Origin: Nitrospinaceae bacterium
GTDB lineage: Bacteria; Nitrospinota; Nitrospinia; Nitrospinales; Nitrospinaceae
NCBI GenBank assembly: GCA_028278405.1
Contig: JANQEK010000034.1
Span: 1-64,000, forward strand
Direction of reading: 5' to 3'
DNA length: 64,000 nucleotides
The notes beneath the pieces are model-generated. The model had not been told where the DNA came from and made no database searches. It worked only from the letters and a program-made list of their open reading frames with translations. Positions 1 to 64,000 of this stretch are shown piece by piece (the stretch's first letter is position 1; every line of letters starts with the position of its first letter). The translations under genes were made by a program, and so were the position numbers.

Positions 1-210
1 CTGGGGTTGAACGACACCAGTCCCACCCAGTTTATAGATCTTCCATTAGTATCGATGGCATCGGGGGACCTGGACAACAACGGTCTGGACGACATGGTGT
101 TGTCCTTGACGGGTGTGGGTACGCTCATGTTCAAGAACCTGGTGACCCTGGACCTGCTCGATCCTGCGGTCGCTCTCGATCTTGCCACCGGTAATGTCGA
201 TGGGAATTGA
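1..210 (+). CDS. C-terminal end of a VCBS/FG-GAP repeat protein (partial)
   Basis: The reading frame is open from the first base of the window to a TGA, so only the last 69 codons of a longer protein are visible. The piece contains SGDLDNNGLDDMVLSL, the aspartate-rich calcium-binding signature of VCBS/FG-GAP beta-propeller repeats, which occur in exported or surface proteins. A rho-independent terminator follows directly, which supports this as the true 3' end. What lies N-terminal, and therefore the function, cannot be seen. Confidence 0.7.
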   Translation: MGLNDTSPTQFIDLPLVSMASGDLDNNGLDDMVLSLTGVGTLMFKNLVTLDLLDPAVALDLATGNVDGN

Positions 211-215
211 ATCCT

Positions 216-284
216 AAAAACGGAACTCTTGGAGAGTTGGTTTTGGAAATACCAAAACGGCCAAGGAGTTCCGTTTTCTTTTTT
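216..284 (+). terminator. Rho-independent terminator
   Basis: A 12-bp perfect arm pair (AAAACGGAACTC with GAGTTCCGTTTT) encloses a long loop and runs into a CTTTTTT tract. It sits just after the stop of the truncated propeller gene. Confidence 0.8.
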
Positions 285-450
285 ACTCTCCTTTGATCCC
301 TCCCTGGGAATGTTCTTAATCCCAAAAAAACAATAGGTTATCTGGTAGCCCGCCGATTGTTATATTCTTTTCTTTGGCTTGAAAAGTGTGATACTTTGAA
401 AGTTAGGCTTTTATTGACGCATTTGGGGGTGAATTTTCAGGAGCGTTGGG

Positions 451-945
451 ATGAAGGCACGTACGATAGGATTCCTTTTTGGAATGGTTTTGATTCATAT
501 GATGTGGATCAAAAGCCCGGCTCATGCCCAGAGCCCTTCTTTATCCCAGAAATCCGACAAATTTCAAATTCCCAAAGAACCGGGATGGAAGGACCCTTCC
601 TACCGTGGATGGGAATTGCTCAGCATTCCGGGTCTGATTGCCACTTACTATGATTTGAATCTGGACGGGAAACTGGACTACCAGGTTATCCGGAAAATTA
701 TCCGGAAGGGGTCCAGCGAGAAAATGACCATCCAGGATGCTATCCAAAGTGCACGAATCGACAACCTGACGGTCTATGTTTCGAAACCGATCATTTATTT
801 CACATCGAAATATCCTCTTTTTTACTGCATGGGAGTCGACTTCCGGCACAATTGCACGAATATTTGGATCGATGTCGCTGAAGACGGTTTGAACGGCAAT
901 GAAACCTTATACACTTTATCAAAACCCCAAATTCAGGTCCGCTAG
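451..945 (+). CDS. Secreted protein of unknown function
   Basis: 164 residues. The N-terminus has a basic start, a hydrophobic core and an AHA|Q-like cleavage site near residue 26, so the protein is probably exported. The mature part has a DLNLDGKLDYQ stretch that resembles an EF-hand-like or VCBS-type calcium loop, and three cysteines. I recognise no family. The ATG follows CAGGAGCGTTGGG, a reasonable ribosome binding site. Its 3' end overlaps the next gene, a diheme cytochrome c protein, by 47 bases, so the two are probably translationally linked and the product may act in the same extracytoplasmic redox process (inference). Confidence 0.75.
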   Translation: MKARTIGFLFGMVLIHMMWIKSPAHAQSPSLSQKSDKFQIPKEPGWKDPSYRGWELLSIPGLIATYYDLNLDGKLDYQVIRKIIRKGSSEKMTIQDAIQSARIDNLTVYVSKPIIYFTSKYPLFYCMGVDFRHNCTNIWIDVAEDGLNGNETLYTLSKPQIQVR

Positions 946-2482
946 ACTCATTTTTGGCTCGGGTCTTCTGACAACTGTTCTCGTTCTTGGATTTGTAGGG
1001 CCGGATTCCGGCGGTCTGTATGCGCACACCGACGACCCCGGCGGTCATAAAGGCCACGAATCACATACCAGCAAAACGATAGGCGCGACCGTCTACAAAC
1101 ACATGTGCACGTTCTGCCATGGCGAGGACGGTAATGGCGGTGGTAAGGCGATGGCTTACCTGTATCCCTGGCCTCGCGATTTTCGCAAGGGCGTGTTCAA
1201 ACACCGGTCGACTCCTTCCGGTTCCCTTCCACTCGATTCCGATATCTTTAAAACCATCAGCAAGGGCATTAAGGGTACTGCGATGCCGGCTTGGGAATCG
1301 GCATTGACTGACGAAGAAACCCAGGCGGTTGTCGAATACATCAAGAGTTTTTCGAGCCGGTTCAAAACGGAGAAACCCAAAAAGCCGATCGATCCCGGTC
1401 CCACACCGCCGACCACCCCGGAGTCCATTGGGAAAGGGGAACAGATTTATAAAGAAATGCGGTGTTCCCGTTGCCATGGCACCGACCTTAAAGGCGGTGG
1501 ACCCATGGCCGATACCCTGTATGATATTTGGGATCATCGCGCGTTTGTCTACGACCTGACCAATCCCAATATCAACAAATTCGGTTACGAAAAAAGGGAA
1601 TTGTTCATGACCCTGACCACCGGTATCGACGGCACTCCCATGAAGTCCTTCAGCCACCTGACCGATGATGAACGGTGGAACCTGGCGTCTTTTGTCCGGT
1701 CCAAAATCCAGGTGGACAAACTACAGAAAGCCGAATACGAAATCGATCTGTATTCCAAAAGAACCGATCAGAAAATTGTAGACGATCCGGAGAGCCCTCT
1801 CTGGAAGGACGTTCCCAGCCACGATGTACAATTGATTGCTCTCAATGCCCGTAAAAATCCGATTAACCGGGTGCGGTTTCAATCCATCATCAACGATAAG
1901 GAAATTGCTATCCGTGTGGTGTGGGACGATCCCGTAGCCAACCGGACCGCCAGCCGTCATCAGGATTTCAAGGATGCCATCGCATTGGAGTTCGCCCTGG
2001 GAGACGTGTTACTGCACACCCACGGCCATAACGAGCCCTTTTTTGGAATGGGCAATCGGTCCAAGCCGGTCAACATCTGGCAATGGCGCGCCGACTGGCA
2101 ATCGGAGATCGAAACCAAAGAAGAACTGGAATACGCAACCAAGGGCATGGATATGGATGTCATGATCTTCGGCGGTGAAGTGAATCCCGTCGAATCCCTC
2201 AATCCTTTCCGTAGTGTGCCCATTGAAGAATTGAATGCCGAAGGGTTTGGAACGTTGACTCCGCAGCCCAAAACCAAACAGAACATTATCGGTAAGGGGA
2301 TTTGGAAAAAAGGTCAATGGCAAGTGGTTTTTCGCCGGACGATCAAGTCTCTCAACAAATGGGACGTTAAATTCAGGAAGAAACAGCCGATCCTGATCGC
2401 CTTCGCGGTGTGGGATGGAGCCTATCAGGACCGCAATGGAAGAAAGATGGTTTCCATGTGGCAACGGTTGAATTTACCTTGA
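899..2482 (+). CDS. Diheme cytochrome c fused to an ethylbenzene-dehydrogenase-type heme-b domain (NxrC-like)
   Basis: 527 residues with an N-terminal signal/anchor (hydrophobic residues about 17-36). Two cytochrome c modules follow: CTFCH at residues 70-74 with GTAMPAW as likely methionine ligand, and CSRCH at 189-193 with GTPMKSF. The C-terminal half (about 295-527) matches the EB_dh heme-b fold of DMSO-reductase type II gamma subunits, including the KPVNIWQWRADW region. This architecture is proposed for NXR gamma/NxrC candidates in nitrite oxidisers; the protein should pass electrons in the periplasm between a molybdoenzyme and other carriers. That partner is not in the window. It is paralogous, full length, to the protein encoded at 34671-36224. 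The preceding gene overlaps its start, and an NHL-propeller gene follows 121 bases on. Confidence 0.85.
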   Translation: MKPYTLYQNPKFRSARLIFGSGLLTTVLVLGFVGPDSGGLYAHTDDPGGHKGHESHTSKTIGATVYKHMCTFCHGEDGNGGGKAMAYLYPWPRDFRKGVFKHRSTPSGSLPLDSDIFKTISKGIKGTAMPAWESALTDEETQAVVEYIKSFSSRFKTEKPKKPIDPGPTPPTTPESIGKGEQIYKEMRCSRCHGTDLKGGGPMADTLYDIWDHRAFVYDLTNPNINKFGYEKRELFMTLTTGIDGTPMKSFSHLTDDERWNLASFVRSKIQVDKLQKAEYEIDLYSKRTDQKIVDDPESPLWKDVPSHDVQLIALNARKNPINRVRFQSIINDKEIAIRVVWDDPVANRTASRHQDFKDAIALEFALGDVLLHTHGHNEPFFGMGNRSKPVNIWQWRADWQSEIETKEELEYATKGMDMDVMIFGGEVNPVESLNPFRSVPIEELNAEGFGTLTPQPKTKQNIIGKGIWKKGQWQVVFRRTIKSLNKWDVKFRKKQPILIAFAVWDGAYQDRNGRKMVSMWQRLNLP

Positions 2483-2603
2483 TCGAAACCCCGGTATGGG
2501 ATATTAATACAGTACGCTAACAATTTTGTTTTTACCGGTTCCCGGAGACCTGCGAGTTTTCGGCCGGTTGAGCAGTTTATTAAGTTTTAAAAGAGGTGGT
2601 TTC

Positions 2604-4130
2604 ATGTCTGAAGACCAGATCAAGAAGGAAGAAGAGCTCAAGGAGGAAGCGCTGGAAGTGGCCGAGGAAGGGCTTGAAGAAGTAGAAGAAGAGGAAATTG
2701 AAGAGGATGCCCTCACCGAAGAGGAAATGGATGAAATCGATGAAGTCGAGGGTGAGGAAGAAGAGGAGAAAGAAACAGGGGCCGTTATGGTTATCGGCCA
2801 AGGCGATTTCTCTACACGTGAAGCCAACCGCGGCGCCGACGACCCCGGCGACAACACCCTTTCCGATCCTCAGTTTGTCTGCCGCTACGGCGATATGCTG
2901 TTTGTCACTGACTGGGGAAACCACCGGGTATTGGCCTGGAATCAATTTCCCGAAGAGAACGGTGAACCCGCCAGCCTTGTGCTGGGACAGGAAGACTTTT
3001 CCGATTGTCTGGAAAATCGCGGTATCAGCACCACCCTTGACGAAATGACATCCGGTCTGGGCGACGAAAACCTGGAAGGATTCACTATCAGTAAACCGGA
3101 AGAGGATACGCTGTCCTCACCAGCAGGTGTTTCCGTCATCGACGGAAAACTGTATGTCTCGGATAGCGGTAACCATCGTGTACTCCGCTGGAACGGCCTG
3201 CCGTCCGAGGACGGTGAAGTGCCGGGTCTCGTTTTAGGCCAGGACAACCTGGAATGCGGCGAAGCCAACCGGCGCGGTTTGGTTGGATCCGGATCATTGT
3301 TCTTCCCGTTTTCCGTTCGCTCCGGCGACGATCAGCACGTTATCGTCGCGGACAAGGACAATCACCGCATCCTGATCTGGCAGAAAGTTCCGTTCAATGA
3401 CGGTTGGAATGCTGATGTCTGCCTGGGACAATTCGGCATGGACGAACGGGAGCCCAACCGCGGTGACTTCGACAACGTAACGCCCGAAACACTCAGTTTC
3501 CCGACATCCGCCTATTACCATGAAGAGTCTGGAAAAGTGTTCGTGGTGGACCAGGGCAACAACCGCGTACTGATCTGGAACAAATTGCCGTCGAACAACG
3601 GTGTGCCCGCGGATCTGGTGCTGGGTCAAAAGGATTTCTACAGCCGCGAGGTCAACTCCGGCATGGGCATGAAACGGTGCGATGCCGCCAGCATGTACTT
3701 CCCGACCGATGTGGTCTATGGCCGCAAGGGATTGTTTGTGTCGGACTCCGGCAACAATCGTGTGCTGGTCTGGAAGGAACTGCCGACGGAGAACGGTCAG
3801 CCTGCGGATCTGGTGATCGGTCAGACCACGTTCACCGGCCACCGGTTCAACCGGGGCGGCGAGGTTTCGGAATGCACCCTGAACGATCCCTACGGGATGT
3901 TCATCGATGAGGACCCGGAGGATGAAGAGGATATTGGAAAACTTTTCATTTGTGACCGCGGGAATTCACGGGTCGTGATCTGGGAAGAACTCCCGGAAGC
4001 CAAAAAGGACGACCAGGATGAAGAGATCGATCATCCGACCATTGAGGATCCTGAACTCCTCATGGGCAGTGATGACGATTTCATGGACGACGAGGAAGAA
4101 GACGAAGAAGCTCCCAAAGAGCTGGCCTGA
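2604..4130 (+). CDS. Acidic-leader NHL-type six-bladed propeller protein
   Basis: 508 residues from the ATG that follows AAAAGAGGTGGTTTC. Residues 1-60 are almost entirely Glu/Asp with a coiled-coil look. Then come six degenerate copies of a blade motif of the form GN(H/N)RVL-x-W....P..NG..A.LVLGQ-x-DF, the NHL repeat style, and the C-terminus is acidic again. There is no signal peptide, so a cytosolic protein-interaction role is likely. It lies behind the cytochrome c/EB_dh gene and ends at a strong terminator. The acidic leader joined to an interaction domain recurs in the 10970-19656 island, suggesting one functional set (inference). No enzymatic motif is visible. Confidence 0.85.
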   Translation: MSEDQIKKEEELKEEALEVAEEGLEEVEEEEIEEDALTEEEMDEIDEVEGEEEEEKETGAVMVIGQGDFSTREANRGADDPGDNTLSDPQFVCRYGDMLFVTDWGNHRVLAWNQFPEENGEPASLVLGQEDFSDCLENRGISTTLDEMTSGLGDENLEGFTISKPEEDTLSSPAGVSVIDGKLYVSDSGNHRVLRWNGLPSEDGEVPGLVLGQDNLECGEANRRGLVGSGSLFFPFSVRSGDDQHVIVADKDNHRILIWQKVPFNDGWNADVCLGQFGMDEREPNRGDFDNVTPETLSFPTSAYYHEESGKVFVVDQGNNRVLIWNKLPSNNGVPADLVLGQKDFYSREVNSGMGMKRCDAASMYFPTDVVYGRKGLFVSDSGNNRVLVWKELPTENGQPADLVIGQTTFTGHRFNRGGEVSECTLNDPYGMFIDEDPEDEEDIGKLFICDRGNSRVVIWEELPEAKKDDQDEEIDHPTIEDPELLMGSDDDFMDDEEEDEEAPKELA

Positions 4131-4163
4131 CCGGCGAAGCGCCGGAGCAGATTTTATTTTTAG

Positions 4164-4207
4164 CGGTGGGAACTCTGATTGAAATCAGAGTCCCGCCGTT
4201 TTTTTTT
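4164..4207 (+). terminator. Rho-independent terminator
   Basis: A stem CGGTGGGAACTCTGA paired with TCAGAGTCCCGCCG (one bulge), a short GAAA-containing loop and a run of nine T. It closes the cytochrome/NHL unit. Confidence 0.9.
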
Positions 4208-4267
4208 GTGTGGCCTTTGAATGGCGTGCTGTTTAGAGGTTTGCAATATATCAAGTAGGCTCATATT

Positions 4268-4945
4268 TTATTGATAGATTTGAAGTCTTATTTGAGCAGT
4301 CTCAATTTTTCCGTCAGTTTTGTGCCTTACCAAAATTGTCACAGGGCGGCCCTCCTCGCCCAGAGTCCCAATGGCCTCCACAAGCCCGTCAGGATTGACT
4401 CTGGCTGACGAGAGTCCAGTCGAAAAGTATTTCGTTCCTGATTTTCCTGAAGTGACATCCTCTTTTGTTCCATCTTTTAATGTTTTCCATACTCTAAGCT
4501 GAACCTTTTCGCTTACTTTTAATTTTGTTTTAGGAGCCCCCACCCGAATGGCGCTATCGGCTAAAATAGTAACGCCAACCATGTATTTTTTCCCTTTATG
4601 AAGTATCACAATAAACTCAAGTGCGCTATTTTCGCCTTTATCAAGAGCGATGGCATTAACTCTTCCATCTGAGCTAATATCTAGCTCAGCTTTGATCGGA
4701 AGGTATTCTGAAAATGCAATATATCTGGTTCCATGTGATCCGGAAGTCACATCTTTTGTAGACCCATCCGAATAATGAGCCGTGACACGGATTTGTGCGG
4801 TATCCCCAACATATATGGCATCTTTGTCGATTTCCGCAGTAACTTTTTCCGGCTCGATTCCATTTTCAGCGCAACTCATGGAAGCACAGGAAAAAAGAAC
4901 TAAAGCCAACAACATAAATACTTTTTTGTAATTTATATCCGTCAT
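4268..4945 (-). CDS. Lipoprotein with two Ig-like (Big_2-type) repeats
   Basis: About 225 residues. Residues 8-20 form a hydrophobic signal ending LVLFSC, a plausible lipobox with Cys20 as the lipidated residue. The body is two tandem copies of a domain marked by VTAHYSDGSTKDVTSG and VWKTLKDGTKEDVTSG, typical of bacterial Ig-like domains of the Big_2 type found in surface adhesins. I use the ATG one codon inside a TTG; neither has a clear ribosome binding site. The gene is clearly more AT-rich than its neighbours and faces the opposite way from the gene before it, which hints at separate acquisition. Function is unknown. Confidence 0.75.
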   Translation of the reverse strand: MTDINYKKVFMLLALVLFSCASMSCAENGIEPEKVTAEIDKDAIYVGDTAQIRVTAHYSDGSTKDVTSGSHGTRYIAFSEYLPIKAELDISSDGRVNAIALDKGENSALEFIVILHKGKKYMVGVTILADSAIRVGAPKTKLKVSEKVQLRVWKTLKDGTKEDVTSGKSGTKYFSTGLSSARVNPDGLVEAIGTLGEEGRPVTILVRHKTDGKIETAQIRLQIYQ

Positions 4946-5082
4946 CAAAAAGAACCAACAAAATGCTCTAAAGTTATAAGGTCTATAAACAGCAGGCGTG
5001 AACTCCGCACTTATTTATATGTTCAGTGAGCCCGGGTTTTATGGCAAGGAAATTTATGGAAGAAGAGAGTAGTATTGTTTTG

Positions 5083-6102
5083 TCATACACAGTAGGGTGG
5101 AATACCTTCCTCCACCCATTGTCCGGCTTTGTCGCTCTTGAGGTTGGATGTGTTTTTATGAATACCCGCTTCGATCTTCCGGCGCGACGCCTCAAACTTC
5201 ACTTCAATTTCCTGAGGTGAATCCTCAAACAAATTGCCGAAGGTGGGCAGGCACTTCAGGTTGCCGACATCGCAGCAGGGTGTCATGTTACCGTTCTGCT
5301 GGACCGTCATGATTTCGATCGACCCCCGTGCCGCCACGCATTCCAGCAGATAGGTGTTTTTCGGAAACGGATTCGACGTCATGGCGCGCCGTCCCTGTTC
5401 ATCCATCCCGAACGCCGGCAGCAGATTGATTCCGAAAATAAAATCCCCCGATTTCGTGAACGATCCGGTTTCTCCCATGTGCGTCGTGTACATTGCTTCG
5501 TCGCAATTGGGATTGTTCTCGGCCAGGTATTTTACTTTGTTGAGGTATTCTTCCAGCAGAGTCGTTATTTCGGGAAACTCCGGCTTCAATCCCTTGAAGA
5601 AATCCACCAGCAGACCCAACTGCATGGCGAGATCGGTCACCGATTCGAAAACCACGTTCACCAGCAGTTTGTCCTGCAGAGTCATCATTTCTTTAAGGAG
5701 CGGTTTCTGCCGTTCCTCCCACACCGTCGGGTAGAGGGTGATATCGATGCGTCCGCCGAGTTTCATGATGTCCACCAGACGCTGCCAGCGTTTGGTTTCT
5801 TCCGATTTGATGTCGAGATTGGTGTGCAGGCAGACGTTGGGGGTGACGGTTTTGAAAATTTTGAAGATGTCCAGAATTTCAGGATTCTGTGACGCCTCGC
5901 CGCCGGTGAGGTTGATCTCGTGCTGGGCCAGGGTGTTCAGCACCTCCACCTGCTTGATCTTGTCCGCCATCAGCTGCGCCTGTGCCGGTGTCAGGTGCCA
6001 GTCCGATTTCGGCATCTGCATGAGCGGCTCGTAGACGTGGCAGAAGGTGCACTCGTCCTTCAGGTAGCGACCGCAACTGACTTCGACAAAAATACTGAGC
6101 AT
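5083..6102 (-). CDS. Radical SAM/SPASM-like protein with an atypical CX7CX2C motif
   Basis: 339 residues. The N-terminus has Cys10, Cys18 and Cys21 (CGRYLKDECTFC), a radical SAM-like cluster site with seven instead of three residues between the first two cysteines. It is followed by INLTGGEASQNP, matching the GGE/SAM-ribose strand, and by HTNLD, similar to the radical SAM barrel. The C-terminal third has TPCCDVGN and further cysteines resembling a SPASM/twitch auxiliary cluster. An in-frame TAG six codons upstream fixes the start near this ATG. It is the last gene of a minus-strand set with a methyltransferase, a TPR protein and a B12-type radical SAM enzyme, so it probably modifies a peptide or small molecule; the substrate is unknown. 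Confidence 0.75.
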   Translation of the reverse strand: MLSIFVEVSCGRYLKDECTFCHVYEPLMQMPKSDWHLTPAQAQLMADKIKQVEVLNTLAQHEINLTGGEASQNPEILDIFKIFKTVTPNVCLHTNLDIKSEETKRWQRLVDIMKLGGRIDITLYPTVWEERQKPLLKEMMTLQDKLLVNVVFESVTDLAMQLGLLVDFFKGLKPEFPEITTLLEEYLNKVKYLAENNPNCDEAMYTTHMGETGSFTKSGDFIFGINLLPAFGMDEQGRRAMTSNPFPKNTYLLECVAARGSIEIMTVQQNGNMTPCCDVGNLKCLPTFGNLFEDSPQEIEVKFEASRRKIEAGIHKNTSNLKSDKAGQWVEEGIPPYCV

Positions 6103-6221
6103 AACGAAAACGTCCCTAGAGAGTGATTACCTCACATCATACCCGTTCCCGCCCGCTATTGGGAGTTTGAATAAGCGAAATTGTCGGGAAACAGAGGTAG
6201 AGTTGTAATGGAGAATAAGTA

Positions 6222-7613
6222 TTAACGCAGCGTCATATGACCAAAGGCAATGGGCTGAGTGGAGCGGTCGAAGGCATTTTTTAAATCGCGTTCACCATAG
6301 CCGAGTTTTTTAAGACGGCCGGTCGATTCGGCGACCTCGCTTTCGGTGATATAGGCCACAGTATCCGGCACGCCGGTAGCGCTCAGGTTTCTGGCCAGCT
6401 CGGTGATCTGTTTTCGCTGTTTCTTGGGGGTGCCGGGCATCGGGGGATAATCCATTTGGCCTTTGTAGGGACTGCGGTACGAGGCGTTCAATGCCTGCAG
6501 GGTCTGGAGCATCAACAGGTCCGCGTCCCATGGCTCCATACGCGAAATTCTGGGATGCACCTGCACCAACTCCAGAGCACTCAAAACATTTTCCGAAAGA
6601 TTGCGCCCGACAAAATCATGCTGATGCTCTAATTGAACGTCAGCAAATCCGATCGCTTTCCCTACCTCTGCGATCAACGGAAAATTCACCATCGACGTGT
6701 ACTGCCCGCCGTACAATTTGTAGTATGGACGCCCCGGCAAGTTGAGTTCGTGGTCGGACAGCATACCGTAATCGAAAGAGGTGTATCCTAAATTATTTTC
6801 GGCGAGGAGTTGTTTTGCCCGCTCCAGGGTTTGGAAGGCGCCGGTGTTGATGGGGATCGGGATTTCGTCCGCCAGACGGTCCAGGTGCTTGAGGATGAAT
6901 GTGCCATACGGCCAGTCCGAAATGTCGATGCGCTGGAAACTGCGTTCCCACACGATTTGTTCCAGGAACGGCGGATTCTTTTTCAGCGCGTCCAGATCCT
7001 TCCCGGCGAACTGTTCCACGAACGATTCCCACGGTACATTCGGAATGTTACGCTGCAGGAGCGGTTGCAGAAATTCTTCATACAGCATGCCGTTGTTCTG
7101 CAGCAGGACCGACGTTGCCAGGTCATCCCAGATTTCGTTGGAGATGATCTTGTGCACCGAATGCGGTTCGAAATCGTCCTGCGTTTCCGCGTTGACTTGT
7201 TTTAGAAAGTAACGGCCCTCATGCTCCTGCAGGTTCGGGTTGACGCGTACGCCGTTTAGGATTTCCTCGGAATAGTCACACAACGTGTAGTGAATGTGCG
7301 AGTAGACAGCGGCATCAACAGATTTCAATCGCGACAGGAACCGTGCCGCCAGGTTGCCGTTGCCGACGCCCCACTCCTGAATAGTGATCGTGTCATCGGC
7401 GAGACGTTGTTTGCGGACTTCTTCCAGGAAGGTATCCGCCAGGGCGTGCGCGAGGCGATAGTCGCGGCTGACGTAGGTCTGGAAGTGATGGTGGATTTCG
7501 GGACCTTTGATCCCGTAGAAGATAGCGTTGACGTGCGTCTGCCACTCATCCGAGGGTTTGAAATCGCCAAGCGGAAGCAATTGTGAATCCGGACGGGCCA
7601 TAGGGGAAGTCAA
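6222..7613 (-). CDS. MidA-like SAM-dependent methyltransferase
   Basis: 463 residues. The Rossmann motif I region reads IQEWGVGNGNLAARFL, followed by YTLCDYSEEIL and IISNEIWDDLAT, in the order seen in the MidA/NDUFAF7 (DUF185) methyltransferases (EIGPG..., ANEFFDALP-like). GYTSFDYG matches the family's later IDYG strand. Known MidA/NDUFAF7 enzymes methylate an arginine on a complex I subunit; whether this homologue does the same is unknown. The TTG at the given end has GGAG close upstream; an ATG four codons in is the alternative. It starts 18 bases after a TPR gene and precedes a radical SAM gene, so the cluster suggests modification of a shared substrate. Confidence 0.7.
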   Translation of the reverse strand: MTSPMARPDSQLLPLGDFKPSDEWQTHVNAIFYGIKGPEIHHHFQTYVSRDYRLAHALADTFLEEVRKQRLADDTITIQEWGVGNGNLAARFLSRLKSVDAAVYSHIHYTLCDYSEEILNGVRVNPNLQEHEGRYFLKQVNAETQDDFEPHSVHKIISNEIWDDLATSVLLQNNGMLYEEFLQPLLQRNIPNVPWESFVEQFAGKDLDALKKNPPFLEQIVWERSFQRIDISDWPYGTFILKHLDRLADEIPIPINTGAFQTLERAKQLLAENNLGYTSFDYGMLSDHELNLPGRPYYKLYGGQYTSMVNFPLIAEVGKAIGFADVQLEHQHDFVGRNLSENVLSALELVQVHPRISRMEPWDADLLMLQTLQALNASYRSPYKGQMDYPPMPGTPKKQRKQITELARNLSATGVPDTVAYITESEVAESTGRLKKLGYGERDLKNAFDRSTQPIAFGHMTLR

Positions 7614-7631
7614 TCACTCCGTACGGAGGAC

Positions 7632-8738
7632 TTATTCATTTGCCGTGTCGCCGGTGGTGGAGACGCCGCCGGGAATGCCCGAGAATTCGGTTTGTCCGCC
7701 ACCGGGAGCGGACTCTTTGGTCAGCATTTCGTATTGCTGATAAGCCTTGGTGGCATCTTCCTGCCGTCCGATCTCCTTGTAAGAGTGGTACAGGTTCAGC
7801 CAGGCGTGGGCGTCTCCGGGATTGAGTGTGGTGGCTTTTTTGAATTCCTTGATCGCGCTTTCGACACGACCGACGGTTCCGTACAAACTTCCCAGATTGG
7901 TGTGAGGAAGCGAGTATTCCGGATCCAACTCGATCGCTTTCTGGAACGCTTGCACCGCTTCTTCCACCATATTCTGGGCGGAATAGATACTGCCCAGATT
8001 GCAGTAGGCCTGCGGGTCCTTTTCATCCAGTTCAATGACGCACAGGGCACTGGTCAGCGATTCGTCGAAGTCGCCCAGATGAAAATAAGCGTTGCTCAGG
8101 GCCGAGCGCAGTTCTTTATTCTCCGGGTCGAACATCAACACTTTCTTCAACGTTCGGATTTCTTCCCAATGATTCTTCTGCATCGTATAAGCAGCGGCCA
8201 GGTTGGCGTAGGCGGTGGTGTCGGTGGGGTCCAGCTCGACCACTTTTTTGAATTCCCGCTCTGCGTTGGCGAACGAATCCTGAAGCATGTAGACACCGCC
8301 AAGATTAAAATGTGTCTCGGCGTCATCCGGGTCCAGCTCCGTCGCGCGGTTCAGCTCACGGACGGCCTCGTCTTCCTGGTTGCTGAGTGCGCACGCGGTG
8401 CCGAGGACTTTACGGGCGCGGGCGTGTTTAGGATCTTTGCTGATCACGGCCCGGATCAATTTGATGGCCTCTTCGTAGTTGCCGCCGTCGATGTAAAGTG
8501 TGGCCAGTTCCACCTGTTTGTCCAGATTGTCGGGATCGGTCCGGAGCTCTTTCTTGATTTGCCGGGTTTTTTTCATGATGGCGGTTTCCAGTTTGATCTG
8601 CTCCGGGTCGCGCACGCCGAGTTCCTCCCATATTTCGGGATGGATCTTCATGGTCACCAGATCGGACTGTTTCTTGTTTTCCTGCTTGTCCCGGAATTCC
8701 TGAGGATTAAAATCCTCGTTGACATCAATATCCGCCAT
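7632..8738 (-). CDS. TPR protein
   Basis: 368 residues with at least seven tetratricopeptide repeats between about residues 65 and 340, recognised by repeated patterns such as ALSNQEDEAVRELNRATELDPDD and NLGSIYSAQNMVEEAVQAFQKAIELDPE. The first 60 residues are charged and without repeats; the C-terminus is a Gly/Thr-rich tail. There is no signal peptide. The start follows AGAGGACCCAAGTT. It lies between the B12 radical SAM gene and the methyltransferase gene, all on the minus strand, and likely scaffolds these enzymes or presents their substrate (inference). Confidence 0.88.
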   Translation of the reverse strand: MADIDVNEDFNPQEFRDKQENKKQSDLVTMKIHPEIWEELGVRDPEQIKLETAIMKKTRQIKKELRTDPDNLDKQVELATLYIDGGNYEEAIKLIRAVISKDPKHARARKVLGTACALSNQEDEAVRELNRATELDPDDAETHFNLGGVYMLQDSFANAEREFKKVVELDPTDTTAYANLAAAYTMQKNHWEEIRTLKKVLMFDPENKELRSALSNAYFHLGDFDESLTSALCVIELDEKDPQAYCNLGSIYSAQNMVEEAVQAFQKAIELDPEYSLPHTNLGSLYGTVGRVESAIKEFKKATTLNPGDAHAWLNLYHSYKEIGRQEDATKAYQQYEMLTKESAPGGGQTEFSGIPGGVSTTGDTANE

Positions 8739-8837
8739 AACTTGGGTCCTCTTAAATGCTCAAAAAATTAAATAAATTTGGATGGTTCTGATTCTAGGTT
8801 ATCCATCGGGTGCCTGTCAAATACGATTCGCAACCCT

Positions 8838-10649
8838 TCAGGCGCCCACAGCTTCTGTTACCGCCTCGTCCCGCGCCATTCTCAGGAGCTCCTCCCGTCC
8901 GAATCGATCCAGATAGAGTAAAAAGTGCTCCCGCGACAGGTAGTTCCAGATTTTGCGGGAAGGGAACTGCTCTTCAAGCACTTCATCGAACCGTTCGTAA
9001 ACTTCCATGACTTCCTCGCGCGGCATCCCTGTCTGTATTTCGTAGTCGTAGATGATCGCCATATCCCGCTCCGGATCGTGCAGGATACGATCGATCGAAA
9101 ATTTTTCCGGGTTGTGGTAAATAGCCGAATCCTTTTCCAGGGTGAACGTCGATTGTCCGACCGAGTGGATATACCCCTCTCCCCGTTCCCCGTAATCGAC
9201 GGTGAACTGAATGGTGTCCTCGGCTTCCTCCCGTTCCTCCGTGGGAAAACCGAAGAACAGGTACAGATGATTCCAGATACCGGCGCGTGAACTGTTTTGC
9301 AGCACCTCGCGTTCTGTTTTCTGGTCGCATCCTTTGTCGATGATCGACAGCACCCGGTCATTGGCGCTTTCCAGTCCGAAAAACAGCATGATGAAGCCCG
9401 CATCGAACATGTCCTTGAACAGGTCTTCGCTTTCGACGGTGTCGGCCTCAAACTTGATCATGCCCAGCGCTTTCATGTCCACCTTGTGCTTGAGCAGAGA
9501 ATAGGACATGCGTTTGAATGCGTTGGGTGAGATAGCCTCATCCGAAAACGTGAAATAGCGGGTGCCGTACCGTTTACCCAGATAGTCGAGATCGAGCGCC
9601 ACACGTTCCTCGCTCTCCTTGCGGTAATAGGAGTCGTAGATGTGGCTGTGAGTGCAGAACGTGCACTTACCCCAATAGCATCCGCGGCTGGCCATGTAGG
9701 GCAGGACAGGATAGGGCATCAAGTATTTGTCGAGCGGCAATTGGTCGAAGGTCGGCCGTACCAGTTGGTCGTACGGCAGGGATTCGGACTTGGCGTTGGT
9801 GATCACTGCATCCTGTTCGAGATGGGTCAAGTTCGGCACTTCGCTCAATGGGCCGTCCGCTTTGAGTTGTTCCACCAGCTTCAGCAGCGGATATTCGCCT
9901 TCGAACTGAACAATACTGTGAAATATTTTTTCGAACAGCACCTGCTTGTTTTTTAACGTATCCGAGTGGCGAGTGAAAACACTTCCGCCGATGCAGATGT
10001 GCAGATGAGGGTATTGCTCGCGGAGCAGGCGCGCCAGCGTCAGACCGGCAATCACCTGTCCGACATGAATGATCGAAATACCCACCAGGCCATAATCCTT
10101 CCAGGGCACTTTGGCCATCATCTTGTCTTTAAACAATGTGAGGTACGGGTTGGTCACCGGGTCGGCGGTGGCCTGCAGAATCCCGGCCAGGTTTTCCTCC
10201 GGATTGCCCTGCATGAAAAACGACTCCAAATCCACCTTGGTCGGGAAATGCGCGTAGGAGATCAGTTTCATGGCAACTTTCAGGGTGGTGTAAGCACGCT
10301 TGTAAACCGGGAACTGAAAAAACATCTCCTCGTTTCTCAGGGCGTTCTTGGCATCTTCCACACCGTCCAGGACGGATTCCAGAAAATCGGTATCGCCCAG
10401 GATTTCGCGGTAGACCCCTTTGACTTCGTTTTCCTCCGGAGTGTAGGCTGGCTGGTTGAGGCGTGCCTTGATTTTTTCCAGGCATTCCTCGAGATAACTG
10501 CGATGGAGGAAGGTGTCATAGCTTTCGATATTAAAATCAAATTGATCCACCTCGTGGCCGTGGTGCTGAAGATAGGCCGTCAGCGTGGGCAGAGCCAGAT
10601 AAGGCTGGCTGGGAAACCATTGCGGTGGAAAAACTAAAGCTGTTTTCAT
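8838..10649 (-). CDS. B12-binding-domain radical SAM protein
   Basis: 603 residues. The first 200 residues resemble the cobalamin-binding Rossmann domain of class B radical SAM enzymes (ALVFPPQWFPSQPYLALPTLTAYL start; GLVGISIIHVGQVIAGLTLARLL; HICIGGSVFT). The radical SAM barrel begins at ASRGCYWGKCTFC, the CX4CX2C form common in this subgroup, and FTFSDEAISP and IMLFFGLESANDRVL follow. Class B enzymes usually methylate unactivated carbons or rearrange skeletons of natural products; the substrate is not deducible. It is the promoter-proximal gene of the TPR/methyltransferase/radical SAM set, with a 99-base gap to the TPR gene. Confidence 0.85.
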   Translation of the reverse strand: MKTALVFPPQWFPSQPYLALPTLTAYLQHHGHEVDQFDFNIESYDTFLHRSYLEECLEKIKARLNQPAYTPEENEVKGVYREILGDTDFLESVLDGVEDAKNALRNEEMFFQFPVYKRAYTTLKVAMKLISYAHFPTKVDLESFFMQGNPEENLAGILQATADPVTNPYLTLFKDKMMAKVPWKDYGLVGISIIHVGQVIAGLTLARLLREQYPHLHICIGGSVFTRHSDTLKNKQVLFEKIFHSIVQFEGEYPLLKLVEQLKADGPLSEVPNLTHLEQDAVITNAKSESLPYDQLVRPTFDQLPLDKYLMPYPVLPYMASRGCYWGKCTFCTHSHIYDSYYRKESEERVALDLDYLGKRYGTRYFTFSDEAISPNAFKRMSYSLLKHKVDMKALGMIKFEADTVESEDLFKDMFDAGFIMLFFGLESANDRVLSIIDKGCDQKTEREVLQNSSRAGIWNHLYLFFGFPTEEREEAEDTIQFTVDYGERGEGYIHSVGQSTFTLEKDSAIYHNPEKFSIDRILHDPERDMAIIYDYEIQTGMPREEVMEVYERFDEVLEEQFPSRKIWNYLSREHFLLYLDRFGREELLRMARDEAVTEAVGA

Positions 10650-10842
10650 GCTGGAACTTTTGACTCAATAGTTGGAATTTGTTGAGTTTCATCATAGTTT
10701 AGGGTCTGTATCCCTGTCAATCAGGGGTTTGAGTTTTCACGTTTTCCATCGACAGATAGACGCGACATAACGTCTTGTGGGTCAAGGGGTTTTACATGGA
10801 ACCCCATTGTGAAAAACCTGTGAAAGGAGGGGGCTTATTGTC
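10650..10842. other. Intergenic stretch between divergent transcription units
   Basis: Together with the promoter and leader that follow, this forms a 320-base gap between the B12 radical SAM gene (minus) and the acidic island (plus). I see no open frame, tRNA or clear hairpin in it. It should contain the minus-strand promoter of the radical SAM set, but no convincing -35/-10 pair was found. Confidence 0.5.
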
Positions 10843-10872
10843 TTGACACTCTTAATGATAAACATATATAAT
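10843..10872 (+). promoter_or_regulatory. Strong sigma70-type promoter of the accessory island
   Basis: TTGACA and TATAAT, both perfect consensus hexamers, are separated by 18 bases. Transcription would start near 10880, giving a leader of about 90 bases before the TTG start of the acidic protein gene. This is the cleanest housekeeping promoter seen in the window. Confidence 0.85.
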
Positions 10873-10969
10873 CCGAACTGATTCCAAAAAAATCGTCTAA
10901 ACCATTAATTTTGAATATATTTTCGGAAGTACTCCGGCAGTTTATTGTTTTTTTGAAGGAGATAAGGCA

Positions 10970-11584
10970 TTGAGTGAACAAGAGACCAATACAGAAGAAG
11001 TAGAGGATCAACAAGGGGCTACGGATGCCGAGGCCAACCAGCGGCAAGAAGATCCCATAGGCGACCTTTCAGAGCTTGAAAGGATAAAAAAGGAGCTTGA
11101 GGAAGAAAAAGCTAAGGCGGCGAAAGAGCTTCAGGAAGGTGAGGAAGAGGATGAAGATCTCCGCGAGGTCGATTATCTCCAAAAACTCATTACTCTCACC
11201 GTACAATTCGATCACCATGTCGGGGTTTATCTGATGGCCGGTTACATTGATTGCGGTTTGAAATACAACCACATGCTGGCGGAAGCCTACCTCAAGCATC
11301 TGGGTTCGATCCAGGGTTTCCTGCGACTCTTGGAAAAAGTGGATGGCGTGACCCGTGAGACGGTCACCAAGGATTGTATTATCCGGGTCCGCAACGTGAT
11401 TCAGGAAATCCATAAAAATCTTGTCAAGCCGGTATACAAGGAAGTCAGCTTGATGAAGAAAAAACCCAACATGGAAAATCTGGATAATTTCAAGCGCGAC
11501 TGGAATGACCGTCTGAATGAGTTGCAAGGCGCCTGTGACTTTGAGTACCAGATTCTGGATGTGAAAAAATTTATGGTGGAATAA
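10970..11584 (+). CDS. Acidic-leader protein of unknown function
   Basis: 204 residues. The TTG start is chosen because GAAGGAG lies eight bases upstream. Residues 1-70 are Glu-rich and probably coiled-coil; the rest (LQKLITLTVQFDHHVGVYLMAGYIDCG onward) is predicted alpha-helical with no motif I recognise. There is no signal peptide or membrane segment. It stands alone between a very strong promoter and a terminator, so it is likely abundant. The acidic leader links it to the NHL, TPR and DUF1566 proteins downstream. Confidence 0.75.
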   Translation: MSEQETNTEEVEDQQGATDAEANQRQEDPIGDLSELERIKKELEEEKAKAAKELQEGEEEDEDLREVDYLQKLITLTVQFDHHVGVYLMAGYIDCGLKYNHMLAEAYLKHLGSIQGFLRLLEKVDGVTRETVTKDCIIRVRNVIQEIHKNLVKPVYKEVSLMKKKPNMENLDNFKRDWNDRLNELQGACDFEYQILDVKKFMVE

Positions 11585-11672
11585 GGCCACGGCGGACGGT
11601 CTTAAAGGTTTTCCCCATGACAGGTGTTGCAATAAATAGTGGCTCGTGATTGAGCCGGGAACACATACAATG

Positions 11673-11701
11673 CGGAAGCCTTCACGGCTTCCGTTTTCGT
11701 T
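11673..11701 (+). terminator. Rho-independent terminator
   Basis: Stem CGGAAGCC/GGCTTCCG with a five-base loop followed by TTTTCGTTT. It separates the strongly expressed acidic-protein gene from the rest of the island. Confidence 0.8.
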
Positions 11702-11769
11702 TATAAGAGTCTTTAAAAATCAGCGTAAGCTGCACCGGTCATTGGTGCCGGGTATGGGAAATACATTCA

Positions 11770-12804
11770 ATGAGCGAAGATGAATTAGAACAGAATTCAG
11801 CGGACGCGGAAGTTTTGGACGAATCCGTAGGCACCGGTACTCTGGAGGTGATCGAAAAAGGCGAAGAAATTCTCCCTGAGGAGCAACCGAAATGGGCGGA
11901 TGTCGATCACTCCAAGTTATATATCTGGGTAGCCGATTCCGGAAATGACCGTATCCAGAAGTTCGACGGCAATGGTAAGTTCCTGTTCCAGTTTGGAAAA
12001 TCCGCCGGAACCCGGCCTCCATATCGCGAAGGTCATTTCAAGGGGCCTTTCGGCGTGGCGGTGGATAAGGAGGGCAACATCTGGGTGGCGGATACCGGGT
12101 GTCACCGTATCCAGAAATTCGATTCGGAAGGTGATTTTATTCTTTCGGTCGGAACCGAAGGTTGGGGACAGGAAAAATTCTACTGGCCGGAGGCCATCCT
12201 GGCTGAGCCCGGCGGAACCATTCTGGTGGCGGATACCCACAATCATTCCCTAAAAAGATATGACGATGACGGCGATTACCTGCTGGGATTCGGTTTTCCG
12301 GGAGACTTTGACGGGTTCTGCAAATTTCCTACCGGTGTAGCGGTGGATCAGGAAGGTAACATTTATGTAGCGGATCGCGACAATCAGCGCGTCCAGATTT
12401 TCAATGAAGATGGACAGTTTCTATCCAAGTTCGGCGAGTACGGATTCGAAGAGGGTCGTTTCAATTTCCCCTGTGATTTAACGGTGCGTAACGACGGAAC
12501 GGTGCTGGTGGTGGAAAAAAGCCAGAACCGGATGCAATTGTTCGACCGCGAAGGAAACTTTATCCGTGTCGTGGGTGAATTTGGAAAACGCGATGGACAG
12601 TTCAATTGCCCGATGGCAGTGGTGGAAGATCCCTATGGTTTTGTGTTTGTGGTTGACACGCTGAACCATCGCATTCAGAAGTTCGATCCGGATTTGAATT
12701 TTGTCGCCAAATGGGGATCGGTCGGTAACGAGGAAAAACAGTTTAACAATCCCTCCGGTTTGTGTCTGTCCTGGGAGCCGGATTGGGTTCCCATGGATGA
12801 GTAA
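11770..12804 (+). CDS. NHL-repeat beta-propeller protein with acidic leader
   Basis: 344 residues. After a 40-residue acidic leader there are six NHL blades, each with a core such as GVAVDKEGNIWVADTGCHRIQKFD, VAVDQEGNIYVADRDNQRVQIF and VVEDPYGFVFVVDTLNHRIQKFD, closing a six-bladed propeller. NHL propellers bind proteins or RNA and lack intrinsic catalysis unless fused to another domain; none is fused here. No signal peptide is present. The stop overlaps the start region of the following secreted DUF1566 gene, which points to coupled expression. Confidence 0.9.
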   Translation: MSEDELEQNSADAEVLDESVGTGTLEVIEKGEEILPEEQPKWADVDHSKLYIWVADSGNDRIQKFDGNGKFLFQFGKSAGTRPPYREGHFKGPFGVAVDKEGNIWVADTGCHRIQKFDSEGDFILSVGTEGWGQEKFYWPEAILAEPGGTILVADTHNHSLKRYDDDGDYLLGFGFPGDFDGFCKFPTGVAVDQEGNIYVADRDNQRVQIFNEDGQFLSKFGEYGFEEGRFNFPCDLTVRNDGTVLVVEKSQNRMQLFDREGNFIRVVGEFGKRDGQFNCPMAVVEDPYGFVFVVDTLNHRIQKFDPDLNFVAKWGSVGNEEKQFNNPSGLCLSWEPDWVPMDE

Positions 12805-12820
12805 CGAGAGGATGCAGCGA

Positions 12821-13495
12821 ATGGTAGAGATCCGTCCGGTTCGACGTCTGAACCTTCACTTGACGTTAAAAACAGTTGTCCTGACAATTGCTGTAGCGGT
12901 TTTTCCTTTTTCAGGTTTGGCGGGTGAAACGATCCCGGACAATCCGGCGGCGCAGCAAGCGAAGGAAGACAAGACGGACTACGAATTCGGCGGACAGATT
13001 CTGACGTTGACCGAACCGAAAGCAGACGCGGCGCCCACCTCCGATAATCCCCGGTTCCGGGACAACAAAAATGGGACCGTGACCGATCTGGAAACGAACC
13101 TGACCTGGGTCCAGATCGATTCGTATCAAACCCGCAAACAGTGGATCAACTGGCACAAAGCGCAGGATTATCTTCGAGAATTAAATGAAGCCAAGTTCGG
13201 AGGTGCGAGTAACTGGCGTTTGCCGACTCGCAAGGAATTGGCAGCTCTTTTTGATGAGAAACAGTCGATTCCCTGGAACTATTACTGGACGAAGAACGAA
13301 TTGCATATCGACCCCATATTCGGGAAAAGCCATTGCTGCTATTGGTCCAGCGAGGAAGCGAAAGGGGATATGGCCTGGGGGTATAATTATATCCGGGGTA
13401 AGGCTTATTTGAGCATGAAAGGAGGCATTCAACACTCCCTCAGTGTGATTCGTGCAGTGCGGGATAACGAGGATTCGGAGGTGGCTGAAAAGTGA
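12821..13495 (+). CDS. Secreted DUF1566 (Lcl domain) protein
   Basis: About 224 residues from the ATG that has GAGAGGA eight bases upstream; in-frame ATGs at 12797 and 12812 are alternatives. Residues 15-37 form a signal peptide (LTLKTVVLTIAVAVFPFSGLAGE). The DUF1566 domain runs from FRDNKNGTVTDLETNLTW to VIRAVRD, with the family's WRLPT core. DUF1566 (Lcl C-terminal-like) domains have a C-type-lectin-like fold and are thought to bind ligands or proteins. It is the only clearly exported member of the eight DUF1566 proteins in this island. Confidence 0.8.
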   Translation: MVEIRPVRRLNLHLTLKTVVLTIAVAVFPFSGLAGETIPDNPAAQQAKEDKTDYEFGGQILTLTEPKADAAPTSDNPRFRDNKNGTVTDLETNLTWVQIDSYQTRKQWINWHKAQDYLRELNEAKFGGASNWRLPTRKELAALFDEKQSIPWNYYWTKNELHIDPIFGKSHCCYWSSEEAKGDMAWGYNYIRGKAYLSMKGGIQHSLSVIRAVRDNEDSEVAEK

Positions 13496-13524
13496 ACCTC
13501 CGGCCCAAGGAAATCATTTGAATC

Positions 13525-14328
13525 ATGAGCGCGGAAGAGACAGAAGAAAACGCCGTACCGGAACAACCGGCGGCTGACGAAGAAACCGATCCTGGCCTGC
13601 AGGAAGTCGAGGAGGATGAAGCGACCCTCGACCAGCTTGAGAAGGAAGGTGGGGATCTGGCGGAATTCGACCTGGAGGCGCAGATCGAGGAATTCCGTGC
13701 CGCCATTGAAGAAGACCCGGACAATTGTGTTCATCATTACAATCTTGCCGAAGCCCTCGAAGAGTTGGGAGATCGGGAAGAAGCCAAAGCGGAATACGAA
13801 CGCGCTCTCGAATGCGATAAGGAGCAGGACTTTCACGCGATTATCCATTATGGAATGGGCAATCTGATTTATCATCAACTGCTGGCGGGGATTCAATCTG
13901 TCGTCGTGAAGAGTTCCGTCGGTTTGCATTCTGCCCACAAGCCGGGGGATTCCATCGTCGAGGTTTACGAGGAAGATTACACGGTTCCGATTCATCACTT
14001 CCAAAAGGCCATGGAGTTTCTTCCGCAACTCAAAGCGGATGAAGAACTGGTAGACTACATCAGCAAGGAAGCACCGGTTCAACTGGCCAACATTTATTAC
14101 AAATGGGGATCGGATCTGATCGATAAATCCCGGCAGATTGCCAAGTATGGCAACGAAATCCAGGATGTGCAGAAAGCCCTGAAGTTGATTAAAAAGACTT
14201 TGGAAATCGACCCTAACCATTCCCAGGCTAATTTGATGTCCAAGTACGCCAAGAAAATGCTGGCCGAGGGATGGAAAGCGTTTGACGAGTATGGATTCGA
14301 AGCCAAGGACATTCAGGGCTTGGGATAA
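13525..14328 (+). CDS. TPR protein with acidic leader
   Basis: 267 residues. The first 55 residues are Glu/Asp-rich. TPR-like helices follow: EEFRAAIEEDPDNCVHHYNLAEALEE and DREEAKAEYERALEC, then a longer helical insert, then ALKLIKKTLEIDPNHSQANLMSKYAKKML. There is no signal peptide. The start has AAGGAA upstream and lies 29 bases after the secreted DUF1566 gene. The acidic leader plus interaction domain repeats the pattern of its neighbours, suggesting a cytosolic assembly factor (inference). Confidence 0.8.
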   Translation: MSAEETEENAVPEQPAADEETDPGLQEVEEDEATLDQLEKEGGDLAEFDLEAQIEEFRAAIEEDPDNCVHHYNLAEALEELGDREEAKAEYERALECDKEQDFHAIIHYGMGNLIYHQLLAGIQSVVVKSSVGLHSAHKPGDSIVEVYEEDYTVPIHHFQKAMEFLPQLKADEELVDYISKEAPVQLANIYYKWGSDLIDKSRQIAKYGNEIQDVQKALKLIKKTLEIDPNHSQANLMSKYAKKMLAEGWKAFDEYGFEAKDIQGLG

Positions 14329-14367
14329 ACAGAATTTATTTTCAATGAACCTAGACGCAGGTTATCC

Positions 14368-14763
14368 ATGGCAGATATAAAAAAACTGATTAAAACCCAC
14401 TTGAGCAAAGATGGACAGGTACTCAATCTTAAAGCCAAATATATCCGTGAAGTCGGTGCGAAGGAGTTGGCTCAATGCGAAGAGTTATCCACCTTACGCG
14501 CTCTGGACCTCTCGCAGAATGATATCGGAGACGAAGGGGTGAAAGCGGTTGCTGAATCTCCGGTCTTTTCCAATTTGAGAACGCTGAACCTGAAATCCAA
14601 CCGTGTGACCGATGTGGGAGCGGAATTTCTTGCCAATTCCACCACTTTAACCAACCTGAAATCCATCCAGCTGGTCGTCAACGACCTGACGGAGGAAGGG
14701 GAGCGGGCTCTGATGAACTCCACCTGCCTGATAAACTTGACCTCCCTCAAATTTCAGGTTTGA
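14368..14763 (+). CDS. Small leucine-rich-repeat protein (ribonuclease-inhibitor type)
   Basis: 131 residues with three to four consecutive LRRs of about 28 residues, each with the pattern L..L.L..N.I...G...: LRALDLSQNDIGDEGVKAVA, LRTLNLKSNRVTDVGAEFLA and LKSIQLVVNDLTEEGERALM. This is the RNase-inhibitor-like LRR class that forms a short curved interaction surface. No signal peptide and no enzymatic domain. It follows the TPR gene by 39 bases on the same strand and is probably another binding component of the island. Confidence 0.85.
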   Translation: MADIKKLIKTHLSKDGQVLNLKAKYIREVGAKELAQCEELSTLRALDLSQNDIGDEGVKAVAESPVFSNLRTLNLKSNRVTDVGAEFLANSTTLTNLKSIQLVVNDLTEEGERALMNSTCLINLTSLKFQV

Positions 14764-14776
14764 GACAGGTATTTTC

Positions 14777-14788
14777 GGGCCCGGGCCC
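14777..14788. repeat. Self-complementary GC 12-mer
   Basis: GGGCCCGGGCCC lies 14 bases after the LRR stop codon. It is a perfect palindrome without a T-run, so it is a weak terminator candidate at best; no function is claimed. Confidence 0.35.
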
Positions 14789-14947
14789 AGCTGATCTCAA
14801 CTATTTGATTTTTATGGATTTATTATCCATAGAATGTGCTAAAATTAATGCCTTGACTTGGTTGGCGGGTTTTGATAGTTTTCCCTCCATACGAGACTAG
14901 TGGTGGGCTCTCACGAGGAGCTGGCCATGGGCAGTGTCTAACGTGCG

Positions 14948-14970
14948 CATTTTGAACAGAATTCAAAATG
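14948..14970. promoter_or_regulatory. Inverted repeat upstream of a secreted-protein gene
   Basis: CATTTTGAA and TTCAAAATG are perfect 9-base arms around a 5-base spacer, about 95 bases upstream of the start codon at 15063. An overlapping pair GAACA/TGTTC extends it. It could be a repressor operator or an mRNA hairpin; no confident -35/-10 pair was identified beside it. Confidence 0.4.
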
Positions 14971-15062
14971 TGTTCTTGCTGAAAAAGAGTTTTAGAGTCT
15001 TATCGACTTTTGTAAATAAAGTAACGTTTTTTAAATACCACCAATTTGAAAGGGGGAGCACC

Positions 15063-15554
15063 ATGGTAAGAAAAACAATTGCCGTCCTGTTCGTGGCTTT
15101 CGCTCTGCTGGCTTTCGCTTCTTTGGCAGCAGCCAACGAGACAGTGCTGAAATCCGGGCAAAGCTCTGTTTGTGAAAACGCCTCATGGATTGCTTACAAC
15201 ACCAGCGAAACAAAAGACACTGCTCTGGTATTTAACGTAGGTCCTATCGCTTATGGCTGGGGCAAAAACGTCACCCGCGTAATTCCTGCAGGTGGTTATC
15301 AAGCCAACGCATTGGCCCGGAAGACCACGTTCAAAAACAAAGGTCCGGGAGATGTTGTTGTAAACTGTCAACGCCAGCGGTTTGACCGCCATGACTGGAA
15401 AATCGATCCGGGTTCCGGAAAAACCTATCAGTCCAACTACCATATGGACCATGTACAGCCGGGTACGTACATTGAGCCTGGTCTGGGTCAGCCGGAAGGT
15501 ACGGAGCGTGGTATCGGCGCAGTTATGGGTCATCGCTCTGAATTGAATCGCTAA
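15063..15554 (+). CDS. Secreted protein of unknown function
   Basis: 163 residues with a textbook signal peptide (KTIAVLFVAFALLAFASLAAA|NE). The mature part is a compact domain with VFNVGPIAYGWGKNVTRVIPAGG and a Gly-rich C-terminus; it contains two cysteines that could pair in the periplasm. I recognise no family. The ATG follows AAAGGGGGAGCACC, a strong ribosome binding site. It has a roughly 300-base upstream region with an inverted repeat and its own terminator, so it is probably a monocistronic, well-expressed exported protein set inside a run of cytosolic genes. Confidence 0.8.
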   Translation: MVRKTIAVLFVAFALLAFASLAAANETVLKSGQSSVCENASWIAYNTSETKDTALVFNVGPIAYGWGKNVTRVIPAGGYQANALARKTTFKNKGPGDVVVNCQRQRFDRHDWKIDPGSGKTYQSNYHMDHVQPGTYIEPGLGQPEGTERGIGAVMGHRSELNR

Positions 15555-15580
15555 GCTTCACCTTTACATTTGTATTGTTA

Positions 15581-15615
15581 AAGCCGGAAGGTTTCGACCT
15601 TCCGGCTTTTTTTTT
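15581..15615 (+). terminator. Rho-independent terminator
   Basis: Stem AAGCCGGAAGG/CCTTCCGGCTT, TTTCGA-type loop, then a run of seven to nine T. Confidence 0.92.
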
Positions 15616-15685
15616 GAACCTAATATCTTGGGACCTGATCTAAACTTTAAGATGTAATGCGCAGGATTGGACTTAAGAGGCAAGT

Positions 15686-16183
15686 ATGGAAGAAGAACGG
15701 TATATAGATAACGGTGACGGAACCATAACAGACCGGAAAACCAAATTGATGTGGATGCAAAACGATTCCTATAACGTGTTTAAAAGGTTCCTGGTTTTTT
15801 CCGCTGCTAAAAAATTCATGGTCAAAATGAATGAAGAGTCTTTCGCCGGTTACAACGACTGGCGGCTGCCCAGCAAGGAAGAGGCGCATTCCCTGTATTA
15901 CCGGGAGAAGGAAAAGTCCATTCAGGACAAGTACGAAATGGCCCTGTATATTGACCCGGTATTTACCGAGGGCTGCGGTTATGACACCTGGACAAACAAT
16001 ACCCGTGGCAAGATCACGGCCTATGTTTTTTCATTTGCCAGTGGCACCGGAGGTCATAAAGAGGTGGACGACACCTTGGATACCAGTGTTCGTTTGGTAC
16101 GGGGTACGATGGACGAGGATGCTAAGGCTACATTGGGTAAAATCCCTCCTAAGAAAGGCATGATGATCAGTGATCAGCGCTGA
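15686..16183 (+). CDS. DUF1566 (Lcl domain) protein
   Basis: 165 residues, essentially a single DUF1566 domain: YIDNGDGTITDRKTKLMW at the start, GYNDWRLPSKEEAHSLY in the middle, GCGYDTWT and VRLVRG near the end, then a short basic tail. No signal peptide, so cytosolic. Start chosen at the ATG after AGAGGCAAGT. It is the first of seven consecutive plus-strand genes with this domain (one of them with two copies), interrupted only by a glutaredoxin-like gene. Confidence 0.87.
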   Translation: MEEERYIDNGDGTITDRKTKLMWMQNDSYNVFKRFLVFSAAKKFMVKMNEESFAGYNDWRLPSKEEAHSLYYREKEKSIQDKYEMALYIDPVFTEGCGYDTWTNNTRGKITAYVFSFASGTGGHKEVDDTLDTSVRLVRGTMDEDAKATLGKIPPKKGMMISDQR

Positions 16184-16247
16184 TTTTTCAAGGACTTGCC
16201 CGAATAATGGGGTCAGCTGGTTTTACCCCGGTTAGGTGTTGAAAAAT

Positions 16248-16281
16248 GAAAGTTTGGGTGATACTTTAACGGTAAACTTTC
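16248..16281. repeat. Inverted repeat between two DUF1566 genes
   Basis: GAAAGTTT and AAACTTTC are perfect 8-base arms around an 18-base loop, followed by TTAAAATTT. It could be a weak terminator after the first of the DUF1566 series. Confidence 0.4.
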
Positions 16282-16346
16282 TTAAAATTTAGGGCGTTAG
16301 GGGGTTTCCCTCCAAAGGGGGTGGGGCCGCTCTGAAAATTCACAAG

Positions 16347-16375
16347 AACCCAAAACGAGAAGTTGGTTTTGGGTT
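16347..16375 (+). promoter_or_regulatory. 10-bp perfect hairpin in front of a DUF1566 gene
   Basis: AACCCAAAAC pairs exactly with GTTTTGGGTT around a 9-base loop; the hairpin ends 11 bases before the ATG at 16387, just where a ribosome binding site would be expected. No other Shine-Dalgarno sequence is visible. It may control translation or mark a former transcript end. Confidence 0.5.
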
Positions 16376-16386
16376 TTGGCAATTAT

Positions 16387-16827
16387 ATGACAAATTGGGA
16401 AAAATTGTTTAAAGATAACGGAGACGGGACCGTAACTCAAATAGACGAAGATTTGATCTGGGCTAAAAAGGATTCCCGTCAGGAATTGGGCAAATGGCTC
16501 AATTGGGACGAGGCCAACGCCTATCGAGAGGCCTGTAACGAACAGAAATACCTGGGAAACGCGGATTGGCGACTGCCCACCAAAAGCGAAATCCGGGGCC
16601 TGCTCAAAGCTCAGGAGGCTTATGAGGAGCTGTTCATGAACCTCCCGGTTAAAAAAAAACGTTCCGTTTCCAATTATCAGGCAGGTGGGGAATGGAGTTA
16701 CTGGACCTCAGAGACCCGGTATGACTCCTATGCATGGAAATGCTATTTCCCGGTGATCAAAGAAGTATGCGTGGACCAGCAGGTCTCGACCACGGGAACC
16801 TCGGTCCGTTTGGTGAGGGACGCTTGA
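16387..16827 (+). CDS. DUF1566 (Lcl domain) protein
   Basis: 146 residues covering one DUF1566 domain: FKDNGDGTVTQIDEDLIWAKKD, NADWRLPTKSEIRGLL, YWTSETRYDSYAW and SVRLVRDA. No signal peptide. I use the ATG; a TTG eight codons earlier sits in the loop of a strong hairpin and is an alternative start. The region before it holds two inverted repeats, so this gene may be separately controlled from the preceding paralogue. Confidence 0.82.
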   Translation: MTNWEKLFKDNGDGTVTQIDEDLIWAKKDSRQELGKWLNWDEANAYREACNEQKYLGNADWRLPTKSEIRGLLKAQEAYEELFMNLPVKKKRSVSNYQAGGEWSYWTSETRYDSYAWKCYFPVIKEVCVDQQVSTTGTSVRLVRDA

Positions 16828-16874
16828 CATCATAATCCTCCTCTTTCGAGAGGTGGGCGATAAGGAGAACCATT

Positions 16875-17525
16875 GTGCCCGAAGAAGAAGTGAAAGACCC
16901 GTCGGACAAACAGGAAGCCCCTGAAGAGGAGGCTAAAAAAGACCTTCCGCTGGATGACGACTTCGAGGATGAAGAAGGCTTCGACGTCGATGAATGGATC
17001 GGTGACGACGATTGGGAGGAAATCGAAGAGGAAGAAGAAGAGGAAGAGCTGGATGTTCCTCATTTGGTCGACAACGGCAACGAAACCATCAGCGATTCCA
17101 AGACCCAGCTGATGTGGAAAAAAAGCGACTCCTTCGCCGATTATGGATACGGAATCAACTGGTACGAATCCAACGATTATATTGAAGAATTGAACGAAAA
17201 AAAATTCGCCGGCTTCGACGATTGGCGACTGGCCGGTTTTGAAGAGGCGCAATCGCTGTTCGCATTTTCGGTATCCAACCAGGACAAAGATGGAGCGGAA
17301 CTTCATATCGATCCCCTGTTTGCTTCTGGAGGCGGACACAATACCTGGACGTATGAAGAAAAACCGGACTATCAGCAATACGCAATGATGTTCAGCTACA
17401 TCACCGGCAATGAAAAATGGGAACACAAGGATAACGAATACTGCCATGTCCGGGCTGTTCGCGACGAACAAAAAGAGTCCTGGGAACCCGAATGGCGGAG
17501 CGAGACCAAAAAGTTTGAGGGCTGA
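16875..17525 (+). CDS. DUF1566 protein with long acidic leader
   Basis: 216 residues from a GTG preceded by AAGGAGAACCATT. Residues 1-65 are strongly acidic, ending in a run of Glu; the DUF1566 domain follows with DNGNETISDSKTQLMWKKSD, GFDDWRLAGFEEAQSLF and CHVRAVRDE. No signal peptide. The leader has the same composition as those of the NHL, TPR and unknown proteins upstream, which ties the DUF1566 family to the same set. The next gene, a glutaredoxin-like protein, starts 30 bases downstream. Confidence 0.87.
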   Translation: MPEEEVKDPSDKQEAPEEEAKKDLPLDDDFEDEEGFDVDEWIGDDDWEEIEEEEEEEELDVPHLVDNGNETISDSKTQLMWKKSDSFADYGYGINWYESNDYIEELNEKKFAGFDDWRLAGFEEAQSLFAFSVSNQDKDGAELHIDPLFASGGGHNTWTYEEKPDYQQYAMMFSYITGNEKWEHKDNEYCHVRAVRDEQKESWEPEWRSETKKFEG

Positions 17526-17555
17526 TTTCGCCCGGGCTTGAAGAGAGGTATTGTT

Positions 17556-17771
17556 GTGAGTCACTACATGATATTTGGAAAAGACGATTGTCCTTACACC
17601 ACCAAGGCCCGTCAGGATTATAAAAAACAGTGCAAACCCTTTATCTATGTCAATGTGGATAACAATCCGCAGGGACTGGAAAAAATGCTGGAGTACTCCA
17701 ACGGGGATTACGTGGTTCCGGTGATTGTCAATGTGGATGAAGGCAATGTCGAGATCGGTTATACCGATTGA
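17556..17771 (+). CDS. UXX-star/glutaredoxin-like thiol protein
   Basis: 71 residues from a GTG with GAGAGGT seven bases upstream. The sequence is a minimal glutaredoxin/thioredoxin-fold protein: MIFGKDDCPYTTKARQDY gives a single redox cysteine (Cys12) in a CPYT motif, and DYVVPVIV supplies the cis-proline strand. It resembles the UXX-star family, whose members often carry selenocysteine at this position; here a normal cysteine codon is used. It lies between two DUF1566 genes with short gaps, so it is probably co-expressed with them and may control their thiol state (inference). Confidence 0.75.
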   Translation: MSHYMIFGKDDCPYTTKARQDYKKQCKPFIYVNVDNNPQGLEKMLEYSNGDYVVPVIVNVDEGNVEIGYTD

Positions 17772-17787
17772 GAGGAGAAATAACGCT

Positions 17788-18297
17788 ATGGCAGAAGAGG
17801 AAACCAAACCGGTCGTTCAAGATGCACAAACCGACAAACCGGAAGTCATTGAAGAAGGTCCCAAGCGGTTTGTGGAGCATGGGCCTCTTGTCATTCACGA
17901 TACCCAAACGGGAATCTACTGGCTGAAAAAGGATTCTTGGCAGGACAAGGGAAAATATTTCAACTGGCACGAAGCCAAAGATTTTGCCGAAAAGAAGAAC
18001 GTGCGAAAAACAGGGGGGTTTGCGGACTGGCGACTCCCGACCAATGAAGAGGCAGCCACCCTGTTTGATGAAGAATGGGAGAACGTCGGTAAATCCGGCG
18101 AAACAGTTCATATCGACTCTGTGTTTCCCGAGGGTTCGTTTAAAATGCAATGGACCATGGCGGATACTTCCACACGGCGTCCCCGATTCGATTATATTCA
18201 GGGGCAAATCACGAGTGCCGATGAATATGCTTTCGGGTCCGTGAGAATCTGCCGAAAAGATCCGGTCAAAACTGTGGGTCGCAGAAGAAACGCTTAA
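17788..18297 (+). CDS. DUF1566 protein with acidic leader
   Basis: 169 residues. A short charged leader (about 30 residues) precedes a DUF1566 domain with VIHDTQTGIYWLKKDSW, GFADWRLPTNEEAATLF and SVRICRKD; the usual DNGDGT motif is degenerate here. The C-terminus is basic. No signal peptide. The ATG follows AGAGGAGAAATAACGCT. It starts 16 bases after the glutaredoxin-like gene and is followed 13 bases later by the double-domain paralogue, so all are one transcription unit. Confidence 0.85.
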   Translation: MAEEETKPVVQDAQTDKPEVIEEGPKRFVEHGPLVIHDTQTGIYWLKKDSWQDKGKYFNWHEAKDFAEKKNVRKTGGFADWRLPTNEEAATLFDEEWENVGKSGETVHIDSVFPEGSFKMQWTMADTSTRRPRFDYIQGQITSADEYAFGSVRICRKDPVKTVGRRRNA

Positions 18298-18310
18298 GAG
18301 AGCCTCTATT

Positions 18311-19204
18311 ATGGGTGAAACCAAAGTTAAAGCCAGATTTGTTGATAACGGGGATGAAACAGTCACCGATGTCAAAAAAGGGCTGATGTGGGCCAAGGAT
18401 GATACATGGGTGAAGCTGGGCAAACTGGTTTCCTGGTGGCAGGGGCAGGAATACATTAAAGAATTGAATGAAAAAAAATTCGCGGGTTATTCCGATTGGC
18501 GGTTTCCCAATGGACAGGAAGCTCGCGAGTTATACGACCCCGAACTCAGCAATACTGATATGGAGGGGTGCGAAACTCACATTGATCCGGTCTTCACCTC
18601 CGGGTGCGGGTACACGACCTGGACGACCGAAACCCGCGGCGCCAAGGCGGCGATGGGTTACGATTACCGTGCCGATTACGAGTATTGGCTGGCCCGTGAA
18701 AATGAAGGGTTCCCCAGCGGTATTCGTCCTGTCCGTTCTCTCACTCAAGAAACAAAACTGTCTCCGGATGAACGCTATGTGGTTCACAACAATGGTACCG
18801 TCAGCGACCTGGAAACGGGATTGATGTGGAAACTGGATGACTCCTACCTGGAATTGGATAAATGGATCAGTTGGGCCGAGGCCAAGATTTATGTTGGAGA
18901 GCTGAATAAAGAGGAGTTCGCCGATCATACCGACTGGAGGTTGCCCAGCCGCAAAGAGGCACAATCCATCCATAACCCGAACAATCCTGTCGTCGATACC
19001 TATGGCGACACTCTGTATCTGGTCCCGGTGTTTCCACCCGGTGCAGGACAGACCACCTGGACCAAAACCCTGCATAAAACCGATGACACCGTGGCGATCC
19101 GGTTCAACTATTACAGTGGGGATTATAAATTTCACAAGAAGGGGCTGCGGAGCCATGGCGCGCGCGCGGTTCGGACCCTTCGACCGGAGGAAAAAGAGTC
19201 ATGA
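18311..19204 (+). CDS. Tandem double DUF1566 protein
   Basis: 297 residues made of two full DUF1566 domains. The first spans about 1-145 (FVDNGDETVTDVKKGLMW, GYSDWRFPNGQEARELY, IRPVRSLT) and the second about 152-297 (VVHNNGTVSDLETGLMW, HTDWRLPSRKEAQSIH, ARAVRTLRP). No signal peptide. This looks like an intragenic duplication or a fusion of two neighbouring paralogues. Its stop overlaps the start of the next DUF1566 gene in an ATGA junction, a sign of translational coupling and balanced production. Confidence 0.88.
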   Translation: MGETKVKARFVDNGDETVTDVKKGLMWAKDDTWVKLGKLVSWWQGQEYIKELNEKKFAGYSDWRFPNGQEARELYDPELSNTDMEGCETHIDPVFTSGCGYTTWTTETRGAKAAMGYDYRADYEYWLARENEGFPSGIRPVRSLTQETKLSPDERYVVHNNGTVSDLETGLMWKLDDSYLELDKWISWAEAKIYVGELNKEEFADHTDWRLPSRKEAQSIHNPNNPVVDTYGDTLYLVPVFPPGAGQTTWTKTLHKTDDTVAIRFNYYSGDYKFHKKGLRSHGARAVRTLRPEEKES

Positions 19205-19656
19205 GCGGACCAGAATCCACATCCGCCGCTATTCAGGGACGGTTTGCCGAAGCCGATGAACAGACGGTGGTGGACCTCAAACGGAAGCTGGTGTGGCTCA
19301 AGCAGGATACGTATCAGATGACCGGAAAGTGGCTCAACTGGGTGCAGTCTCGCGATTATGCGAAAGAATTGAACCAGTCTCATTATGCCGGTTACAACGA
19401 CTGGCGGCTTCCCACGATGGAAGAAGCAAAAAGTTTATTCAATAAAAGCCAGGTCAATAAGGACCATATGGGACAAAAGGCGTATTTGCCTTCTGTCTTT
19501 TCTAGTGGTTTCGGGTTTTTGTGTTGGACCAGCGACGTGCGGAATAAAATTCAGGCCGTTCGCTTCGGGTACCGCAAGGGCGGAATGATGTATGACGATG
19601 TCTACAGGGTTTCGCGGGGATCCACACGTCTGGTACGCGATATGAACAAAGTTTGA
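19201..19656 (+). CDS. DUF1566 (Lcl domain) protein
   Basis: 151 residues, one DUF1566 domain: VVDLKRKLVWLKQDTYQ, GYNDWRLPTMEEAKSLF, GFGFLCWTSDVRN and STRLVRDM. The DNGDGT turn seen in most paralogues is replaced by EADEQT. No signal peptide. Its ATG overlaps the stop of the double-domain gene by four bases. It lies 20 bases before the last member of the series. Confidence 0.87.
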   Translation: MSGPESTSAAIQGRFAEADEQTVVDLKRKLVWLKQDTYQMTGKWLNWVQSRDYAKELNQSHYAGYNDWRLPTMEEAKSLFNKSQVNKDHMGQKAYLPSVFSSGFGFLCWTSDVRNKIQAVRFGYRKGGMMYDDVYRVSRGSTRLVRDMNKV

Positions 19657-19676
19657 CGGACGGATAAGCGCTATCG

Positions 19677-20105
19677 ATGGGAAAACGGTTTAAAGATAAC
19701 GGGGATGGAACCGTCACGGATACGGAAGAGGGTTTGATGTGGAAACAAACCGACGGTTTTCAGGACGAAAGTATTTTCCATACCTGGTACAAGGCCGAGG
19801 ACTACATCCGGGAATTGAATAATAAAAAATTTGCCGGCTACAACGATTGGAAAATGCCGAATCTGGAGGAAGCGGAAAGTTTGTTTGTGGAGGATTCTTC
19901 CATTCGCGACTGCGACCGGTTTGAAATATTTATCGACAAGGCCTTTTCGCCGGGAGGGGGTTATACCACCTGGACCAGCGATCTGAAACCCCATAATGGG
20001 GCGGTTATATTTTATTATCGATACGGCCATGCCAACGTCAACAACCGGGACGACCCGTCCAAAGATTCCATCCGGGCGGTGCGGACGATTGAAGAGGAAG
20101 ATTGA
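19677..20105 (+). CDS. DUF1566 (Lcl domain) protein
   Basis: 142 residues, one DUF1566 domain with all family motifs: FKDNGDGTVTDTEEGLMW, GYNDWKMPNLEEAESLF, GGGYTTWTSD and IRAVRTIEE. No signal peptide. It is the last of the DUF1566 series; a SEC-C protein gene follows. Identity between paralogues is moderate and centred on the same motifs, which indicates an old lineage-specific expansion, not a recent duplication. Confidence 0.87.
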   Translation: MGKRFKDNGDGTVTDTEEGLMWKQTDGFQDESIFHTWYKAEDYIRELNNKKFAGYNDWKMPNLEEAESLFVEDSSIRDCDRFEIFIDKAFSPGGGYTTWTSDLKPHNGAVIFYYRYGHANVNNRDDPSKDSIRAVRTIEEED

Positions 20106-20141
20106 GTTGTAGAATTAACGTTGTGAAGAAGGAGAAGCGTC

Positions 20142-20978
20142 ATCGAAGCGTACAGTGTTGTCAATAATCAGGAAAGCCTGAACTCGGTTATGACTTACCG
20201 GTTTGAGGAAGAGGATTTCAAAAGTCTTTACATCCTTGAGGATTATTATTGTACCAACCCCTTTTGCGATTGTAATCATGTCACCATTTCACTCTGTGAC
20301 AAGGAGGACAACAATAATCGGTTCTCATTTCTGCTGAATTTCGACAAAACACATGCCTCTTTGCCCAATCATCCAGAGTTGTCCAACTCTCAAAAATCCA
20401 TTCTCAAGGAATTCATGGAAGAAGTGACGGATGAAATGATCATCCTGTTCAAGCAGAGGTACATGGAGGCCAAAGCGTATGGGGAGAACAACCCGTTGTC
20501 CTACCTCGTATTTGAGTCGGGACGCTATGTCAATTATATGGAACTGTTTCCCCGGGCGAAGCAGATGCTGGACTTCAAGTATAATGAAAACAAACATTTC
20601 GCTGAAGAGGCCTACGAGCTGGACCCGCGCAATGACAACAAAAGCGTTCAACTGACGTTTTACAAATTCGATCCTGCCGAGGATCGCCCGCCTCCCATTT
20701 TTGCTTACACCTATTACTTCAATGAGAAAAAACGGGAGGAAGAAGAAGCCAAGCTCGAACCGGCCAATCATGAACTCCTGACAGAGTTCATCCGTTTTAT
20801 TCCCAATCTCAACGATATTCTGAAAGAACGCTATAAGGAAGCCAAGCAGGTGGGTGATGAGTTGTTGAAATCTTCGCCCAAGTTAGAGGTTACTCCCCAC
20901 AAGGTTCAGCGCAATGAAATGTGTCCTTGTGGGTCCGGAAAAAAATTCAAAAAGTGTTGTGGTTTGAAATTAAATTGA
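20142..20978 (+). CDS. SEC-C motif protein, possibly with a non-ATG (ATC) start
   Basis: The protein ends with CPCGSGKKFKKCCG, the SEC-C zinc-binding motif also found at the SecA C-terminus. The rest is helical with an N-terminal CTNPFCDCN that may bind metal; I know no close family. The first ATG (20190) has no good ribosome binding site, whereas AAGAAGGAG lies seven bases before an in-frame ATC at 20142 and the frame is open back to a TGA at 20124. Translation may therefore start at ATC (278 residues) instead of ATG (262 residues). It sits between the DUF1566 series and the parvulin gene. Confidence 0.6.
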   Translation: MEAYSVVNNQESLNSVMTYRFEEEDFKSLYILEDYYCTNPFCDCNHVTISLCDKEDNNNRFSFLLNFDKTHASLPNHPELSNSQKSILKEFMEEVTDEMIILFKQRYMEAKAYGENNPLSYLVFESGRYVNYMELFPRAKQMLDFKYNENKHFAEEAYELDPRNDNKSVQLTFYKFDPAEDRPPPIFAYTYYFNEKKREEEEAKLEPANHELLTEFIRFIPNLNDILKERYKEAKQVGDELLKSSPKLEVTPHKVQRNEMCPCGSGKKFKKCCGLKLN

Positions 20979-21011
20979 TCGATATCAATTCAAAATAAAG
21001 GCAAGGAAGTT

Positions 21012-21572
21012 ATGGGTAATCCAGAGAAGAAAGTCAAAAAAGTCCAGGCCCGCCACATTCTGGTGGCTACCAAGGAGTTGGCTGAAGAAATACAAAAGAA
21101 GCTGGATGATGGCGCAGAGTTCGCCAAAATGGCGGAGGAGTATAGTGAATGTCCTTCCAAAAAGCGGGGTGGCGATCTCGGTTGGTTTGGAAAGGGCGCC
21201 ATGGTTCGCCCCTTTGAGGTGGCGGCGTTCAGCGCTCAGGAAGGGGATGTGGTCGGACCCGTTAAAACGGAATTCGGATGGCATTTGATCTACGTCTATG
21301 AAGTCAAGGACGATATCAACCCGGATGAAGGCCCACCCACCGGCGATGAAGATGCAGACGAAAAAACTTTGCGTCTGGTGGCTGAAAACTACGCTCACGA
21401 ATTCATGATGCTCGGGTATTCCAGTAAAAAAGTGTTGAGCCTGTTTACCAGCGCTCACTTCAAGTCGGCTAATGCCGTCTACAATATTCTGGGTGAAGAG
21501 GTTATCAATGAGGTCATCGCCAAGGTGTTTGGTCAGAAAATCGAAGCCGGATCTGGAGAAGACGGTAAATAA
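21012..21572 (+). CDS. Parvulin-type peptidyl-prolyl isomerase (cytosolic)
   Basis: 186 residues. Residues 8-100 form a parvulin domain: VQARHILVATKELAEEI, EFAKMAEEYSECPS, GGDLGWFGKGAMVRPFE and TEFGWHLIYV, all hallmark segments. There is no signal peptide or TM anchor, unlike PrsA/SurA/PpiD. An acidic linker and a C-terminal helical extension of about 80 residues follow, not typical of the family. It is the last gene of the island and may fold its proline-containing or acidic client proteins (inference). A bidirectional terminator follows. Confidence 0.88.
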   Translation: MGNPEKKVKKVQARHILVATKELAEEIQKKLDDGAEFAKMAEEYSECPSKKRGGDLGWFGKGAMVRPFEVAAFSAQEGDVVGPVKTEFGWHLIYVYEVKDDINPDEGPPTGDEDADEKTLRLVAENYAHEFMMLGYSSKKVLSLFTSAHFKSANAVYNILGEEVINEVIAKVFGQKIEAGSGEDGK

Positions 21573-21626
21573 ATTTCGAGGAAACTAAAGCCGGACAACT
21601 TCAGGGTTGGCAATAATGGACCCAAT

Positions 21627-21664
21627 AAAAAACCCGCTCTCTTAAGAGAGCGGGTTTTGTTTTT
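21627..21664. terminator. Bidirectional terminator
   Basis: A 26-base perfect palindrome (AACCCGCTCTCTT/AAGAGAGCGGGTT) flanked by A-runs on the left and TTTTGTTTTTT on the right. It serves the convergent parvulin (+) and serA (-) genes. Confidence 0.93.
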
Positions 21665-21678
21665 TGGAGCTCGTTAAA

Positions 21679-23259
21679 TTAAAGAACGACTGAGTAGACC
21701 TCGACCACATTCGGCGTTTCCCGCAATTCCCGCAGGGTTTCGCTGGTCGGCGGCGAGTCGATATTGATCACCGCTACCGCGTTTCCCGTTTTTTCCAGGC
21801 GGCCCAGATGAAAACCGGCGATATTGATGTCGTTTTTGCCCAGAATGTTACCGAGTTTGCCGATAACTCCCGGGACGTCTTTGTTCCTCAATACCAGCAT
21901 GTGTTTGGAGATCACTGCTTCGAAGTTGTATTCGTCGAACCTCACAATACGCGGATCGCCCTTTCCGAAAATACTGCCGGTGATATCGCGTGCGCCCTGC
22001 TTAGTGGTCACTTGTACCTGGATGGTGCTTGTGTATTCTTTGATCTCATTGCTCTTCAGCTCCTGCACTTCAATACCCCGCTCTTTGGCGATGAACGGCG
22101 CATTGACCATGTTGACCCCTTCCAGAGAGCGCGTTAGCAACCCCTTCAAAACACAAATTGTGATGGGTTGGACGTTCAGGTTTGACACCTCGCCATTGTA
22201 TTGAACTTTAACTTGGGTAATGGGGCCTTCGACCATTTGCGAAGCCATTTGACCCAAGTCAGACCCCAATTCCAGATACGGTTTGATTTGCTTCAGCGTT
22301 TCTTCATCGATAGAAGGCATGTTGACCGCGTTGCGGATGCTTCCATACTTAAGGAAATCGATCAGTTGATCGCAAATGGCAACGGCAACTTTGTCCTGAG
22401 CTTCTCCCGTTGATGCGCCCAGGTGCGGGGTGCAGATGATTTCCGGAACATCCAGTACCGGGTTGTCGGGGTTGACCGGTTCTTTCGGGTACACATCCAG
22501 AGCCGCCTGAGCCACTTTGCCGTCCTTGATGGCTTGTATAAGCGCCTCCTGGTCAATCAATTCACCGCGTGCGCAGTTGATAATGCGCACCCCCGGTTTG
22601 ACGCTATTCAACTCTTCTTTGCCCAGAAGGGGCTTATCTCCCACTTTCGGCGAGTGCAGGCTGATGAAATCGGCGCGCTGCAGTAAATCTTTCAACTCTA
22701 CAATCTCCACCCCGATTTTTTCCGCTTGTTCCTTGGACACGAATGGATCGTAAGCGATCACCTTCATGGCAAACCCTTTGGCTCGTTCTGCAACGACAGA
22801 GCCGATGCGGCCCAGACCGATGATGCCCATTGTTTTTCCGTATAGCTCGACCCCCATAAACGTTTTTGGAGCCCATTTCTTTTCTTCCTTAACGGAAACA
22901 TTAGCCTGAGGAATGTTGCGCGACATGCTCAACATCAGCGCCATGGCATGTTCTGCAGTGGTGATCATGTTGCCATCCGGCGCGTTCATCACGATGATGC
23001 CTTGTTTGCCCGCCGCCTCGAGATCGATGTTATCGACACCCACTCCGGCGCGGCCCACCACCTTGAGGTTTTTCGCCGCCGCAATCACATCGGCGGTTAC
23101 TTTTGTTGCGCTTCTTACGATCAATCCGTCGTATTCCGGAATAATCTTGATCAATTCCTCTTTCGGCAAGCCGGTATTGACATCAACGTCGATACCGCTT
23201 TCCTTTTGCAGTATTTCCACACCCAGTTTGGACAGATTGTCACTGACCAGAATTTTCAT
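21679..23259 (-). CDS. serA: D-3-phosphoglycerate dehydrogenase
   Basis: 526 residues, the long SerA form. Catalyses NAD-dependent oxidation of 3-phosphoglycerate, first step of serine synthesis. Visible features: catalytic-domain start MKILVSDNLSKLGVEIL, the nucleotide-binding GIIGLGRIGSVVAERAK, the catalytic region with INCARGELID and CTPHLGASTGEAQ (His/Glu pair), an intervening ASB domain, and a C-terminal ACT domain (HMLVLRNKDVPGVIGKLGNILG), which suggests feedback control by serine. It lies 79 bases after a class V aminotransferase gene in the same direction. Confidence 0.97.
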   Translation of the reverse strand: MKILVSDNLSKLGVEILQKESGIDVDVNTGLPKEELIKIIPEYDGLIVRSATKVTADVIAAAKNLKVVGRAGVGVDNIDLEAAGKQGIIVMNAPDGNMITTAEHAMALMLSMSRNIPQANVSVKEEKKWAPKTFMGVELYGKTMGIIGLGRIGSVVAERAKGFAMKVIAYDPFVSKEQAEKIGVEIVELKDLLQRADFISLHSPKVGDKPLLGKEELNSVKPGVRIINCARGELIDQEALIQAIKDGKVAQAALDVYPKEPVNPDNPVLDVPEIICTPHLGASTGEAQDKVAVAICDQLIDFLKYGSIRNAVNMPSIDEETLKQIKPYLELGSDLGQMASQMVEGPITQVKVQYNGEVSNLNVQPITICVLKGLLTRSLEGVNMVNAPFIAKERGIEVQELKSNEIKEYTSTIQVQVTTKQGARDITGSIFGKGDPRIVRFDEYNFEAVISKHMLVLRNKDVPGVIGKLGNILGKNDINIAGFHLGRLEKTGNAVAVINIDSPPTSETLRELRETPNVVEVYSVVL

Positions 23260-23303
23260 TATTTCGAAACTCCAAAAAATTGAAATTAAAGTAATTGTTA
23301 CCT

Positions 23304-23342
23304 AAAAAGATTTTCGACCGTTTACGGCCTGAAATCTTTTAG
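23304..23342 (-). terminator. Hairpin with U-tract between aminotransferase gene and serA
   Basis: AAAAGATTT and AAATCTTTT arms flank an inner CCGT/ACGG pair, with T-runs on both strands. It overlaps the aminotransferase stop and lies in the leader of serA; it may act as an attenuator or partial terminator. Confidence 0.5.
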
Positions 23343-24484
23343 TACGCTTCGAGCAGAATTTCCTGCGCCGCTGCGACGCCTTTGCCCATTTCCACGGCAT
23401 GACCGAATTTTTTAAGCGCCATCTCAATCGCCGCAATCGCGACAATCGTATCGAACGTGTCCACGTACCCAAGATGTGCAATGCGGATGATTTTACCTTT
23501 CCACTGATCCTGTCCGCCGGCCAGCGTGACTCCAAACTCATCGCGCAGGCTCTTGACGATTTTAGCGCCATCGATCCCGTCGGGAACAAACACCCCTGTT
23601 AGGCTGTCAGCCGGAGAATCGGGCGCAATCACCTTCAGGCCAAGCGCTTTCGCTGCGGCGCGGGTGGCCCGTGCGAGACGGTTGTGACGTTTGTGGACAT
23701 TTTCCAGGCCTTCTTCTTTGATGCTTTTCAACACGGCGCGCAACCCTTTGACCAGGGAAACCGCCGGAGTGTAGGCCGAGGTTTGGTTGCCCAGGTTTTT
23801 GCGTTCCTTTTTAAGATCAAAATAAAAATGCGGACACTTGGACTGGTCGGCAAATTTCCACGCCTTTTCGCTTAACGCGACCAGGGCCAGGCCCGGGGGC
23901 AGTTCCAGAGCTTTTTGGGAGCCGGTCACGATGGCGTCGATGCCCCATTCGTCCATCGGCAGGGGAAACACGCCGACACCGGTGATGCCGTCGACGACCA
24001 GGAGAATGTCATCCCGGTCGCGGGTCAGTTTCGACAACGCTTCGACCGGATGGGCCACAGCGGTGGATGTTTCACTAGCCTGTACCAGAATCGCCCGGAT
24101 GTCCTTATCTTTGTCCAAGGCTGCTTTGACTTCATTGACATCGACGGCCTGTCCCCATTCGACGTTGATCCAAATCGGTTCAAGGCCATAGGACTCACTG
24201 ATTTTGCCCCATCGTTCTCCGAATTTTCCGCCATTGACGACCAGGACTTTGTCGCCGGGCGAGAACAGATTGGTGATACAGCTTTCCATACCACCGGTGC
24301 CGGTGGAGGCCAGAATAAGAACATCCTGTTTGGTTTGGAACAGGTACTTGGCGTCTTCCGCCGCTTCACCGAAAATCTTGCTGAATTGTGGGGTCCGGTG
24401 ATGCACCATCGGCGCAGCCATTTCCAGATTCACGGTTTCGGGGACCGGAGTGGGTCCCGGGGCCAACAAATACGTTTTTTTCAT
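23339..24484 (-). CDS. Class V aminotransferase (serine/alanine-glyoxylate or phosphoserine type)
   Basis: About 381 residues from the ATG with AGGAATC upstream; a TTG six codons earlier is possible. The start LLAPGPTPVPETVNLEMA and MVHHRTPQFSKIF are characteristic of class V PLP enzymes of the serine-pyruvate/alanine-glyoxylate group. The lysine that holds PLP lies in VTGSQKALELPPGLAL. In many bacteria this type is paired with serA and supplies the transamination step for serine or converts glyoxylate and serine; the exact substrate cannot be told. The pairing with serA upstream of it in one unit favours serine metabolism. Confidence 0.88.
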   Translation of the reverse strand: MKKTYLLAPGPTPVPETVNLEMAAPMVHHRTPQFSKIFGEAAEDAKYLFQTKQDVLILASTGTGGMESCITNLFSPGDKVLVVNGGKFGERWGKISESYGLEPIWINVEWGQAVDVNEVKAALDKDKDIRAILVQASETSTAVAHPVEALSKLTRDRDDILLVVDGITGVGVFPLPMDEWGIDAIVTGSQKALELPPGLALVALSEKAWKFADQSKCPHFYFDLKKERKNLGNQTSAYTPAVSLVKGLRAVLKSIKEEGLENVHKRHNRLARATRAAAKALGLKVIAPDSPADSLTGVFVPDGIDGAKIVKSLRDEFGVTLAGGQDQWKGKIIRIAHLGYVDTFDTIVAIAAIEMALKKFGHAVEMGKGVAAAQEILLEAY

Positions 24485-24511
24485 TAGGTTTGATTCCTGC
24501 AATAGTAAGGT

Positions 24512-24976
24512 TTATGAAGTCGCGGGCCCTATCACCAGAGTCCCGGAAATTTTATCGTGCCAAGCTTGATTATTTTTATCCACCAGAGCCCAGTAGAACC
24601 CCAGGCCCAATGGCAGCAGCGAAACGGGATAGCCGATGAGAAACCGGGTCGAGGCGGCTCCCCAATCCACAGGCGCACCGTTTTCATCAACCACGTGCAA
24701 CCCCAAGATTCTTTTGCCGGGAGTTTGGCCGCAGACTGCAGTGAATCCGATAAAATACATAGCCCACAGCAACCCCAACACCAGGCAGTATATTGACGCC
24801 AGCCAGGCACCCTCCGGGCTGATGTCTCCCACGGTGATCCAGCGGATCATTATCTTTGTCAGATGCTGATCCGTTTGGTTAACCAGAGGCACCGTGGCGA
24901 ATACCCCCAAGAGTTCCAGGAAAACGATATCCAGCAAAAACGCGATATAACGACGTCCGAAACGGGCTGGTGTCAT
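24512..24976 (-). CDS. RDD family membrane protein
   Basis: About 154 residues from MTPARFGRRY. RR...D..(FLLDIVFLELLG) is the RDD-family opening; three hydrophobic segments follow, and TPGKRILGLHVVDENGAPVDW is the family's conserved loop. RDD proteins are small inner-membrane proteins, some implicated in Na+/H+ antiport; specific function unknown. The ATG lacks a clear ribosome binding site. It lies immediately upstream of the aminotransferase gene, same strand, 27 bases apart. Confidence 0.82.
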   Translation of the reverse strand: MTPARFGRRYIAFLLDIVFLELLGVFATVPLVNQTDQHLTKIMIRWITVGDISPEGAWLASIYCLVLGLLWAMYFIGFTAVCGQTPGKRILGLHVVDENGAPVDWGAASTRFLIGYPVSLLPLGLGFYWALVDKNNQAWHDKISGTLVIGPATS

Positions 24977-25279
24977 TGAGGGTATCAGGGAAAAGGTGAA
25001 TGGGAAACGCCGGGACAGAAAACCCCCAGCCCCCAAAGGTGGCCAATACTCTCGCTCCCGAATGACCCGGAACCGCCAATTCCTGTTGGAGACGGGTTCG
25101 CTTTAGACCAATTTATAAATTAAAATCGGCTCAAAATCCAATATTTTCCCTTAAATGAAAAAAAGAGTCTTTTTAGCATAAAAATGGGGAAAAACCAAAC
25201 TTCTTGAGCAAGATGTTGGGATTTTTACTCGGGAGGGGGTCAGATCGAATGGGGTCGAAAGGGTGGAGCAATAAGAGGG
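24977..25279. other. Intergenic stretch without recognisable gene
   Basis: About 300 bases, AT-rich in the middle, between the RDD gene start and the 3' end of the acidic zinc-ribbon gene. I see no open frame, RNA gene or convincing hairpin with a T-run here; a promoter for the RDD gene is expected but not identified. Confidence 0.5.
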
Positions 25280-26395
25280 TTACTGCTTCAAATTCTCATC
25301 TTCGGAGTCTTCAGGGGTCTCCATTTCGAGCCCTTCGAGATCCATAAAAGGCTCTTCCGCGCTACCGGTTTCTGCTTCGGGTTCTTCCACATAGGTGACT
25401 TCTTCCGGCTCATCCAAATCTACGCTATCGAGGTCGAATTCTATTCCACTGTCATCGTCCACATCGCCGTATTCATCTTCGGTGGGCTCTATCAATTCAG
25501 GTTCTTCGGAAAGCTCTAAATCCTCAGGAAGGCCTAAGGAAGGTTCTTCCTCAACGGCGTTCATTTCATCCGTATCAGCAGTAACCTCTTCGGGAAGGTC
25601 CGCGGTAAGCTCCTCGGGAAGGTCCGCGGTAAGCTCCTCGGGAAGGTCCATGGAGGGCTCGTCCGAAAGCTCAAGAGAGGGCTGATCATCGCCAATTTCC
25701 AATTCCGGTTCCTCAGAAACCTCCAAAGAAGGCTCTTCGTCAGCCAGCTCCAATTCCGGTTCCAGGGATATCTCAGGTTCAGCGTCAATTTCTGGTTCCG
25801 GGGCCGCATCCAGGGTGATTTCATCAGTGGGGGCTTCCGATGTCTCTTCGGCAGGAGTTTCGTCGAATCCAAAACCCAGACCTTCGACTTCATCAAAACC
25901 GCCCGTGAAATCCATTTCCGTTGAGCTTCCTGCATCGAGCTCCGGAGCCTCCTCGGTCGCGACCGGTTCATCGGCTTGAATATCCTCGCTGAGATTCAAT
26001 TCAAAATCATCGGGTCCGACATCATCCCGGGAAGGCATGTCATCCATGGCTGAGGTATCGAATTCAAAATCATCGGCGCTCACGGGTTCAGAAACGGGGC
26101 CCACTCCAAAACCTTCGGCCTCCGCGTCGCTCAAGTCGAGAACGTTTTCATCCACACCGTATTCGGCTCCGCCAGTATCAAAATCGTCGGTGAACTGATA
26201 ATCATCACCGGCGACCGATCCGGCCATTCCCATGCCTCCAGGAATTCCGCCCTCACCGGGAGCCATCTCGAAGATCGTGAACAGGTTTTCCTGCCCCACA
26301 TCAAACGAGGACTGAGCCGGCACATAAGGCGCGCCGCAACAGCTGCATTTCTTGGAAGGTTGGAAGAATATGTAACCACAATTATCGCACTGCAT
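25280..26395 (-). CDS. Acidic zinc-ribbon protein with repeat-rich body
   Basis: About 371 residues. The first 25 residues form a zinc ribbon (CDNCGYIF and CSCCGAPY). The remaining 340 residues are extremely rich in Glu, Asp and Pro, with loose repeats of the form (S/P)LE(L/V)SEEPELE and an exact PEELTADL run; probably disordered. No transmembrane segment. A near-consensus -35/-10 pair abuts the ATG and there is no Shine-Dalgarno, so translation may be leaderless. Zinc-ribbon plus long acidic tail is seen in various proteins linked to membranes or chaperoning; I assign no function. Confidence 0.8.
   Translation of the reverse strand: MQCDNCGYIFFQPSKKCSCCGAPYVPAQSSFDVGQENLFTIFEMAPGEGGIPGGMGMAGSVAGDDYQFTDDFDTGGAEYGVDENVLDLSDAEAEGFGVGPVSEPVSADDFEFDTSAMDDMPSRDDVGPDDFELNLSEDIQADEPVATEEAPELDAGSSTEMDFTGGFDEVEGLGFGFDETPAEETSEAPTDEITLDAAPEPEIDAEPEISLEPELELADEEPSLEVSEEPELEIGDDQPSLELSDEPSMDLPEELTADLPEELTADLPEEVTADTDEMNAVEEEPSLGLPEDLELSEEPELIEPTEDEYGDVDDDSGIEFDLDSVDLDEPEEVTYVEEPEAETGSAEEPFMDLEGLEMETPEDSEDENLKQ
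25578..25652. repeat. Three tandem 24-bp repeats inside a coding region
   Basis: Consecutive near-identical 24-base units with the core GTAAGCTCCTCGGGAAGGTC encode three copies of LPEE(L/V)TAD. The two downstream copies are nearly identical at DNA level, so unit number may vary between strains. Confidence 0.8.
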
Positions 26396-26401
26396 ATTCA
26401 A

Positions 26402-26430
26402 AGAATAGGGGATGGGGAAAATAACGTCAA
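26402..26430 (-). promoter_or_regulatory. Sigma70-type promoter adjoining a start codon
   Basis: On the minus strand TTGACG and TATTCT are 17 bases apart; the ATG at 26395 begins six bases after the -10 hexamer, where transcription would start. This is the geometry of a leaderless mRNA. Confidence 0.55.
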
Positions 26431-26540
26431 GAAAAATAATACATTAGCCCGATTAGCGGGAATGAGTTCCTCGAGGGGGTCGGGATTCATGAAGAGCGGG
26501 CAACAGGACGGTTTTTGGGCCGGATTCCAATATGTTTCTT

Positions 26541-27743
26541 TTATTTCATCAGGGTCTCTATTTTTTGACGTACATATTCGGCGAAAGGGAAAGCGCAGGT
26601 GAAGGCAGGTGAGACCGCATTCAATATATGCATTGAATAATCGTCGTTTTCCATAACAAAATCCATTTCAAGCTTTTTTCCCCTGAGGTCCAACAACTGT
26701 GCCCGGATTCCTGCCGGACCCCATTTAGTGAACTGGTTTTTGCGGACGCCCCGGAGCAGTTTAGACGCGAGGGATACCAAATGACTTCGCGAATACTTTT
26801 GGATTTCTTCCCAAGCAAGGCGTTTGAAGTCGAAATCGGAGGAAAAAAGCAATCCTGCCTGCCTGAAAAGAATTTCCATTAGTTCGGAAGCATTAAAGTT
26901 ATCGGTTCCCTTGTACTGCTCTCGCCAGAAGGCAGGAGCGGCTGTCGGCCCGATCTTGATGGCTCCCTTTGCCGTGATTGTGAAATGAACGCCCAGGAAG
27001 GGATTACGCAGATCTGGAACCGGGTAGATGTGGGTTCGGAGAGACTTGGGCGGTTCGTTCGAGTAAAGATACAGCCCTTTGAACGGCAGGACGCGGTAAT
27101 GTTTGGAAAACCCGAAGTCGCGCCCGATGGCATCAGCATACAACCCGGCGCAATTGATGATGTACCGCGCCTTATATTCCCCCGCCGTGGTGAGAATACC
27201 CCCTGAGGTCCGTTTCAGGTAACGCACTCCCAAACGAACAGTCACTCCTTGGGTTTGGACATCCTCCTGAAGGCAAGTCATGACTTCTTCGGGGTCCACC
27301 GACGAGGTGGTGGGGGAGAAGAGGGCGCGCTTACAGGTTTTGACACGAGGCTCTATCGATTCCGCTTCCTTTTGATCGATAGCCCGTAGATCGACGCCGT
27401 TTTTCATGGCCCGCTTCATCAATTCATCCAGCACCGGCAACTCGCTTTCGTTTTGAGCCACTACAAGTTTGCCGCATTTGTTGATCTTGAGGCCGTGGGA
27501 TTCACAGTATTCAGTGAGCGCCCGATTGCCGTCGCGGGTGAAACGGGCTTTCAGGCTGTCAGCTGTATAGTAAAACCCCGCGTGCAGGACGCCGCTGTTG
27601 CGGCCGCTGGCATGCGCGCCGCAGTGATCTTCTTTCTCGATCAGGATTACTTTCGATCCATGAAAACTTCTGTGGAGTTCACGGGCGATACTCAGTCCCA
27701 ATATTCCCCCGCCAATTACCAGAAAGTCCGATTGAAGGGTCAT
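26541..27743 (-). CDS. lhgO: L-2-hydroxyglutarate oxidase (LhgO-like FAD oxidoreductase)
   Basis: About 400 residues from MTLQSDF, with AAGGAAC upstream. An FAD-binding DAO fold: DFLVIGGGILGLSIAREL is the dinucleotide motif, IEKEDHCGAHASGRNSGVLHAGFYY is characteristic of L-2-hydroxyglutarate dehydrogenases/oxidases, and INCAGLYADAIG is the second FAD motif. The enzyme oxidises L-2-hydroxyglutarate, a toxic side product, to 2-oxoglutarate, passing electrons to oxygen or quinone at the inner membrane. It is divergent from the dGTPase gene; no operon partner is evident. Confidence 0.92.
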   Translation of the reverse strand: MTLQSDFLVIGGGILGLSIARELHRSFHGSKVILIEKEDHCGAHASGRNSGVLHAGFYYTADSLKARFTRDGNRALTEYCESHGLKINKCGKLVVAQNESELPVLDELMKRAMKNGVDLRAIDQKEAESIEPRVKTCKRALFSPTTSSVDPEEVMTCLQEDVQTQGVTVRLGVRYLKRTSGGILTTAGEYKARYIINCAGLYADAIGRDFGFSKHYRVLPFKGLYLYSNEPPKSLRTHIYPVPDLRNPFLGVHFTITAKGAIKIGPTAAPAFWREQYKGTDNFNASELMEILFRQAGLLFSSDFDFKRLAWEEIQKYSRSHLVSLASKLLRGVRKNQFTKWGPAGIRAQLLDLRGKKLEMDFVMENDDYSMHILNAVSPAFTCAFPFAEYVRQKIETLMK

Positions 27744-27936
27744 AAGTTCCTTAAATAGACGGTTTTCATTCGTTGGTGGATTGAGGATGCCCTGGGGGGC
27801 GATGCTTAACTTAACAAAATCTGGAATCAGTTGCCAGGGTGCGGTGATGGACATTGAATATCGTCTCGAATTCGATACAATGCCCGTAGGTCCATATCTA
27901 ATATCTGAAAACAGTTGTTTCCGGAATGGAAGAACA

Positions 27937-29085
27937 GTGATTAAACGTCAGGACATCGAAAATCTCGAAAATGAATATCTGGCTCCGTTTGCCGTCAAAA
28001 GCGGGGAAAGCTGGGGTCGCGCGTACAACGAGGAGGAGCATCCCTACCGCACCCGGTTTCAGCGCGACCGCGACCGTATTTTACATACCTCGGCCTTCCG
28101 CAAATTGGAATACAAAACCCAGGTGTTTGTGTATCACGAAGGTGATTACTACCGGACACGGTTGACCCATTCGCTGGAGGTAGCACAAATCACTCGTTCT
28201 ATCTGCAAGTCTCTACAGTTGAACGAGGACCTGGCGGAAGCGATTGCCCTGGCGCACGATCTGGGGCACCCTCCGTTTGGGCACACCGGACAGGACGTGT
28301 TGAATCAGTTGATGAAAGACCATGGCGGGTTCGAGCATAACAAGCAGAGTTTGCGTATCGTTAAGATTCTTGAAAAACGCTATCTGGAGTTCGACGGATT
28401 AAACCTGACCTGGGAAGTGCAGGAAGGAATCAGTAAACATTCCAAGGATACCGAGAATCCGCTTTTGAATGAGACCGGACACCGCTACCCTTCGCTGGAG
28501 GGACAGGTGGCGGACTTCGCAGACGGCATCGCCTACAACGCGCATGATTTGGACGACGGCATCACATCCAACCTGATTGACGCCGAACAATTGCGTGAAG
28601 TGGCGCTGTGGCAGGAAAACGAAAAACGGCTGGAACAGAAATACTCGAATCTCGATTTTGAACTCAAGAAGTACCAGATTGTCCGGAGAATTATCAATGA
28701 CCTCATAACCGATTTCCGGAAAACCACACAAGAGAATATCGAACAATACGGCATTGGTTCGGTGAGTGATGTCCGCTCCTGTCAAAAACGAGTCGCTGGA
28801 TTCAGCAAAGAAGTTGCCGAAAAGAACACCGAATTAAAAAAGTTCCTGCATAAGAATATGTACAATCATCGCCGGGTGAAGCATATGGAGTTCAAAGCCG
28901 AACTGTACCTGACGAAACTGTTCGATGCCTACACCCGAATTCCCGGGCTCCTGCCGGAAAGCGCTCTGGTTAATGAGCATCAGGGGTCCCTGCCGCGCCG
29001 AATTTGCGATTACATTTCCGGTATGACCGATCGCTCCTCGGTCGATGCCTACCGCAAGCTCTATAGCCCCGATGAGAAGGATTGA
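27937..29085 (+). CDS. dgt: dGTPase-like HD-domain triphosphohydrolase
   Basis: About 382 residues from GTG 27937, preceded by GGAAGAACA; earlier in-frame starts exist at 27781 and 27847, but homologous starts align with ENEYLAPFAVKSGESWGR. The N-terminal RTRFQRDRDRILHTSAFRKLEYKTQVF and the HD signature LTHSLEVAQ...ALAHDLGHPPFGHTG define the deoxyguanosinetriphosphate triphosphohydrolase family (type 2, without the N-terminal part of E. coli Dgt). It hydrolyses dGTP (and often other dNTPs) to the nucleoside and triphosphate, controlling dNTP pools. No obvious operon partner. Confidence 0.92.
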   Translation: MIKRQDIENLENEYLAPFAVKSGESWGRAYNEEEHPYRTRFQRDRDRILHTSAFRKLEYKTQVFVYHEGDYYRTRLTHSLEVAQITRSICKSLQLNEDLAEAIALAHDLGHPPFGHTGQDVLNQLMKDHGGFEHNKQSLRIVKILEKRYLEFDGLNLTWEVQEGISKHSKDTENPLLNETGHRYPSLEGQVADFADGIAYNAHDLDDGITSNLIDAEQLREVALWQENEKRLEQKYSNLDFELKKYQIVRRIINDLITDFRKTTQENIEQYGIGSVSDVRSCQKRVAGFSKEVAEKNTELKKFLHKNMYNHRRVKHMEFKAELYLTKLFDAYTRIPGLLPESALVNEHQGSLPRRICDYISGMTDRSSVDAYRKLYSPDEKD

Positions 29086-29114
29086 GCGGCTGGTATTCAT
29101 TTAAGAAATCGTCC

Positions 29115-29150
29115 GGGCTTCTTCCTTGTGCCGAAGAAGTAATTCCCCTT
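29115..29150 (+). terminator. Possible hairpin after the dGTPase gene
   Basis: CTTCTTC and GAAGAAG arms with an 8-base loop lie about 30-50 bases past the stop; the following TAATTCCCCTT is not a true T-run, so the call is weak. Confidence 0.35.
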
Positions 29151-29242
29151 ATACTGACAGTAATCACAGATTGAAGGCTTAACAGACTAGATGGGTTTTG
29201 TCCGTAAGAGACAGCCCAAATTTCATCCCTGCAGGAGGATCC

Positions 29243-29557
29243 ATGTTGATCACAAACATTGAAATGATTCCCGGAAGGAAGATTGTCAGACATCACGGTC
29301 TGGTTTCCGGAAGTACCGTGCGAGCCAAGCATGTCGGACGCGACATCATGGCTGGGTTAAAGAATATCTTTGGTGGAGAATTGAAAGGTTATACCGAGTT
29401 GTTATCCGAGTCACGCAAAGAGGCGTTGAACCGAATGAGAGAGCAGGCCAAGCAAATGGGAGCCAACGCAATAGTGAATGTCCGGTTTTCCACCTCTTCC
29501 GTGGCGGCGGGTGCGGCGGAGTTGTATGTTTATGGGACCGCTGTAACCGTCCAATAA
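29243..29557 (+). CDS. YbjQ/UPF0145 family protein
   Basis: 104 residues from an ATG with CAGGAGGATCC upstream. The whole length is a YbjQ (DUF74) domain: ITNIEMIPGRKIVRHHGLVSGSTVRAKHVGRDI, KGYTELLSESRKEALNRM, MGANAIVNVRF and YGTAVTV. The family forms homopentamers and has been suggested to bind metals; its role is not established. A second, membrane-anchored YbjQ-like protein and an M48 protease follow in the same operon (10- and 11-base gaps). Confidence 0.9.
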   Translation: MLITNIEMIPGRKIVRHHGLVSGSTVRAKHVGRDIMAGLKNIFGGELKGYTELLSESRKEALNRMREQAKQMGANAIVNVRFSTSSVAAGAAELYVYGTAVTVQ

Positions 29558-29567
29558 GGGAGGCATC

Positions 29568-30011
29568 ATGGATTTTATAATCTTTCTGACGTTGCTGTTG
29601 CTGGGTTATGGATTCGGCACCTGGGCGGAAAGCCGTCACTACAAGTCTATTGAGAAACGGGAAATTCAATACCAGAAACTTCCCACCATTGCGCTTAAAC
29701 ATCCTCTGCCTCAAAAAGGAAAAGTGGTGAAAGTCAAACTGGCTTCCGGGAATGTGGTGATATCCGTCGACTATTTCAAACGGTTCCTGGCCGCCTTGCG
29801 TAACATTTTCGGGGGTCGGGTCAGTGCTTACGAAACCCTGGTCGACCGGGCCCGACGGGAAGCCACACTGCGCATGAAGGAATCCTGTCCCGGTGCAACG
29901 CAAATCATCAATGTCCGGTTGGAAACTGCTTCGATATCCAAAAATTCCAAAAAGGGAAGTGTCGGAAGTATTGAAGTGTTTGCTTATGGTACGGCCATCA
30001 CCTACAGATAA
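29568..30011 (+). CDS. Membrane-anchored YbjQ-like protein
   Basis: 147 residues. An N-terminal transmembrane helix (IIFLTLLLLGYGFG) is followed by a 35-residue charged linker and a divergent YbjQ domain (FLAALRNIFGGRVSAYETLVDRARREATLRMKE, ATQIINVRLETAS, VEVFAYGTAITY). It repeats the architecture of the preceding gene with an anchor added, so a duplication followed by specialisation is likely. The start has AAGGGAGGC upstream. It probably partners the soluble copy. Confidence 0.85.
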   Translation: MDFIIFLTLLLLGYGFGTWAESRHYKSIEKREIQYQKLPTIALKHPLPQKGKVVKVKLASGNVVISVDYFKRFLAALRNIFGGRVSAYETLVDRARREATLRMKESCPGATQIINVRLETASISKNSKKGSVGSIEVFAYGTAITYR

Positions 30012-30022
30012 CGTCACGCGTT

Positions 30023-30835
30023 ATGGAATATTCAGGAAAATTGCCTACCTCGAATGTCAACGTCAGCAAACGAACGCCTCTCCAGGAGCTCCTGATTCTT
30101 TTAGGCGGTGTTCTGGGTATCTGTCTTATTTTTTATCTGTGTCTGGGTTGGGCGGTGGATTATTCCATTCAGCACATCTCCCCGGAAGAGGAAAATGAAC
30201 TATATGCCCTGATGAAACTTCCCGCCGGCGAAGAAGAAAAAGCCGCAGGCCGGACTTTGGCTGTGCAGACCTTGTTGAAGGAACTGCAAAAGTGTGCCCC
30301 ATTGCCCTACCAGGTCAGTATCAATGTTTCTGACAGCAAGCAAGTGAATGCAGTAGCATTTCCAGGCGGGCATATTCTCGTTTTTTCAGGGTTATTGGAT
30401 CAGGTAAGCTCGGAAAATGAACTGGTTTTTGTTCTGGGACATGAATTGGGACATTTCAAACACCGGGATCATTTAAGGAGTTTAGGGCGTGGGTTGGTGC
30501 TTTGGGTGATCTCATTGTTCTTGCTGGGGCCCGACAATGATGTCGGCGATTTTTTATTCAGTGCCCTTGGCGTGGCGAATCGGACGCATTCCCGCCAACA
30601 AGAGTCGGCAGCGGATGAATACGCTTTGGAGGTATTGAATTGCCATTACGGCCATGTGGGAGGGTCTACGAAATTTTTTGAACATCTCAGAGACAACAAT
30701 CAAACCCCCGAAATCCTGAAATACTATTCCACTCACCCCAGCGACCAGAAAAGAATCGACGATTTGAATGCTCTGGCAATAAAAAAGAACTATAAAGTGG
30801 CTTCGGTGAAGCCTTGGGTGGTTGCTGCAAATTAG
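30023..30835 (+). CDS. M48-family membrane metalloprotease
   Basis: 270 residues. One strong TM segment near residues 30-50 (LLILLGGVLGICLIFYLCLGWAV). The catalytic zinc motif HELGH lies in LVFVLGHELGHFKHRDH, and the third ligand is in QQESAADEYALEVL; this is the HtpX/Oma1-like M48 pattern. A second hydrophobic stretch follows the HELGH helix. The substrate is unknown. It is the third gene of the YbjQ-YbjQ-M48 unit; the gap of 11 bases suggests cotranscription and a joint role in membrane quality control (inference). Confidence 0.88.
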   Translation: MEYSGKLPTSNVNVSKRTPLQELLILLGGVLGICLIFYLCLGWAVDYSIQHISPEEENELYALMKLPAGEEEKAAGRTLAVQTLLKELQKCAPLPYQVSINVSDSKQVNAVAFPGGHILVFSGLLDQVSSENELVFVLGHELGHFKHRDHLRSLGRGLVLWVISLFLLGPDNDVGDFLFSALGVANRTHSRQQESAADEYALEVLNCHYGHVGGSTKFFEHLRDNNQTPEILKYYSTHPSDQKRIDDLNALAIKKNYKVASVKPWVVAAN

Positions 30836-30840
30836 CCCAC

Positions 30841-30872
30841 GAAAAAACGGGCCACCCGGATCGATGGCCCGT
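30841..30872 (-). terminator. Rho-independent terminator on the minus strand
   Basis: Read on the minus strand, ACGGGCCA/TGGCCCGT with a 10-base loop leads into TTTTTTC. It lies 34 bases after the stop of the small membrane ORF and supports that this ORF is transcribed. Confidence 0.8.
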
Positions 30873-30905
30873 CCTGAAATTCTGGTAAAGAAAAGGTGTC
30901 GCTCG

Positions 30906-31010
30906 CTATTCCATATTTTTGCCCAGAAAAAACATAAATCCCCCCGCCGCTAAAACGGCCAGGGCTCCCAGTAAAAACCCTCCACTAGTTCCAATTTCCA
31001 GCCATTCCAT
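30906..31010 (-). CDS. 34-residue single-span membrane protein
   Basis: The ATG follows CGGAGGTGCGCAT, an excellent ribosome binding site. The product MEWLEIGTSGG... has one hydrophobic helix of about 20 residues (FLLGALAVLAAGGFMFFLG) and a short polar tail ending KNME. A terminator follows on the same strand. Small hydrophobic proteins of this size are often subunits or regulators of membrane complexes; its partner is not evident. It is easily missed because of its length and because both flanking genes are on the other strand. Confidence 0.65.
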   Translation of the reverse strand: MEWLEIGTSGGFLLGALAVLAAGGFMFFLGKNME

Positions 31011-31224
31011 ATGCGCACCTCCGTGATGGAACCGATGATTTTTGAGGCCTCAGGCTCCCTGGGGGACCCGGCCTTACCCTCCAAATATGGGAACCCGGCG
31101 GGAATCTGTCAAGTTTTCATGCAATACATTGAAAATAAAGAATTTAATTGATCAAAAGAGGCAGCTTTTGTCGGGTTGCCGGATGCATTACAATACCGAG
31201 CAGGTTTGTTTTGGAGGGAACAGG

Positions 31225-32289
31225 ATGAAGCCATTTTGGCTGGCCGCACTCGTATTGGTCGCTTGGGTTTTAAATCCATCATGGGTTCCGGCGCAGTCTG
31301 CGGAGGACTGGTATCGCCAGGGATTTGAACATTCCTTGAAAGGCAGGACCCAGCCGGCGATTCAGGCCTATCGAAAGGCGTTGGACCTTCGCCCGGACTG
31401 GGCGGAGGCGCATCATGCGTTGGGCGCTTTATTGTTCCGTTCCGGGCGAGGTCCCCAAGCCATTGCGCAATTTCGAATGGCGGAGCGCGATTACGCCCGG
31501 CGAAAAGATGCGCAAGCCGTCACCAATCTCGGCATCGTTCGCCGAAACCTGCAGCAGGCGTACCGCGAGCTTGGTCTCAATCCGAAAGATTTTGAGCAGA
31601 TCGAATCGATTGCCGGATCTCCCGCCGCTCCCCAATGGCAATCCACCGGTACCGGTTTCCTGGCGGGAGATTCGGGAATTGCGCTGACTTCTTATCATGC
31701 TGTGAAGGATGCAAAAAAGATTCGCGTGCGATTGGCGGACCGTTCTCTGGTGCCGGCGCGTTTACTCCGTTCGTTTATTGTTTATGATGTGGCAGTCCTG
31801 GAATTGCAAACACCCCGGGTGTTTTCTTATAAACCGCTGTTTCTGGGAAACCCTTCAGGGATGAAACGGGGTGATCCCGTGTTTGCTCTGACAAACCCAG
31901 GCGCGAATCCCGGATCATCCGGTTTCAAAAGGGGTGACCTGCTGGCCCTGAACGCTCTTGAAAGCAACAAAATAATTCTTCACGTCGGGTTCTCCGCTGA
32001 TCCACAGGAAAGCGGCAGCCCTTTGTTTAACCGTAAAGGTGAAGTAGTGGGAATGCTGCTAACCCGGAAGGATATTCAAAAAATTTTCCGGCGTATGAAA
32101 CCGGTCCCGGCGGATACCAGTTTTGCCATCAAATCATCCTATCTCAAACAAACCTTGCAGAAGGTTTCCAGAGTGGGTAACAAAACAGATGTCTCACCTT
32201 CCGGGGATTCTTTTCCCGCATTGGCAGGAACCCTCCGGCGTGGATACGTCACAGTTGAGATCTCCCGTTCATCAAAAACCCATGAATGA
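31225..32289 (+). CDS. Secreted TPR-trypsin-like serine protease
   Basis: 354 residues from an ATG preceded by GGAGGGAACAGG. Signal peptide (LAALVLVAWVLNPSWVPAQS), then two TPR units (about 30-105; AIQAYRKALDLRPDWAEAHHALGAL), then a trypsin-fold protease domain without PDZ. The triad is readable as His158 (SYHAVK), Asp188 (VYDVAVLEL) and Ser263 (QESGSPLF). This resembles DegP/HtrA-like catalytic domains placed behind a TPR module in the periplasm. Its stop overlaps the start of the next gene by eight bases. Confidence 0.85.
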   Translation: MKPFWLAALVLVAWVLNPSWVPAQSAEDWYRQGFEHSLKGRTQPAIQAYRKALDLRPDWAEAHHALGALLFRSGRGPQAIAQFRMAERDYARRKDAQAVTNLGIVRRNLQQAYRELGLNPKDFEQIESIAGSPAAPQWQSTGTGFLAGDSGIALTSYHAVKDAKKIRVRLADRSLVPARLLRSFIVYDVAVLELQTPRVFSYKPLFLGNPSGMKRGDPVFALTNPGANPGSSGFKRGDLLALNALESNKIILHVGFSADPQESGSPLFNRKGEVVGMLLTRKDIQKIFRRMKPVPADTSFAIKSSYLKQTLQKVSRVGNKTDVSPSGDSFPALAGTLRRGYVTVEISRSSKTHE

Positions 32290-32959
32290 TCCTAATCGAA
32301 AATCTTCCGACATTTTTTCGGTCCGTAGACTGCCATGTCTTTTGGTAGGCGTGTGCCTGATGCTGTGGAGTGCTCCGGTATGGGGTTCCGAGATAGTTTT
32401 GCAATTATCCACTGACGAGGAGTACCCAGGTGTACTTTCATTGAAGAAAGGGAGCAGTAAGATACAACGCCTTTGTTTTGTCGGTGTTCAGGGGAAAGGG
32501 CAGATCGACCGGGCGTTCATCAGGAAGTTGTCCGGGTTGGAGATTCCGGTGGGAAATTATAAAGTAACGGGTCCTTTGCCTCGTGAAGGCTGGCCGGCAG
32601 GAATTTTTCTCAAAAATGGGGCGCTCCGATTTTTACCGGTTTCAACAGAAGGCCAGAAGAAGATGCAGGCCATGAGAAGAAAAGGGTTGGCGATCCACGG
32701 CAGGGATTTTTATCCCGTTGTGATGCCCCTCACACAAAAAAAAGAGTTGATTGGATTCTATAGTGACATGTTATTTGAACGGTTGACTGAGAACTGGGGA
32801 GCGCTTCGAATCACCAATTGGGATATGGACCGGTTGTACGATTTCTGGTCCCGTAATACCGTTTCACCAGATGAATGGCAGGTGCATGTCAGGTCTATCA
32901 GTAAGGACACCATCCGAAAACTATGTAAACCCCCTGTCGTCAAACGCAAGCCCGATTGA
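32282..32959 (+). CDS. Degenerate L,D-transpeptidase (YkuD)-like secreted protein
   Basis: 225 residues with a signal peptide ending at VWGS. The C-terminal half follows the YkuD order: IHGRDF (His139), a polar stretch, then WGALRITNWDMDRL where active enzymes have S-x-GC(I/V)R. Ala174 replaces the catalytic cysteine, so the protein would not be an active L,D-transpeptidase. It starts inside the stop of the TPR-protease gene with no good ribosome binding site, pointing to translational coupling. A cell-wall-binding or regulatory partner of the protease is a reasonable guess. Confidence 0.6.
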   Translation: MNDPNRKSSDIFSVRRLPCLLVGVCLMLWSAPVWGSEIVLQLSTDEEYPGVLSLKKGSSKIQRLCFVGVQGKGQIDRAFIRKLSGLEIPVGNYKVTGPLPREGWPAGIFLKNGALRFLPVSTEGQKKMQAMRRKGLAIHGRDFYPVVMPLTQKKELIGFYSDMLFERLTENWGALRITNWDMDRLYDFWSRNTVSPDEWQVHVRSISKDTIRKLCKPPVVKRKPD

Positions 32960-32987
32960 CACACCCTACGCTTGTCGAAGCATGACA

Positions 32988-33914
32988 CTATTTATATAAA
33001 GAAGCGACTTGATCGGCGTAACCGTTAAATGGAAGAGTGGGAATCGCTTTGTCTTCTCCCAGCAATGTTTCGACGCTTTGATGCCAGCGGGCGTAGGGGA
33101 CTTGGGGTTGTACGTTGGCCTCGAAATCGTATTCCAGAGGAGACATGTCCTGCCAGAATGTTCGCGGTTCCTCGCGGGTGAACTCTAACTCGGCAATCGA
33201 TTTGATACTTTTGAATCCGTATTTCCAGGGTACAACCAAACGAATGGGCGCTCCGTTTTGCGGATTCAGAGAATGACCATACATCCCGGTAGCCAGGAAC
33301 GAGAGATCGTGCATCGCTTCCGCCAGGCTCAATCCCTCGACATAGGGCCACGGTTCCCAAAAACGGTTTTTCTGGCCCGGCGCGATGTTGGGATTTAGAA
33401 ACGTTTTGAATTTGACATAACGCGCCGTCGACAGGGGATCACATTGTTGAATTAATTTTCGCAGAGGAAACCCTCTCCAGGGAATAACGGCCGACCAGGT
33501 TTCCACACAACGAAGGCGATAAACTCTTTCTTCTTGATCCCATTTGCGGATCAGATCCGCCACCGGCAACGTCAGTGGTTTTTTAACCAGGCCTGTGACT
33601 TGAATACGCCAGTCATCCAGTGGAAGCTGTTTTGCCAATTGCCGGACGCGCGATTTATCCGGTGTAAACTCATAGAAATTGTTGAATCGTCCTGTTAATG
33701 ATTCCGGGGTGATCCTATTTTCTCCGGAAGTTTGCGCTTGTAGCGTTGATGGAAGCACCAAGCCAGACATCACCGCCAGGCTGGCCTGACCGAACCCTTT
33801 TAAAAAATTACGTCGGTTCAGGTAAACGCTTTCCAAGGTGACTTCCGATTCGGGCAAAACCCACTCCGGTGGAATGTGAAGGGCTGGGGTTTTTTGAGTC
33901 AATCGAAGTTTCAT
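32988..33914 (-). CDS. MsrP (YedY)-like molybdopterin oxidoreductase catalytic subunit
   Basis: About 308 residues from MKLRLTQ. A Tat signal (LNRRNFLKGFGQASLAVMSG, Arg34-Arg35) sends the folded enzyme to the periplasm. The sulfite-oxidase-type molybdenum fold is shown by VYRLRCVETWSAVIPWRGFPL with Cys136 as the molybdenum ligand, and the C-terminal ISPLEY-like region is replaced by MSPLEYDFEANVQ. MsrP reduces methionine sulfoxides in periplasmic proteins with MsrQ as electron donor; no msrQ is nearby. Its start overlaps the stop of the FGE-like gene (ATGA). Confidence 0.85.
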   Translation of the reverse strand: MKLRLTQKTPALHIPPEWVLPESEVTLESVYLNRRNFLKGFGQASLAVMSGLVLPSTLQAQTSGENRITPESLTGRFNNFYEFTPDKSRVRQLAKQLPLDDWRIQVTGLVKKPLTLPVADLIRKWDQEERVYRLRCVETWSAVIPWRGFPLRKLIQQCDPLSTARYVKFKTFLNPNIAPGQKNRFWEPWPYVEGLSLAEAMHDLSFLATGMYGHSLNPQNGAPIRLVVPWKYGFKSIKSIAELEFTREEPRTFWQDMSPLEYDFEANVQPQVPYARWHQSVETLLGEDKAIPTLPFNGYADQVASLYK

Positions 33915-34669
33915 CGTTCTTGCTGTGTTTTCCAGGGTTCTTGGGCACAACGAAAGCCCACAGAGTTGAGAGCAACGTTCGGGGCCAGTTTGAAACGCCT
34001 CCCCACATGAATATAGTAAGCGGGACTGTACCAACTGCCGCCGCGCACTACTTTTTGGAAACCGGTGGCGGGTCCCTTTGGGTTTTTTACCGGGTTTTTG
34101 GGATAATCACCGAACCAGTCAGCGGTCCACTCCCAGACATTACCGCTCATATGGTGTGGTCCATATTCCTTCGTTCGAGAGGAAAGCACAGAGATCGCGC
34201 CGGTTTTGAATTTTTTACCAAAGTGGCCTTTTCCCGGCTCCAGAAGGGGACCGAACGAGTAATTCCATCCTTTGGGACCGCGTGCCGCTTTTTCCCATTC
34301 CGCTTCGGAGGGGAGGCGCCCGTTCAGATGTCGGCAATACGCGTCCGCCTCATACCATGTGACCCGCGTCACCGGGCATTTCTCACAGGAGGACAGCGGA
34401 CTTCGCCGATGATCCGGACGAAACTTTTCGTAATCGCGGTTGGTGACTTCATAGTTGTCGATGGCAAATGTTTTTAACCATACCTTGTGCACGGGTCGTT
34501 CCTCTTCCGTTCCGTCCAGAGTGCCCATCATGAATTCTCCCTCAGGTACGTGAGGAGGACCTAACTCCGAACTTGCTTTTCCATGTTTCATCGGCCAGAT
34601 GCAAATTCCTAAGATGATTACTGTTAGGAATGTAGACCAAAACCCTCTTTGAATCCTGAGTCGTTTCAT
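33911..34669 (-). CDS. Formylglycine-generating-enzyme-like (SUMF1/FGE-sulfatase) protein
   Basis: 252 residues with an N-terminal hydrophobic signal or anchor. The FGE-sulfatase domain is clear: GEFMMGTLDGTEEERPVHKVWLKTFAID, NYEVTNRDYEKF, CPVTRVTWYEADAYCRHLNGRLPSEAEWEKAARG, MSGNVWEWTADWFGDY and VVRGGSWYSP, SVGFRCA. Members either make formylglycine in sulfatases or act as binding proteins (like many bacterial FGE-like domains). The substrate is not obvious; no sulfatase gene is present. It sits between a cytochrome c gene (1-base gap) and the MsrP-like gene (4-base overlap). Confidence 0.88.
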   Translation of the reverse strand: MKRLRIQRGFWSTFLTVIILGICIWPMKHGKASSELGPPHVPEGEFMMGTLDGTEEERPVHKVWLKTFAIDNYEVTNRDYEKFRPDHRRSPLSSCEKCPVTRVTWYEADAYCRHLNGRLPSEAEWEKAARGPKGWNYSFGPLLEPGKGHFGKKFKTGAISVLSSRTKEYGPHHMSGNVWEWTADWFGDYPKNPVKNPKGPATGFQKVVRGGSWYSPAYYIHVGRRFKLAPNVALNSVGFRCAQEPWKTQQER

Positions 34670-34670
34670 G

Positions 34671-36224
34671 TCACTTGCCTTTCAAGCGCAAGAGGTGCCA
34701 GAAGCTGACCACTTTGCTGGCATTTTTGTCTTTGCTGGATCCGTCCCATACAGCAAAGGCAACGGGAACGGGTATCCCCGATGAAAATTCGACATCCGTT
34801 CGGGGATAGGTAGAGAGATCCCGAACAAATACCACGATCCACTTTCCGTGAACCCATTGTCCCTGGCCTGTCACATGCTGGTTCTGTAGAGACTGAACGG
34901 TCAGGGTGTTGAATCCGGAAGAGTTCAATTCTTCCACTGAATTTTCAGTAAAGGGATTGACGTAAGCCTCGACCGAAGAGAGCCTGGTAGAAATAGCGGG
35001 TGCCTTTTTCCAGGCTTTCCAGTGCCAAAGGTTGACCGGTTTTTCAGACTCGCCCATTCCATAAAAAGGACTGTCTTCGATGGAGGTTTGTTTCATGGCA
35101 AACTGAATTGCCGCTTCATCCAGAAAAGGCACCGGACCCGTGGAAGCGGCTTCCGGGCTTGGATCGTCCCATTGCAGGCGGAAGGCGATCTGTTTATCGT
35201 TGTGTGCAGACTGCACTTTTAAACGATGGATAGGGTGGTTGCGGAACCGGATCGGTTTGAGTCTTATGTCGGTGGAAGGAACCGTATCCCACAAACGGTT
35301 CTGTGGTTCCAGAGTGAGAGGGTTCGCCACTCTGATAGAGATCAGTTCTCTCTCCTTTAGGTTTACGGGTCGTGGTGGATCCGAAAGAAATATCGACTGC
35401 AGGTAGTGGACCAGGTGCCAACGCTCGTCTTCGGTGAGGTAGTCGTATGCGGTCATCGGTGTGCCGTCCATTCCCGCCACCAGCGTTTGGTAAATCGCCC
35501 GTCCGGAGGCCCCGGCTTTATACAATTCCGGTCGTCTCAAATCATATACGTAGGAGGTGTGTCCCCAGATATCATCCAGCGATGCGTCGAGGGGGCCGGA
35601 CCGTTCGCCCGATTTACCGTGGCAACGAGCGCAACGCATTTGATGGTATAGCTTCTTCCCCTGGTTGGCAGATAGCGTCTCGTAGGGCAGCTCCATACCC
35701 ACCCGGATGCGGTAATCGGGAATTTCCCGGTTGAATCGGCCGGAGAAAGTTTTGATGTATTCGACCAGTAATTGGATTTCCTGTGCATTCAGCACGAGAT
35801 CCCAGGCCGGCATGGCGGTTCCAGGCACTCCCTGTCGGATGGTACGGGCCAAATCATCATCCACCGGCAGAGCGTTGTTCTGTGTGGAATGAAATTTGAA
35901 GATACCCGAACGCAGATCACGTGGTTTGGGGGATAGGTAATGGGTAGTGTCACCGTTGCCACGACCTTTGGGACCGTGACAGTGAACGCAGAATTTTTGG
36001 TAGATCGCTTTCCCGTCTTGGAGAAGCCGCTTTCTTTTTTCGTCCGAAAGCGCCTGCTCTTTTTCCGGCAGGGAATCTTCGATCATTTTTTCTACTTTAC
36101 GGGAATCCACCGCCCATGCCTGATGGATACCGGTGGTCTCCAAAAAAAACAGAAGACCCGACATGAACAGTAGAGGCCGCAACCGATAGAAAATACGGTT
36201 TGAAGTGTGGCGAGACTTGGGCAT
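34671..36224 (-). CDS. Diheme cytochrome c / EB_dh heme-b protein (NxrC-like), second copy
   Basis: 517 residues; N-terminal signal/anchor (LRPLLFMSGLLFFLETTGIHQAWA). Heme c sites CVHCH (79-83) with GTAMPAW and CARCH (198-202) with GTPMTAY, then an EB_dh heme-b domain (KPVNLWHWKAWK; SGIPVPVAFAVWDGS). It is collinear with the protein at 899-2482 over its whole length but differs in the linker and N-terminus. Here it leads an operon with an FGE-like protein and a molybdenum protein, so the two paralogues probably serve different molybdoenzyme partners (inference). Confidence 0.85.
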   Translation of the reverse strand: MPKSRHTSNRIFYRLRPLLFMSGLLFFLETTGIHQAWAVDSRKVEKMIEDSLPEKEQALSDEKRKRLLQDGKAIYQKFCVHCHGPKGRGNGDTTHYLSPKPRDLRSGIFKFHSTQNNALPVDDDLARTIRQGVPGTAMPAWDLVLNAQEIQLLVEYIKTFSGRFNREIPDYRIRVGMELPYETLSANQGKKLYHQMRCARCHGKSGERSGPLDASLDDIWGHTSYVYDLRRPELYKAGASGRAIYQTLVAGMDGTPMTAYDYLTEDERWHLVHYLQSIFLSDPPRPVNLKERELISIRVANPLTLEPQNRLWDTVPSTDIRLKPIRFRNHPIHRLKVQSAHNDKQIAFRLQWDDPSPEAASTGPVPFLDEAAIQFAMKQTSIEDSPFYGMGESEKPVNLWHWKAWKKAPAISTRLSSVEAYVNPFTENSVEELNSSGFNTLTVQSLQNQHVTGQGQWVHGKWIVVFVRDLSTYPRTDVEFSSGIPVPVAFAVWDGSSKDKNASKVVSFWHLLRLKGK

Positions 36225-36332
36225 AGAACCTCCCGGGTGGAACGATCCATCTTAACATACCACCTGTTCAACGATCCTGAAAAGGGCTACAATAACGCGC
36301 CATTGGATCGTTCTTAATATTCAGGAGCTTCG

Positions 36333-36911
36333 ATGAAATCCATTCATTCAATATGCGTGTTTTGCGCTTCCAGTAACGCTGTGGACAAGGTGTATCTGGA
36401 TGCCGCGACTGATCTGGGATGGCGCATGGGCCAGGCAGGGATTGATCTGGTTTACGGCGGGGCGTCCATTGGGCTGATGGGGGCAGTGGCCCGGGGCGTG
36501 CATGAAAAGGGAGGCCAGGTGACCGGCGTGCTCCCAAAGTTCTTCAAGAAAAAGGAGATCGAATACGGCGAAGCCGATGAATTGATCGTTACCCGGGACA
36601 TGCGGGAGCGTAAAGCCGTCATGGACGAGCGGTCGGATGCTTTCATTGTACTGCCGGGTGGGGTGGGGACTCTGGAAGAGGCGATGGAGATTTTTTCCCT
36701 GATCCAGTTAAGACAAACTTTGAAGCCCCTAGTGTTTATCAATACAGAAGGATTTTATGACGGCATCGTCCGCCATTTTGAACAATTAGTGAAATTGAAA
36801 TTTGCAAAAGAAGAGACGCTGAAGATGTACGCGTTGGTCAAGTCACCGGAAGAAGCGATTGAGTTTGTGGAAAACTTCCGGCCGCCGGAAGTACACAGCA
36901 AGTGGATTTAA
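36333..36911 (+). CDS. LOG family nucleotide phosphoribohydrolase
   Basis: 192 residues, typical length. Start ICVFCASSNAVD, then LVYGGASIGLMGAVARGV and the signature SDAFIVLPGGVGTLEEAMEIF with the PGGxGTxxE nucleotide-binding motif. Family members hydrolyse (cytokinin) riboside 5'-monophosphates or other nucleotide monophosphates. Its stop overlaps by four bases with the stop of the convergent Nfu gene, so the two genes meet tail to tail without a visible terminator. Confidence 0.93.
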   Translation: MKSIHSICVFCASSNAVDKVYLDAATDLGWRMGQAGIDLVYGGASIGLMGAVARGVHEKGGQVTGVLPKFFKKKEIEYGEADELIVTRDMRERKAVMDERSDAFIVLPGGVGTLEEAMEIFSLIQLRQTLKPLVFINTEGFYDGIVRHFEQLVKLKFAKEETLKMYALVKSPEEAIEFVENFRPPEVHSKWI

Positions 36912-37522
36912 ACGGTAGAGGTATCGACGCTTTCGACTTTCAGGTCCTTGCTGAGGGTGTCCTTGAGGAAATTTTCTATGAACTCCAACGTTCCCGTGGT
37001 GGAACTGGGGCAGGTACCGCAGGCGCCCTGATAGTGGACTCGAACGATATTTCCCTCCACGCCCAACAGAGTGATACCGCCGCCGTCATTGGCCAGCGCA
37101 GGACGGACAGCATGGTCCAGCATGGCGTCGATCACTTCGGATTTCTGTGCGTCGGTCAAACTCGGAAAATCTTCGACTTCCACTTTTTCAAGTATGTTGG
37201 AAGTCTCGGGTGCGGACTGGGCGTCTTCATCACAGGTTTCATAAAAGGTCGTGTGTTGCTCCAGGGCATTTTGAATGGGTTCCATCACAGTGGTCCACGC
37301 CACAACCGGTGATTTGGTGATGGTCACAAAGTTTTCCTTGATGAACACATTTTCCACGCCGTAGATTTGGAACAAAGCTTCGGCTAGAGGATCGCCCTTG
37401 GACAACTCGGGTGAAGAAAATGTTTTGGTGCCTTTTTTCATCACATCCCCGCTCATGATGAACTGGGCCGCCTCAGGGTTCGGCGTGTGATGAAATGTCA
37501 TGACCTTGAAGCCTTTGATCAC
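36908..37522 (-). CDS. Nfu-type iron-sulfur scaffold protein
   Basis: 204 residues from a GTG preceded by AAAAGGACCC; an ATG seven codons later is the other candidate. The N-terminal Nfu_N domain (TPNPEAAQFIMSGDVMKKG, LFQIYGVENVFIKENFVTITKSP) and the C-terminal NifU-like domain (IDAMLDHAVRPALANDGGGITLLG, YQGACGTCPSSTTGTLEFIENFL) with the CXXC cluster site define Nfu. It delivers 4Fe-4S clusters to apo-proteins; a cluster-rich respiratory chain needs it. Confidence 0.93.
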   Translation of the reverse strand: MIKGFKVMTFHHTPNPEAAQFIMSGDVMKKGTKTFSSPELSKGDPLAEALFQIYGVENVFIKENFVTITKSPVVAWTTVMEPIQNALEQHTTFYETCDEDAQSAPETSNILEKVEVEDFPSLTDAQKSEVIDAMLDHAVRPALANDGGGITLLGVEGNIVRVHYQGACGTCPSSTTGTLEFIENFLKDTLSKDLKVESVDTSTV

Positions 37523-37691
37523 TGTAGGGTCCTTTTATTCAGGTTCCGGAAATCAATCAAGCAACACATTATACTTGGATTTTCAGTGAAATTATAGTGC
37601 GCTGTTCAACTGGGTTTCCGAGAAGCGGTTGTGAGGCATTTAAATGTTTAAAATCAACGGTTTTTGTGCCTCGGCGGGGTCCGGAAGACTG

Positions 37692-38111
37692 TTAACTGAT
37701 CAGTCTGACAAAGACGAAAGCCACCATTATCAGCTGAGCCGTGTTCAATAAGACGCTGGCACGATGCAACCGCTCAAATGGTTTTGCAGATGAAGTGTCC
37801 CCGGCGAGTTGGGCATCCCTGTACTTGTTGATTATCGGCATCAGTACTTTCCATCCGAAGATAAACAGGGCGAAGACCAGAAACAAAAGTACCGAATTCT
37901 GTGTCCCAATGAAAAGGGCTCCCGCTAAAAAAGTCAGGGCGGCCATAGCCAGGCTGTAAACAGGAAACGCTTCCCTGATAAAAGGACCGGAGATGTCCGG
38001 AGGAAGCTTGGTGAATACCAGAGGAGTCATGATGCATGCGAAAAACATAATCCCGCCCAGGACCAGAGCAACCAGGATCAGACCCAGAATATGAATAATT
38101 TCAATTCCCAT
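37692..38111 (-). CDS. DUF4149-like (TMEM205-type) membrane protein
   Basis: 139 residues from the ATG with GAGGTGCGCA upstream. Four predicted membrane helices; conserved features of the DUF4149/TMEM205 type such as GGIMFFACIMTPLVFTKLPP, FPVYSLAMAALTFLAGA and ERLHRASVLLNTAQLI. Function unknown in bacteria. It is the last gene of the CarH operon and overlaps the preceding gene by 11 bases. Confidence 0.8.
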   Translation of the reverse strand: MGIEIIHILGLILVALVLGGIMFFACIMTPLVFTKLPPDISGPFIREAFPVYSLAMAALTFLAGALFIGTQNSVLLFLVFALFIFGWKVLMPIINKYRDAQLAGDTSSAKPFERLHRASVLLNTAQLIMVAFVFVRLIS

Positions 38112-38589
38112 TGCGCACCTCATTAGAATCGATTGTTGAATAAATATCCCAACTCAAATAAGACATTTGGTCAGCTTTTTGTTTGGATTCAAACAAAAAC
38201 ACCTTGATCTTGCATAGGGTGTATCTTTTCCCCTCTGAAATACTTTGAACAGCAATGTGGGGACGGATTTTCAGATATCTGGGAAAAGAGGCAGGATCTT
38301 CAGACACTCGTTTCAAATTCAAAAATTGTTCGCCTTTCCGGTTTGGATAAAAAGCAAAAAACATGTCGCTGTACTTTTTTGAGGACAAGGCTGCTCCATT
38401 GGTTTTGAATTCAATCTTCAAGCCGGCGTAGGGAGAGTGGGTTGATGGAAACCAATCACCGGATAATCTGGAGGGACAGCCGAGGTCCGTCCATTCGGGG
38501 TCACGCCAATCCAAAGCCCATGCCGGGGAAGCCACTGTTGAAACCAAGAAGGCAGCGATCAATGAATACCTATAGATGGATTTCCACAT
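38101..38589 (-). CDS. Secreted protein of unknown function
   Basis: 162 residues with a signal peptide ending PAWA|LDW. The mature part has four cysteines? only two are evident (LGCPSRLSG and TLCKIKV), suitable for one disulfide, and no motif I can place. It lies between the chelatase gene (6-base gap) and the DUF4149-like gene (11-base overlap), so it is part of the CarH-led operon and is presumably made in response to light or B12 status. Confidence 0.72.
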   Translation of the reverse strand: MWKSIYRYSLIAAFLVSTVASPAWALDWRDPEWTDLGCPSRLSGDWFPSTHSPYAGLKIEFKTNGAALSSKKYSDMFFAFYPNRKGEQFLNLKRVSEDPASFPRYLKIRPHIAVQSISEGKRYTLCKIKVFLFESKQKADQMSYLSWDIYSTIDSNEVRNGN

Positions 38590-38595
38590 CGTCCG

Positions 38596-39123
38596 TTACC
38601 TCACGGAAAGATTATTGGTAAAATCTGAAACGTGTTCGGCCAGCATTCCCGCTACGCGGTCCATGTCAAAGGGCCAGGCATAGACAAACTCAACATCAGG
38701 AAATTCCAGTTTGAGTTGATCCATCTCCTCTGGGATTTCCTTTTCGGAGTGGGAGCCACCGGGAGTGAACATGGTCGATATAATAAGGATGGTATTCGCT
38801 CCCTCTTGAACCAGGCGGCTTGCCGCTTTCTTTATGGTGGGATCGCAAAATTCGTTATAAGCCAATCCCATTGAATAGAAACTCAGGCGTTCAGCCAATC
38901 GGGAGGCCAGCGACTCCAGTCCGTATTTATAAGGATCCGTTGCCGGAGTTCTGGGCCAGGCTCTGACAATGCTGTCCAGATCCAATTCCTCTTCGCTTGG
39001 AGGCAGGTTTTCTTTTCTTCGTTTATTTTCAAGCCGTTTTAACTTTCCCGCCAGTTCTTCCGGGCAATCGGAGGGCCAGCCTCCGTGACCCACTAACAAA
39101 ACGGCCGTGTTTTTTGTATTCAT
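38596..39123 (-). CDS. CbiX/SirB-like chelatase (sirohydrochlorin chelatase or ferrochelatase relative)
   Basis: 175 residues. LLVGHGGWP and STMFTPGGSHSEKEIPEEM carry the two histidines that bind the metal in the chelatase superfamily (CbiX, SirB, ferrochelatase). It is longer than small CbiX and shorter than ferrochelatase, with a charged insert after the first motif. It may insert iron or cobalt into a tetrapyrrole, and its place in an operon with a B12-binding regulator links it to cobalamin or heme supply (inference). Substrate not determined. Confidence 0.75.
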   Translation of the reverse strand: MNTKNTAVLLVGHGGWPSDCPEELAGKLKRLENKRRKENLPPSEEELDLDSIVRAWPRTPATDPYKYGLESLASRLAERLSFYSMGLAYNEFCDPTIKKAASRLVQEGANTILIISTMFTPGGSHSEKEIPEEMDQLKLEFPDVEFVYAWPFDMDRVAGMLAEHVSDFTNNLSVR

Positions 39124-39169
39124 AATTTCACCTTCTGCGTTGTCCTAGGTCATCCAATGGATCGTCAAA

Positions 39170-39361
39170 CTAAGCCTGGTTGCCAGAATGATAATCCGCC
39201 GAATTGATTTGCTTTTTGTATTCACGCAGTAGAATTAACGACTCCATTTTCGCAGGTTGAGTTTTATTGAATGAATTCCAATAAGCTTTGCTCAGCTCCC
39301 GTGGTGAAACAACCTTCTTCAGGTTGCCTTTGGGATTGAATATTCGAACTTCGTAGAACAT
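39170..39361 (-). CDS. Small protein of unknown function
   Basis: 63 residues, basic, without membrane or signal segment. The ATG has AGAAAGGACAACTCTC upstream, a good ribosome binding site, and the gene fits between the CarH-like regulator and the chelatase gene in the same direction. The C-terminus (YKKQINSADYHSGNQA) is polar. I recognise no family. Confidence 0.6.
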   Translation of the reverse strand: MFYEVRIFNPKGNLKKVVSPRELSKAYWNSFNKTQPAKMESLILLREYKKQINSADYHSGNQA

Positions 39362-39391
39362 GAGAGTTGTCCTTTCTGCTCTAAAAAGAGT

Positions 39392-40333
39392 TTATGATTT
39401 CGACGGATCGGTGAGCGACTGATAAAAGCGGCTGAAATCACTGATAACCTTTGTTCCGCCGAGATTCTCAGGAGCACCGCCACCTCCCACCACAATATCC
39501 GTTTTGGAACTTAACTGCTTTCGGAGTCTCCACAAAATAGGCTTGGCGCGGGAAACCCCGTACCAACCGGAAACACTGATGCATAGCAACGGGGCTCCAC
39601 ACTGATTCACCGCCTTAACCATGTCCTCTTCCGGTGTGTCCAATCCCAATGAAACGATCTTCCAATCGGTGGTCGATACCACCACCGCACACATTTGAAG
39701 ACCCAGAATATGACTTTCTCCCGGAAGTGTCGCAAGAATTACAGTTTTGCCGTGTTTACGTTCATTCTGACGACGCCAATGGTTACCCAGGAAGTTACTC
39801 AATATGTCGGTTGCAAAATGCTCATGAGCCACTGAGAGATCGCCGCATTCCCAACGATCTCCAATTTGTTTTATTAATGGGGCCGCCAGATTAGTGATGA
39901 ACGCCAAGGGTCCCTGCAGTCCCCATTCCTGATGCATTTCAAAATTTAAATTTTCTTCATCGTATTCACTGATCCAATCAATCCATTGATTGATTTTGGA
40001 ATCATACTGGTCTTGCAGAAAATCAGATTGAGTAGAAGGCGACACCTTGGAGGAGCGTTTCGATTCAAAACCCATGAGGTTGTGCAACTCCTCCAAAGTA
40101 CCGCCCACAACTTTACCCGCACGAAAACCCAACTTGATGGTCCGGGCAACAGCTCGCAACCGTTCGATTTCCTCAGGGAGATAACGCCGATGCCCCGAAG
40201 GCAACCGGATTGACTTCGGTGAATCGTAGCGTTTCTCCCAGATTCTCAGGGTGTGCGTGCTGATCCCGGTCCTTCTTGAAAGTTCTCCGATTGTGAGTAA
40301 ACTTTCGTTCTGATTTTCTACGGCTGCTAACAT
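39392..40333 (-). CDS. CarH/LitR-type B12-binding MerR-family regulator (light sensor)
   Basis: 313 residues. The N-terminal MerR helix-turn-helix (LTIGELSRRTGISTHTLRIWEKRY, RRYLPEEIERL) is followed by a helical-bundle plus Rossmann B12-binding domain. Two diagnostic motifs are present: W-x9-EH (WECGDLSVAHEH), which holds the 5'-deoxyadenosyl group in CarH, and E-x-H-x-x-G (ESHILG), whose histidine ligates cobalt. Such regulators repress in the dark with adenosylcobalamin and release DNA on illumination. It is the second gene of a six-gene operon whose promoter has matching palindromes, so autoregulation is likely. Confidence 0.85.
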   Translation of the reverse strand: MLAAVENQNESLLTIGELSRRTGISTHTLRIWEKRYDSPKSIRLPSGHRRYLPEEIERLRAVARTIKLGFRAGKVVGGTLEELHNLMGFESKRSSKVSPSTQSDFLQDQYDSKINQWIDWISEYDEENLNFEMHQEWGLQGPLAFITNLAAPLIKQIGDRWECGDLSVAHEHFATDILSNFLGNHWRRQNERKHGKTVILATLPGESHILGLQMCAVVVSTTDWKIVSLGLDTPEEDMVKAVNQCGAPLLCISVSGWYGVSRAKPILWRLRKQLSSKTDIVVGGGGAPENLGGTKVISDFSRFYQSLTDPSKS

Positions 40334-40372
40334 AATTGGTATCCAGATAAAGGTTGCTAAAAATAGGTCTTC

Positions 40373-41059
40373 TTACATATTGGTTTGATTCGAGTTCATT
40401 TGAGCCACTTCATTGTTGGACAGATCCATGATTTTCAAACCGCCGCTGGTGCGCTCCGCCATGATCGTTTGTCCATCGATCACGGTATGAAACCGATTTC
40501 CAACTTTGATGTTATAGTTGCTCAGTACATTCTGCTCGAACTTGGTGAGTCCGACAAAAACCGTCCCTTTAACATTCAAGCGATCAGCAATTCGGTTCTG
40601 GGTCGATTCACCGAAAGACCATTCGTAAGGCGTCATGGCATGATCGTGTCCTGAATGGCTGGCGCTACCGGTAGAAATCCGGGAAATCCAATTCAAGTCT
40701 CGAATCGGGAGCTGCTCCAGGGCAACAATATTCATCATTCCGCTGTCCATGATTTGAATACCTCCGGAGGTCCGTTTGACGTAAGCGTTGACTCCATCCA
40801 CCTGGGCGGTGAAGATATTGCCGTCTCGGATGCCATAGTGTTCCATAGTTTTTTGCTCATGAGATGAGAGCCCCACGTAATAGCCGTTTTCCTGCAGGGT
40901 TCCGCGGGATTGAATCTTGGCCTCAACCTTTTTGGAAAATTTCCATTGAAGAGAGAGTTTGGAGTGATCGTGCTCGCTGTGGGCGGATGCCATGTTGGCG
41001 AACAGAAACAAACTGGCGGTTGCGGCTGTCAAAGTTTGGATGATTGTCATGGATTTCAT
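40373..41059 (-). CDS. Secreted protein with two tandem copies of an unknown domain
   Basis: 228 residues from the ATG after AAGGAGATTCAAA. Signal peptide ending ASA|HSE. The mature protein is His-rich at its start (HSEHDH) and consists of two repeats of about 75 residues that share the pattern W.F.....I..R......Y VGL...E......Y.I..GN.F...VDG......RTSGG(I/L)(Q/K)IMD. It is a duplication of a domain I do not recognise. It is the first gene of the CarH-controlled operon, so it is likely the most strongly light- or B12-responsive product. Confidence 0.8.
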   Translation of the reverse strand: MKSMTIIQTLTAATASLFLFANMASAHSEHDHSKLSLQWKFSKKVEAKIQSRGTLQENGYYVGLSSHEQKTMEHYGIRDGNIFTAQVDGVNAYVKRTSGGIQIMDSGMMNIVALEQLPIRDLNWISRISTGSASHSGHDHAMTPYEWSFGESTQNRIADRLNVKGTVFVGLTKFEQNVLSNYNIKVGNRFHTVIDGQTIMAERTSGGLKIMDLSNNEVAQMNSNQTNM

Positions 41060-41103
41060 TTTGAATCTCCTTGTTTGAGTTTTTAAATTATCAGATTTAT
41101 TAA

Positions 41104-41120
41104 TTAGACACAATGTCTAA
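41104..41120. promoter_or_regulatory. Palindrome downstream of the -10 box (candidate CarH operator)
   Basis: TTAGACA-CAA-TGTCTAA, a perfect inverted repeat. It would lie at the transcription start to +16 of the minus-strand promoter, where a bound repressor would block the polymerase. Confidence 0.65.
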
Positions 41121-41125
41121 GTACA

Positions 41126-41153
41126 ATATTAGACAAATATCTAGATTTGTCAA
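41126..41153 (-). promoter_or_regulatory. Operator-overlapped sigma70 promoter of the CarH operon
   Basis: On the minus strand TTGACA and TAATAT are 16 bases apart. The spacer is filled by the inverted repeat GACAAAT-ATCTAG-ATTTGTC, and it shares the half-site TTAGACA with the downstream palindrome, 25 bases away. Transcription would start about 60 bases before the ATG at 41059. Confidence 0.7.
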
Positions 41154-41400
41154 CAATAAATCTAAATAATTGTATAATTTATTTTATTCATATAACTATT
41201 TGATTTTATTAATTTAATTTAAAAATATGGAAAATTCTGAGAAAAAAATGAAAAATATTTTGAATAAATCTGAGTCAATTTTTAAATTTTTCTGGGATTT
41301 TGGGAAAGGTATTGTGGAAGAAAAAATTGGATATATGTCCAAGTTTGAAAGGGTGGGAAACAGGAAGGGGGCAGTAGTCCGGTAGCAGTGAATTAGAGGG
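41154..41400. other. AT-rich intergenic region upstream of the CarH promoter
   Basis: About 250 bases of unusually AT-rich sequence between the CarH operon promoter and the 3' end of the sigma54 regulator gene. No open frame, RNA gene or hairpin with T-run was found. The composition, unlike the flanking genes, may act as an UP element or mark a junction. Confidence 0.5.
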
Positions 41401-42849
41401 CTATCTCTTTAAACCCATTCTTTTGATCCGGGATGCCAGGGTGGTTGGAGGGGTATCAAGAAGTTCGGCGGCGCCCCCTGCTCCAAATACTCGGCCCCCG
41501 GTTTGCCTGAGGGCTGCCAGGATATTGTCCTGGTCCAGTTGCCTGATTTCCTCAAAGGTGAGCACTTTGGGCTCCTCCTCATCTCTTTTTTCTTTATGGG
41601 TGGAGAGTGGTGTCTTTCGTGGTGCCTGGCTTCCCGGCAAATTGAAACGTAGCCTGTCGGATTGTGAAGTAATGATCGCACGTTCGATCACATTCTGTAG
41701 TTCACGGACATTACCCGGCCAGTGGTAGGCTTGCAGTTGGTTCATGTTGGCTTGGCTGAGTTTCGGTTTCGGATGATTCAGCTTTATGGCGGTTAGTTTC
41801 AGAAAATGAGCGGCCAGCAATGGAATATCTTCCTTGCGTTTGCGGAGGGGCGGTACCTCAATGGGAAATACATTCAACCGGTAAAACAGATCTTCGCGAA
41901 ACCGCCCTTCATCTACCTCCCGTTTGAGATCGCGATTGGTGGCGGCGATAATCCGAACATCCGTTTTTCGGGTTTTCTCATCCCCGACCCGCTCAAATGT
42001 GCCTTCCTGTAACACCCGCAGCAACTTGCTTTGGAGCGTGAGGGGTATTTCGCCGACCTCATCCAAAAACAGGGTTCCTTCGTGTGCCAGTTCGAATCGC
42101 CCGGCGCGGTCTTTCACGGCTCCGGTAAACGCGCCTTTGACATGGCCGAAAAATTCGCTTTCGTAAAGCTCCCTGGGAATCGACGCGCAGTTCACCCGAA
42201 TCATGCGATGTGTACTGCGATGGCTCCGCTTATGCATTTCATGTGCAATGAGTTCTTTGCCGGTGCCTGATTCACCGGTGATCAAAACGCCGGCATCCGT
42301 CGGAGCAACCATTTCGATTTGTCTGAGAATGTTCTGCAGGGCGGGACTTTGTCCGACAAAATCGCCAAATGTACGCAGTTCTGAAACCTCTTCCTGCAGG
42401 TATTCGTTTTCCAGCTCCAGCTGTTCCCGCAGACGGCAGATTTCCCGGTAGGCCTGAGATTTTTCTTCCTCGATTTTTCTGCGCTCAGAGATATCCCGGC
42501 TGAACGACACTGCATACTCCCGGCCCTCAAATTCGATAAAATTCACCTTGGTCTCCAAGGGAACTATTTTTCCATCGCGGGTGCGGTGGTCGTCCTCGAA
42601 CACCATAACTTGCTTCTTCCGCAACTCCTTCCAGAACTTGGCCCAGGTTTTGGGAGTGGAACTCGGGTTGATGTCCTGGATGGTCAGGCCCACGAGCTCT
42701 TCCCGAGAGTAACCCAACAATTCACAGGCAGCCGGATTGACATGTTGAATCCGCGCATTGCAATCGTGCCAGAGAATCGCATCGTCCGCCCGTTCGATCG
42801 TGAACTGGGCCAGTCCCGGATCATTTTCATTTTTTAGTTTTTTAGCCAT
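41401..42849 (-). CDS. PAS-domain sigma54-dependent enhancer-binding regulator
   Basis: 482 residues. An N-terminal PAS sensor domain (residues about 10-125; [24 protein letters not shown]), a short coiled linker, the AAA+ domain with Walker A GESGTGKE, the sigma54-contacting GAFTGA loop, Walker B FLDEVGE and the sensor/arginine-finger [12 protein letters not shown], and a Fis-type helix-turn-helix at the end ([22 protein letters not shown]). It activates sigma54 promoters. One such promoter and palindromic upstream sites lie in the intergenic region to the divergent VOC operon, the likely target. The ligand sensed by PAS is unknown; no partner histidine kinase is nearby. Confidence 0.93.
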
Positions 42850-42878
42850 CGGGTGTCCCCTGATTAGGCCAATAGTTT

Positions 42879-42894
42879 ATACGCAAATTCGTAT
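42879..42894. promoter_or_regulatory. Palindromic candidate upstream activating site
   Basis: ATACG-CAAATT-CGTAT, 5-base perfect arms. A related half-site TTTCGTAT lies at 42925-42932, 38 bases further on. They sit about 90-145 bases upstream of the predicted sigma54 start, a usual enhancer position for the divergent regulator. Confidence 0.5.
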
Positions 42895-42997
42895 TTAAGC
42901 TACTTAATATCGCTAACTACTCAATTTCGTATGAACTTGGCTGGGGGTGGTTTTTGATAACTTATTGCAAATAAAGGAGGTCTATATTTTATGCTTT

Positions 42998-43013
42998 TGG
43001 CACAATCTATGCT
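42998..43013 (+). promoter_or_regulatory. Sigma54 (-24/-12) promoter
   Basis: TTGGCAC-AATCT-ATGCT. The invariant GG and GC are exactly 10 bases apart, and the -24 element TTGGCAC is consensus; the -12 element differs by one base. Transcription would start near 43024, giving a 39-base leader to the VOC gene. Confidence 0.85.
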
Positions 43014-43062
43014 CTATATTGATCAGGAAGCATCGTGTAGAACTCAAATCAGAGGTGACATC

Positions 43063-43482
43063 ATGAATAAAAAGTCCAATTCCCAAACCAAGGGAGCACC
43101 TATACAGCTCGACGGCATCAACCATTTCGCTATGAACGTGAGCAATATGGAACGGGCGGAAGCCTTTTACACCGGTATTCTGGGATTCCCCGTCATCATG
43201 CGGACAGAAACTCGCGGTGGATTGAAGCATGTGGAAGTGGATGCCGGGAATGTGGCGATTGCCTTGTTCGAATCGCCGGATCTCGATTTTAAAACCGGTC
43301 AAAAGATCATGACCGATGACGGGTATCTGCATTATGCGTTTTCCGCTCCGGCCAGCCGGATGGATGAGATCACACAGACCTTGAAAGACAGCGGCGTCAA
43401 GATGGACGGCGAACCGCGTAATCAATCGTTGTATTTTTTTGATCCGGACGGCCATCAGATAGAGATCAAATGGGTGGAGTGA
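43063..43482 (+). CDS. VOC (glyoxalase/bleomycin-resistance) family protein
   Basis: 139 residues from the ATG with AGAGGTGACATC upstream. One vicinal-oxygen-chelate unit pair: GINHFAMNVSNMERAEAFYTGILGF, VEVDAGNVAIALFES, YLHYAFSAPASRMDEITQTL and LYFFDPDGHQIEIKW, with the His and Glu metal ligands in place. VOC proteins include dioxygenases, epimerases and glyoxalases; the reaction cannot be named. It is the first gene of the sigma54-controlled unit with pirin and a nitroreductase, pointing to detoxification or turnover of a small oxidisable compound (inference). Confidence 0.88.
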   Translation: MNKKSNSQTKGAPIQLDGINHFAMNVSNMERAEAFYTGILGFPVIMRTETRGGLKHVEVDAGNVAIALFESPDLDFKTGQKIMTDDGYLHYAFSAPASRMDEITQTLKDSGVKMDGEPRNQSLYFFDPDGHQIEIKWVE

Positions 43483-43525
43483 CGGGCTATCAATACAAGT
43501 AACAACATCATTAGAGGGAAGCACC

Positions 43526-44323
43526 ATGAAAACCACCAGGAATGAACTTGACATTAAGATTTATCCGCCTGAAGCGCAGGGAGTCGGGCAGTTCGACGGC
43601 GGGCGCATCACCGAAATCAAGCCCATTGGTTTTCCCGGAGAGGGACCGCAGGTACACCATACGGGTCCGTTGTTCTATTGGGCGTGGGCGACCGCGAAGG
43701 GATACGGCAAGATTGCGCTGCACCCGCATCAGGCGTTCGAGATTATGAGCTATGCCATTGAAGGTGAGATCGGTCATTACGACACACTGGGAACCAAAAG
43801 CCGGGTGAAAGCCGGCGGTGCGCAGGTGATGCAAACCGGTTCGGGGGTTTCTCATGAAGAAGAAACGGTGGCGGACAACAATGAGTTTTTCCAGATCTGG
43901 TTCGAGCCGAATCTCAGGCAAAGTATTCTCCAGAAACCGACGTACCGGGAATTTGCCCACGAAGATTTTCCCGCTCTAACTCAGGACGGCATCACCGTCA
44001 AGCAGATCATCGGCGAAGGGGCGCCAGTTACCATTGAGGCGGAAGCCGCCATGCAGGACATCCTTATTCAGCCGGGACACAGTCATAAGCGTGACCTGGC
44101 AATCAACCGTACGTTGGCCCTGATGGTGATCGAAGGCAAGGGGGTGCTGGTGGATGAATCTTCACTGAGCAAACATTACCTGGAACCCCGATACTTTGCC
44201 GTTGTCCACGCGGGAGAGACGGGAAAGGTTTCCATTCAAGCGGACAAGGACCATCCGCTCCGTATCGCCCTGATCGAAGTTCCCGCCAAAGTGGATTATC
44301 CGTTATATAAAGATGGCAGATAA
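43526..44323 (+). CDS. Pirin family protein
   Basis: 265 residues, bicupin fold. The pirin metal-site motif is clear: HPHQAFEIMSYAIEGEIGHYDTLG and VKAGGAQVMQTGSGVSHEE, plus WFEP. Bacterial pirins include quercetinases and redox regulators; iron or other metal is bound by the three histidines and a glutamate. It follows the VOC gene by 43 bases and precedes the nitroreductase gene by 51 bases. The set looks like an inducible catabolic or stress module driven by the sigma54 promoter. Confidence 0.93.
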   Translation: MKTTRNELDIKIYPPEAQGVGQFDGGRITEIKPIGFPGEGPQVHHTGPLFYWAWATAKGYGKIALHPHQAFEIMSYAIEGEIGHYDTLGTKSRVKAGGAQVMQTGSGVSHEEETVADNNEFFQIWFEPNLRQSILQKPTYREFAHEDFPALTQDGITVKQIIGEGAPVTIEAEAAMQDILIQPGHSHKRDLAINRTLALMVIEGKGVLVDESSLSKHYLEPRYFAVVHAGETGKVSIQADKDHPLRIALIEVPAKVDYPLYKDGR

Positions 44324-44374
44324 AAGCGCCGCTCAATTTTTAATTCATAAAGCAGCCTCAGAAAGGAAGAAATT

Positions 44375-44998
44375 ATGGAATTTAAGAAAATTGTTCAGCA
44401 ACGCCGCAGTGTCAAGTCCTATGATCCTGAAAAAGCCATCAGCGATGCCGAGCTCAAAGAACTCTTCGATGAAGTGGTCCTGAGTCCCAGTTCGTTCAAC
44501 CTTCAGCACTGGACTTTCATCGCGGTCAAGGAACCTGAAATGAAAAAGAAATTCAGGGAAGCGGCGTGGGGTCAACCGCAGGTAGAGGAGTGTTCCGTCT
44601 CCATTCTGGTGTGCGGTCGATTGGATGGGTATAAAGACGCTCCAAAAATTTATGATGAAGTACCCACTGAAGTTCAGAAAAAAGTTCTGCCGATGATCCA
44701 TGATTTCTATGAAGGCAAAGAACAACTGCAACGCGATGAAGCCATTCGCAGCGCCTCGCTGGCCGCGATGTCGCTGATGTATGGTGCGGCCGACCGCGGA
44801 TGGGCGACAGGACCCATGATCGGCTTCGATCCGGAAGCGGTTTCCACTCTGCTGAAGCTGACACCCAACATGATTCCTGTCATGATCATTGTGCTGGGCC
44901 ATCAGAAAGATGCGCCGCGGCCACGAGCTTACCGGCATCCGGTGGGGGATGTGGTGCGCTGGAATGCCTCTGATGGACCGGGACTCAATGGAGCATGA
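44375..44998 (+). CDS. Nitroreductase family FMN protein
   Basis: 207 residues. Typical start RRSVKSYDPEKAISD, then SPSSFNLQHWTFIAV (FMN binding), AAMSLMYGAADRGWATGPMIGFD and VMIIVLGH. These enzymes use NAD(P)H and FMN to reduce nitro compounds, quinones or enones. Last gene of the VOC-pirin-nitroreductase unit. The substrate is unknown. Confidence 0.93.
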   Translation: MEFKKIVQQRRSVKSYDPEKAISDAELKELFDEVVLSPSSFNLQHWTFIAVKEPEMKKKFREAAWGQPQVEECSVSILVCGRLDGYKDAPKIYDEVPTEVQKKVLPMIHDFYEGKEQLQRDEAIRSASLAAMSLMYGAADRGWATGPMIGFDPEAVSTLLKLTPNMIPVMIIVLGHQKDAPRPRAYRHPVGDVVRWNASDGPGLNGA

Positions 44999-45090
44999 AA
45001 TTCCGTTATTTCGCTCACTTTAGGTGTAGGCCCCGGACAAAAATTCATTTAAAATAGGTTTTTTAAGTGAACTCGCCTTCAGGAGTCCGT

Positions 45091-45594
45091 GTGAGCGATC
45101 CGGTGATTCCCCCGCATCCAAAAAAAGTTTACTCCAACCCAGCCGACCTGGTTCCCGTGCTGGATGAGCACCGCAAGGCGGGACGCAAGGTGGTGTTCGC
45201 CAACGGCTGCTTCGAGCTTCTCCACGTCGGGCACCTGCGCTACCTGTTCGGCGCCAAGGCGCTGGGGGACATCCTTGTCGTGGCCATCAATACCGACGCA
45301 TCGGTCAAGCGCATCAAGCCGGACCGCAATCCTGTCAACCCGGATTACGAACGGATGGAAATCATATCTGCCATTGAAGCGGTCGATTACGTAGTACCGT
45401 TGGAGGATAATCATCCCGGTGCGTTGTGTGGATTGCTGAAACCCGACATCCACACCAAGGGAACGGACTATGCCGACCGTCTGGAACAGATGCCGGAATA
45501 TCCCATCGTCAAAGCCTACGGCGGTGAGGTGGTCACCGTCGGCGACGCCAAAGACCACAGCACCACCGATATCCTGGCTAAACTGAAACAATGA
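45091..45594 (+). CDS. rfaE2: D-glycero-beta-D-manno-heptose-1-phosphate nucleotidyltransferase-type protein
   Basis: About 168 residues from the GTG with CAGGAGTCCGT upstream; an in-frame GTG eight codons earlier has no ribosome binding site. The nucleotidyl-transferase motif FANGCFELLHVGHLRYL (HxGH) and NTDASVKRIKPDRNPVNPDYERM are typical of the stand-alone HldE C-terminal domain (RfaE2), which makes ADP-heptose for LPS or glycan. The next gene, a heptosyltransferase, begins one base after the stop, so both act in the same pathway. Confidence 0.9.
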   Translation: MSDPVIPPHPKKVYSNPADLVPVLDEHRKAGRKVVFANGCFELLHVGHLRYLFGAKALGDILVVAINTDASVKRIKPDRNPVNPDYERMEIISAIEAVDYVVPLEDNHPGALCGLLKPDIHTKGTDYADRLEQMPEYPIVKAYGGEVVTVGDAKDHSTTDILAKLKQ

Positions 45595-45595
45595 T

Positions 45596-46678
45596 ATGAG
45601 CGATCCCGTCGAGAGGATTCTGATCCGCTTTCCCAACTGGGTGGGAGATGTGGTGATGGCCGAACCGGTCATCCGCATCCTCAAAAACAATTATCCGAAA
45701 GCACGTATCGTGGTCGCGGTTCGAAAATATGCCGCCAAAATCCTGGCGGGGCATCCTGATATCGACCGGTTGATTCCTTGCCACGACAAAGGCTTAAGCG
45801 GAATGCGGCAGCTGGCGTCTGCGATCCGTGACGAGTCGCCGGATCTCGCCATTCTTTTGCCCAATTCGTTTCGTTCATTTTTGTCCGTACAGTGGGCTGG
45901 AGCAAAAAACATTTTTGGTTACCGGCGGGGGTTTAGAAAATTTTGGGTCAAGGGACCGGACCCGCTCAAGGAAAACGGACGCTACCAGCCGGTGCCGATG
46001 ACGGATTACTATCTCGAACTCCTGAAATGGATGGGACTGAAAATTGAGGGCTCCATTACTCCACATCTGTATTTGACCGATGAGGAATCGGGGCGGGGAG
46101 AACAGTTGTTGAAGCAGTATGGGATCACCGCAGGCGACCGCGTGGTGGCGCTTAACCCCGGCGCGCAGTTTGGGTCGTCCAAGTGCTGGCCGCCGAAATA
46201 TTTTGCGGAACTGGCCGAATTCATCCAGAACCGGTATCCGAGCAAACTGCTGCTTCTGGTGGGTCCCGGTGAAGATGCCATCGCGGATGAAATCGTTCAA
46301 ACTTCGCAGGCGGAGATCATCAATACCGGCCCGGATAAGGTCGACCTCGGCGTCTTGAAGGCCCTGGCCCGGCGGATGGATCTGCTGGTGACCAATGATA
46401 CGGGACCGCGCCATTACGCAGTAGCGTTCGGCAAGCCGGTAGTGGTGTTGATGGGACCGACCGATCCACGCCACACGAACTGTCACTTGGAACAGACGGT
46501 CATCCTGCGTGAAGACTTACCCTGTGTGCCCTGCCACAAGAAAGTGTGTCCCATCGATCATCCCTGCATGATCGACATGACGCCCGACAAAGTGTTCCAC
46601 TCCGTTCAACAAATTTTGGATCAAGGAGGTGCCGGTGAGCGGTCATCGGGTACTGATACTCGGAGCCAGACGGCGTAA
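45596..46678 (+). CDS. ADP-heptose:LPS heptosyltransferase family protein
   Basis: 360 residues, GT-B fold family GT9. ILIRFPNWVGDVVMAEPVIRILK is the WaaF N-terminal hallmark, VALNPGAQFGSSKCWPPKYFAEL the central nucleotide site, and TNDTGPRHYAVAFGKPVVVLMGPTDPRHT the ADP-heptose binding loop. It transfers L-glycero-D-manno-heptose to LPS inner core at the cytosolic face; closest in style to WaaF (heptosyltransferase II). Genes before and after overlap or nearly touch. Confidence 0.9.
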   Translation: MSDPVERILIRFPNWVGDVVMAEPVIRILKNNYPKARIVVAVRKYAAKILAGHPDIDRLIPCHDKGLSGMRQLASAIRDESPDLAILLPNSFRSFLSVQWAGAKNIFGYRRGFRKFWVKGPDPLKENGRYQPVPMTDYYLELLKWMGLKIEGSITPHLYLTDEESGRGEQLLKQYGITAGDRVVALNPGAQFGSSKCWPPKYFAELAEFIQNRYPSKLLLLVGPGEDAIADEIVQTSQAEIINTGPDKVDLGVLKALARRMDLLVTNDTGPRHYAVAFGKPVVVLMGPTDPRHTNCHLEQTVILREDLPCVPCHKKVCPIDHPCMIDMTPDKVFHSVQQILDQGGAGERSSGTDTRSQTA

Positions 46679-47570
46679 ACAGGGACTCGGTGAGTTCATC
46701 GCCAGATGTTTTCACGAACAAGGCGCGGAGATATGCGGGATCGTCGGCACTTCGTCCCACTCGGTGAAAGACACGGCACGTCACTTGAAACAGCAGTACG
46801 ATATTTCCACACAGGGATACACGGATTTAAAATCCGCTATTGAAAACGCGAATCCGACAATCGTCGTCATCGCGTCTCCCACCGGTGTGCACCATCAGCA
46901 TTTGGAGATCGTGGCGGCATCCGGTATTTCCTGTTTGTGTGAAAAACCGTTGTTCTGGGATGATGGCCAGCCGGTGGACCCGAATGAAGTGGAACGCCTC
47001 GTCGATCCATTCTGCGGAGACGGACAACTGTTGCAACTGGTGACCCAATGGCCGGAAACACTCGACGAATACTATTCACTTTACCCGGAAGTGAAGGGTC
47101 AACCGGTCGAACGGTTCGAGATGCTCATGGGACCGGCGGCTTCCGGCATAAATATGGTGATCGACTCATTGCCTCACGTGCTGAGCATGGTACACTGTTT
47201 AACGGGCATCGGTGAGGTTCAGAATCCCCGTGCGGTTACCAAAAATCCCGAACAGTTGAGGATTTCTTTCGAATACCGGCATGGCGCCGGATGTCTTGAA
47301 GTCGTTGTGGAGTTGGTTCAAACTCCACAAAGTCCGCGTCCGGCGGGTTATGCCATCAACGGTCATGCCGTGCGGCGGTCCATCCAACTTCCCGAATATC
47401 AAATGAAGTTTACCGGCGAGTCGGGGAAAGAAGCCCTTCTGGAAGATCCGTTGAAGAAACGCATCCGGAACTTTCTGGGCGACTTCGAAAGAGGGCAGCC
47501 CACTGATAAAAAACAAATGATCGCATCCATGATCGATTTAAAGAATATAGTGGAGAATCTCCAGGTATGA
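46635..47570 (+). CDS. Gfo/Idh/MocA family oxidoreductase
   Basis: About 311 residues from the second GTG; the first overlaps the AAGGAGG ribosome binding site. N-terminal Rossmann fold (VLILGARRRKQGLGEFIARCF; PTIVVIASPTGVHHQHLEIVAASG, then CEKPLF, the EKP catalytic-domain signature). Its C-terminal half is divergent. NAD(P)-linked dehydrogenase or isomerase on sugars. It overlaps the heptosyltransferase gene by 44 bases and the radical SAM gene by 4, so it probably alters a sugar nucleotide for the same glycan (inference). Confidence 0.83.
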   Translation: MSGHRVLILGARRRKQGLGEFIARCFHEQGAEICGIVGTSSHSVKDTARHLKQQYDISTQGYTDLKSAIENANPTIVVIASPTGVHHQHLEIVAASGISCLCEKPLFWDDGQPVDPNEVERLVDPFCGDGQLLQLVTQWPETLDEYYSLYPEVKGQPVERFEMLMGPAASGINMVIDSLPHVLSMVHCLTGIGEVQNPRAVTKNPEQLRISFEYRHGAGCLEVVVELVQTPQSPRPAGYAINGHAVRRSIQLPEYQMKFTGESGKEALLEDPLKKRIRNFLGDFERGQPTDKKQMIASMIDLKNIVENLQV

Positions 47571-48808
47571 ATACCGCTGAAAAACAGAAAGTTGCGTTGT
47601 CTTCCATCCACGATTTCGCAGCCAAACTCCGGCAGCCGGATACCCTGCCACGGGTGAAAGAATACGTGAAATGGCTGGCGAGTGGTGAAAACCGCAATCC
47701 GGAAGCCATGCCAGATTTCGCGCCGGTGTCCATCAATCTCGACCTCACCACTGCCTGCAACTATGCCTGTGATCATTGCGTCGACAAGGAAATTCTCAAC
47801 CTGAATATCCGGTACGATCACCAGCGTCTACTCGATTCGTTACAGCTGATGGCCGAGAAGGGACTTAAATCCGTCATCGTTATCGGTGGCGGTGAGCCGA
47901 CCACGTATCCAAAGTTCGAGGAGACCATCCGCTTCATGAAAAAGTTGGGACTGCAGGTGTCGATTGTTTCCAACGGAGCGGGCAATAAAAAAATCGTCAG
48001 TATCGCCGATTGCCTGGACGAAGGTGACTGGGTACGGCTGTCGCTGGATTCGGGGACTGATCCGACGTTTCAGGCCATGCACCTGCCGAAGCTCAAAATC
48101 ACGCTGGAGGAAATCTGTTCGCACATCCCTGATCTCAAGAAGGTCAACTCCAGTTTCAAAGTCGGGTTTTCGTATATCGTGACCTGGCAGGGCGCTCACA
48201 TCTTCGACGAAAACATTGTCGAGAACATGCACGAGATGGCAGAGGCCGCTGAATTGGCCAAGCGCAATCAATTCGACTATATCGCCTTCAAGCCGTTCCT
48301 GACCCGTGCGGAGATCAACAATGCGGAAGTGATCGATCTCGAAGCATCGGATAAGCGGTACAAGGAAATCGTCAAGGTGATCAGCGGACAGTTGGACAAG
48401 GCTTCCGCGCTCGAAGACGACGCATTCAAAATTTATCGTACCACCAATCTCAAGATGTTGTTGAGCGGTGAAAAATCAACCGACAACATCGGCCAGCCGC
48501 AGCGATGCCACATGCAGTTTTTTCGCCAGATCCTGAGTCCGCTCGGAACCTACAACTGTCCGGTGTACCGCAACCAGCCGCACGGCAAACTCGGCGAGAA
48601 GGATGGCTACGCAGATTCCGAGGGTTATGCTGGTGTGCGCGATACCTGCACCAGTATGATCCACGACTTCAACGCCACCAAGGAATGTGAAAACGTGACT
48701 TGCCTCTACAACCACGTCAACTGGTGGTTCGAGGATCTCATCAAGAACCCCGAAAAACTCGACGCCCTCGTTCCCCACACTCCCGAAGAAGAAGATTACT
48801 TCTTATAA
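47567..48808 (+). CDS. Radical SAM protein in the heptose operon
   Basis: 413 residues. CNYACDHC (CX3CX2C) followed by GGGEPTTYPKFEETIRF and SIVSNGAGNKK are standard radical SAM elements. The C-terminal part has RCHMQFFRQILSPLGTYNCPVYRNQ and further cysteines (CTSMIHDF, ECENVTCLYN), resembling a SPASM-type auxiliary cluster. It starts by ATGA overlap with the Gfo/Idh/MocA gene. In sugar operons such enzymes epimerise or dehydrate nucleotide sugars, or modify attached peptides; substrate unknown. Confidence 0.85.
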   Translation: MNTAEKQKVALSSIHDFAAKLRQPDTLPRVKEYVKWLASGENRNPEAMPDFAPVSINLDLTTACNYACDHCVDKEILNLNIRYDHQRLLDSLQLMAEKGLKSVIVIGGGEPTTYPKFEETIRFMKKLGLQVSIVSNGAGNKKIVSIADCLDEGDWVRLSLDSGTDPTFQAMHLPKLKITLEEICSHIPDLKKVNSSFKVGFSYIVTWQGAHIFDENIVENMHEMAEAAELAKRNQFDYIAFKPFLTRAEINNAEVIDLEASDKRYKEIVKVISGQLDKASALEDDAFKIYRTTNLKMLLSGEKSTDNIGQPQRCHMQFFRQILSPLGTYNCPVYRNQPHGKLGEKDGYADSEGYAGVRDTCTSMIHDFNATKECENVTCLYNHVNWWFEDLIKNPEKLDALVPHTPEEEDYFL

Positions 48809-48811
48809 AAA

Positions 48812-49333
48812 CTACAATTTCTTTAGTTGATTTTTGAAGGTTTTCAAGCTTTCGTCATCGAAGAGTGCGAACACGACACGTTTCAACTTGGTTTTTTTGG
48901 AAAGGTACTCTGTGGTTGTGGAGAGCATGATACGGGCGCAGGCATCAACAGGGAATCCGAAGACGCCGGTACTGATTGCCGGGAAGGTGACCGATTTCAG
49001 TTTGTTTTCTTCCGCCACTTTTAAGCTGTTGAGTGTGGCGTTTTTTAGTTTCTCTTCTTCATCGCCTTCACCCTGACGGGGTCCAACCGCGTGGATAACG
49101 TGTTTTGTTTTCAGGTTCCCCGCACCGGTGATGACCGCTTCGCCCACCGGGCAGTGACCGATAACGCTGCATTCCTCCTGGATGGACGCCCCTCCCTTGA
49201 TACGGATTGCCCCGGCCACTCCCGCACCCAGGATCAGTTGTTCATTGGCGGCGTTGACAATGGCGTCGGTATCGCTTTCAGTGATGTCGCCCTGAATCAG
49301 TTCGATTTCAGATTGGTTGATTTGAATTTTCAT
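48812..49333 (-). CDS. Macro-domain ADP-ribose-binding/deacetylase protein
   Basis: 173 residues; the whole length is a macro domain of the YmdB/O-acetyl-ADP-ribose deacetylase type: IELIQGDITESDTDAIVNAANEQLILGAGVAGAIRIKGG, CPVGEAVITGAGNLKTKHVIHAVGP and TFPAISTGVFGFPVD. These hydrolyse O-acetyl-ADP-ribose or remove ADP-ribose. It is convergent with the radical SAM gene (3-base gap). No operon partner is evident. Confidence 0.93.
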   Translation of the reverse strand: MKIQINQSEIELIQGDITESDTDAIVNAANEQLILGAGVAGAIRIKGGASIQEECSVIGHCPVGEAVITGAGNLKTKHVIHAVGPRQGEGDEEEKLKNATLNSLKVAEENKLKSVTFPAISTGVFGFPVDACARIMLSTTTEYLSKKTKLKRVVFALFDDESLKTFKNQLKKL

Positions 49334-49427
49334 AACCGCACCGAAAAATTTAAAACCAAACTATCTAAATTAATTTAATTTGCGGGCGTAGAAAAATCAA
49401 GTGGCGGAATATGGAGAAGAGAAGGGG

Positions 49428-49859
49428 TCAACCCGAGGAACCAAAACCGTTACCGGATCGATTCGTATCGTCAAGATTGTCAACCGGCAGAAATTCTACG
49501 GTCTCGACTTTTTGGATGAGGATTTGGGCGATGCGGTCACCTTGTTTGATAAAGTGCTCGCCATCGGAATGGTTGAAGAGAAGGACTTTCACTTCGCCGC
49601 GGTACTGGGAGTCGATCACCCCGGCGCCACAATCGATGCCGTGCTTGACGGCCATGCCACTGCGCGGCCAGATCAGGCCGACATGGTTTTCCGGCAAAGC
49701 GAGGCGGATTCCGGTGGAAACCAGCATCTTCCCACGTGCAGGGATGACAGAATCTGTTGCGGCACACAAGTCCGCGCCGGCATCACCGGGGTAGGCGTAG
49801 GAGGGGGTGAACCCTCCTGTCACCCGGCAAACGGTTTTCGATTCGTCGAGTATGTCCAT
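49428..49859 (-). CDS. dut: dUTPase
   Basis: About 143 residues from the ATG; a TTG 11 codons earlier is possible but neither has a strong ribosome binding site. All five trimeric dUTPase motifs are readable: AGADLCA (1), PRSGMAVKHGIDCGAGVIDSQYRGEVKV (2 and 3), GDRIAQILIQ (4) and the C-terminal RSGNGFGSSG (5). Converts dUTP to dUMP and pyrophosphate, keeping uracil out of DNA and supplying thymidylate. Upstream lies the 830-base region with the candidate structured RNA. Confidence 0.95.
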   Translation of the reverse strand: MDILDESKTVCRVTGGFTPSYAYPGDAGADLCAATDSVIPARGKMLVSTGIRLALPENHVGLIWPRSGMAVKHGIDCGAGVIDSQYRGEVKVLLFNHSDGEHFIKQGDRIAQILIQKVETVEFLPVDNLDDTNRSGNGFGSSG

Positions 49860-50030
49860 CTTAATATAGAGAAGCCCCGTCGGAAGACGCAAGGGAAGGT
49901 TGATGCGCGGGCTGGTCAGGCCCTTTGAGCTCAGACGACCGTCCTGTCCCTGGCAGAAAACAGGATTGCAATGGAAGAGTCATAGCATGTGTACCCTTAC
50001 ACTGCCGACGGGGCGAACTAACGAAAGGGT

Positions 50031-50261
50031 GGCGGGTTACTTTTCGACCCTGGTTCGCTCCCAAAGGAATGAACGCTGACCGTAAAAAACGCTTCCACCT
50101 AACGCCGCTTGGAATGAGCTTGTTTGCCGATTGTGTATGCAGGTCTCGGCCGGCGCTCAATACATTTGGGGATTTAGGATGGGGCATTACCTGTACCTCA
50201 AACCTCTTGAGGTTTAAAAGATACGTAGGGGACAAGGAAGACGTCTTTAAAGTAACCCGCC
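50031..50261. ncRNA. Candidate structured RNA with 13-bp closing stem
   Basis: GGCGGGTTACTTT (50031-50043) pairs perfectly with AAAGTAACCCGCC (50249-50261). Inside, CGCCG/CGGCG (50103 and 50151) encloses GCCGA/TCGGC, and AAACCTC-TT-GAGGTTT forms a short hairpin near 50200. About 230 nucleotides, compatible in size and closed-hairpin layout with 6S-like RNA, but I cannot match a family. No tRNA-like end, RNase P or tmRNA signature was found on either strand; the strand is undetermined and no T-run follows. Confidence 0.5.
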
Positions 50262-50721
50262 GGGTGGGGCAGGGAAAATCTGTATTTTGAATCGTGTGTC
50301 CGGTCATTCGGTTCCAAATGATCTGAGGTTGATCCAACGAGTACAGAATTAGGGTAAAAATTAAGAATCCTTTATATTGTGTGACTGTGAGAAAGTACCA
50401 CTATATATTGTGGAGTGTCAAGCGGATAAATGAAAAACTCAAAATCGTATAAATAACTTACTATAAATCAATAGGTTACAAGTTGCGTGGATTTGGGTTT
50501 CATTTACAATAAATAACAACCACAAGATGTAGGGGTCAAAATTCAGGCTCTTGGCCATATAATGGGGCGTAGGCAGAATGATGTCATCCGGGAGGCTTAG
50601 TGCAATAAAATAGCCCTAAACAGGCCATAAAAAATTAAATTAAAGTTAACCCTTTGATTTTAAAAGCACGGGGGATTTTAGAGAATAATTAGACCGAATT
50701 GGCTTATTTGTCTAGGTTGGA
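50262..50721. other. AT-rich intergenic region without recognisable gene
   Basis: About 460 bases before the 3' end of the DUF4340-like gene. It has a CCAC-TATATATT-GTGG quasi-palindrome at 50398-50413 and an isolated TATAAT at 50558-50563 without a good -35. No protein frame with a ribosome binding site was seen. Confidence 0.5.
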
Positions 50722-52500
50722 TCAGTTTGCCTTTTTCCGAAATCGCTCGAGCGAGTCGGGAATCTCGCTCAGGGTGCGGTCCTTGATCGGGTACAGGGTG
50801 GGGTCGCCGATCCGCTGACTGTATACGAGGGGCTGGTTCTTTAAGGATTGGCCGATCTTAAGTTGTCCCAGGGTTTTGCTGCTGCTGTCCTGCAGAGTGA
50901 GGACCAACTGAGGTTTCTCCAATCCTGTTTCTTCCAGAACATTTTTGGAATCTAACTTTTTCTCATATTCCAGATTGCTCAACGTCCATAAAATATCTTT
51001 CCCGACAAACGGTTTGAGATCATCCAACTCTTCCGGGCGGACCATTACCCATTGGTTATCCTGTTTGTCCAGCTCGAAGGTCTTGCCCGGGTATTCGATC
51101 TTGATACGGGTCACTTGTTCTGGATCGAATTTCAGCAGTTTTTTGTCCTTGAAATCGTCGGGACTGCGAAAAACTTTGTTAACCGTTTCGGTATCCAAAT
51201 CGAAAATAGTTTGGTCCACGCTGCGGGTGATGAAATAATAATGTTTGTTTTTGTCGTTGTTCCCCAGTTGAAGCGTGATTTTTGATCCGTCCTCTTTAAA
51301 AATAGTCAGCTCTTTTTTAGGAGCATCTAATCCAAACGATTTCAAATTTTTGCTCGGTGCGAAATTATGGATACGCGCCTCTTGAAGGTCGAACAAAAGC
51401 GTGTTGATTGCGGCGGAGTCGACTGCTCCGTTCCCGGGGTTTGCGAATGCCCACTGTTCCTTATGATCGGAATCACGAACCACGCGGGCGGTTTCCCCCC
51501 CATCCCGACTCTCGATGGCAGTAATATCCTCATCTTTAAAAGATACGAGAGATTTCTCCATGAAACTGAGAGGATGTTTGGAAAGAGTTTGCACCAGGAT
51601 TTTCGAAACGGAAATTATGTTCTCGGGTTTGCCGCGCTGCGCGTAATAAGATTGCTGGTCGCGCAACTTACCGATTTTAAGAGTCCATGATTGCTTGGCT
51701 TTATCCGCTTGGATGTTAAGAAGGATGTGAGGGGACTTAAGTCCTATAGAATCCAAATCTTTCGGTGCTTCAGAGATGAAGTCTTCGATCCGTTCGGTCC
51801 GTACACTATCCAGAAAATTGAAGATTTCATCGTCATCGCCTTGGACATTGACCGGTGCGGTCAGTTTCCAATGTTCACCTTCCTTCACAAAACGCTGGAA
51901 TTGCTTGTTAAGCTTGAGATCCACTGCGGTAACGTCGCGTGTTGCGAAATCGAGCAGGTTTCTACTGCGCAAATCATTCAGTGATGAATTGAGCAGATTT
52001 TTGTCCAGAAAAGAAAGGGCCACGCGTTTTTTATCTGCCAATTTGATGTAGGTGTCATGGCCGATAGGACTGGTGTCTCCCACCAGCAGCGTTTTGGACT
52101 CCCCGGATTTGAGGCGCAGTGCAATTTGCAGCGACGGATTTTTCAATCCAAACTCCGCAAGATCTTTCGGTTCCTCGTCCACCACCTGGCTGATTCTGGC
52201 TTCTTCCAAGGTTAGAAGCAACTGATTGATGACACCGTCTTCTCCCCGGAGGGCTTGGGGTCGTGTGATATCCCAGAGGGAATTTTCGGGATTGCGCTGA
52301 ATTTTGATTGTTCCGGAGGGTTTAATCAGGTCAAACGCTTTTACCTCTTCCACCTTAAAATGCAATACCTGCTTGGATCGGGTTTCTTCTGCGTCCTTCC
52401 TCTCTGCTTCGGGACTTTCGACAAAAGCCAGGTAGAGGAAGAGACCGATCAAAATGAGGATCAGCCAAAGCGTGTTCCAGAGGGTGCCGCGGAATTTCAT
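50722..52500 (-). CDS. DUF4340-type membrane-anchored protein of an ABC system
   Basis: 592 residues from MKFRGTLW, overlapping the previous stop (CTATGA). An N-terminal TM helix (TLWLILILIGLFLYLAF) precedes a large extracytoplasmic part made of repeated DUF4340-type units of about 130 residues, each with a W-x-(L/I)-x-x-P core and a T-x-(L/I)-x-(I/V)G strand. It is found next to GldFG-like ABC transporters in many bacteria, as here. Role unknown. Confidence 0.85.
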   Translation of the reverse strand: MKFRGTLWNTLWLILILIGLFLYLAFVESPEAERKDAEETRSKQVLHFKVEEVKAFDLIKPSGTIKIQRNPENSLWDITRPQALRGEDGVINQLLLTLEEARISQVVDEEPKDLAEFGLKNPSLQIALRLKSGESKTLLVGDTSPIGHDTYIKLADKKRVALSFLDKNLLNSSLNDLRSRNLLDFATRDVTAVDLKLNKQFQRFVKEGEHWKLTAPVNVQGDDDEIFNFLDSVRTERIEDFISEAPKDLDSIGLKSPHILLNIQADKAKQSWTLKIGKLRDQQSYYAQRGKPENIISVSKILVQTLSKHPLSFMEKSLVSFKDEDITAIESRDGGETARVVRDSDHKEQWAFANPGNGAVDSAAINTLLFDLQEARIHNFAPSKNLKSFGLDAPKKELTIFKEDGSKITLQLGNNDKNKHYYFITRSVDQTIFDLDTETVNKVFRSPDDFKDKKLLKFDPEQVTRIKIEYPGKTFELDKQDNQWVMVRPEELDDLKPFVGKDILWTLSNLEYEKKLDSKNVLEETGLEKPQLVLTLQDSSSKTLGQLKIGQSLKNQPLVYSQRIGDPTLYPIKDRTLSEIPDSLERFRKKAN

Positions 52501-54071
52501 AGAGATCGTCTTTTCCACCAAACCCCGAAACCGGTCAGGAGCACCAGACTGGGGAATACGATGATACCCAACATGGAAATCAGATTCCCCTGGGTATCGG
52601 TAAGCGTGATCGGGCTCCATTTTCGGGTCCGTGGCCGGATAGAAATGAGGTTATCTTCCTTTGCCAGCCAGGAAGCGGTATTCAGGAAAAAATCGCTGTT
52701 GCCGTACAAACTGAAAAACTGGTTGCTGGCAAAGTCCGAGTCGCCCACCACAACCAGATGCGCTTTCTTCGTAGGAGCGGGAGGGTCGGATGTTTGAGTT
52801 CCAGAAGAGGCCTCCGGTTTGGACTCAGGCTTGACGGCAGGCCGGATTTCTTTAGAAGCCACAACGGCTACCGACACGGGGCCCTCGAGATCGATCCCTG
52901 GATCAAGCCGGACTTTTCCGGATTTATAATCTTTTTCCGCCCAACTCTTGGGTCCGGAATACAGGAGCTGTGTTGTCTTCAAGTATTCCGTGGTGATGGC
53001 GGATACGGAACGAAGCATGGGATAGATGAGTTGCTGTCCCATGTCCCGGGTGATCGGATGATCGGAGATTTGGCTGATGATGGGAGTGGTGTAGTCTGCA
53101 CCAAATAGCTTGGCGAGAGGATCGATCACCAAGTCATCGCGGATGTCGACTCCCCATTGCCCCAGAAATTCCGTCAATCCGAAATCCTGCTGTGGGTCCA
53201 GCAGCAATAGAACCGCGCCGCCCTGATTGAGATACGTATCGATCGCATCGATCTCCGATTTCTGAAAATCTTTCTCCGGCCCATTGATGACCAAAACGTT
53301 GGCGTCCTCCGGTACCTTGCCGGTTTGCAGAAGGAGTAGTTCCTCTACCTTATAGTGGTCCCTTTCCAGTGCTTTTTTGGCTTGAGAGTATCCACTTTTG
53401 CCATTATCCCCGACACTTTTTTCCTTATGACCGCTTAAAAAATAAATTTTCTTTTGCTCATCCCGGGTGACCTGCAACAATCCGTTGGTCAGATTCTCTT
53501 CCGTGGCTTTTTTTACCTTAGTGGTCTGTTCTCCGCTTTCGAATATGACCGTGCCGGCGGTCGTGATCCCATATTGTTTCGCGACTGCGGGCCGGCGGAC
53601 CGGATCGACCAGTTCCACTTCGATTTGGTCTGTCAGTTCCTTGTATCCGTCCATCAGTTGTTCGAACTCGTTGCGGCCGGGATTGTTGATCTGAAAGAAG
53701 GCCGTCATTTTGACTTTTCTCGGCAGGTTCTGCGTGATCTTCCGGGTTTGCGGGGACAGCGTGTAAACCGAGGTTTCCGTAAGATCCCAGGTGAGTTTAT
53801 GGTGGTGTGTAATGACATTGATACCGATCAAGATACCCAAAACCACAAAAATGACCACTGTGGCGTTCATACCATACAGGGCTGTTCGGGTTTTCAGGGC
53901 GTGCAGTACTTCTTTCCAGCTCGTGACCAAAAAGAAGACAGCGTTGATCGCTGCGACAGCGGCTGTGGTCAATATCCCTAATGTGTATTCGGGAAGAAAC
54001 AGGAAAAGGATCAATGCCGCGAATCCGAGAATCAGGGCCGTCCAGCCTGCAAAGGGCGATAATTGCTTCAT
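52497..54071 (-). CDS. GldG-like ABC-system auxiliary protein
   Basis: 524 residues. TM helices at the N-terminus (two) and C-terminus (one); in between a periplasmic GldG/ABC_transp_aux (DUF4350-like) domain: LTETSVYTLSPQTRKITQNLP, KIYFLSGHKEKS, NVLVINGPEKDFQKSEIDAIDTYLNQGGAVLLLLDPQ. In Bacteroidetes GldFG serve gliding/secretion, but homologues occur widely in non-gliders. Same minus-strand unit as permease and ATPase. Confidence 0.85.
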   Translation of the reverse strand: MKQLSPFAGWTALILGFAALILFLFLPEYTLGILTTAAVAAINAVFFLVTSWKEVLHALKTRTALYGMNATVVIFVVLGILIGINVITHHHKLTWDLTETSVYTLSPQTRKITQNLPRKVKMTAFFQINNPGRNEFEQLMDGYKELTDQIEVELVDPVRRPAVAKQYGITTAGTVIFESGEQTTKVKKATEENLTNGLLQVTRDEQKKIYFLSGHKEKSVGDNGKSGYSQAKKALERDHYKVEELLLLQTGKVPEDANVLVINGPEKDFQKSEIDAIDTYLNQGGAVLLLLDPQQDFGLTEFLGQWGVDIRDDLVIDPLAKLFGADYTTPIISQISDHPITRDMGQQLIYPMLRSVSAITTEYLKTTQLLYSGPKSWAEKDYKSGKVRLDPGIDLEGPVSVAVVASKEIRPAVKPESKPEASSGTQTSDPPAPTKKAHLVVVGDSDFASNQFFSLYGNSDFFLNTASWLAKEDNLISIRPRTRKWSPITLTDTQGNLISMLGIIVFPSLVLLTGFGVWWKRRSL

Positions 54072-54075
54072 GGCG

Positions 54076-54855
54076 TCACCTCCATCTCCGGGAATCGAGT
54101 ACCTGGTGAGTGATCAGCAGAATGAACGCCATGAAAGAAAGATAATAAGCAATGTTTTTGGTATCGAGGATTCCCTTCAGAAAAGGCTCGAGATGACTTC
54201 TCAGGGAGATTTCTTTCAGAATCATCCCGATACCGGAATCCGAGTTCTGGGCTGGAAGTTCCAATACCCACATGAATAAAGCCAGGCCGAAACCGATGAC
54301 CGCCGCAATGATCTGATTGTCCGTCAATGAAGAAGCGAAGACGCCCATGGCGATGTAGCATCCCATCATGAGAATGACTCCCAGATAACCGGAGATTATG
54401 GGTCCCAGTTCCGGTTGTCCCACCATCCCAATGAAGAGGATAGAGTAGGATGACAGCAGAATCATAAACGTTACGACTCCCAAACAGGCCAGGAATTTTC
54501 CGGCGACGATTTCACTTAAGTGGACGGGCGAAGATAAAAGCAGGGAGAAGGTTTTATTCTTTCTTTCTTCGGCAAAACTACGCATGGTGACGAGGGGGAT
54601 GATAAACAGCAAAATGATGCTCATATTTCCCAGCGAAGGCACGATGACCATTTCGTTGGCGTTGATCGAGTATCCCGCTTTCTGAATCGCCTCTGCCTGA
54701 GGCGCCGCCTGCATGCTGTACTGGCTGAATTCGGAAAGGATCGCAAAGAACAGGAAACTGTACAAAACGAGAAAAACCGTGGTCACCACGTAAAAAATTG
54801 GTGAATAGAAGAATGATCCAAATTCGCGTTTGGCAATCCAGAAAACAGATTTCAT
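54076..54855 (-). CDS. ABC-2 type permease (GldF-like)
   Basis: 259 residues with six predicted TM helices; ABC-2 features such as VFWIAKREFGSFFYSPIFYVV at the start and MRSFAEERKNKTFSLLLSSPVHLSEIVAGKFLA in the first cytosolic loop. It forms the membrane channel with the ATPase encoded just upstream (4-base ATGA overlap) and the GldG-like protein just downstream (4-base gap). Confidence 0.9.
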   Translation of the reverse strand: MKSVFWIAKREFGSFFYSPIFYVVTTVFLVLYSFLFFAILSEFSQYSMQAAPQAEAIQKAGYSINANEMVIVPSLGNMSIILLFIIPLVTMRSFAEERKNKTFSLLLSSPVHLSEIVAGKFLACLGVVTFMILLSSYSILFIGMVGQPELGPIISGYLGVILMMGCYIAMGVFASSLTDNQIIAAVIGFGLALFMWVLELPAQNSDSGIGMILKEISLRSHLEPFLKGILDTKNIAYYLSFMAFILLITHQVLDSRRWR

Positions 54856-55796
54856 ACTTGAACCTCTTTTACTTCTTTTTCTTCTGTAGTCAGTTTCAGG
54901 AAAATATCCTCGAGCGTCATGGTCATGGGTTTCAATTCTTCAATGCCCCATAGCTGATCCAGAGCGAGTCGCGCCACTTCATCCTGCAAATGCACGTCCG
55001 ATTCGCTTTCAATCACGAAAAGGTCCTGACCGCGTGTTTGAACCGAGAGGACCTTGTCCAAACCTTCAAGCTTGCTTTGAATGCCATCGGCCGGGTGCCG
55101 CACCTTAAGTTCCAGCCGGCGGGCATGACGCATGGAGGCGTTGAGCCCGTCCAGAGTGTCCATGGCGACAATTTCACCTTCATTGATGATAATGACGCGT
55201 TGGCAAATCTGCGTGACTTCCGGCAGGATGTGCGAACTGAGTAAAATCGTGTGTGCGGTGCCCAACTCCTGAATCAATTTTCTGATTTCAATGATCTGAA
55301 TGGGGTCGAGACCGATCGTCGGCTCGTCCAGAATAAGTATTTTCGGGTCGTGGATCATGGCCTGGGCCAGTCCCACACGTTGTTGAAACCCCTTGGATAA
55401 GCGTCCGATGATACGGTGGCGGACCTCACCCAGTCCGCATTGCTCCAGCACCCGGTCTACGGCGGAGGATATTTTCCTTTTTGGAACATCACGAAGTCCT
55501 GCCGTGAACTCGAGGAAATTGGATACCACCATGTCCTGGTACAGCGGAGGTGTTTCAGGAAGGTAGCCAATGGTCTTGCGGATTTCCAGCGATTGGTCGA
55601 ACGTATCAAACCCGCACACCCGTGCCTTGCCCTGCGTGGCCGGGAGGATGCAGGCCAAAATGTTCATGGTCGTGGATTTGCCGGCGCCATTAGGTCCCAA
55701 AAAGCCAACCACTTCTCCCTGGTTGATTTGGAACGAGAGGTCTCTCACTGCCGACCGTGGACCGTAATTCTTGGTCAGGTGCTCAACCTCAATCAT
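54852..55796 (-). CDS. ABC transporter ATPase (GldA/NatA-like)
   Basis: 314 residues. Walker A GPNGAGKST, signature LSKGFQQRVGLAQAM, Walker B KILILDEPTIGLDP and the H-loop LLSSHIL; an accessory C-terminal domain follows. Powers the permease/GldG/DUF4340 unit encoded after it. First gene of the four-gene operon; a possible 5' region of about 150 bases lies before it. Confidence 0.95.
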   Translation of the reverse strand: MIEVEHLTKNYGPRSAVRDLSFQINQGEVVGFLGPNGAGKSTTMNILACILPATQGKARVCGFDTFDQSLEIRKTIGYLPETPPLYQDMVVSNFLEFTAGLRDVPKRKISSAVDRVLEQCGLGEVRHRIIGRLSKGFQQRVGLAQAMIHDPKILILDEPTIGLDPIQIIEIRKLIQELGTAHTILLSSHILPEVTQICQRVIIINEGEIVAMDTLDGLNASMRHARRLELKVRHPADGIQSKLEGLDKVLSVQTRGQDLFVIESESDVHLQDEVARLALDQLWGIEELKPMTMTLEDIFLKLTTEEKEVKEVQV

Positions 55797-55945
55797 GGAT
55801 TTCCTCTGGATATTTCCGGCAGGATAATAATACGGTGGAATTAAAGGTTATCGGCATACATTCAACATCTGAAAATTAACACAGGGTAAACGGCGTTTCC
55901 ATTAAATAATTTTAATCGATTTTTTTCTTGGCGGTCAAGTCCACA

Positions 55946-56662
55946 TCACACCCGGAAAAGACCCCAAATCCAAATGCAATAACACACCAACCAACCGCCG
56001 GCCCAACGTATAGCCGGTCGGGTCTGGAGAGTCCCGGTTGCGGTGAATCCTTTAAAGATAAACAGGAAAATACAGAGAATCCACCCAGCAAAGCTTATTT
56101 CAGTCAGTAACGCCCACTCCGGGTGCGGCGGTTTTTCACGTGAAAGAAGTTTGAGGTACTCAGCTTTTCTTTCTTCATATGAACGTTTCTGTTCGGTTTT
56201 GGAGTAAGCTGGCTTGGAGGCCATCAGCCCTGCGATTTTTTCATTGCACCGGAATATCCAATCCTTGCCGGGTGTGTATAAACTGCGCGCCGCGTAAAAG
56301 GCGCCCCGGAGGACCCGGTAGGTATTCAGGGCTTTTTCAATGTTCCCTTCTTGTTCATAGTTCAGGGCATAGCTCCACATTTTCCCGGCCGCATTATCGC
56401 TCAGCGATAAGAACGGAACATGCCAGTGAATGACGCGTTCGTAATGGTCCAACGCCCGGTCCGGCTTCCTTGCAGCCAGCGCCTCGGCATGGTTCCATTC
56501 GTCATAAGCATTCCAGATGACCTTGAGGCCGGTGCTCAACAGAATCACCGCCATGCCCGCCAAAACCAACTGAACCGGCCGTTCAAACATATTGTGTGTC
56601 GGGGTTTTCGATTCGGGACCCAATTGCTTTACCGGGGAGGGAAGAGTTGCATGTCGAAACAT
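55946..56662 (-). CDS. Membrane protein with TPR-like middle part, unknown function
   Basis: 238 residues; three TM segments (about residues 31-49, 189-208 and 218-235). The middle section has TPR-like pairs (ALAARKPDRALDHYERVIHW and YEQEGNIEKALNTYRVLRG). The first methionine may not be the true start; MFERPVQ, 24 codons in, is also plausible. It lies between the ABC unit and the flagellin genes, same strand, but intergenic gaps of about 150 bases suggest separate transcription. Confidence 0.7.
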   Translation of the reverse strand: MFRHATLPSPVKQLGPESKTPTHNMFERPVQLVLAGMAVILLSTGLKVIWNAYDEWNHAEALAARKPDRALDHYERVIHWHVPFLSLSDNAAGKMWSYALNYEQEGNIEKALNTYRVLRGAFYAARSLYTPGKDWIFRCNEKIAGLMASKPAYSKTEQKRSYEERKAEYLKLLSREKPPHPEWALLTEISFAGWILCIFLFIFKGFTATGTLQTRPAIRWAGGWLVCYCIWIWGLFRV

Positions 56663-56746
56663 GGATCATTGCGGATCATCAAAGATACCGGCAGGTCTTA
56701 ATTAGTATAGCACAAGGAGTAAGCAGGAAATGGAGCGAAGGCCAAA

Positions 56747-56782
56747 CAATAAGCGCCCTTGAGAAACACTCAAGGGCGCCTT
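56747..56782 (-). terminator. Rho-independent terminator of the flagellin gene
   Basis: GCGCCCTTGAG/CTCAAGGGCGC, 11-base perfect stem with a 5-base loop, followed on the minus strand by TTATTGTTT. It lies about 25 bases after the flagellin stop. Confidence 0.88.
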
Positions 56783-56805
56783 CAATTAGAAATGAAAAAA
56801 CTTGA

Positions 56806-57672
56806 TCAACTCAGTAGCTGAAGAACCGACTGCGGGATCAGGTTGGCCTGTCCCACCATCGCCGTGGCTGATTCAACCAGAATCTGGTTCCGGGTGAGCA
56901 GAGCCACTTCTTCCGCAATGTCCGCGTCCCGTATCTGGGATTCGGCGGCTTGCAGGTTCTCCACCGTGATGGACTGGGTGGAAATAATACGGCCGAGACG
57001 GTTCTGAACAGCTGCAAAATTGGCTCGGGTGGAAACCACGAGATCGATACCGGTGCCCGCCGTATCCAAAGTGGTCAGAGCCGCCTGGGCTCCTGCTGCC
57101 GTAGAGATATCGATAGCATTCACCCCAAAGAATGTGGCGTTCACAATACCGGCACCGCCGAGATTCAATGTCGTGTTCAAGTTAATCTGGCTGTTTGATG
57201 TAGCATCCAGGCCGAAAGAAATAATCACCGGAGGTCCGGCCGGATTCAGCGCGCCGGTGAACAACAACTGCCCGTTGAATTCAGCGGCGTTACCGATTCG
57301 GTCAATTTCAGCGATCAACTGAGCAACTTCCACCTGAAGCAAAGCCCGTTCCGGATCACCGATCGTACCAGAGGCTGCCTGTGCCGCCAGCTCCCGCATA
57401 CGAATGATCATGTCGGAAATCTCATTGAGCGACGCTTCCGCGACGTTCAAAAGAGAAACACCATCGTTCAGATTACGCAGACCCTGTTGAAGCACCCGGA
57501 TGTCCGACCGTAATTTTTCAGAGATGGCCAGACCGGCGGCGTCATCCGATGCACTGTTGATCCGGAGCCCTGAGGAAATTCTCTCGATCGATTGGGCCAG
57601 GCGCTGGTTGTTAATTCCCAGATGCCTCTGTGCGTTGATTGAGGCCAGGTTGTTAAAAATTCGTACTGCCAT
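56806..57672 (-). CDS. Flagellin (short type), copy 1
   Basis: 288 residues. N-terminal D0/D1 (AVRIFNNLASINAQRHLGINNQRLAQSIERISSGLRINSASDDAAGLAISEKLRSDIR) and C-terminal D1/D0 (NRLGRIISTQSITVENLQAAESQIRDADIAEEVALLTRNQILVESATAMVGQAN) are standard; the central variable region is short (about 60 residues). The ATG has AAGGAGGATGAC upstream. Expression is probably sigma28-driven (see promoter). It polymerises into the flagellar filament; it is about 45-50% alike by eye to copy 2. Confidence 0.95.
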   Translation of the reverse strand: MAVRIFNNLASINAQRHLGINNQRLAQSIERISSGLRINSASDDAAGLAISEKLRSDIRVLQQGLRNLNDGVSLLNVAEASLNEISDMIIRMRELAAQAASGTIGDPERALLQVEVAQLIAEIDRIGNAAEFNGQLLFTGALNPAGPPVIISFGLDATSNSQINLNTTLNLGGAGIVNATFFGVNAIDISTAAGAQAALTTLDTAGTGIDLVVSTRANFAAVQNRLGRIISTQSITVENLQAAESQIRDADIAEEVALLTRNQILVESATAMVGQANLIPQSVLQLLS

Positions 57673-57793
57673 GTCATCCTCCTTGATTAGGATTACTGCT
57701 CAATGTTTTTTCCAGCCTCCATGCCGGAACCTCGATAAAAAAACTTGCGTGACGGTGGAAGTTTGCACTTCCTCTATCTGTCACTTGTCTTTC

Positions 57794-57820
57794 ATATCGG
57801 GAGTTTGGGGAATTCCTTGA
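57794..57820 (-). promoter_or_regulatory. Weak sigma28-like promoter of flagellin copy 1
   Basis: On the minus strand TCAA and CCCGATAT are 15 bases apart, against TAAA-N15-GCCGATAA for sigma28. The start would lie about 115 bases before the flagellin ATG. Confidence 0.5.
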
Positions 57821-57994
57821 TGTTTTTTTGGCGGTAGTTTTGAAGGAGAGAGAAGACTGGAATTTAATGAATTGAATATCAGTGATTTACATAATCCGGT
57901 GAAGATCGGTTTTTTGTGCGGCACAATCGGTTCCTGCACCGGGCAATTTACAGGGCCCTACAGATTTACACTGCAGTCCGGTTTGATTGCAGGG

Positions 57995-58852
57995 TTAACT
58001 GGAAGGCAAAAGCCGGAGCACCTGCTCGGGGATGATATTGGCCTGAGCGACCATGGCCGTGGCTGTCTCCACCAATATCTGATTGCGTGCCAGCAGAGCC
58101 ACTTCCTCTGCGATGTCCGCGTCCCGTATCTGGGATTCGGCAGCCGTCAGGTTTTCGACCAGGACAGCCTGACCGGGAAGAATCCGCGTCAGGCGGTTTT
58201 GCACCGCCGCCAGGCTGGCACGCTCGCCGGACAAAGTATTCAGGGCCGTATCCAGAGTGGTTAAAGCCGTTGTGGCTCCCGCCTGAGTAGAGATATCCAG
58301 GAGGTTGATACCTAACCCTACGGCATCGACATCATCTACATCAGCGGCGGTATTCAGATTGAACCGGCTGTTGGCGGTGCCGTCCAGCCCGAACTGAATG
58401 ATAATGGGATTGGCGGCACCGGAGTCTAAGGAGCCATCCAGAAGGGTCTGTCCGTTGAATTCGGTGGCGTTGGAAATCCGATCGATTTCGTTCCTCAGTT
58501 GAACGAACTCCAATTGGAGGTTGGCCCGCTCTGCATTGGTGATGGTGCCGGAAGCCGATTGCGCAGCCAGCTCGCGCATGCGGATCAGGATATCGGCTTG
58601 TTCGTTCAGTCCGGCTTCCGCAACGTTGACCAGGGAAATTCCGTCATTCAGATTCCTCAAACCCTGCCGGAGCACGCGGATGTCCGACTGCCGGGAATCA
58701 GCGATCGCCAGACCGCCGGGATCGTCACTGGCTCGGTTGATGCGGAGACCGGAGGACACCCGTTCGATCGATTGTGCCAGACGGTTATTGTTAATACCCA
58801 GAATCCGTTGGGCATTCAGGGAAGTCAGGTTGGTAAATATTCGAATCGCCAT
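57995..58852 (-). CDS. Flagellin (short type), copy 2
   Basis: 285 residues with the same D0/D1 ends (AIRIFTNLTSLNAQRILGINNNRLAQSIERVSSGLRINRASDDPGG; QIRDADIAEEVALLARNQILVETATAMVAQANIIPEQVL) and a different short centre. A canonical sigma28 promoter lies upstream. Two flagellins with different cores may build segments of one filament. The 322-base gap to copy 1 has the weak sigma28-like promoter. Confidence 0.95.
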   Translation of the reverse strand: MAIRIFTNLTSLNAQRILGINNNRLAQSIERVSSGLRINRASDDPGGLAIADSRQSDIRVLRQGLRNLNDGISLVNVAEAGLNEQADILIRMRELAAQSASGTITNAERANLQLEFVQLRNEIDRISNATEFNGQTLLDGSLDSGAANPIIIQFGLDGTANSRFNLNTAADVDDVDAVGLGINLLDISTQAGATTALTTLDTALNTLSGERASLAAVQNRLTRILPGQAVLVENLTAAESQIRDADIAEEVALLARNQILVETATAMVAQANIIPEQVLRLLPSS

Positions 58853-58976
58853 CTTTTGCCACCGTTTCTAAAAAAAACACTTAAGTTATATTGCAGGTCA
58901 CACCGCTAATGTACCTGCGGAAAGGCCAGAAAGGTCAGACCTTAATCTCGACCGCGCATTATTAGCCTCAGGTGAG

Positions 58977-59003
58977 TTATCGGCAGAAAAATTGATTACT
59001 TTA
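58977..59003 (-). promoter_or_regulatory. Sigma28 promoter of flagellin copy 2
   Basis: On the minus strand TAAA-N15-GCCGATAA, an exact match to the FliA consensus. The start of transcription would be near 58970, about 120 bases before the flagellin ATG. Confidence 0.92.
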
Positions 59004-59150
59004 GCAATTGGCCGAAAAAATATTTCGAGATGCATTTCTTTCTCTTCAGTCCAGGCCCATTTTGGAAGGGCGTTCTAATAATTTAAAAATCAATCAGTTA
59101 TGGACTATAATAATAGGGTTGCACTCTGAAACCCGGTTATTGGAGATACT

Positions 59151-60089
59151 GTGGCAACCTCAAATCTGCGGTTGATACGCCCAAAAAAACTGAAGCAGGG
59201 AGATATGGTCGGGGTAGTGGCTCCTGCAGGACCGGTCGACCCGGAACATTTGGAGACTGGATTGGGAGTTATCCGCGGTATGGGGTTTGAGCCGGTTCTT
59301 GGAAGATATGTGAATGACCGCAACAATTTTCTAGCGGGAAAAGATGAGGACCGCGCCGATGACTTGATGGTGATGTTCCAGAATACGGACATCAAAGCCA
59401 TCTTTTGTGCCCGTGGGGGATACGGAGTCAATCGCATCCTGCCCTTACTCGATCCTAAAATCATTCGCAAGAATCCCAAAGTGGTCGTGGGTTCCAGTGA
59501 TATCACCCTGTTATTGATCCACCTGCTTCAAAAATGTGGATTGGTCCCATTCCACGGTCCGATGGTATCGGGCAGTTTCGGTTGCAAACCTATGAAGATT
59601 TCGAAGACCCAGTTTCGCAAGGTCCTGGTCGGGGATAAAGAAGGCGGTCGTTTGACAGCTCCCCAGACTCGGGTTCTGCAGGAAGGCACCGCTCGCGGCA
59701 AACTGGTCGGCGGGTGTTTGACCCTGTTGTGTCGTTCCCTGAAAACTCCTTATGAAGTTCAAACCCGAGATGGCATATTGCTGATTGAAGACGTTAACGA
59801 ACCCGCTTACCGGATTGATGGCATGTTGTGGCAATTGAAAGCGGCCGGTAAGTTCCGGGGGGTTAAGGGAATTGTATTTGGAGAAATGATCAACTGCCGG
59901 TTGGGTGAAGGGCTCAGTGACAAACTGGATTCTCTTTTTCAGGATATTTTACCGAAGAGTTCCATCCCGATTTTAACGAATTGTCCCGTCGGACATGGTA
60001 ACGAAATGTGGACCCTGCCGTTGGGGGTGGAGGCAACCCTCGACACGGACTCACAATCGCTTCGATTGAAAAACAACGGTGTGTCCTGA
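59151..60089 (+). CDS. LD-carboxypeptidase (peptidase S66, MccF/LdcA-like)
   Basis: 312 residues from a GTG with GGAG six bases upstream. DMVGVVAPAGPV and AIFCARGGYGVNRILPLLD are the family start; the nucleophile elbow is GSSDIT (Ser116), the triad glutamate lies in LIEDVNEPAYRID and the histidine in PVGHGNEMWTLPLG. Members trim the terminal D-Ala of muropeptides during wall recycling or give resistance to microcin C-like peptides. No signal peptide, so cytosolic recycling is likely. Confidence 0.93.
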   Translation: MATSNLRLIRPKKLKQGDMVGVVAPAGPVDPEHLETGLGVIRGMGFEPVLGRYVNDRNNFLAGKDEDRADDLMVMFQNTDIKAIFCARGGYGVNRILPLLDPKIIRKNPKVVVGSSDITLLLIHLLQKCGLVPFHGPMVSGSFGCKPMKISKTQFRKVLVGDKEGGRLTAPQTRVLQEGTARGKLVGGCLTLLCRSLKTPYEVQTRDGILLIEDVNEPAYRIDGMLWQLKAAGKFRGVKGIVFGEMINCRLGEGLSDKLDSLFQDILPKSSIPILTNCPVGHGNEMWTLPLGVEATLDTDSQSLRLKNNGVS

Positions 60090-60114
60090 TCCGTTTTTCA
60101 CTCCCAATAATTTT

Positions 60115-61140
60115 CTAGAAAGTATACTGAAGAGCAAAAATGAACTGCTGATCTTTATCTTCAACCGTTGGTGCCGGGTCGGAGTTTTGATCAAATATAT
60201 GCGTTAGTTTAAAGGACCAGCCCTTGCCCAGTTGCGAGATCAGAGAGGCTTCATTACGGAGCCGGTATTCTTTAGGCTCCTCAAAACTGGGATAGTAAAG
60301 CAGATAGTTTTTGAACAGAAGATTCTCAAGAAGTTGATAGGAATAAGTTAGCCCAATTCTCCCGGACATGAATTGATCGTCCATTCCCATATCCAGGTCT
60401 TCCGAGAAGTAAGTGATTCCCGCTTCCACTTCGAGAGTTTTTACGGAGTCATTCCAAATCCGGTAGCCCAAACCCCAACCGATAATGGCACGGAGATTGA
60501 GGTCCTTGAATTCGTCCTTCAGCAATTCTAGGCTCAGCCCGGTAAAAAAGCTGTCCGTGAAAAAGTGATCGAATTTGAGGGCGCCAAAAGTATTGCGGGC
60601 TGTAACGGTTCCCGTGTCTTCGGCATAGTTGTGGAGAAAACGAATTTGGAATCGGTCATGTTCCCAATCTCTTTTGGCGTCGAATCCGACACTGACACTG
60701 GTTCGTTCTACATTACCGGTTTGAACCGTGCCGCCTGCGGCAAAATTGCCGGACCAACCCCCCGGAGGTTCGTTGATGTTTTTTACTTGATCCCACTGAA
60801 TAGGAACGGTTTCTCCGATCGGCTCCAGGATGATGGCCACTTTTCCGTCATCCAGCGTGGTCAGCTTTCCCGTCAGGATCGAGTCATTGGTCATTTTTAT
60901 GGTGACCGCTTTATCCGTTGAAATGCTTTTGATTTTGTCGACCGGAATTTTAATTTTGTCGGCATAGGCTGTAGAAAATATCACCGTCCCATTTTCAAGA
61001 GTAGAAACGGTGCCCTGCAGAGCATTGCCGTCACCGAATTCAATTTTATCTGCAAGGGCGGGAGAAATCCCCACACCAGTCGTCAATGTGAGGAATATGA
61101 AAAGAGCTGCTGCTTTGATCAACGTTTTCGGAAGAGTCAT
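60115..61140 (-). CDS. DUF481 outer-membrane beta-barrel protein
   Basis: 341 residues with a signal peptide ending ALA|D. An N-terminal domain (about 32-130) of short beta repeats (GNALQGTVSTLENGTVIFSTAYADKIKIP) is followed by a DUF481 (YdiY-like) beta barrel with alternating hydrophobic strands and a C-terminal phenylalanine (ALQYTF), the outer-membrane insertion signal. Function unknown; related proteins respond to acid or salt. Confidence 0.88.
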   Translation of the reverse strand: MTLPKTLIKAAALFIFLTLTTGVGISPALADKIEFGDGNALQGTVSTLENGTVIFSTAYADKIKIPVDKIKSISTDKAVTIKMTNDSILTGKLTTLDDGKVAIILEPIGETVPIQWDQVKNINEPPGGWSGNFAAGGTVQTGNVERTSVSVGFDAKRDWEHDRFQIRFLHNYAEDTGTVTARNTFGALKFDHFFTDSFFTGLSLELLKDEFKDLNLRAIIGWGLGYRIWNDSVKTLEVEAGITYFSEDLDMGMDDQFMSGRIGLTYSYQLLENLLFKNYLLYYPSFEEPKEYRLRNEASLISQLGKGWSFKLTHIFDQNSDPAPTVEDKDQQFIFALQYTF

Positions 61141-61285
61141 TTAGAGGCCCTCGAGTTATTCAGAATAACCACGCAATTTTTTGGGAAAGGAGTTTGTAAC
61201 CCATTTTGGGCAGTGAGTCAAGACAGACCGGCCAAAATCTACCCCTATATTGGTATAAGGAGGGTAATTATTTAAAAAATGGAGG

Positions 61286-62122
61286 TTAAATCCGGATGGT
61301 GATGCCCTTGTCTGCGAGGTAACGCTTGGTTTCGGGGATGGTAATTTCCTTGAAATGGAAAATTGAGGCGGCGAGGACGGCATCGGCTTTTCCCTCTACA
61401 ATCCCCTGGTACATGTGCTCCAGGGTTCCCGCGCCACCTGAAGCGATCACCGGAATGGTTGTGGCTTCGGACACCGCTGAATTGAGTTCCACGTCGTAAC
61501 CCTGTTTGGTCCCGTCGCGATCCATGCTGGTCAACAGAATTTCTCCGGCGCCGTATTCTTCCATAAGCTGAGCCCATTGGATTACCTGAATCCCGGTTGG
61601 GTTCCGGCCGCCATGCGTGAACACTTCCCATGTGGGTGTGGGCGGGGCAGGGCGCTGGAACAAGTCTGGATGATTGCTTTCCCAATCGACCGGTGGATCA
61701 ATTTTCGGGCTGTCGGTTTCGACCTGTTTGGCGTCGATGGCGACAACGATGCATTGACTTCCAAATCGTTGAGCAGCTTGTTGCACGAATTCCGGATTAT
61801 GTACAGCGGCGGTGTTGATGGCCACCTTGTCGGCCCCCGCCTTCAAAAGATTGCGGATATCCTCCAGGGTGCGCACACCGCCGCCAACAGTGAGCGGCAT
61901 GAACACTTTTTCAGCGGTCCGGGCCACCACGTCGAGAATGATATTGCGTTTTTCGTGCGAAGCGGTGATATCGAGAAAAGTCAATTCGTCGGCGCCTTCC
62001 GCTTCGTAGGCGGCGGCGCATTCCACCGGATCACCGGCGTCCCGCAGGTTGACAAACTGCACGCCTTTGACCACGCGGCCGTCTTTGACATCCAGGCAGG
62101 GAATGATTCGTTTAGCCAGCAT
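61286..62122 (-). CDS. hisF: Imidazole glycerol phosphate synthase cyclase subunit with insertion
   Basis: 278 residues from [20 protein letters not shown], about 25 longer than usual. Catalytic Asp residues of HisF are present (CLDV and SMDRDGT), as are the phosphate-binding GGGVRT and ASGGAGT loops. Between IDAKQ and WEVFTHGG there is an extra Pro-rich segment (VETDSPK...RPAPPTPT) in the beta5 loop region at the mouth of the barrel. It makes IGP and AICAR with HisH in histidine synthesis. Start overlaps the end of hisA. Confidence 0.95.
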
Positions 62123-62846
62123 GGTCACGCACCTGTTTCAATGCTTCTTTGAAATCGAGTCTCTTATCATACAGAGCTTTGCCGGTGATCATGCCTTCGA
62201 CGCCCTCCGATTGAAGAGGTAAAAGGCCGACGACATCCTGTATTCCGCTGATACCGCCGGATGCGATGACGGGCAGGGAAGTGGCTTGGGCAAATTGCCG
62301 GATGCTGTCTAGGTTGGGGCCCTGCAACATGCCATCCCGGCTGATGTCGGTAAAAATAAAACCCGCGACCCCCAGGGGTTCCATGGTTCGTGCAAGATCG
62401 GCGGCTTTTTGCTCCGAAACTTCCGTCCAGCCTTTAACGGCAACCTTGCCGTCCTGGGCATCGATGCCGATCATGATTTTTCCCGGAAATTGTTTACAGG
62501 CTTCCTCGACAAAGGCCGGATCTTCGTGTGCAATGGTGCCCAGTATGACCCGGTAGACACCTGCATTGACATAAGAGGAAATCGCTTCAATCGATCGAAT
62601 ACCCCCTCCCACTTGGATATCCACGGTGCTGCTGTATATGATGTCTTTGATAATGCTGGAGTTTTTGGGCAGGCCCTGAAAAGCGCCGTCCAAATCCACT
62701 ACATGGATGAGCTGGGCGCCTTGCTCATCCCAATGTTCAGCCATGGCCCGGGGATCGTCCGAATAGACGGTTTCCTGATCCTCCTTACCCTGGGTCAGTC
62801 GGACGCATTTGCCGCCTTTGATATCCACTGCGGGAATAATTTTCAC
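62112..62846 (-). CDS. hisA: Phosphoribosyl-formimino AICAR ribotide isomerase
   Basis: 244 residues, standard length. Starts [17 protein letters not shown] (catalytic Asp8), and [10 protein letters not shown] and [13 protein letters not shown] (second catalytic Asp) and ASGGISG are in place. Performs the Amadori rearrangement in histidine synthesis. It precedes hisF with an 11-base overlap; hisH and others are not in the window. Confidence 0.97.
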
Positions 62847-63011
62847 TCGATAATCCTTCCTTTAAAACTTCATTGTATGTGATAAACCGGAGAATTATAA
62901 GGGGGGCTGACAGGGGGTGTCAATGAATCCCGAAATAAAAACCGGATGCTATTTACAGGCTTTTTGGGTTAGAATCATCCAATTTTCAGCCCTAAAAAGA
63001 CAGGATGACTT

Positions 63012-63557
63012 ATGAATGTAACTGAATCGCGCTTAAAGGGAGTTTATCTCATCAAGCCCAAGGTTTTTGAAGACTCGCGCGGTTTTTTTCTCGAGACTTA
63101 TAACCAGAACAGATATGCGCAGCACGGAATCGATGTGAATTTTGTCCAGGATAATTACGCCCGTTCCACCCGCGGCATCCTCAGGGGCATGCATTACCAG
63201 ATCAAGCAGGGTCAGGACAAGCTGGTTTCGGTGCCTCAGGGAGAGGTATTTGATGTGGTGGTGGACCTCCGCAAGGATTCTCCCACGTTCGGTCAATGGG
63301 AAGGGTTTGAACTTTCTTCGAAAAATAAGCATCAATTGTTTGTGCCGATTGGTTTTGCTCACGGGTATTGCGTCATCAGCGATATCGCTGAATTCATGTA
63401 CAAATGCTCCAACTTTTATTACCCGGAGGATGAGGGTGGCTTGATCTGGAATGATCCGAAGGTGGGAATCCGGTGGCCGATCGAGGATCCTATTCTTTCG
63501 GAAAAAGACCAAAATCACCCCCTGTTAGACAAAGCCGTTCTTCCGGATTTAAGGTGA
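63012..63557 (+). CDS. rmlC: dTDP-4-dehydrorhamnose 3,5-epimerase
   Basis: 181 residues, usual length. FEDSRGFFLETYNQNRY, FVQDNYARSTRGILRGMHYQ with the catalytic His, VVDLRKDSPTFGQWEGFELS and PIGFAHGYCVISD are the RmlC motifs; the C-terminal YYPEDEGGLIWNDPKVGIRWP is diagnostic. Third step of dTDP-L-rhamnose synthesis, for LPS or exopolysaccharide. The other rml genes are not in view, and the gene stands alone. Confidence 0.96.
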   Translation: MNVTESRLKGVYLIKPKVFEDSRGFFLETYNQNRYAQHGIDVNFVQDNYARSTRGILRGMHYQIKQGQDKLVSVPQGEVFDVVVDLRKDSPTFGQWEGFELSSKNKHQLFVPIGFAHGYCVISDIAEFMYKCSNFYYPEDEGGLIWNDPKVGIRWPIEDPILSEKDQNHPLLDKAVLPDLR

Positions 63558-63689
63558 ACCCGGAGCACGGTTTTCAGGCTTTTTTTGCCAGCTGATTCTA
63601 TATGCCGATAAATCAATAGATTACCCCGCCAAGGCTACAAACCCTTGCAAAATAAAAGGTTGGTTGCTTATTTTTTTCCCTCGACTCCC

Positions 63690-63716
63690 TCAGGTTTCGG
63701 ATATTTTTGCCGATAA
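63690..63716 (+). promoter_or_regulatory. Sigma28-like promoter
   Basis: TCAGGTTT-N11-GCCGATAA. The -10 is consensus and the -35 shares GTTT with TAAAGTTT. It lies 57 bases before the start codon of the partial gene, which would put that gene in the late flagellar regulon. Confidence 0.7.
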
Positions 63717-63773
63717 AGAATGCAGGAAAGACCCAATTCTGCCCTGTTCATTAGTAAGAAGGCGTAAGGATTC

Positions 63774-64000
63774 ATGGATATTCAGGTTTTGAACGAAATT
63801 GCGAATCAGGTTCGGCAAGCCTCACTTTCCCAGGTGAGACCACCGGTTTCCACTAACCCTCAGCTCAAGGCGTTGAAAGGGAACCCGGTATTTGCGCAGG
63901 AAAACCCTGCAACTCAAACGCTGGAAGAGTCTCCGGACCAAACCCAGGATTCGGTTTCTCCCGACATCTCATCGGTTGCTCGAGCGGCCTCTACCTATTC
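63774..64000 (+). CDS. Start of a probable late flagellar gene (partial)
   Basis: The ATG follows TAAGGATTC and the frame is open to the end of the window (75 codons seen). The visible part is polar, rich in Gln, Ser and Pro (MDIQVLNEIANQVRQ...), with no signal peptide. Not identifiable alone; the sigma28-like promoter and the two flagellins nearby suggest a filament-related protein such as FlaG, which is a guess. Confidence 0.6.
   Translation, partial: MDIQVLNEIANQVRQASLSQVRPPVSTNPQLKALKGNPVFAQENPATQTLEESPDQTQDSVSPDISSVARAASTY

Follow-up and report, generated by a model that had tools for sequence, protein, structure and literature searches.

Nitrification is inhibited by light, and Nitrospinota are the ocean's main nitrite oxidisers. 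We asked whether a gene cluster of Nitrospinaceae that encodes a protein resembling the B12-dependent photoreceptor CarH is a light- and vitamin B12-controlled operon, and what such an operon would control. In the literature that we searched, no paper treats Nitrospina and CarH together, and there is no report of a B12-type light sensor in Nitrospinota. The locus was analysed within a stretch of 64,000 nucleotides (the window), in the genome that the window belongs to, and in related genomes.

Organization of the operon

Six open reading frames lie on the minus strand from 41059 to 37692 and form a single transcription unit. Neighbouring frames are 39, 30, 46 and 6 bp apart, except for one pair that overlaps. 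A preliminary description of this DNA had proposed just such a six-gene operon, with the regulator at its head; the operon stands, but its first gene encodes a secreted protein and the regulator is second. The features are as follows.

41126 to 41153, minus strand: sigma-70-type promoter, TTGACA-N16-TAATAT, with an embedded putative operator, TTGACA-N12-TGTCTAAT (GACAAAT...ATTTGTC inverted repeat)
41104 to 41120, minus strand: perfect inverted repeat TTAGACA-TTG-TGTCTAA surrounding the presumed start site, its half-sites at +34 and +43 as counted from the T of TTGACA
40373 to 41059, minus strand: gene 1, secreted protein, 228 aa; two domain copies of about 75 aa, each preceded by HSxHDH; no Pfam family
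39392 to 40333, minus strand: gene 2, CarH-type MerR and B12-binding regulator, 313 aa
39170 to 39361, minus strand: gene 3, small protein, 63 aa; N-terminus like that of a DUF2256-like zinc-finger protein from relatives' operons
38596 to 39123, minus strand: gene 4, CbiX-like class II tetrapyrrole chelatase; two conserved His, in VGHGG and GGSHSE..IPEE
38101 to 38589, minus strand: gene 5, small secreted protein; beta-barrel model, weakly like streptavidin and lipocalin barrels
37692 to 38111, minus strand: gene 6, DUF4149-like membrane protein

Gene 1 most likely starts at 41059 and not at an upstream TTG at 41113, which lies within the palindrome. The flanking NifU-like and sigma-54-activator genes are outside the operon. 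Downstream of it on the same strand (34671-36224), the window also encodes a secreted protein of 517 aa that has two CxxCH motifs of the cytochrome c type.

The regulator is of the CarH type

The product of gene 2 combines a MerR domain (PF13411, 47.6 bits), whose recognition motif RIWEKRY differs from the RxWERRY type by a conservative R-to-K change, with the four-helix bundle and Rossmann B12-binding domain expected of a CarH. The former of these B12 domains (B12-binding_2, PF02607) scores 35.6 bits, above the cut-off, and the latter (B12-binding, PF02310) scores 31.6 bits, just under its cut-off of 32.1. Thermus CarH is matched with a phmmer E-value of 2.7e-21 and provides the nearest solved structures. 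The protein scores 103.4 bits against the 400 bits of the NCBIfam CarH equivalog cut-off, which is an annotation threshold and not a functional criterion.

Both motifs that had first drawn attention to this protein, W-x9-EH (here WECGDLSVAHEH) and E-x-H-x-x-G (here ESHILG), are present. The W is absent in CarA (PMC9304148), and an intact W-x9-EH separates the regulator from CarA and places it with CarH. The published light-sensing signature of CarH, consisting of GxxW, EH, GxxH and GxxxP (PMC11796333), is complete as GDRW, EH, GESH and GLDTP. Likewise, the B12 motif ESHILG-x41-SVS-x27-GG fits the spacing of D/ExHx2G-x41-SxT/V-x22-27-GG, with Ser replacing Thr/Val. The domain plan, W-x9-EH, ExHxxG and the four-part signature are shared with the class I LitR/CarH proteins of Thermus thermophilus and Bacillus megaterium, whereas class II LitR has no Rossmann B12 domain and acts together with a LOV protein (PMC9758184). 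By these main sequence criteria the regulator is of the CarH type, and it would be expected to bind adenosylcobalamin.

One residue departs from Thermus CarH. The position following the Trp, which is His132 in Thermus and contributes to bis-His cobalt ligation in the light state (PMC10442372), is occupied by Glu in the window protein and in most of its clade. Arg, Gln or Tyr are found there in other photoreceptors (PMC11796333). Because of the Glu, the light-state chemistry of this regulator may differ.

The Nitrospinota proteins of this type (CarH-A) form one order-specific clade (n = 40, SH-aLRT 95), apart from CarH-B, described below, and the outgroups. The Ado-contacting W and E are kept in nearly all members, but 7 of the 40 have another residue in place of the cobalt-ligating His of ExHxxG, namely Tyr in six that form one clade (L069, L070, L072, L075, L077 and L080) and Gln in L068. 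All seven retain W-x9-EH, and five of them retain the pairing of gene 1 with carH. B12 ligation may have been naturally lost or altered in these homologues, and because of them some clade members may not use B12. They are one ground for supposing that control in the clade has drifted to independence from B12, in the manner of Myxococcus CarA or of a class II LitR acting with another photoreceptor or antirepressor, so that the operator would be real and the signal indirect. We regard this as quite unlikely for the operon studied here, given that the window protein retains every signature residue and that the Trp missing from CarA is kept almost throughout the clade.

An operator overlaps the promoter

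The promoter and palindromes described upstream of the operon were recovered exactly: TTGACA (from 41153) and TAATAT (to 41126) are 16 nucleotides apart, the -35/-10 region contains the inverted repeat GACAAAT/ATTTGTC, and TTAGACACAATGTCTAA occupies 41104-41120 without a mismatch. A simple promoter scan is uninformative alone, as it found 5 promoters against 6.4 expected, which is not above chance. We also trained a promoter profile on 10 promoters from other families only, leaving out the family of the window. This profile scores 53.6 bits at 41112, compared with -9.5 bits for the highest-scoring position in the rest of the 64-kb window.

No other exact copy of the palindrome at 41104-41120 exists in the 3.16-Mb genome. 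When the genome was searched with TTAGACANNNTGTCTAA, the operon's own site was the sole exact match, and near-matches were fewer than with a reversed-pattern control. The genome-wide search for TTAGACA palindromes that had been recommended therefore returns the operon's own site and no further exact one; given this single site, the regulon probably extends no further than this operon.

In relatives belonging to several families, the region upstream of gene 1 repeats the arrangement TGTCTA ... TTGACA-N12-TGTCTAATAT ... TAGACA. Across 61 related genomes there are exactly 12 instances of TTGACA-N12-TGTCTAAT. Eleven are at promoters of the module (ten before gene 1 and one before carH), and the other is inside an unrelated ORF. 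In 27 promoters we counted 143 TnnACA/TGTnnA half-sites, compared with 56.7 ± 6.4 (maximum 73) in dinucleotide shuffles; 97 are left when the positions that anchor the alignment are removed. Measured from the first T of TTGACA, the half-sites concentrate at -33, 0 and +34 in forward orientation and at -14, +18/19 and +43 in reverse, the one at +34 being conserved in 13 of the 27 promoters. This comparative evidence places the palindrome beyond chance, and since the sites compared share ancestry, it speaks for selective maintenance of the site and not for binding. As judged from these comparisons, the palindromes are a real operator that is conserved across the order.

Two rearranged loci indicate that the operator travels with its targets. 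In L067 a cbiX-gene 5-DUF4149 set is divergent from carH, and TTGACA-N12-TGTCTA is present on both sides; in L212 a gene 1-epimerase pair has the exact operator and no adjacent carH. The latter pair (L212 5368-8154, genome G008), which contains a third, unlinked copy of gene 1 followed by the epimerase gene, is a predicted trans-regulated target.

The half-sites match the published CarH repeat, nnnnTnnACAn (PMC9304148), and overlap the promoter at -35, -10 and the start region. As in Thermus and Bacillus, TnnACA half-sites overlap the -35 element and the regulator gene lies within its own target operon. However, the Thermus and Bacillus operators consist of three or four tandem repeats at 11 bp, whereas the orientation of the half-sites in the window alternates over -35, -10 and the start. 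At the Myxococcus crt promoter, the CarA/CarH operator is likewise a TnnACA array across the promoter in which inverted repeats were noted (PMC9304148). This likeness to the CarA operator is a second point for B12-independent control. In Myxococcus, though, the inverted repeats show no conservation, and direct repeats were concluded to be the bound element (PMC9304148), whereas the alternating order found here is conserved across families at fixed spacing.

The same order offers an internal contrast in CarH-B, a second CarH paralogue (23-26% identical), most copies of which, among those inspected, have tandem 11-bp TnnACA repeats between divergent genes, for example TTGACAAACATTAAACA. CarH-B was found at L207 3289-4194, L208 12574-13497, L209 6275-7198, L210 6798-7715, L214 5930-6847, L216 6136-7065, L217 6789-7715 and L218 1849-2781, and our search found none in the genome of the window. 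It is mostly divergent from a conserved gene set, which in L207 includes FGE-sulfatase-family proteins and cytochromes c.

Relatives of the operon carry light-stress genes

Gene 1 is directly upstream of carH-A on the same strand at 30 of the 40 loci. Within 6.5 kb of these 40 loci we found CbiX at 23, gene 5 at 17 and DUF4149 at 10, together with a TIGR01777-like epimerase/DUF1731/polyketide-cyclase protein (12 loci), a DUF2256-like zinc finger (11), a peroxiredoxin-like protein (7) and a lipocalin (5). Lipocalin and epimerase genes also adjoin CarH relatives in some other phyla. At L078 the operon adjoins a photolyase gene. L207, which is from the genus of the window, groups a CbiX-like homologue (53% identical) with BLUF-PsiE, photolyase and CarH-B; in this genome, the CbiX copy of the CarH-A operon has been lost. 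The BLUF protein in this second CarH cluster is one more observation that would suit B12-independent control by way of another photoreceptor.

The preliminary description had pointed out that the operon lacks the usual photolyase and carotenoid genes, which is correct and sets its targets apart from those of Thermus and Bacillus CarH. The absence of a photolyase gene from the operon is uninformative, since none was detected in the whole genome. That the operon is a new regulon holds insofar as its content is outside the known photolyase and carotenoid regulons; the versions in relatives nevertheless carry light-stress genes, one of them next to a photolyase. Light-inducible stress genes adjoining a LitR/CarH-family regulator are also the pattern of the class II LitR regulons of Pseudomonas (PMC9758184), to which the present operon would correspond if, as predicted, it is induced by light.

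Products of the operon and the supply of B12

The CbiX-like protein matches PF01903 with 49.2 bits. Its His13 and His125 are invariant in 18 homologues and align with the paired catalytic His of solved chelatases, and it shares with the class II chelatases CbiX, CfbA and SirB the Pfam match, the profile match to solved structures and the His of GHG and GSHSE..IPEE. It differs from them by an insertion of about 55 residues after the first His motif and by scores far under the NCBIfam equivalog cut-offs. CbiC was detected neither in the genome of the window nor in 27 of the 31 genomes searched. With none found here, de novo B12 synthesis is an unlikely role for the CbiX-like protein, and a part in B12 biosynthesis, which we had considered, is weakened. 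The protein may instead metallate a photosensitising free tetrapyrrole. Published Nitrospinae genomes are those of B12 auxotrophs with uptake and salvage (PMC8026999), and the window genome has a PduO-type adenosyltransferase. It also encodes a second CbiX-like protein (G000:C17:96210-96464, open frame 185 aa), relatives of which, of similar size, occur in other genomes without CbiC.

A chelatase gene in the operon of a B12 auxotroph, for which supply matters (PMC8026999), raises the alternative that the regulator mainly senses adenosylcobalamin and represses a tetrapyrrole- and B12-handling operon when B12 is plentiful, light being incidental; the Glu in place of the light-state ligand His132 would agree with this. 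We consider it unlikely. Without CbiC the chelatase cannot feed a full B12 pathway, the companion genes in relatives are of light-stress types, and the Ado-contacting W and E have been kept in nearly all members of the clade. In addition, no Rfam family, cobalamin riboswitch included, was found near the operon.

Of 64 genomes of the order, 27 were found to have a member of the gene 1 family; none was found in the 13 genomes from the rest of the class, and no Pfam family matched the protein. Neither profile searches (best E 0.41) nor Foldseek (best E 0.18) gave a credible relative, and a FeoA-like domain, our first guess, was not supported. For gene 5, the best structural match to streptavidin and lipocalin barrels (E 0.0095, low TM) is too slight for a name. 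In genome G001 a fusion joins the 63-aa gene to the C-terminus of a gene-5-type protein (L045 5319-5510) and is a scar of the deletion that took out the CbiX gene.

The HSxHDH motifs of the secreted protein, together with the chelatase homologue and the DUF4149 membrane protein, could also be read as a metal or heme-export stress operon with no photoprotective role that uses a CarH-like regulator by chance. This is very improbable, as the regulator carries a B12 sensor and not a metal-sensing MerR domain, and the genes that accompany it in related operons are not metal genes.

Discussion

The evidence argues, in our judgement with good though not overwhelming probability, that this is an autoregulated photoprotective operon of Nitrospinota under adenosylcobalamin-dependent repression in the dark, relieved by light. 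In the dark, scavenged B12 would be converted to adenosylcobalamin and bound by the regulator, which would oligomerise, occupy the array of TnnACA half-sites over the -35, -10 and start regions and block RNA polymerase. Light, expected to be effective from green to near-UV, would break the Co-C bond, the repressor would leave, and the operon would be transcribed. Its effectors, namely the duplicated secreted protein, the secreted beta-barrel, the CbiX-like chelatase and the DUF4149 membrane protein, would be exported or act on tetrapyrroles or membranes and so limit photo-oxidative damage. The anatomy of the operon, its conservation, the specificity of the operator and the linkage across the order are shown directly. 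We infer cofactor binding, repression, release by light and the product roles, the dependence on light and cofactor being read from sequence motifs. Counting against a light switch are the Glu at His132, the alternating half-sites, the missed NCBIfam cut-off, the His loss in seven homologues and the lack of a photolyase or carotenoid gene in the operon.

More broadly, and with slightly less than even confidence, we propose that B12-auxotrophic nitrite oxidisers among the marine Nitrospinota gate an undescribed photoprotective programme (a secreted duplicated-domain protein, a tetrapyrrole chelatase and a secreted barrel) on scavenged adenosylcobalamin and light. The means would be a CarH clade whose light-state cobalt chemistry differs, Glu replacing His132, and an operator of alternating inverted half-sites.

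A conserved CarH operon would provide a direct molecular handle on the light response of Nitrospinota. It would tie that response to vitamin B12 obtained from neighbours and would define new light-response effectors, including a protein family absent from Pfam. Mechanistic and optogenetic work also gains from it a CarH operator design not yet tried and a natural photoreceptor that lacks His132.
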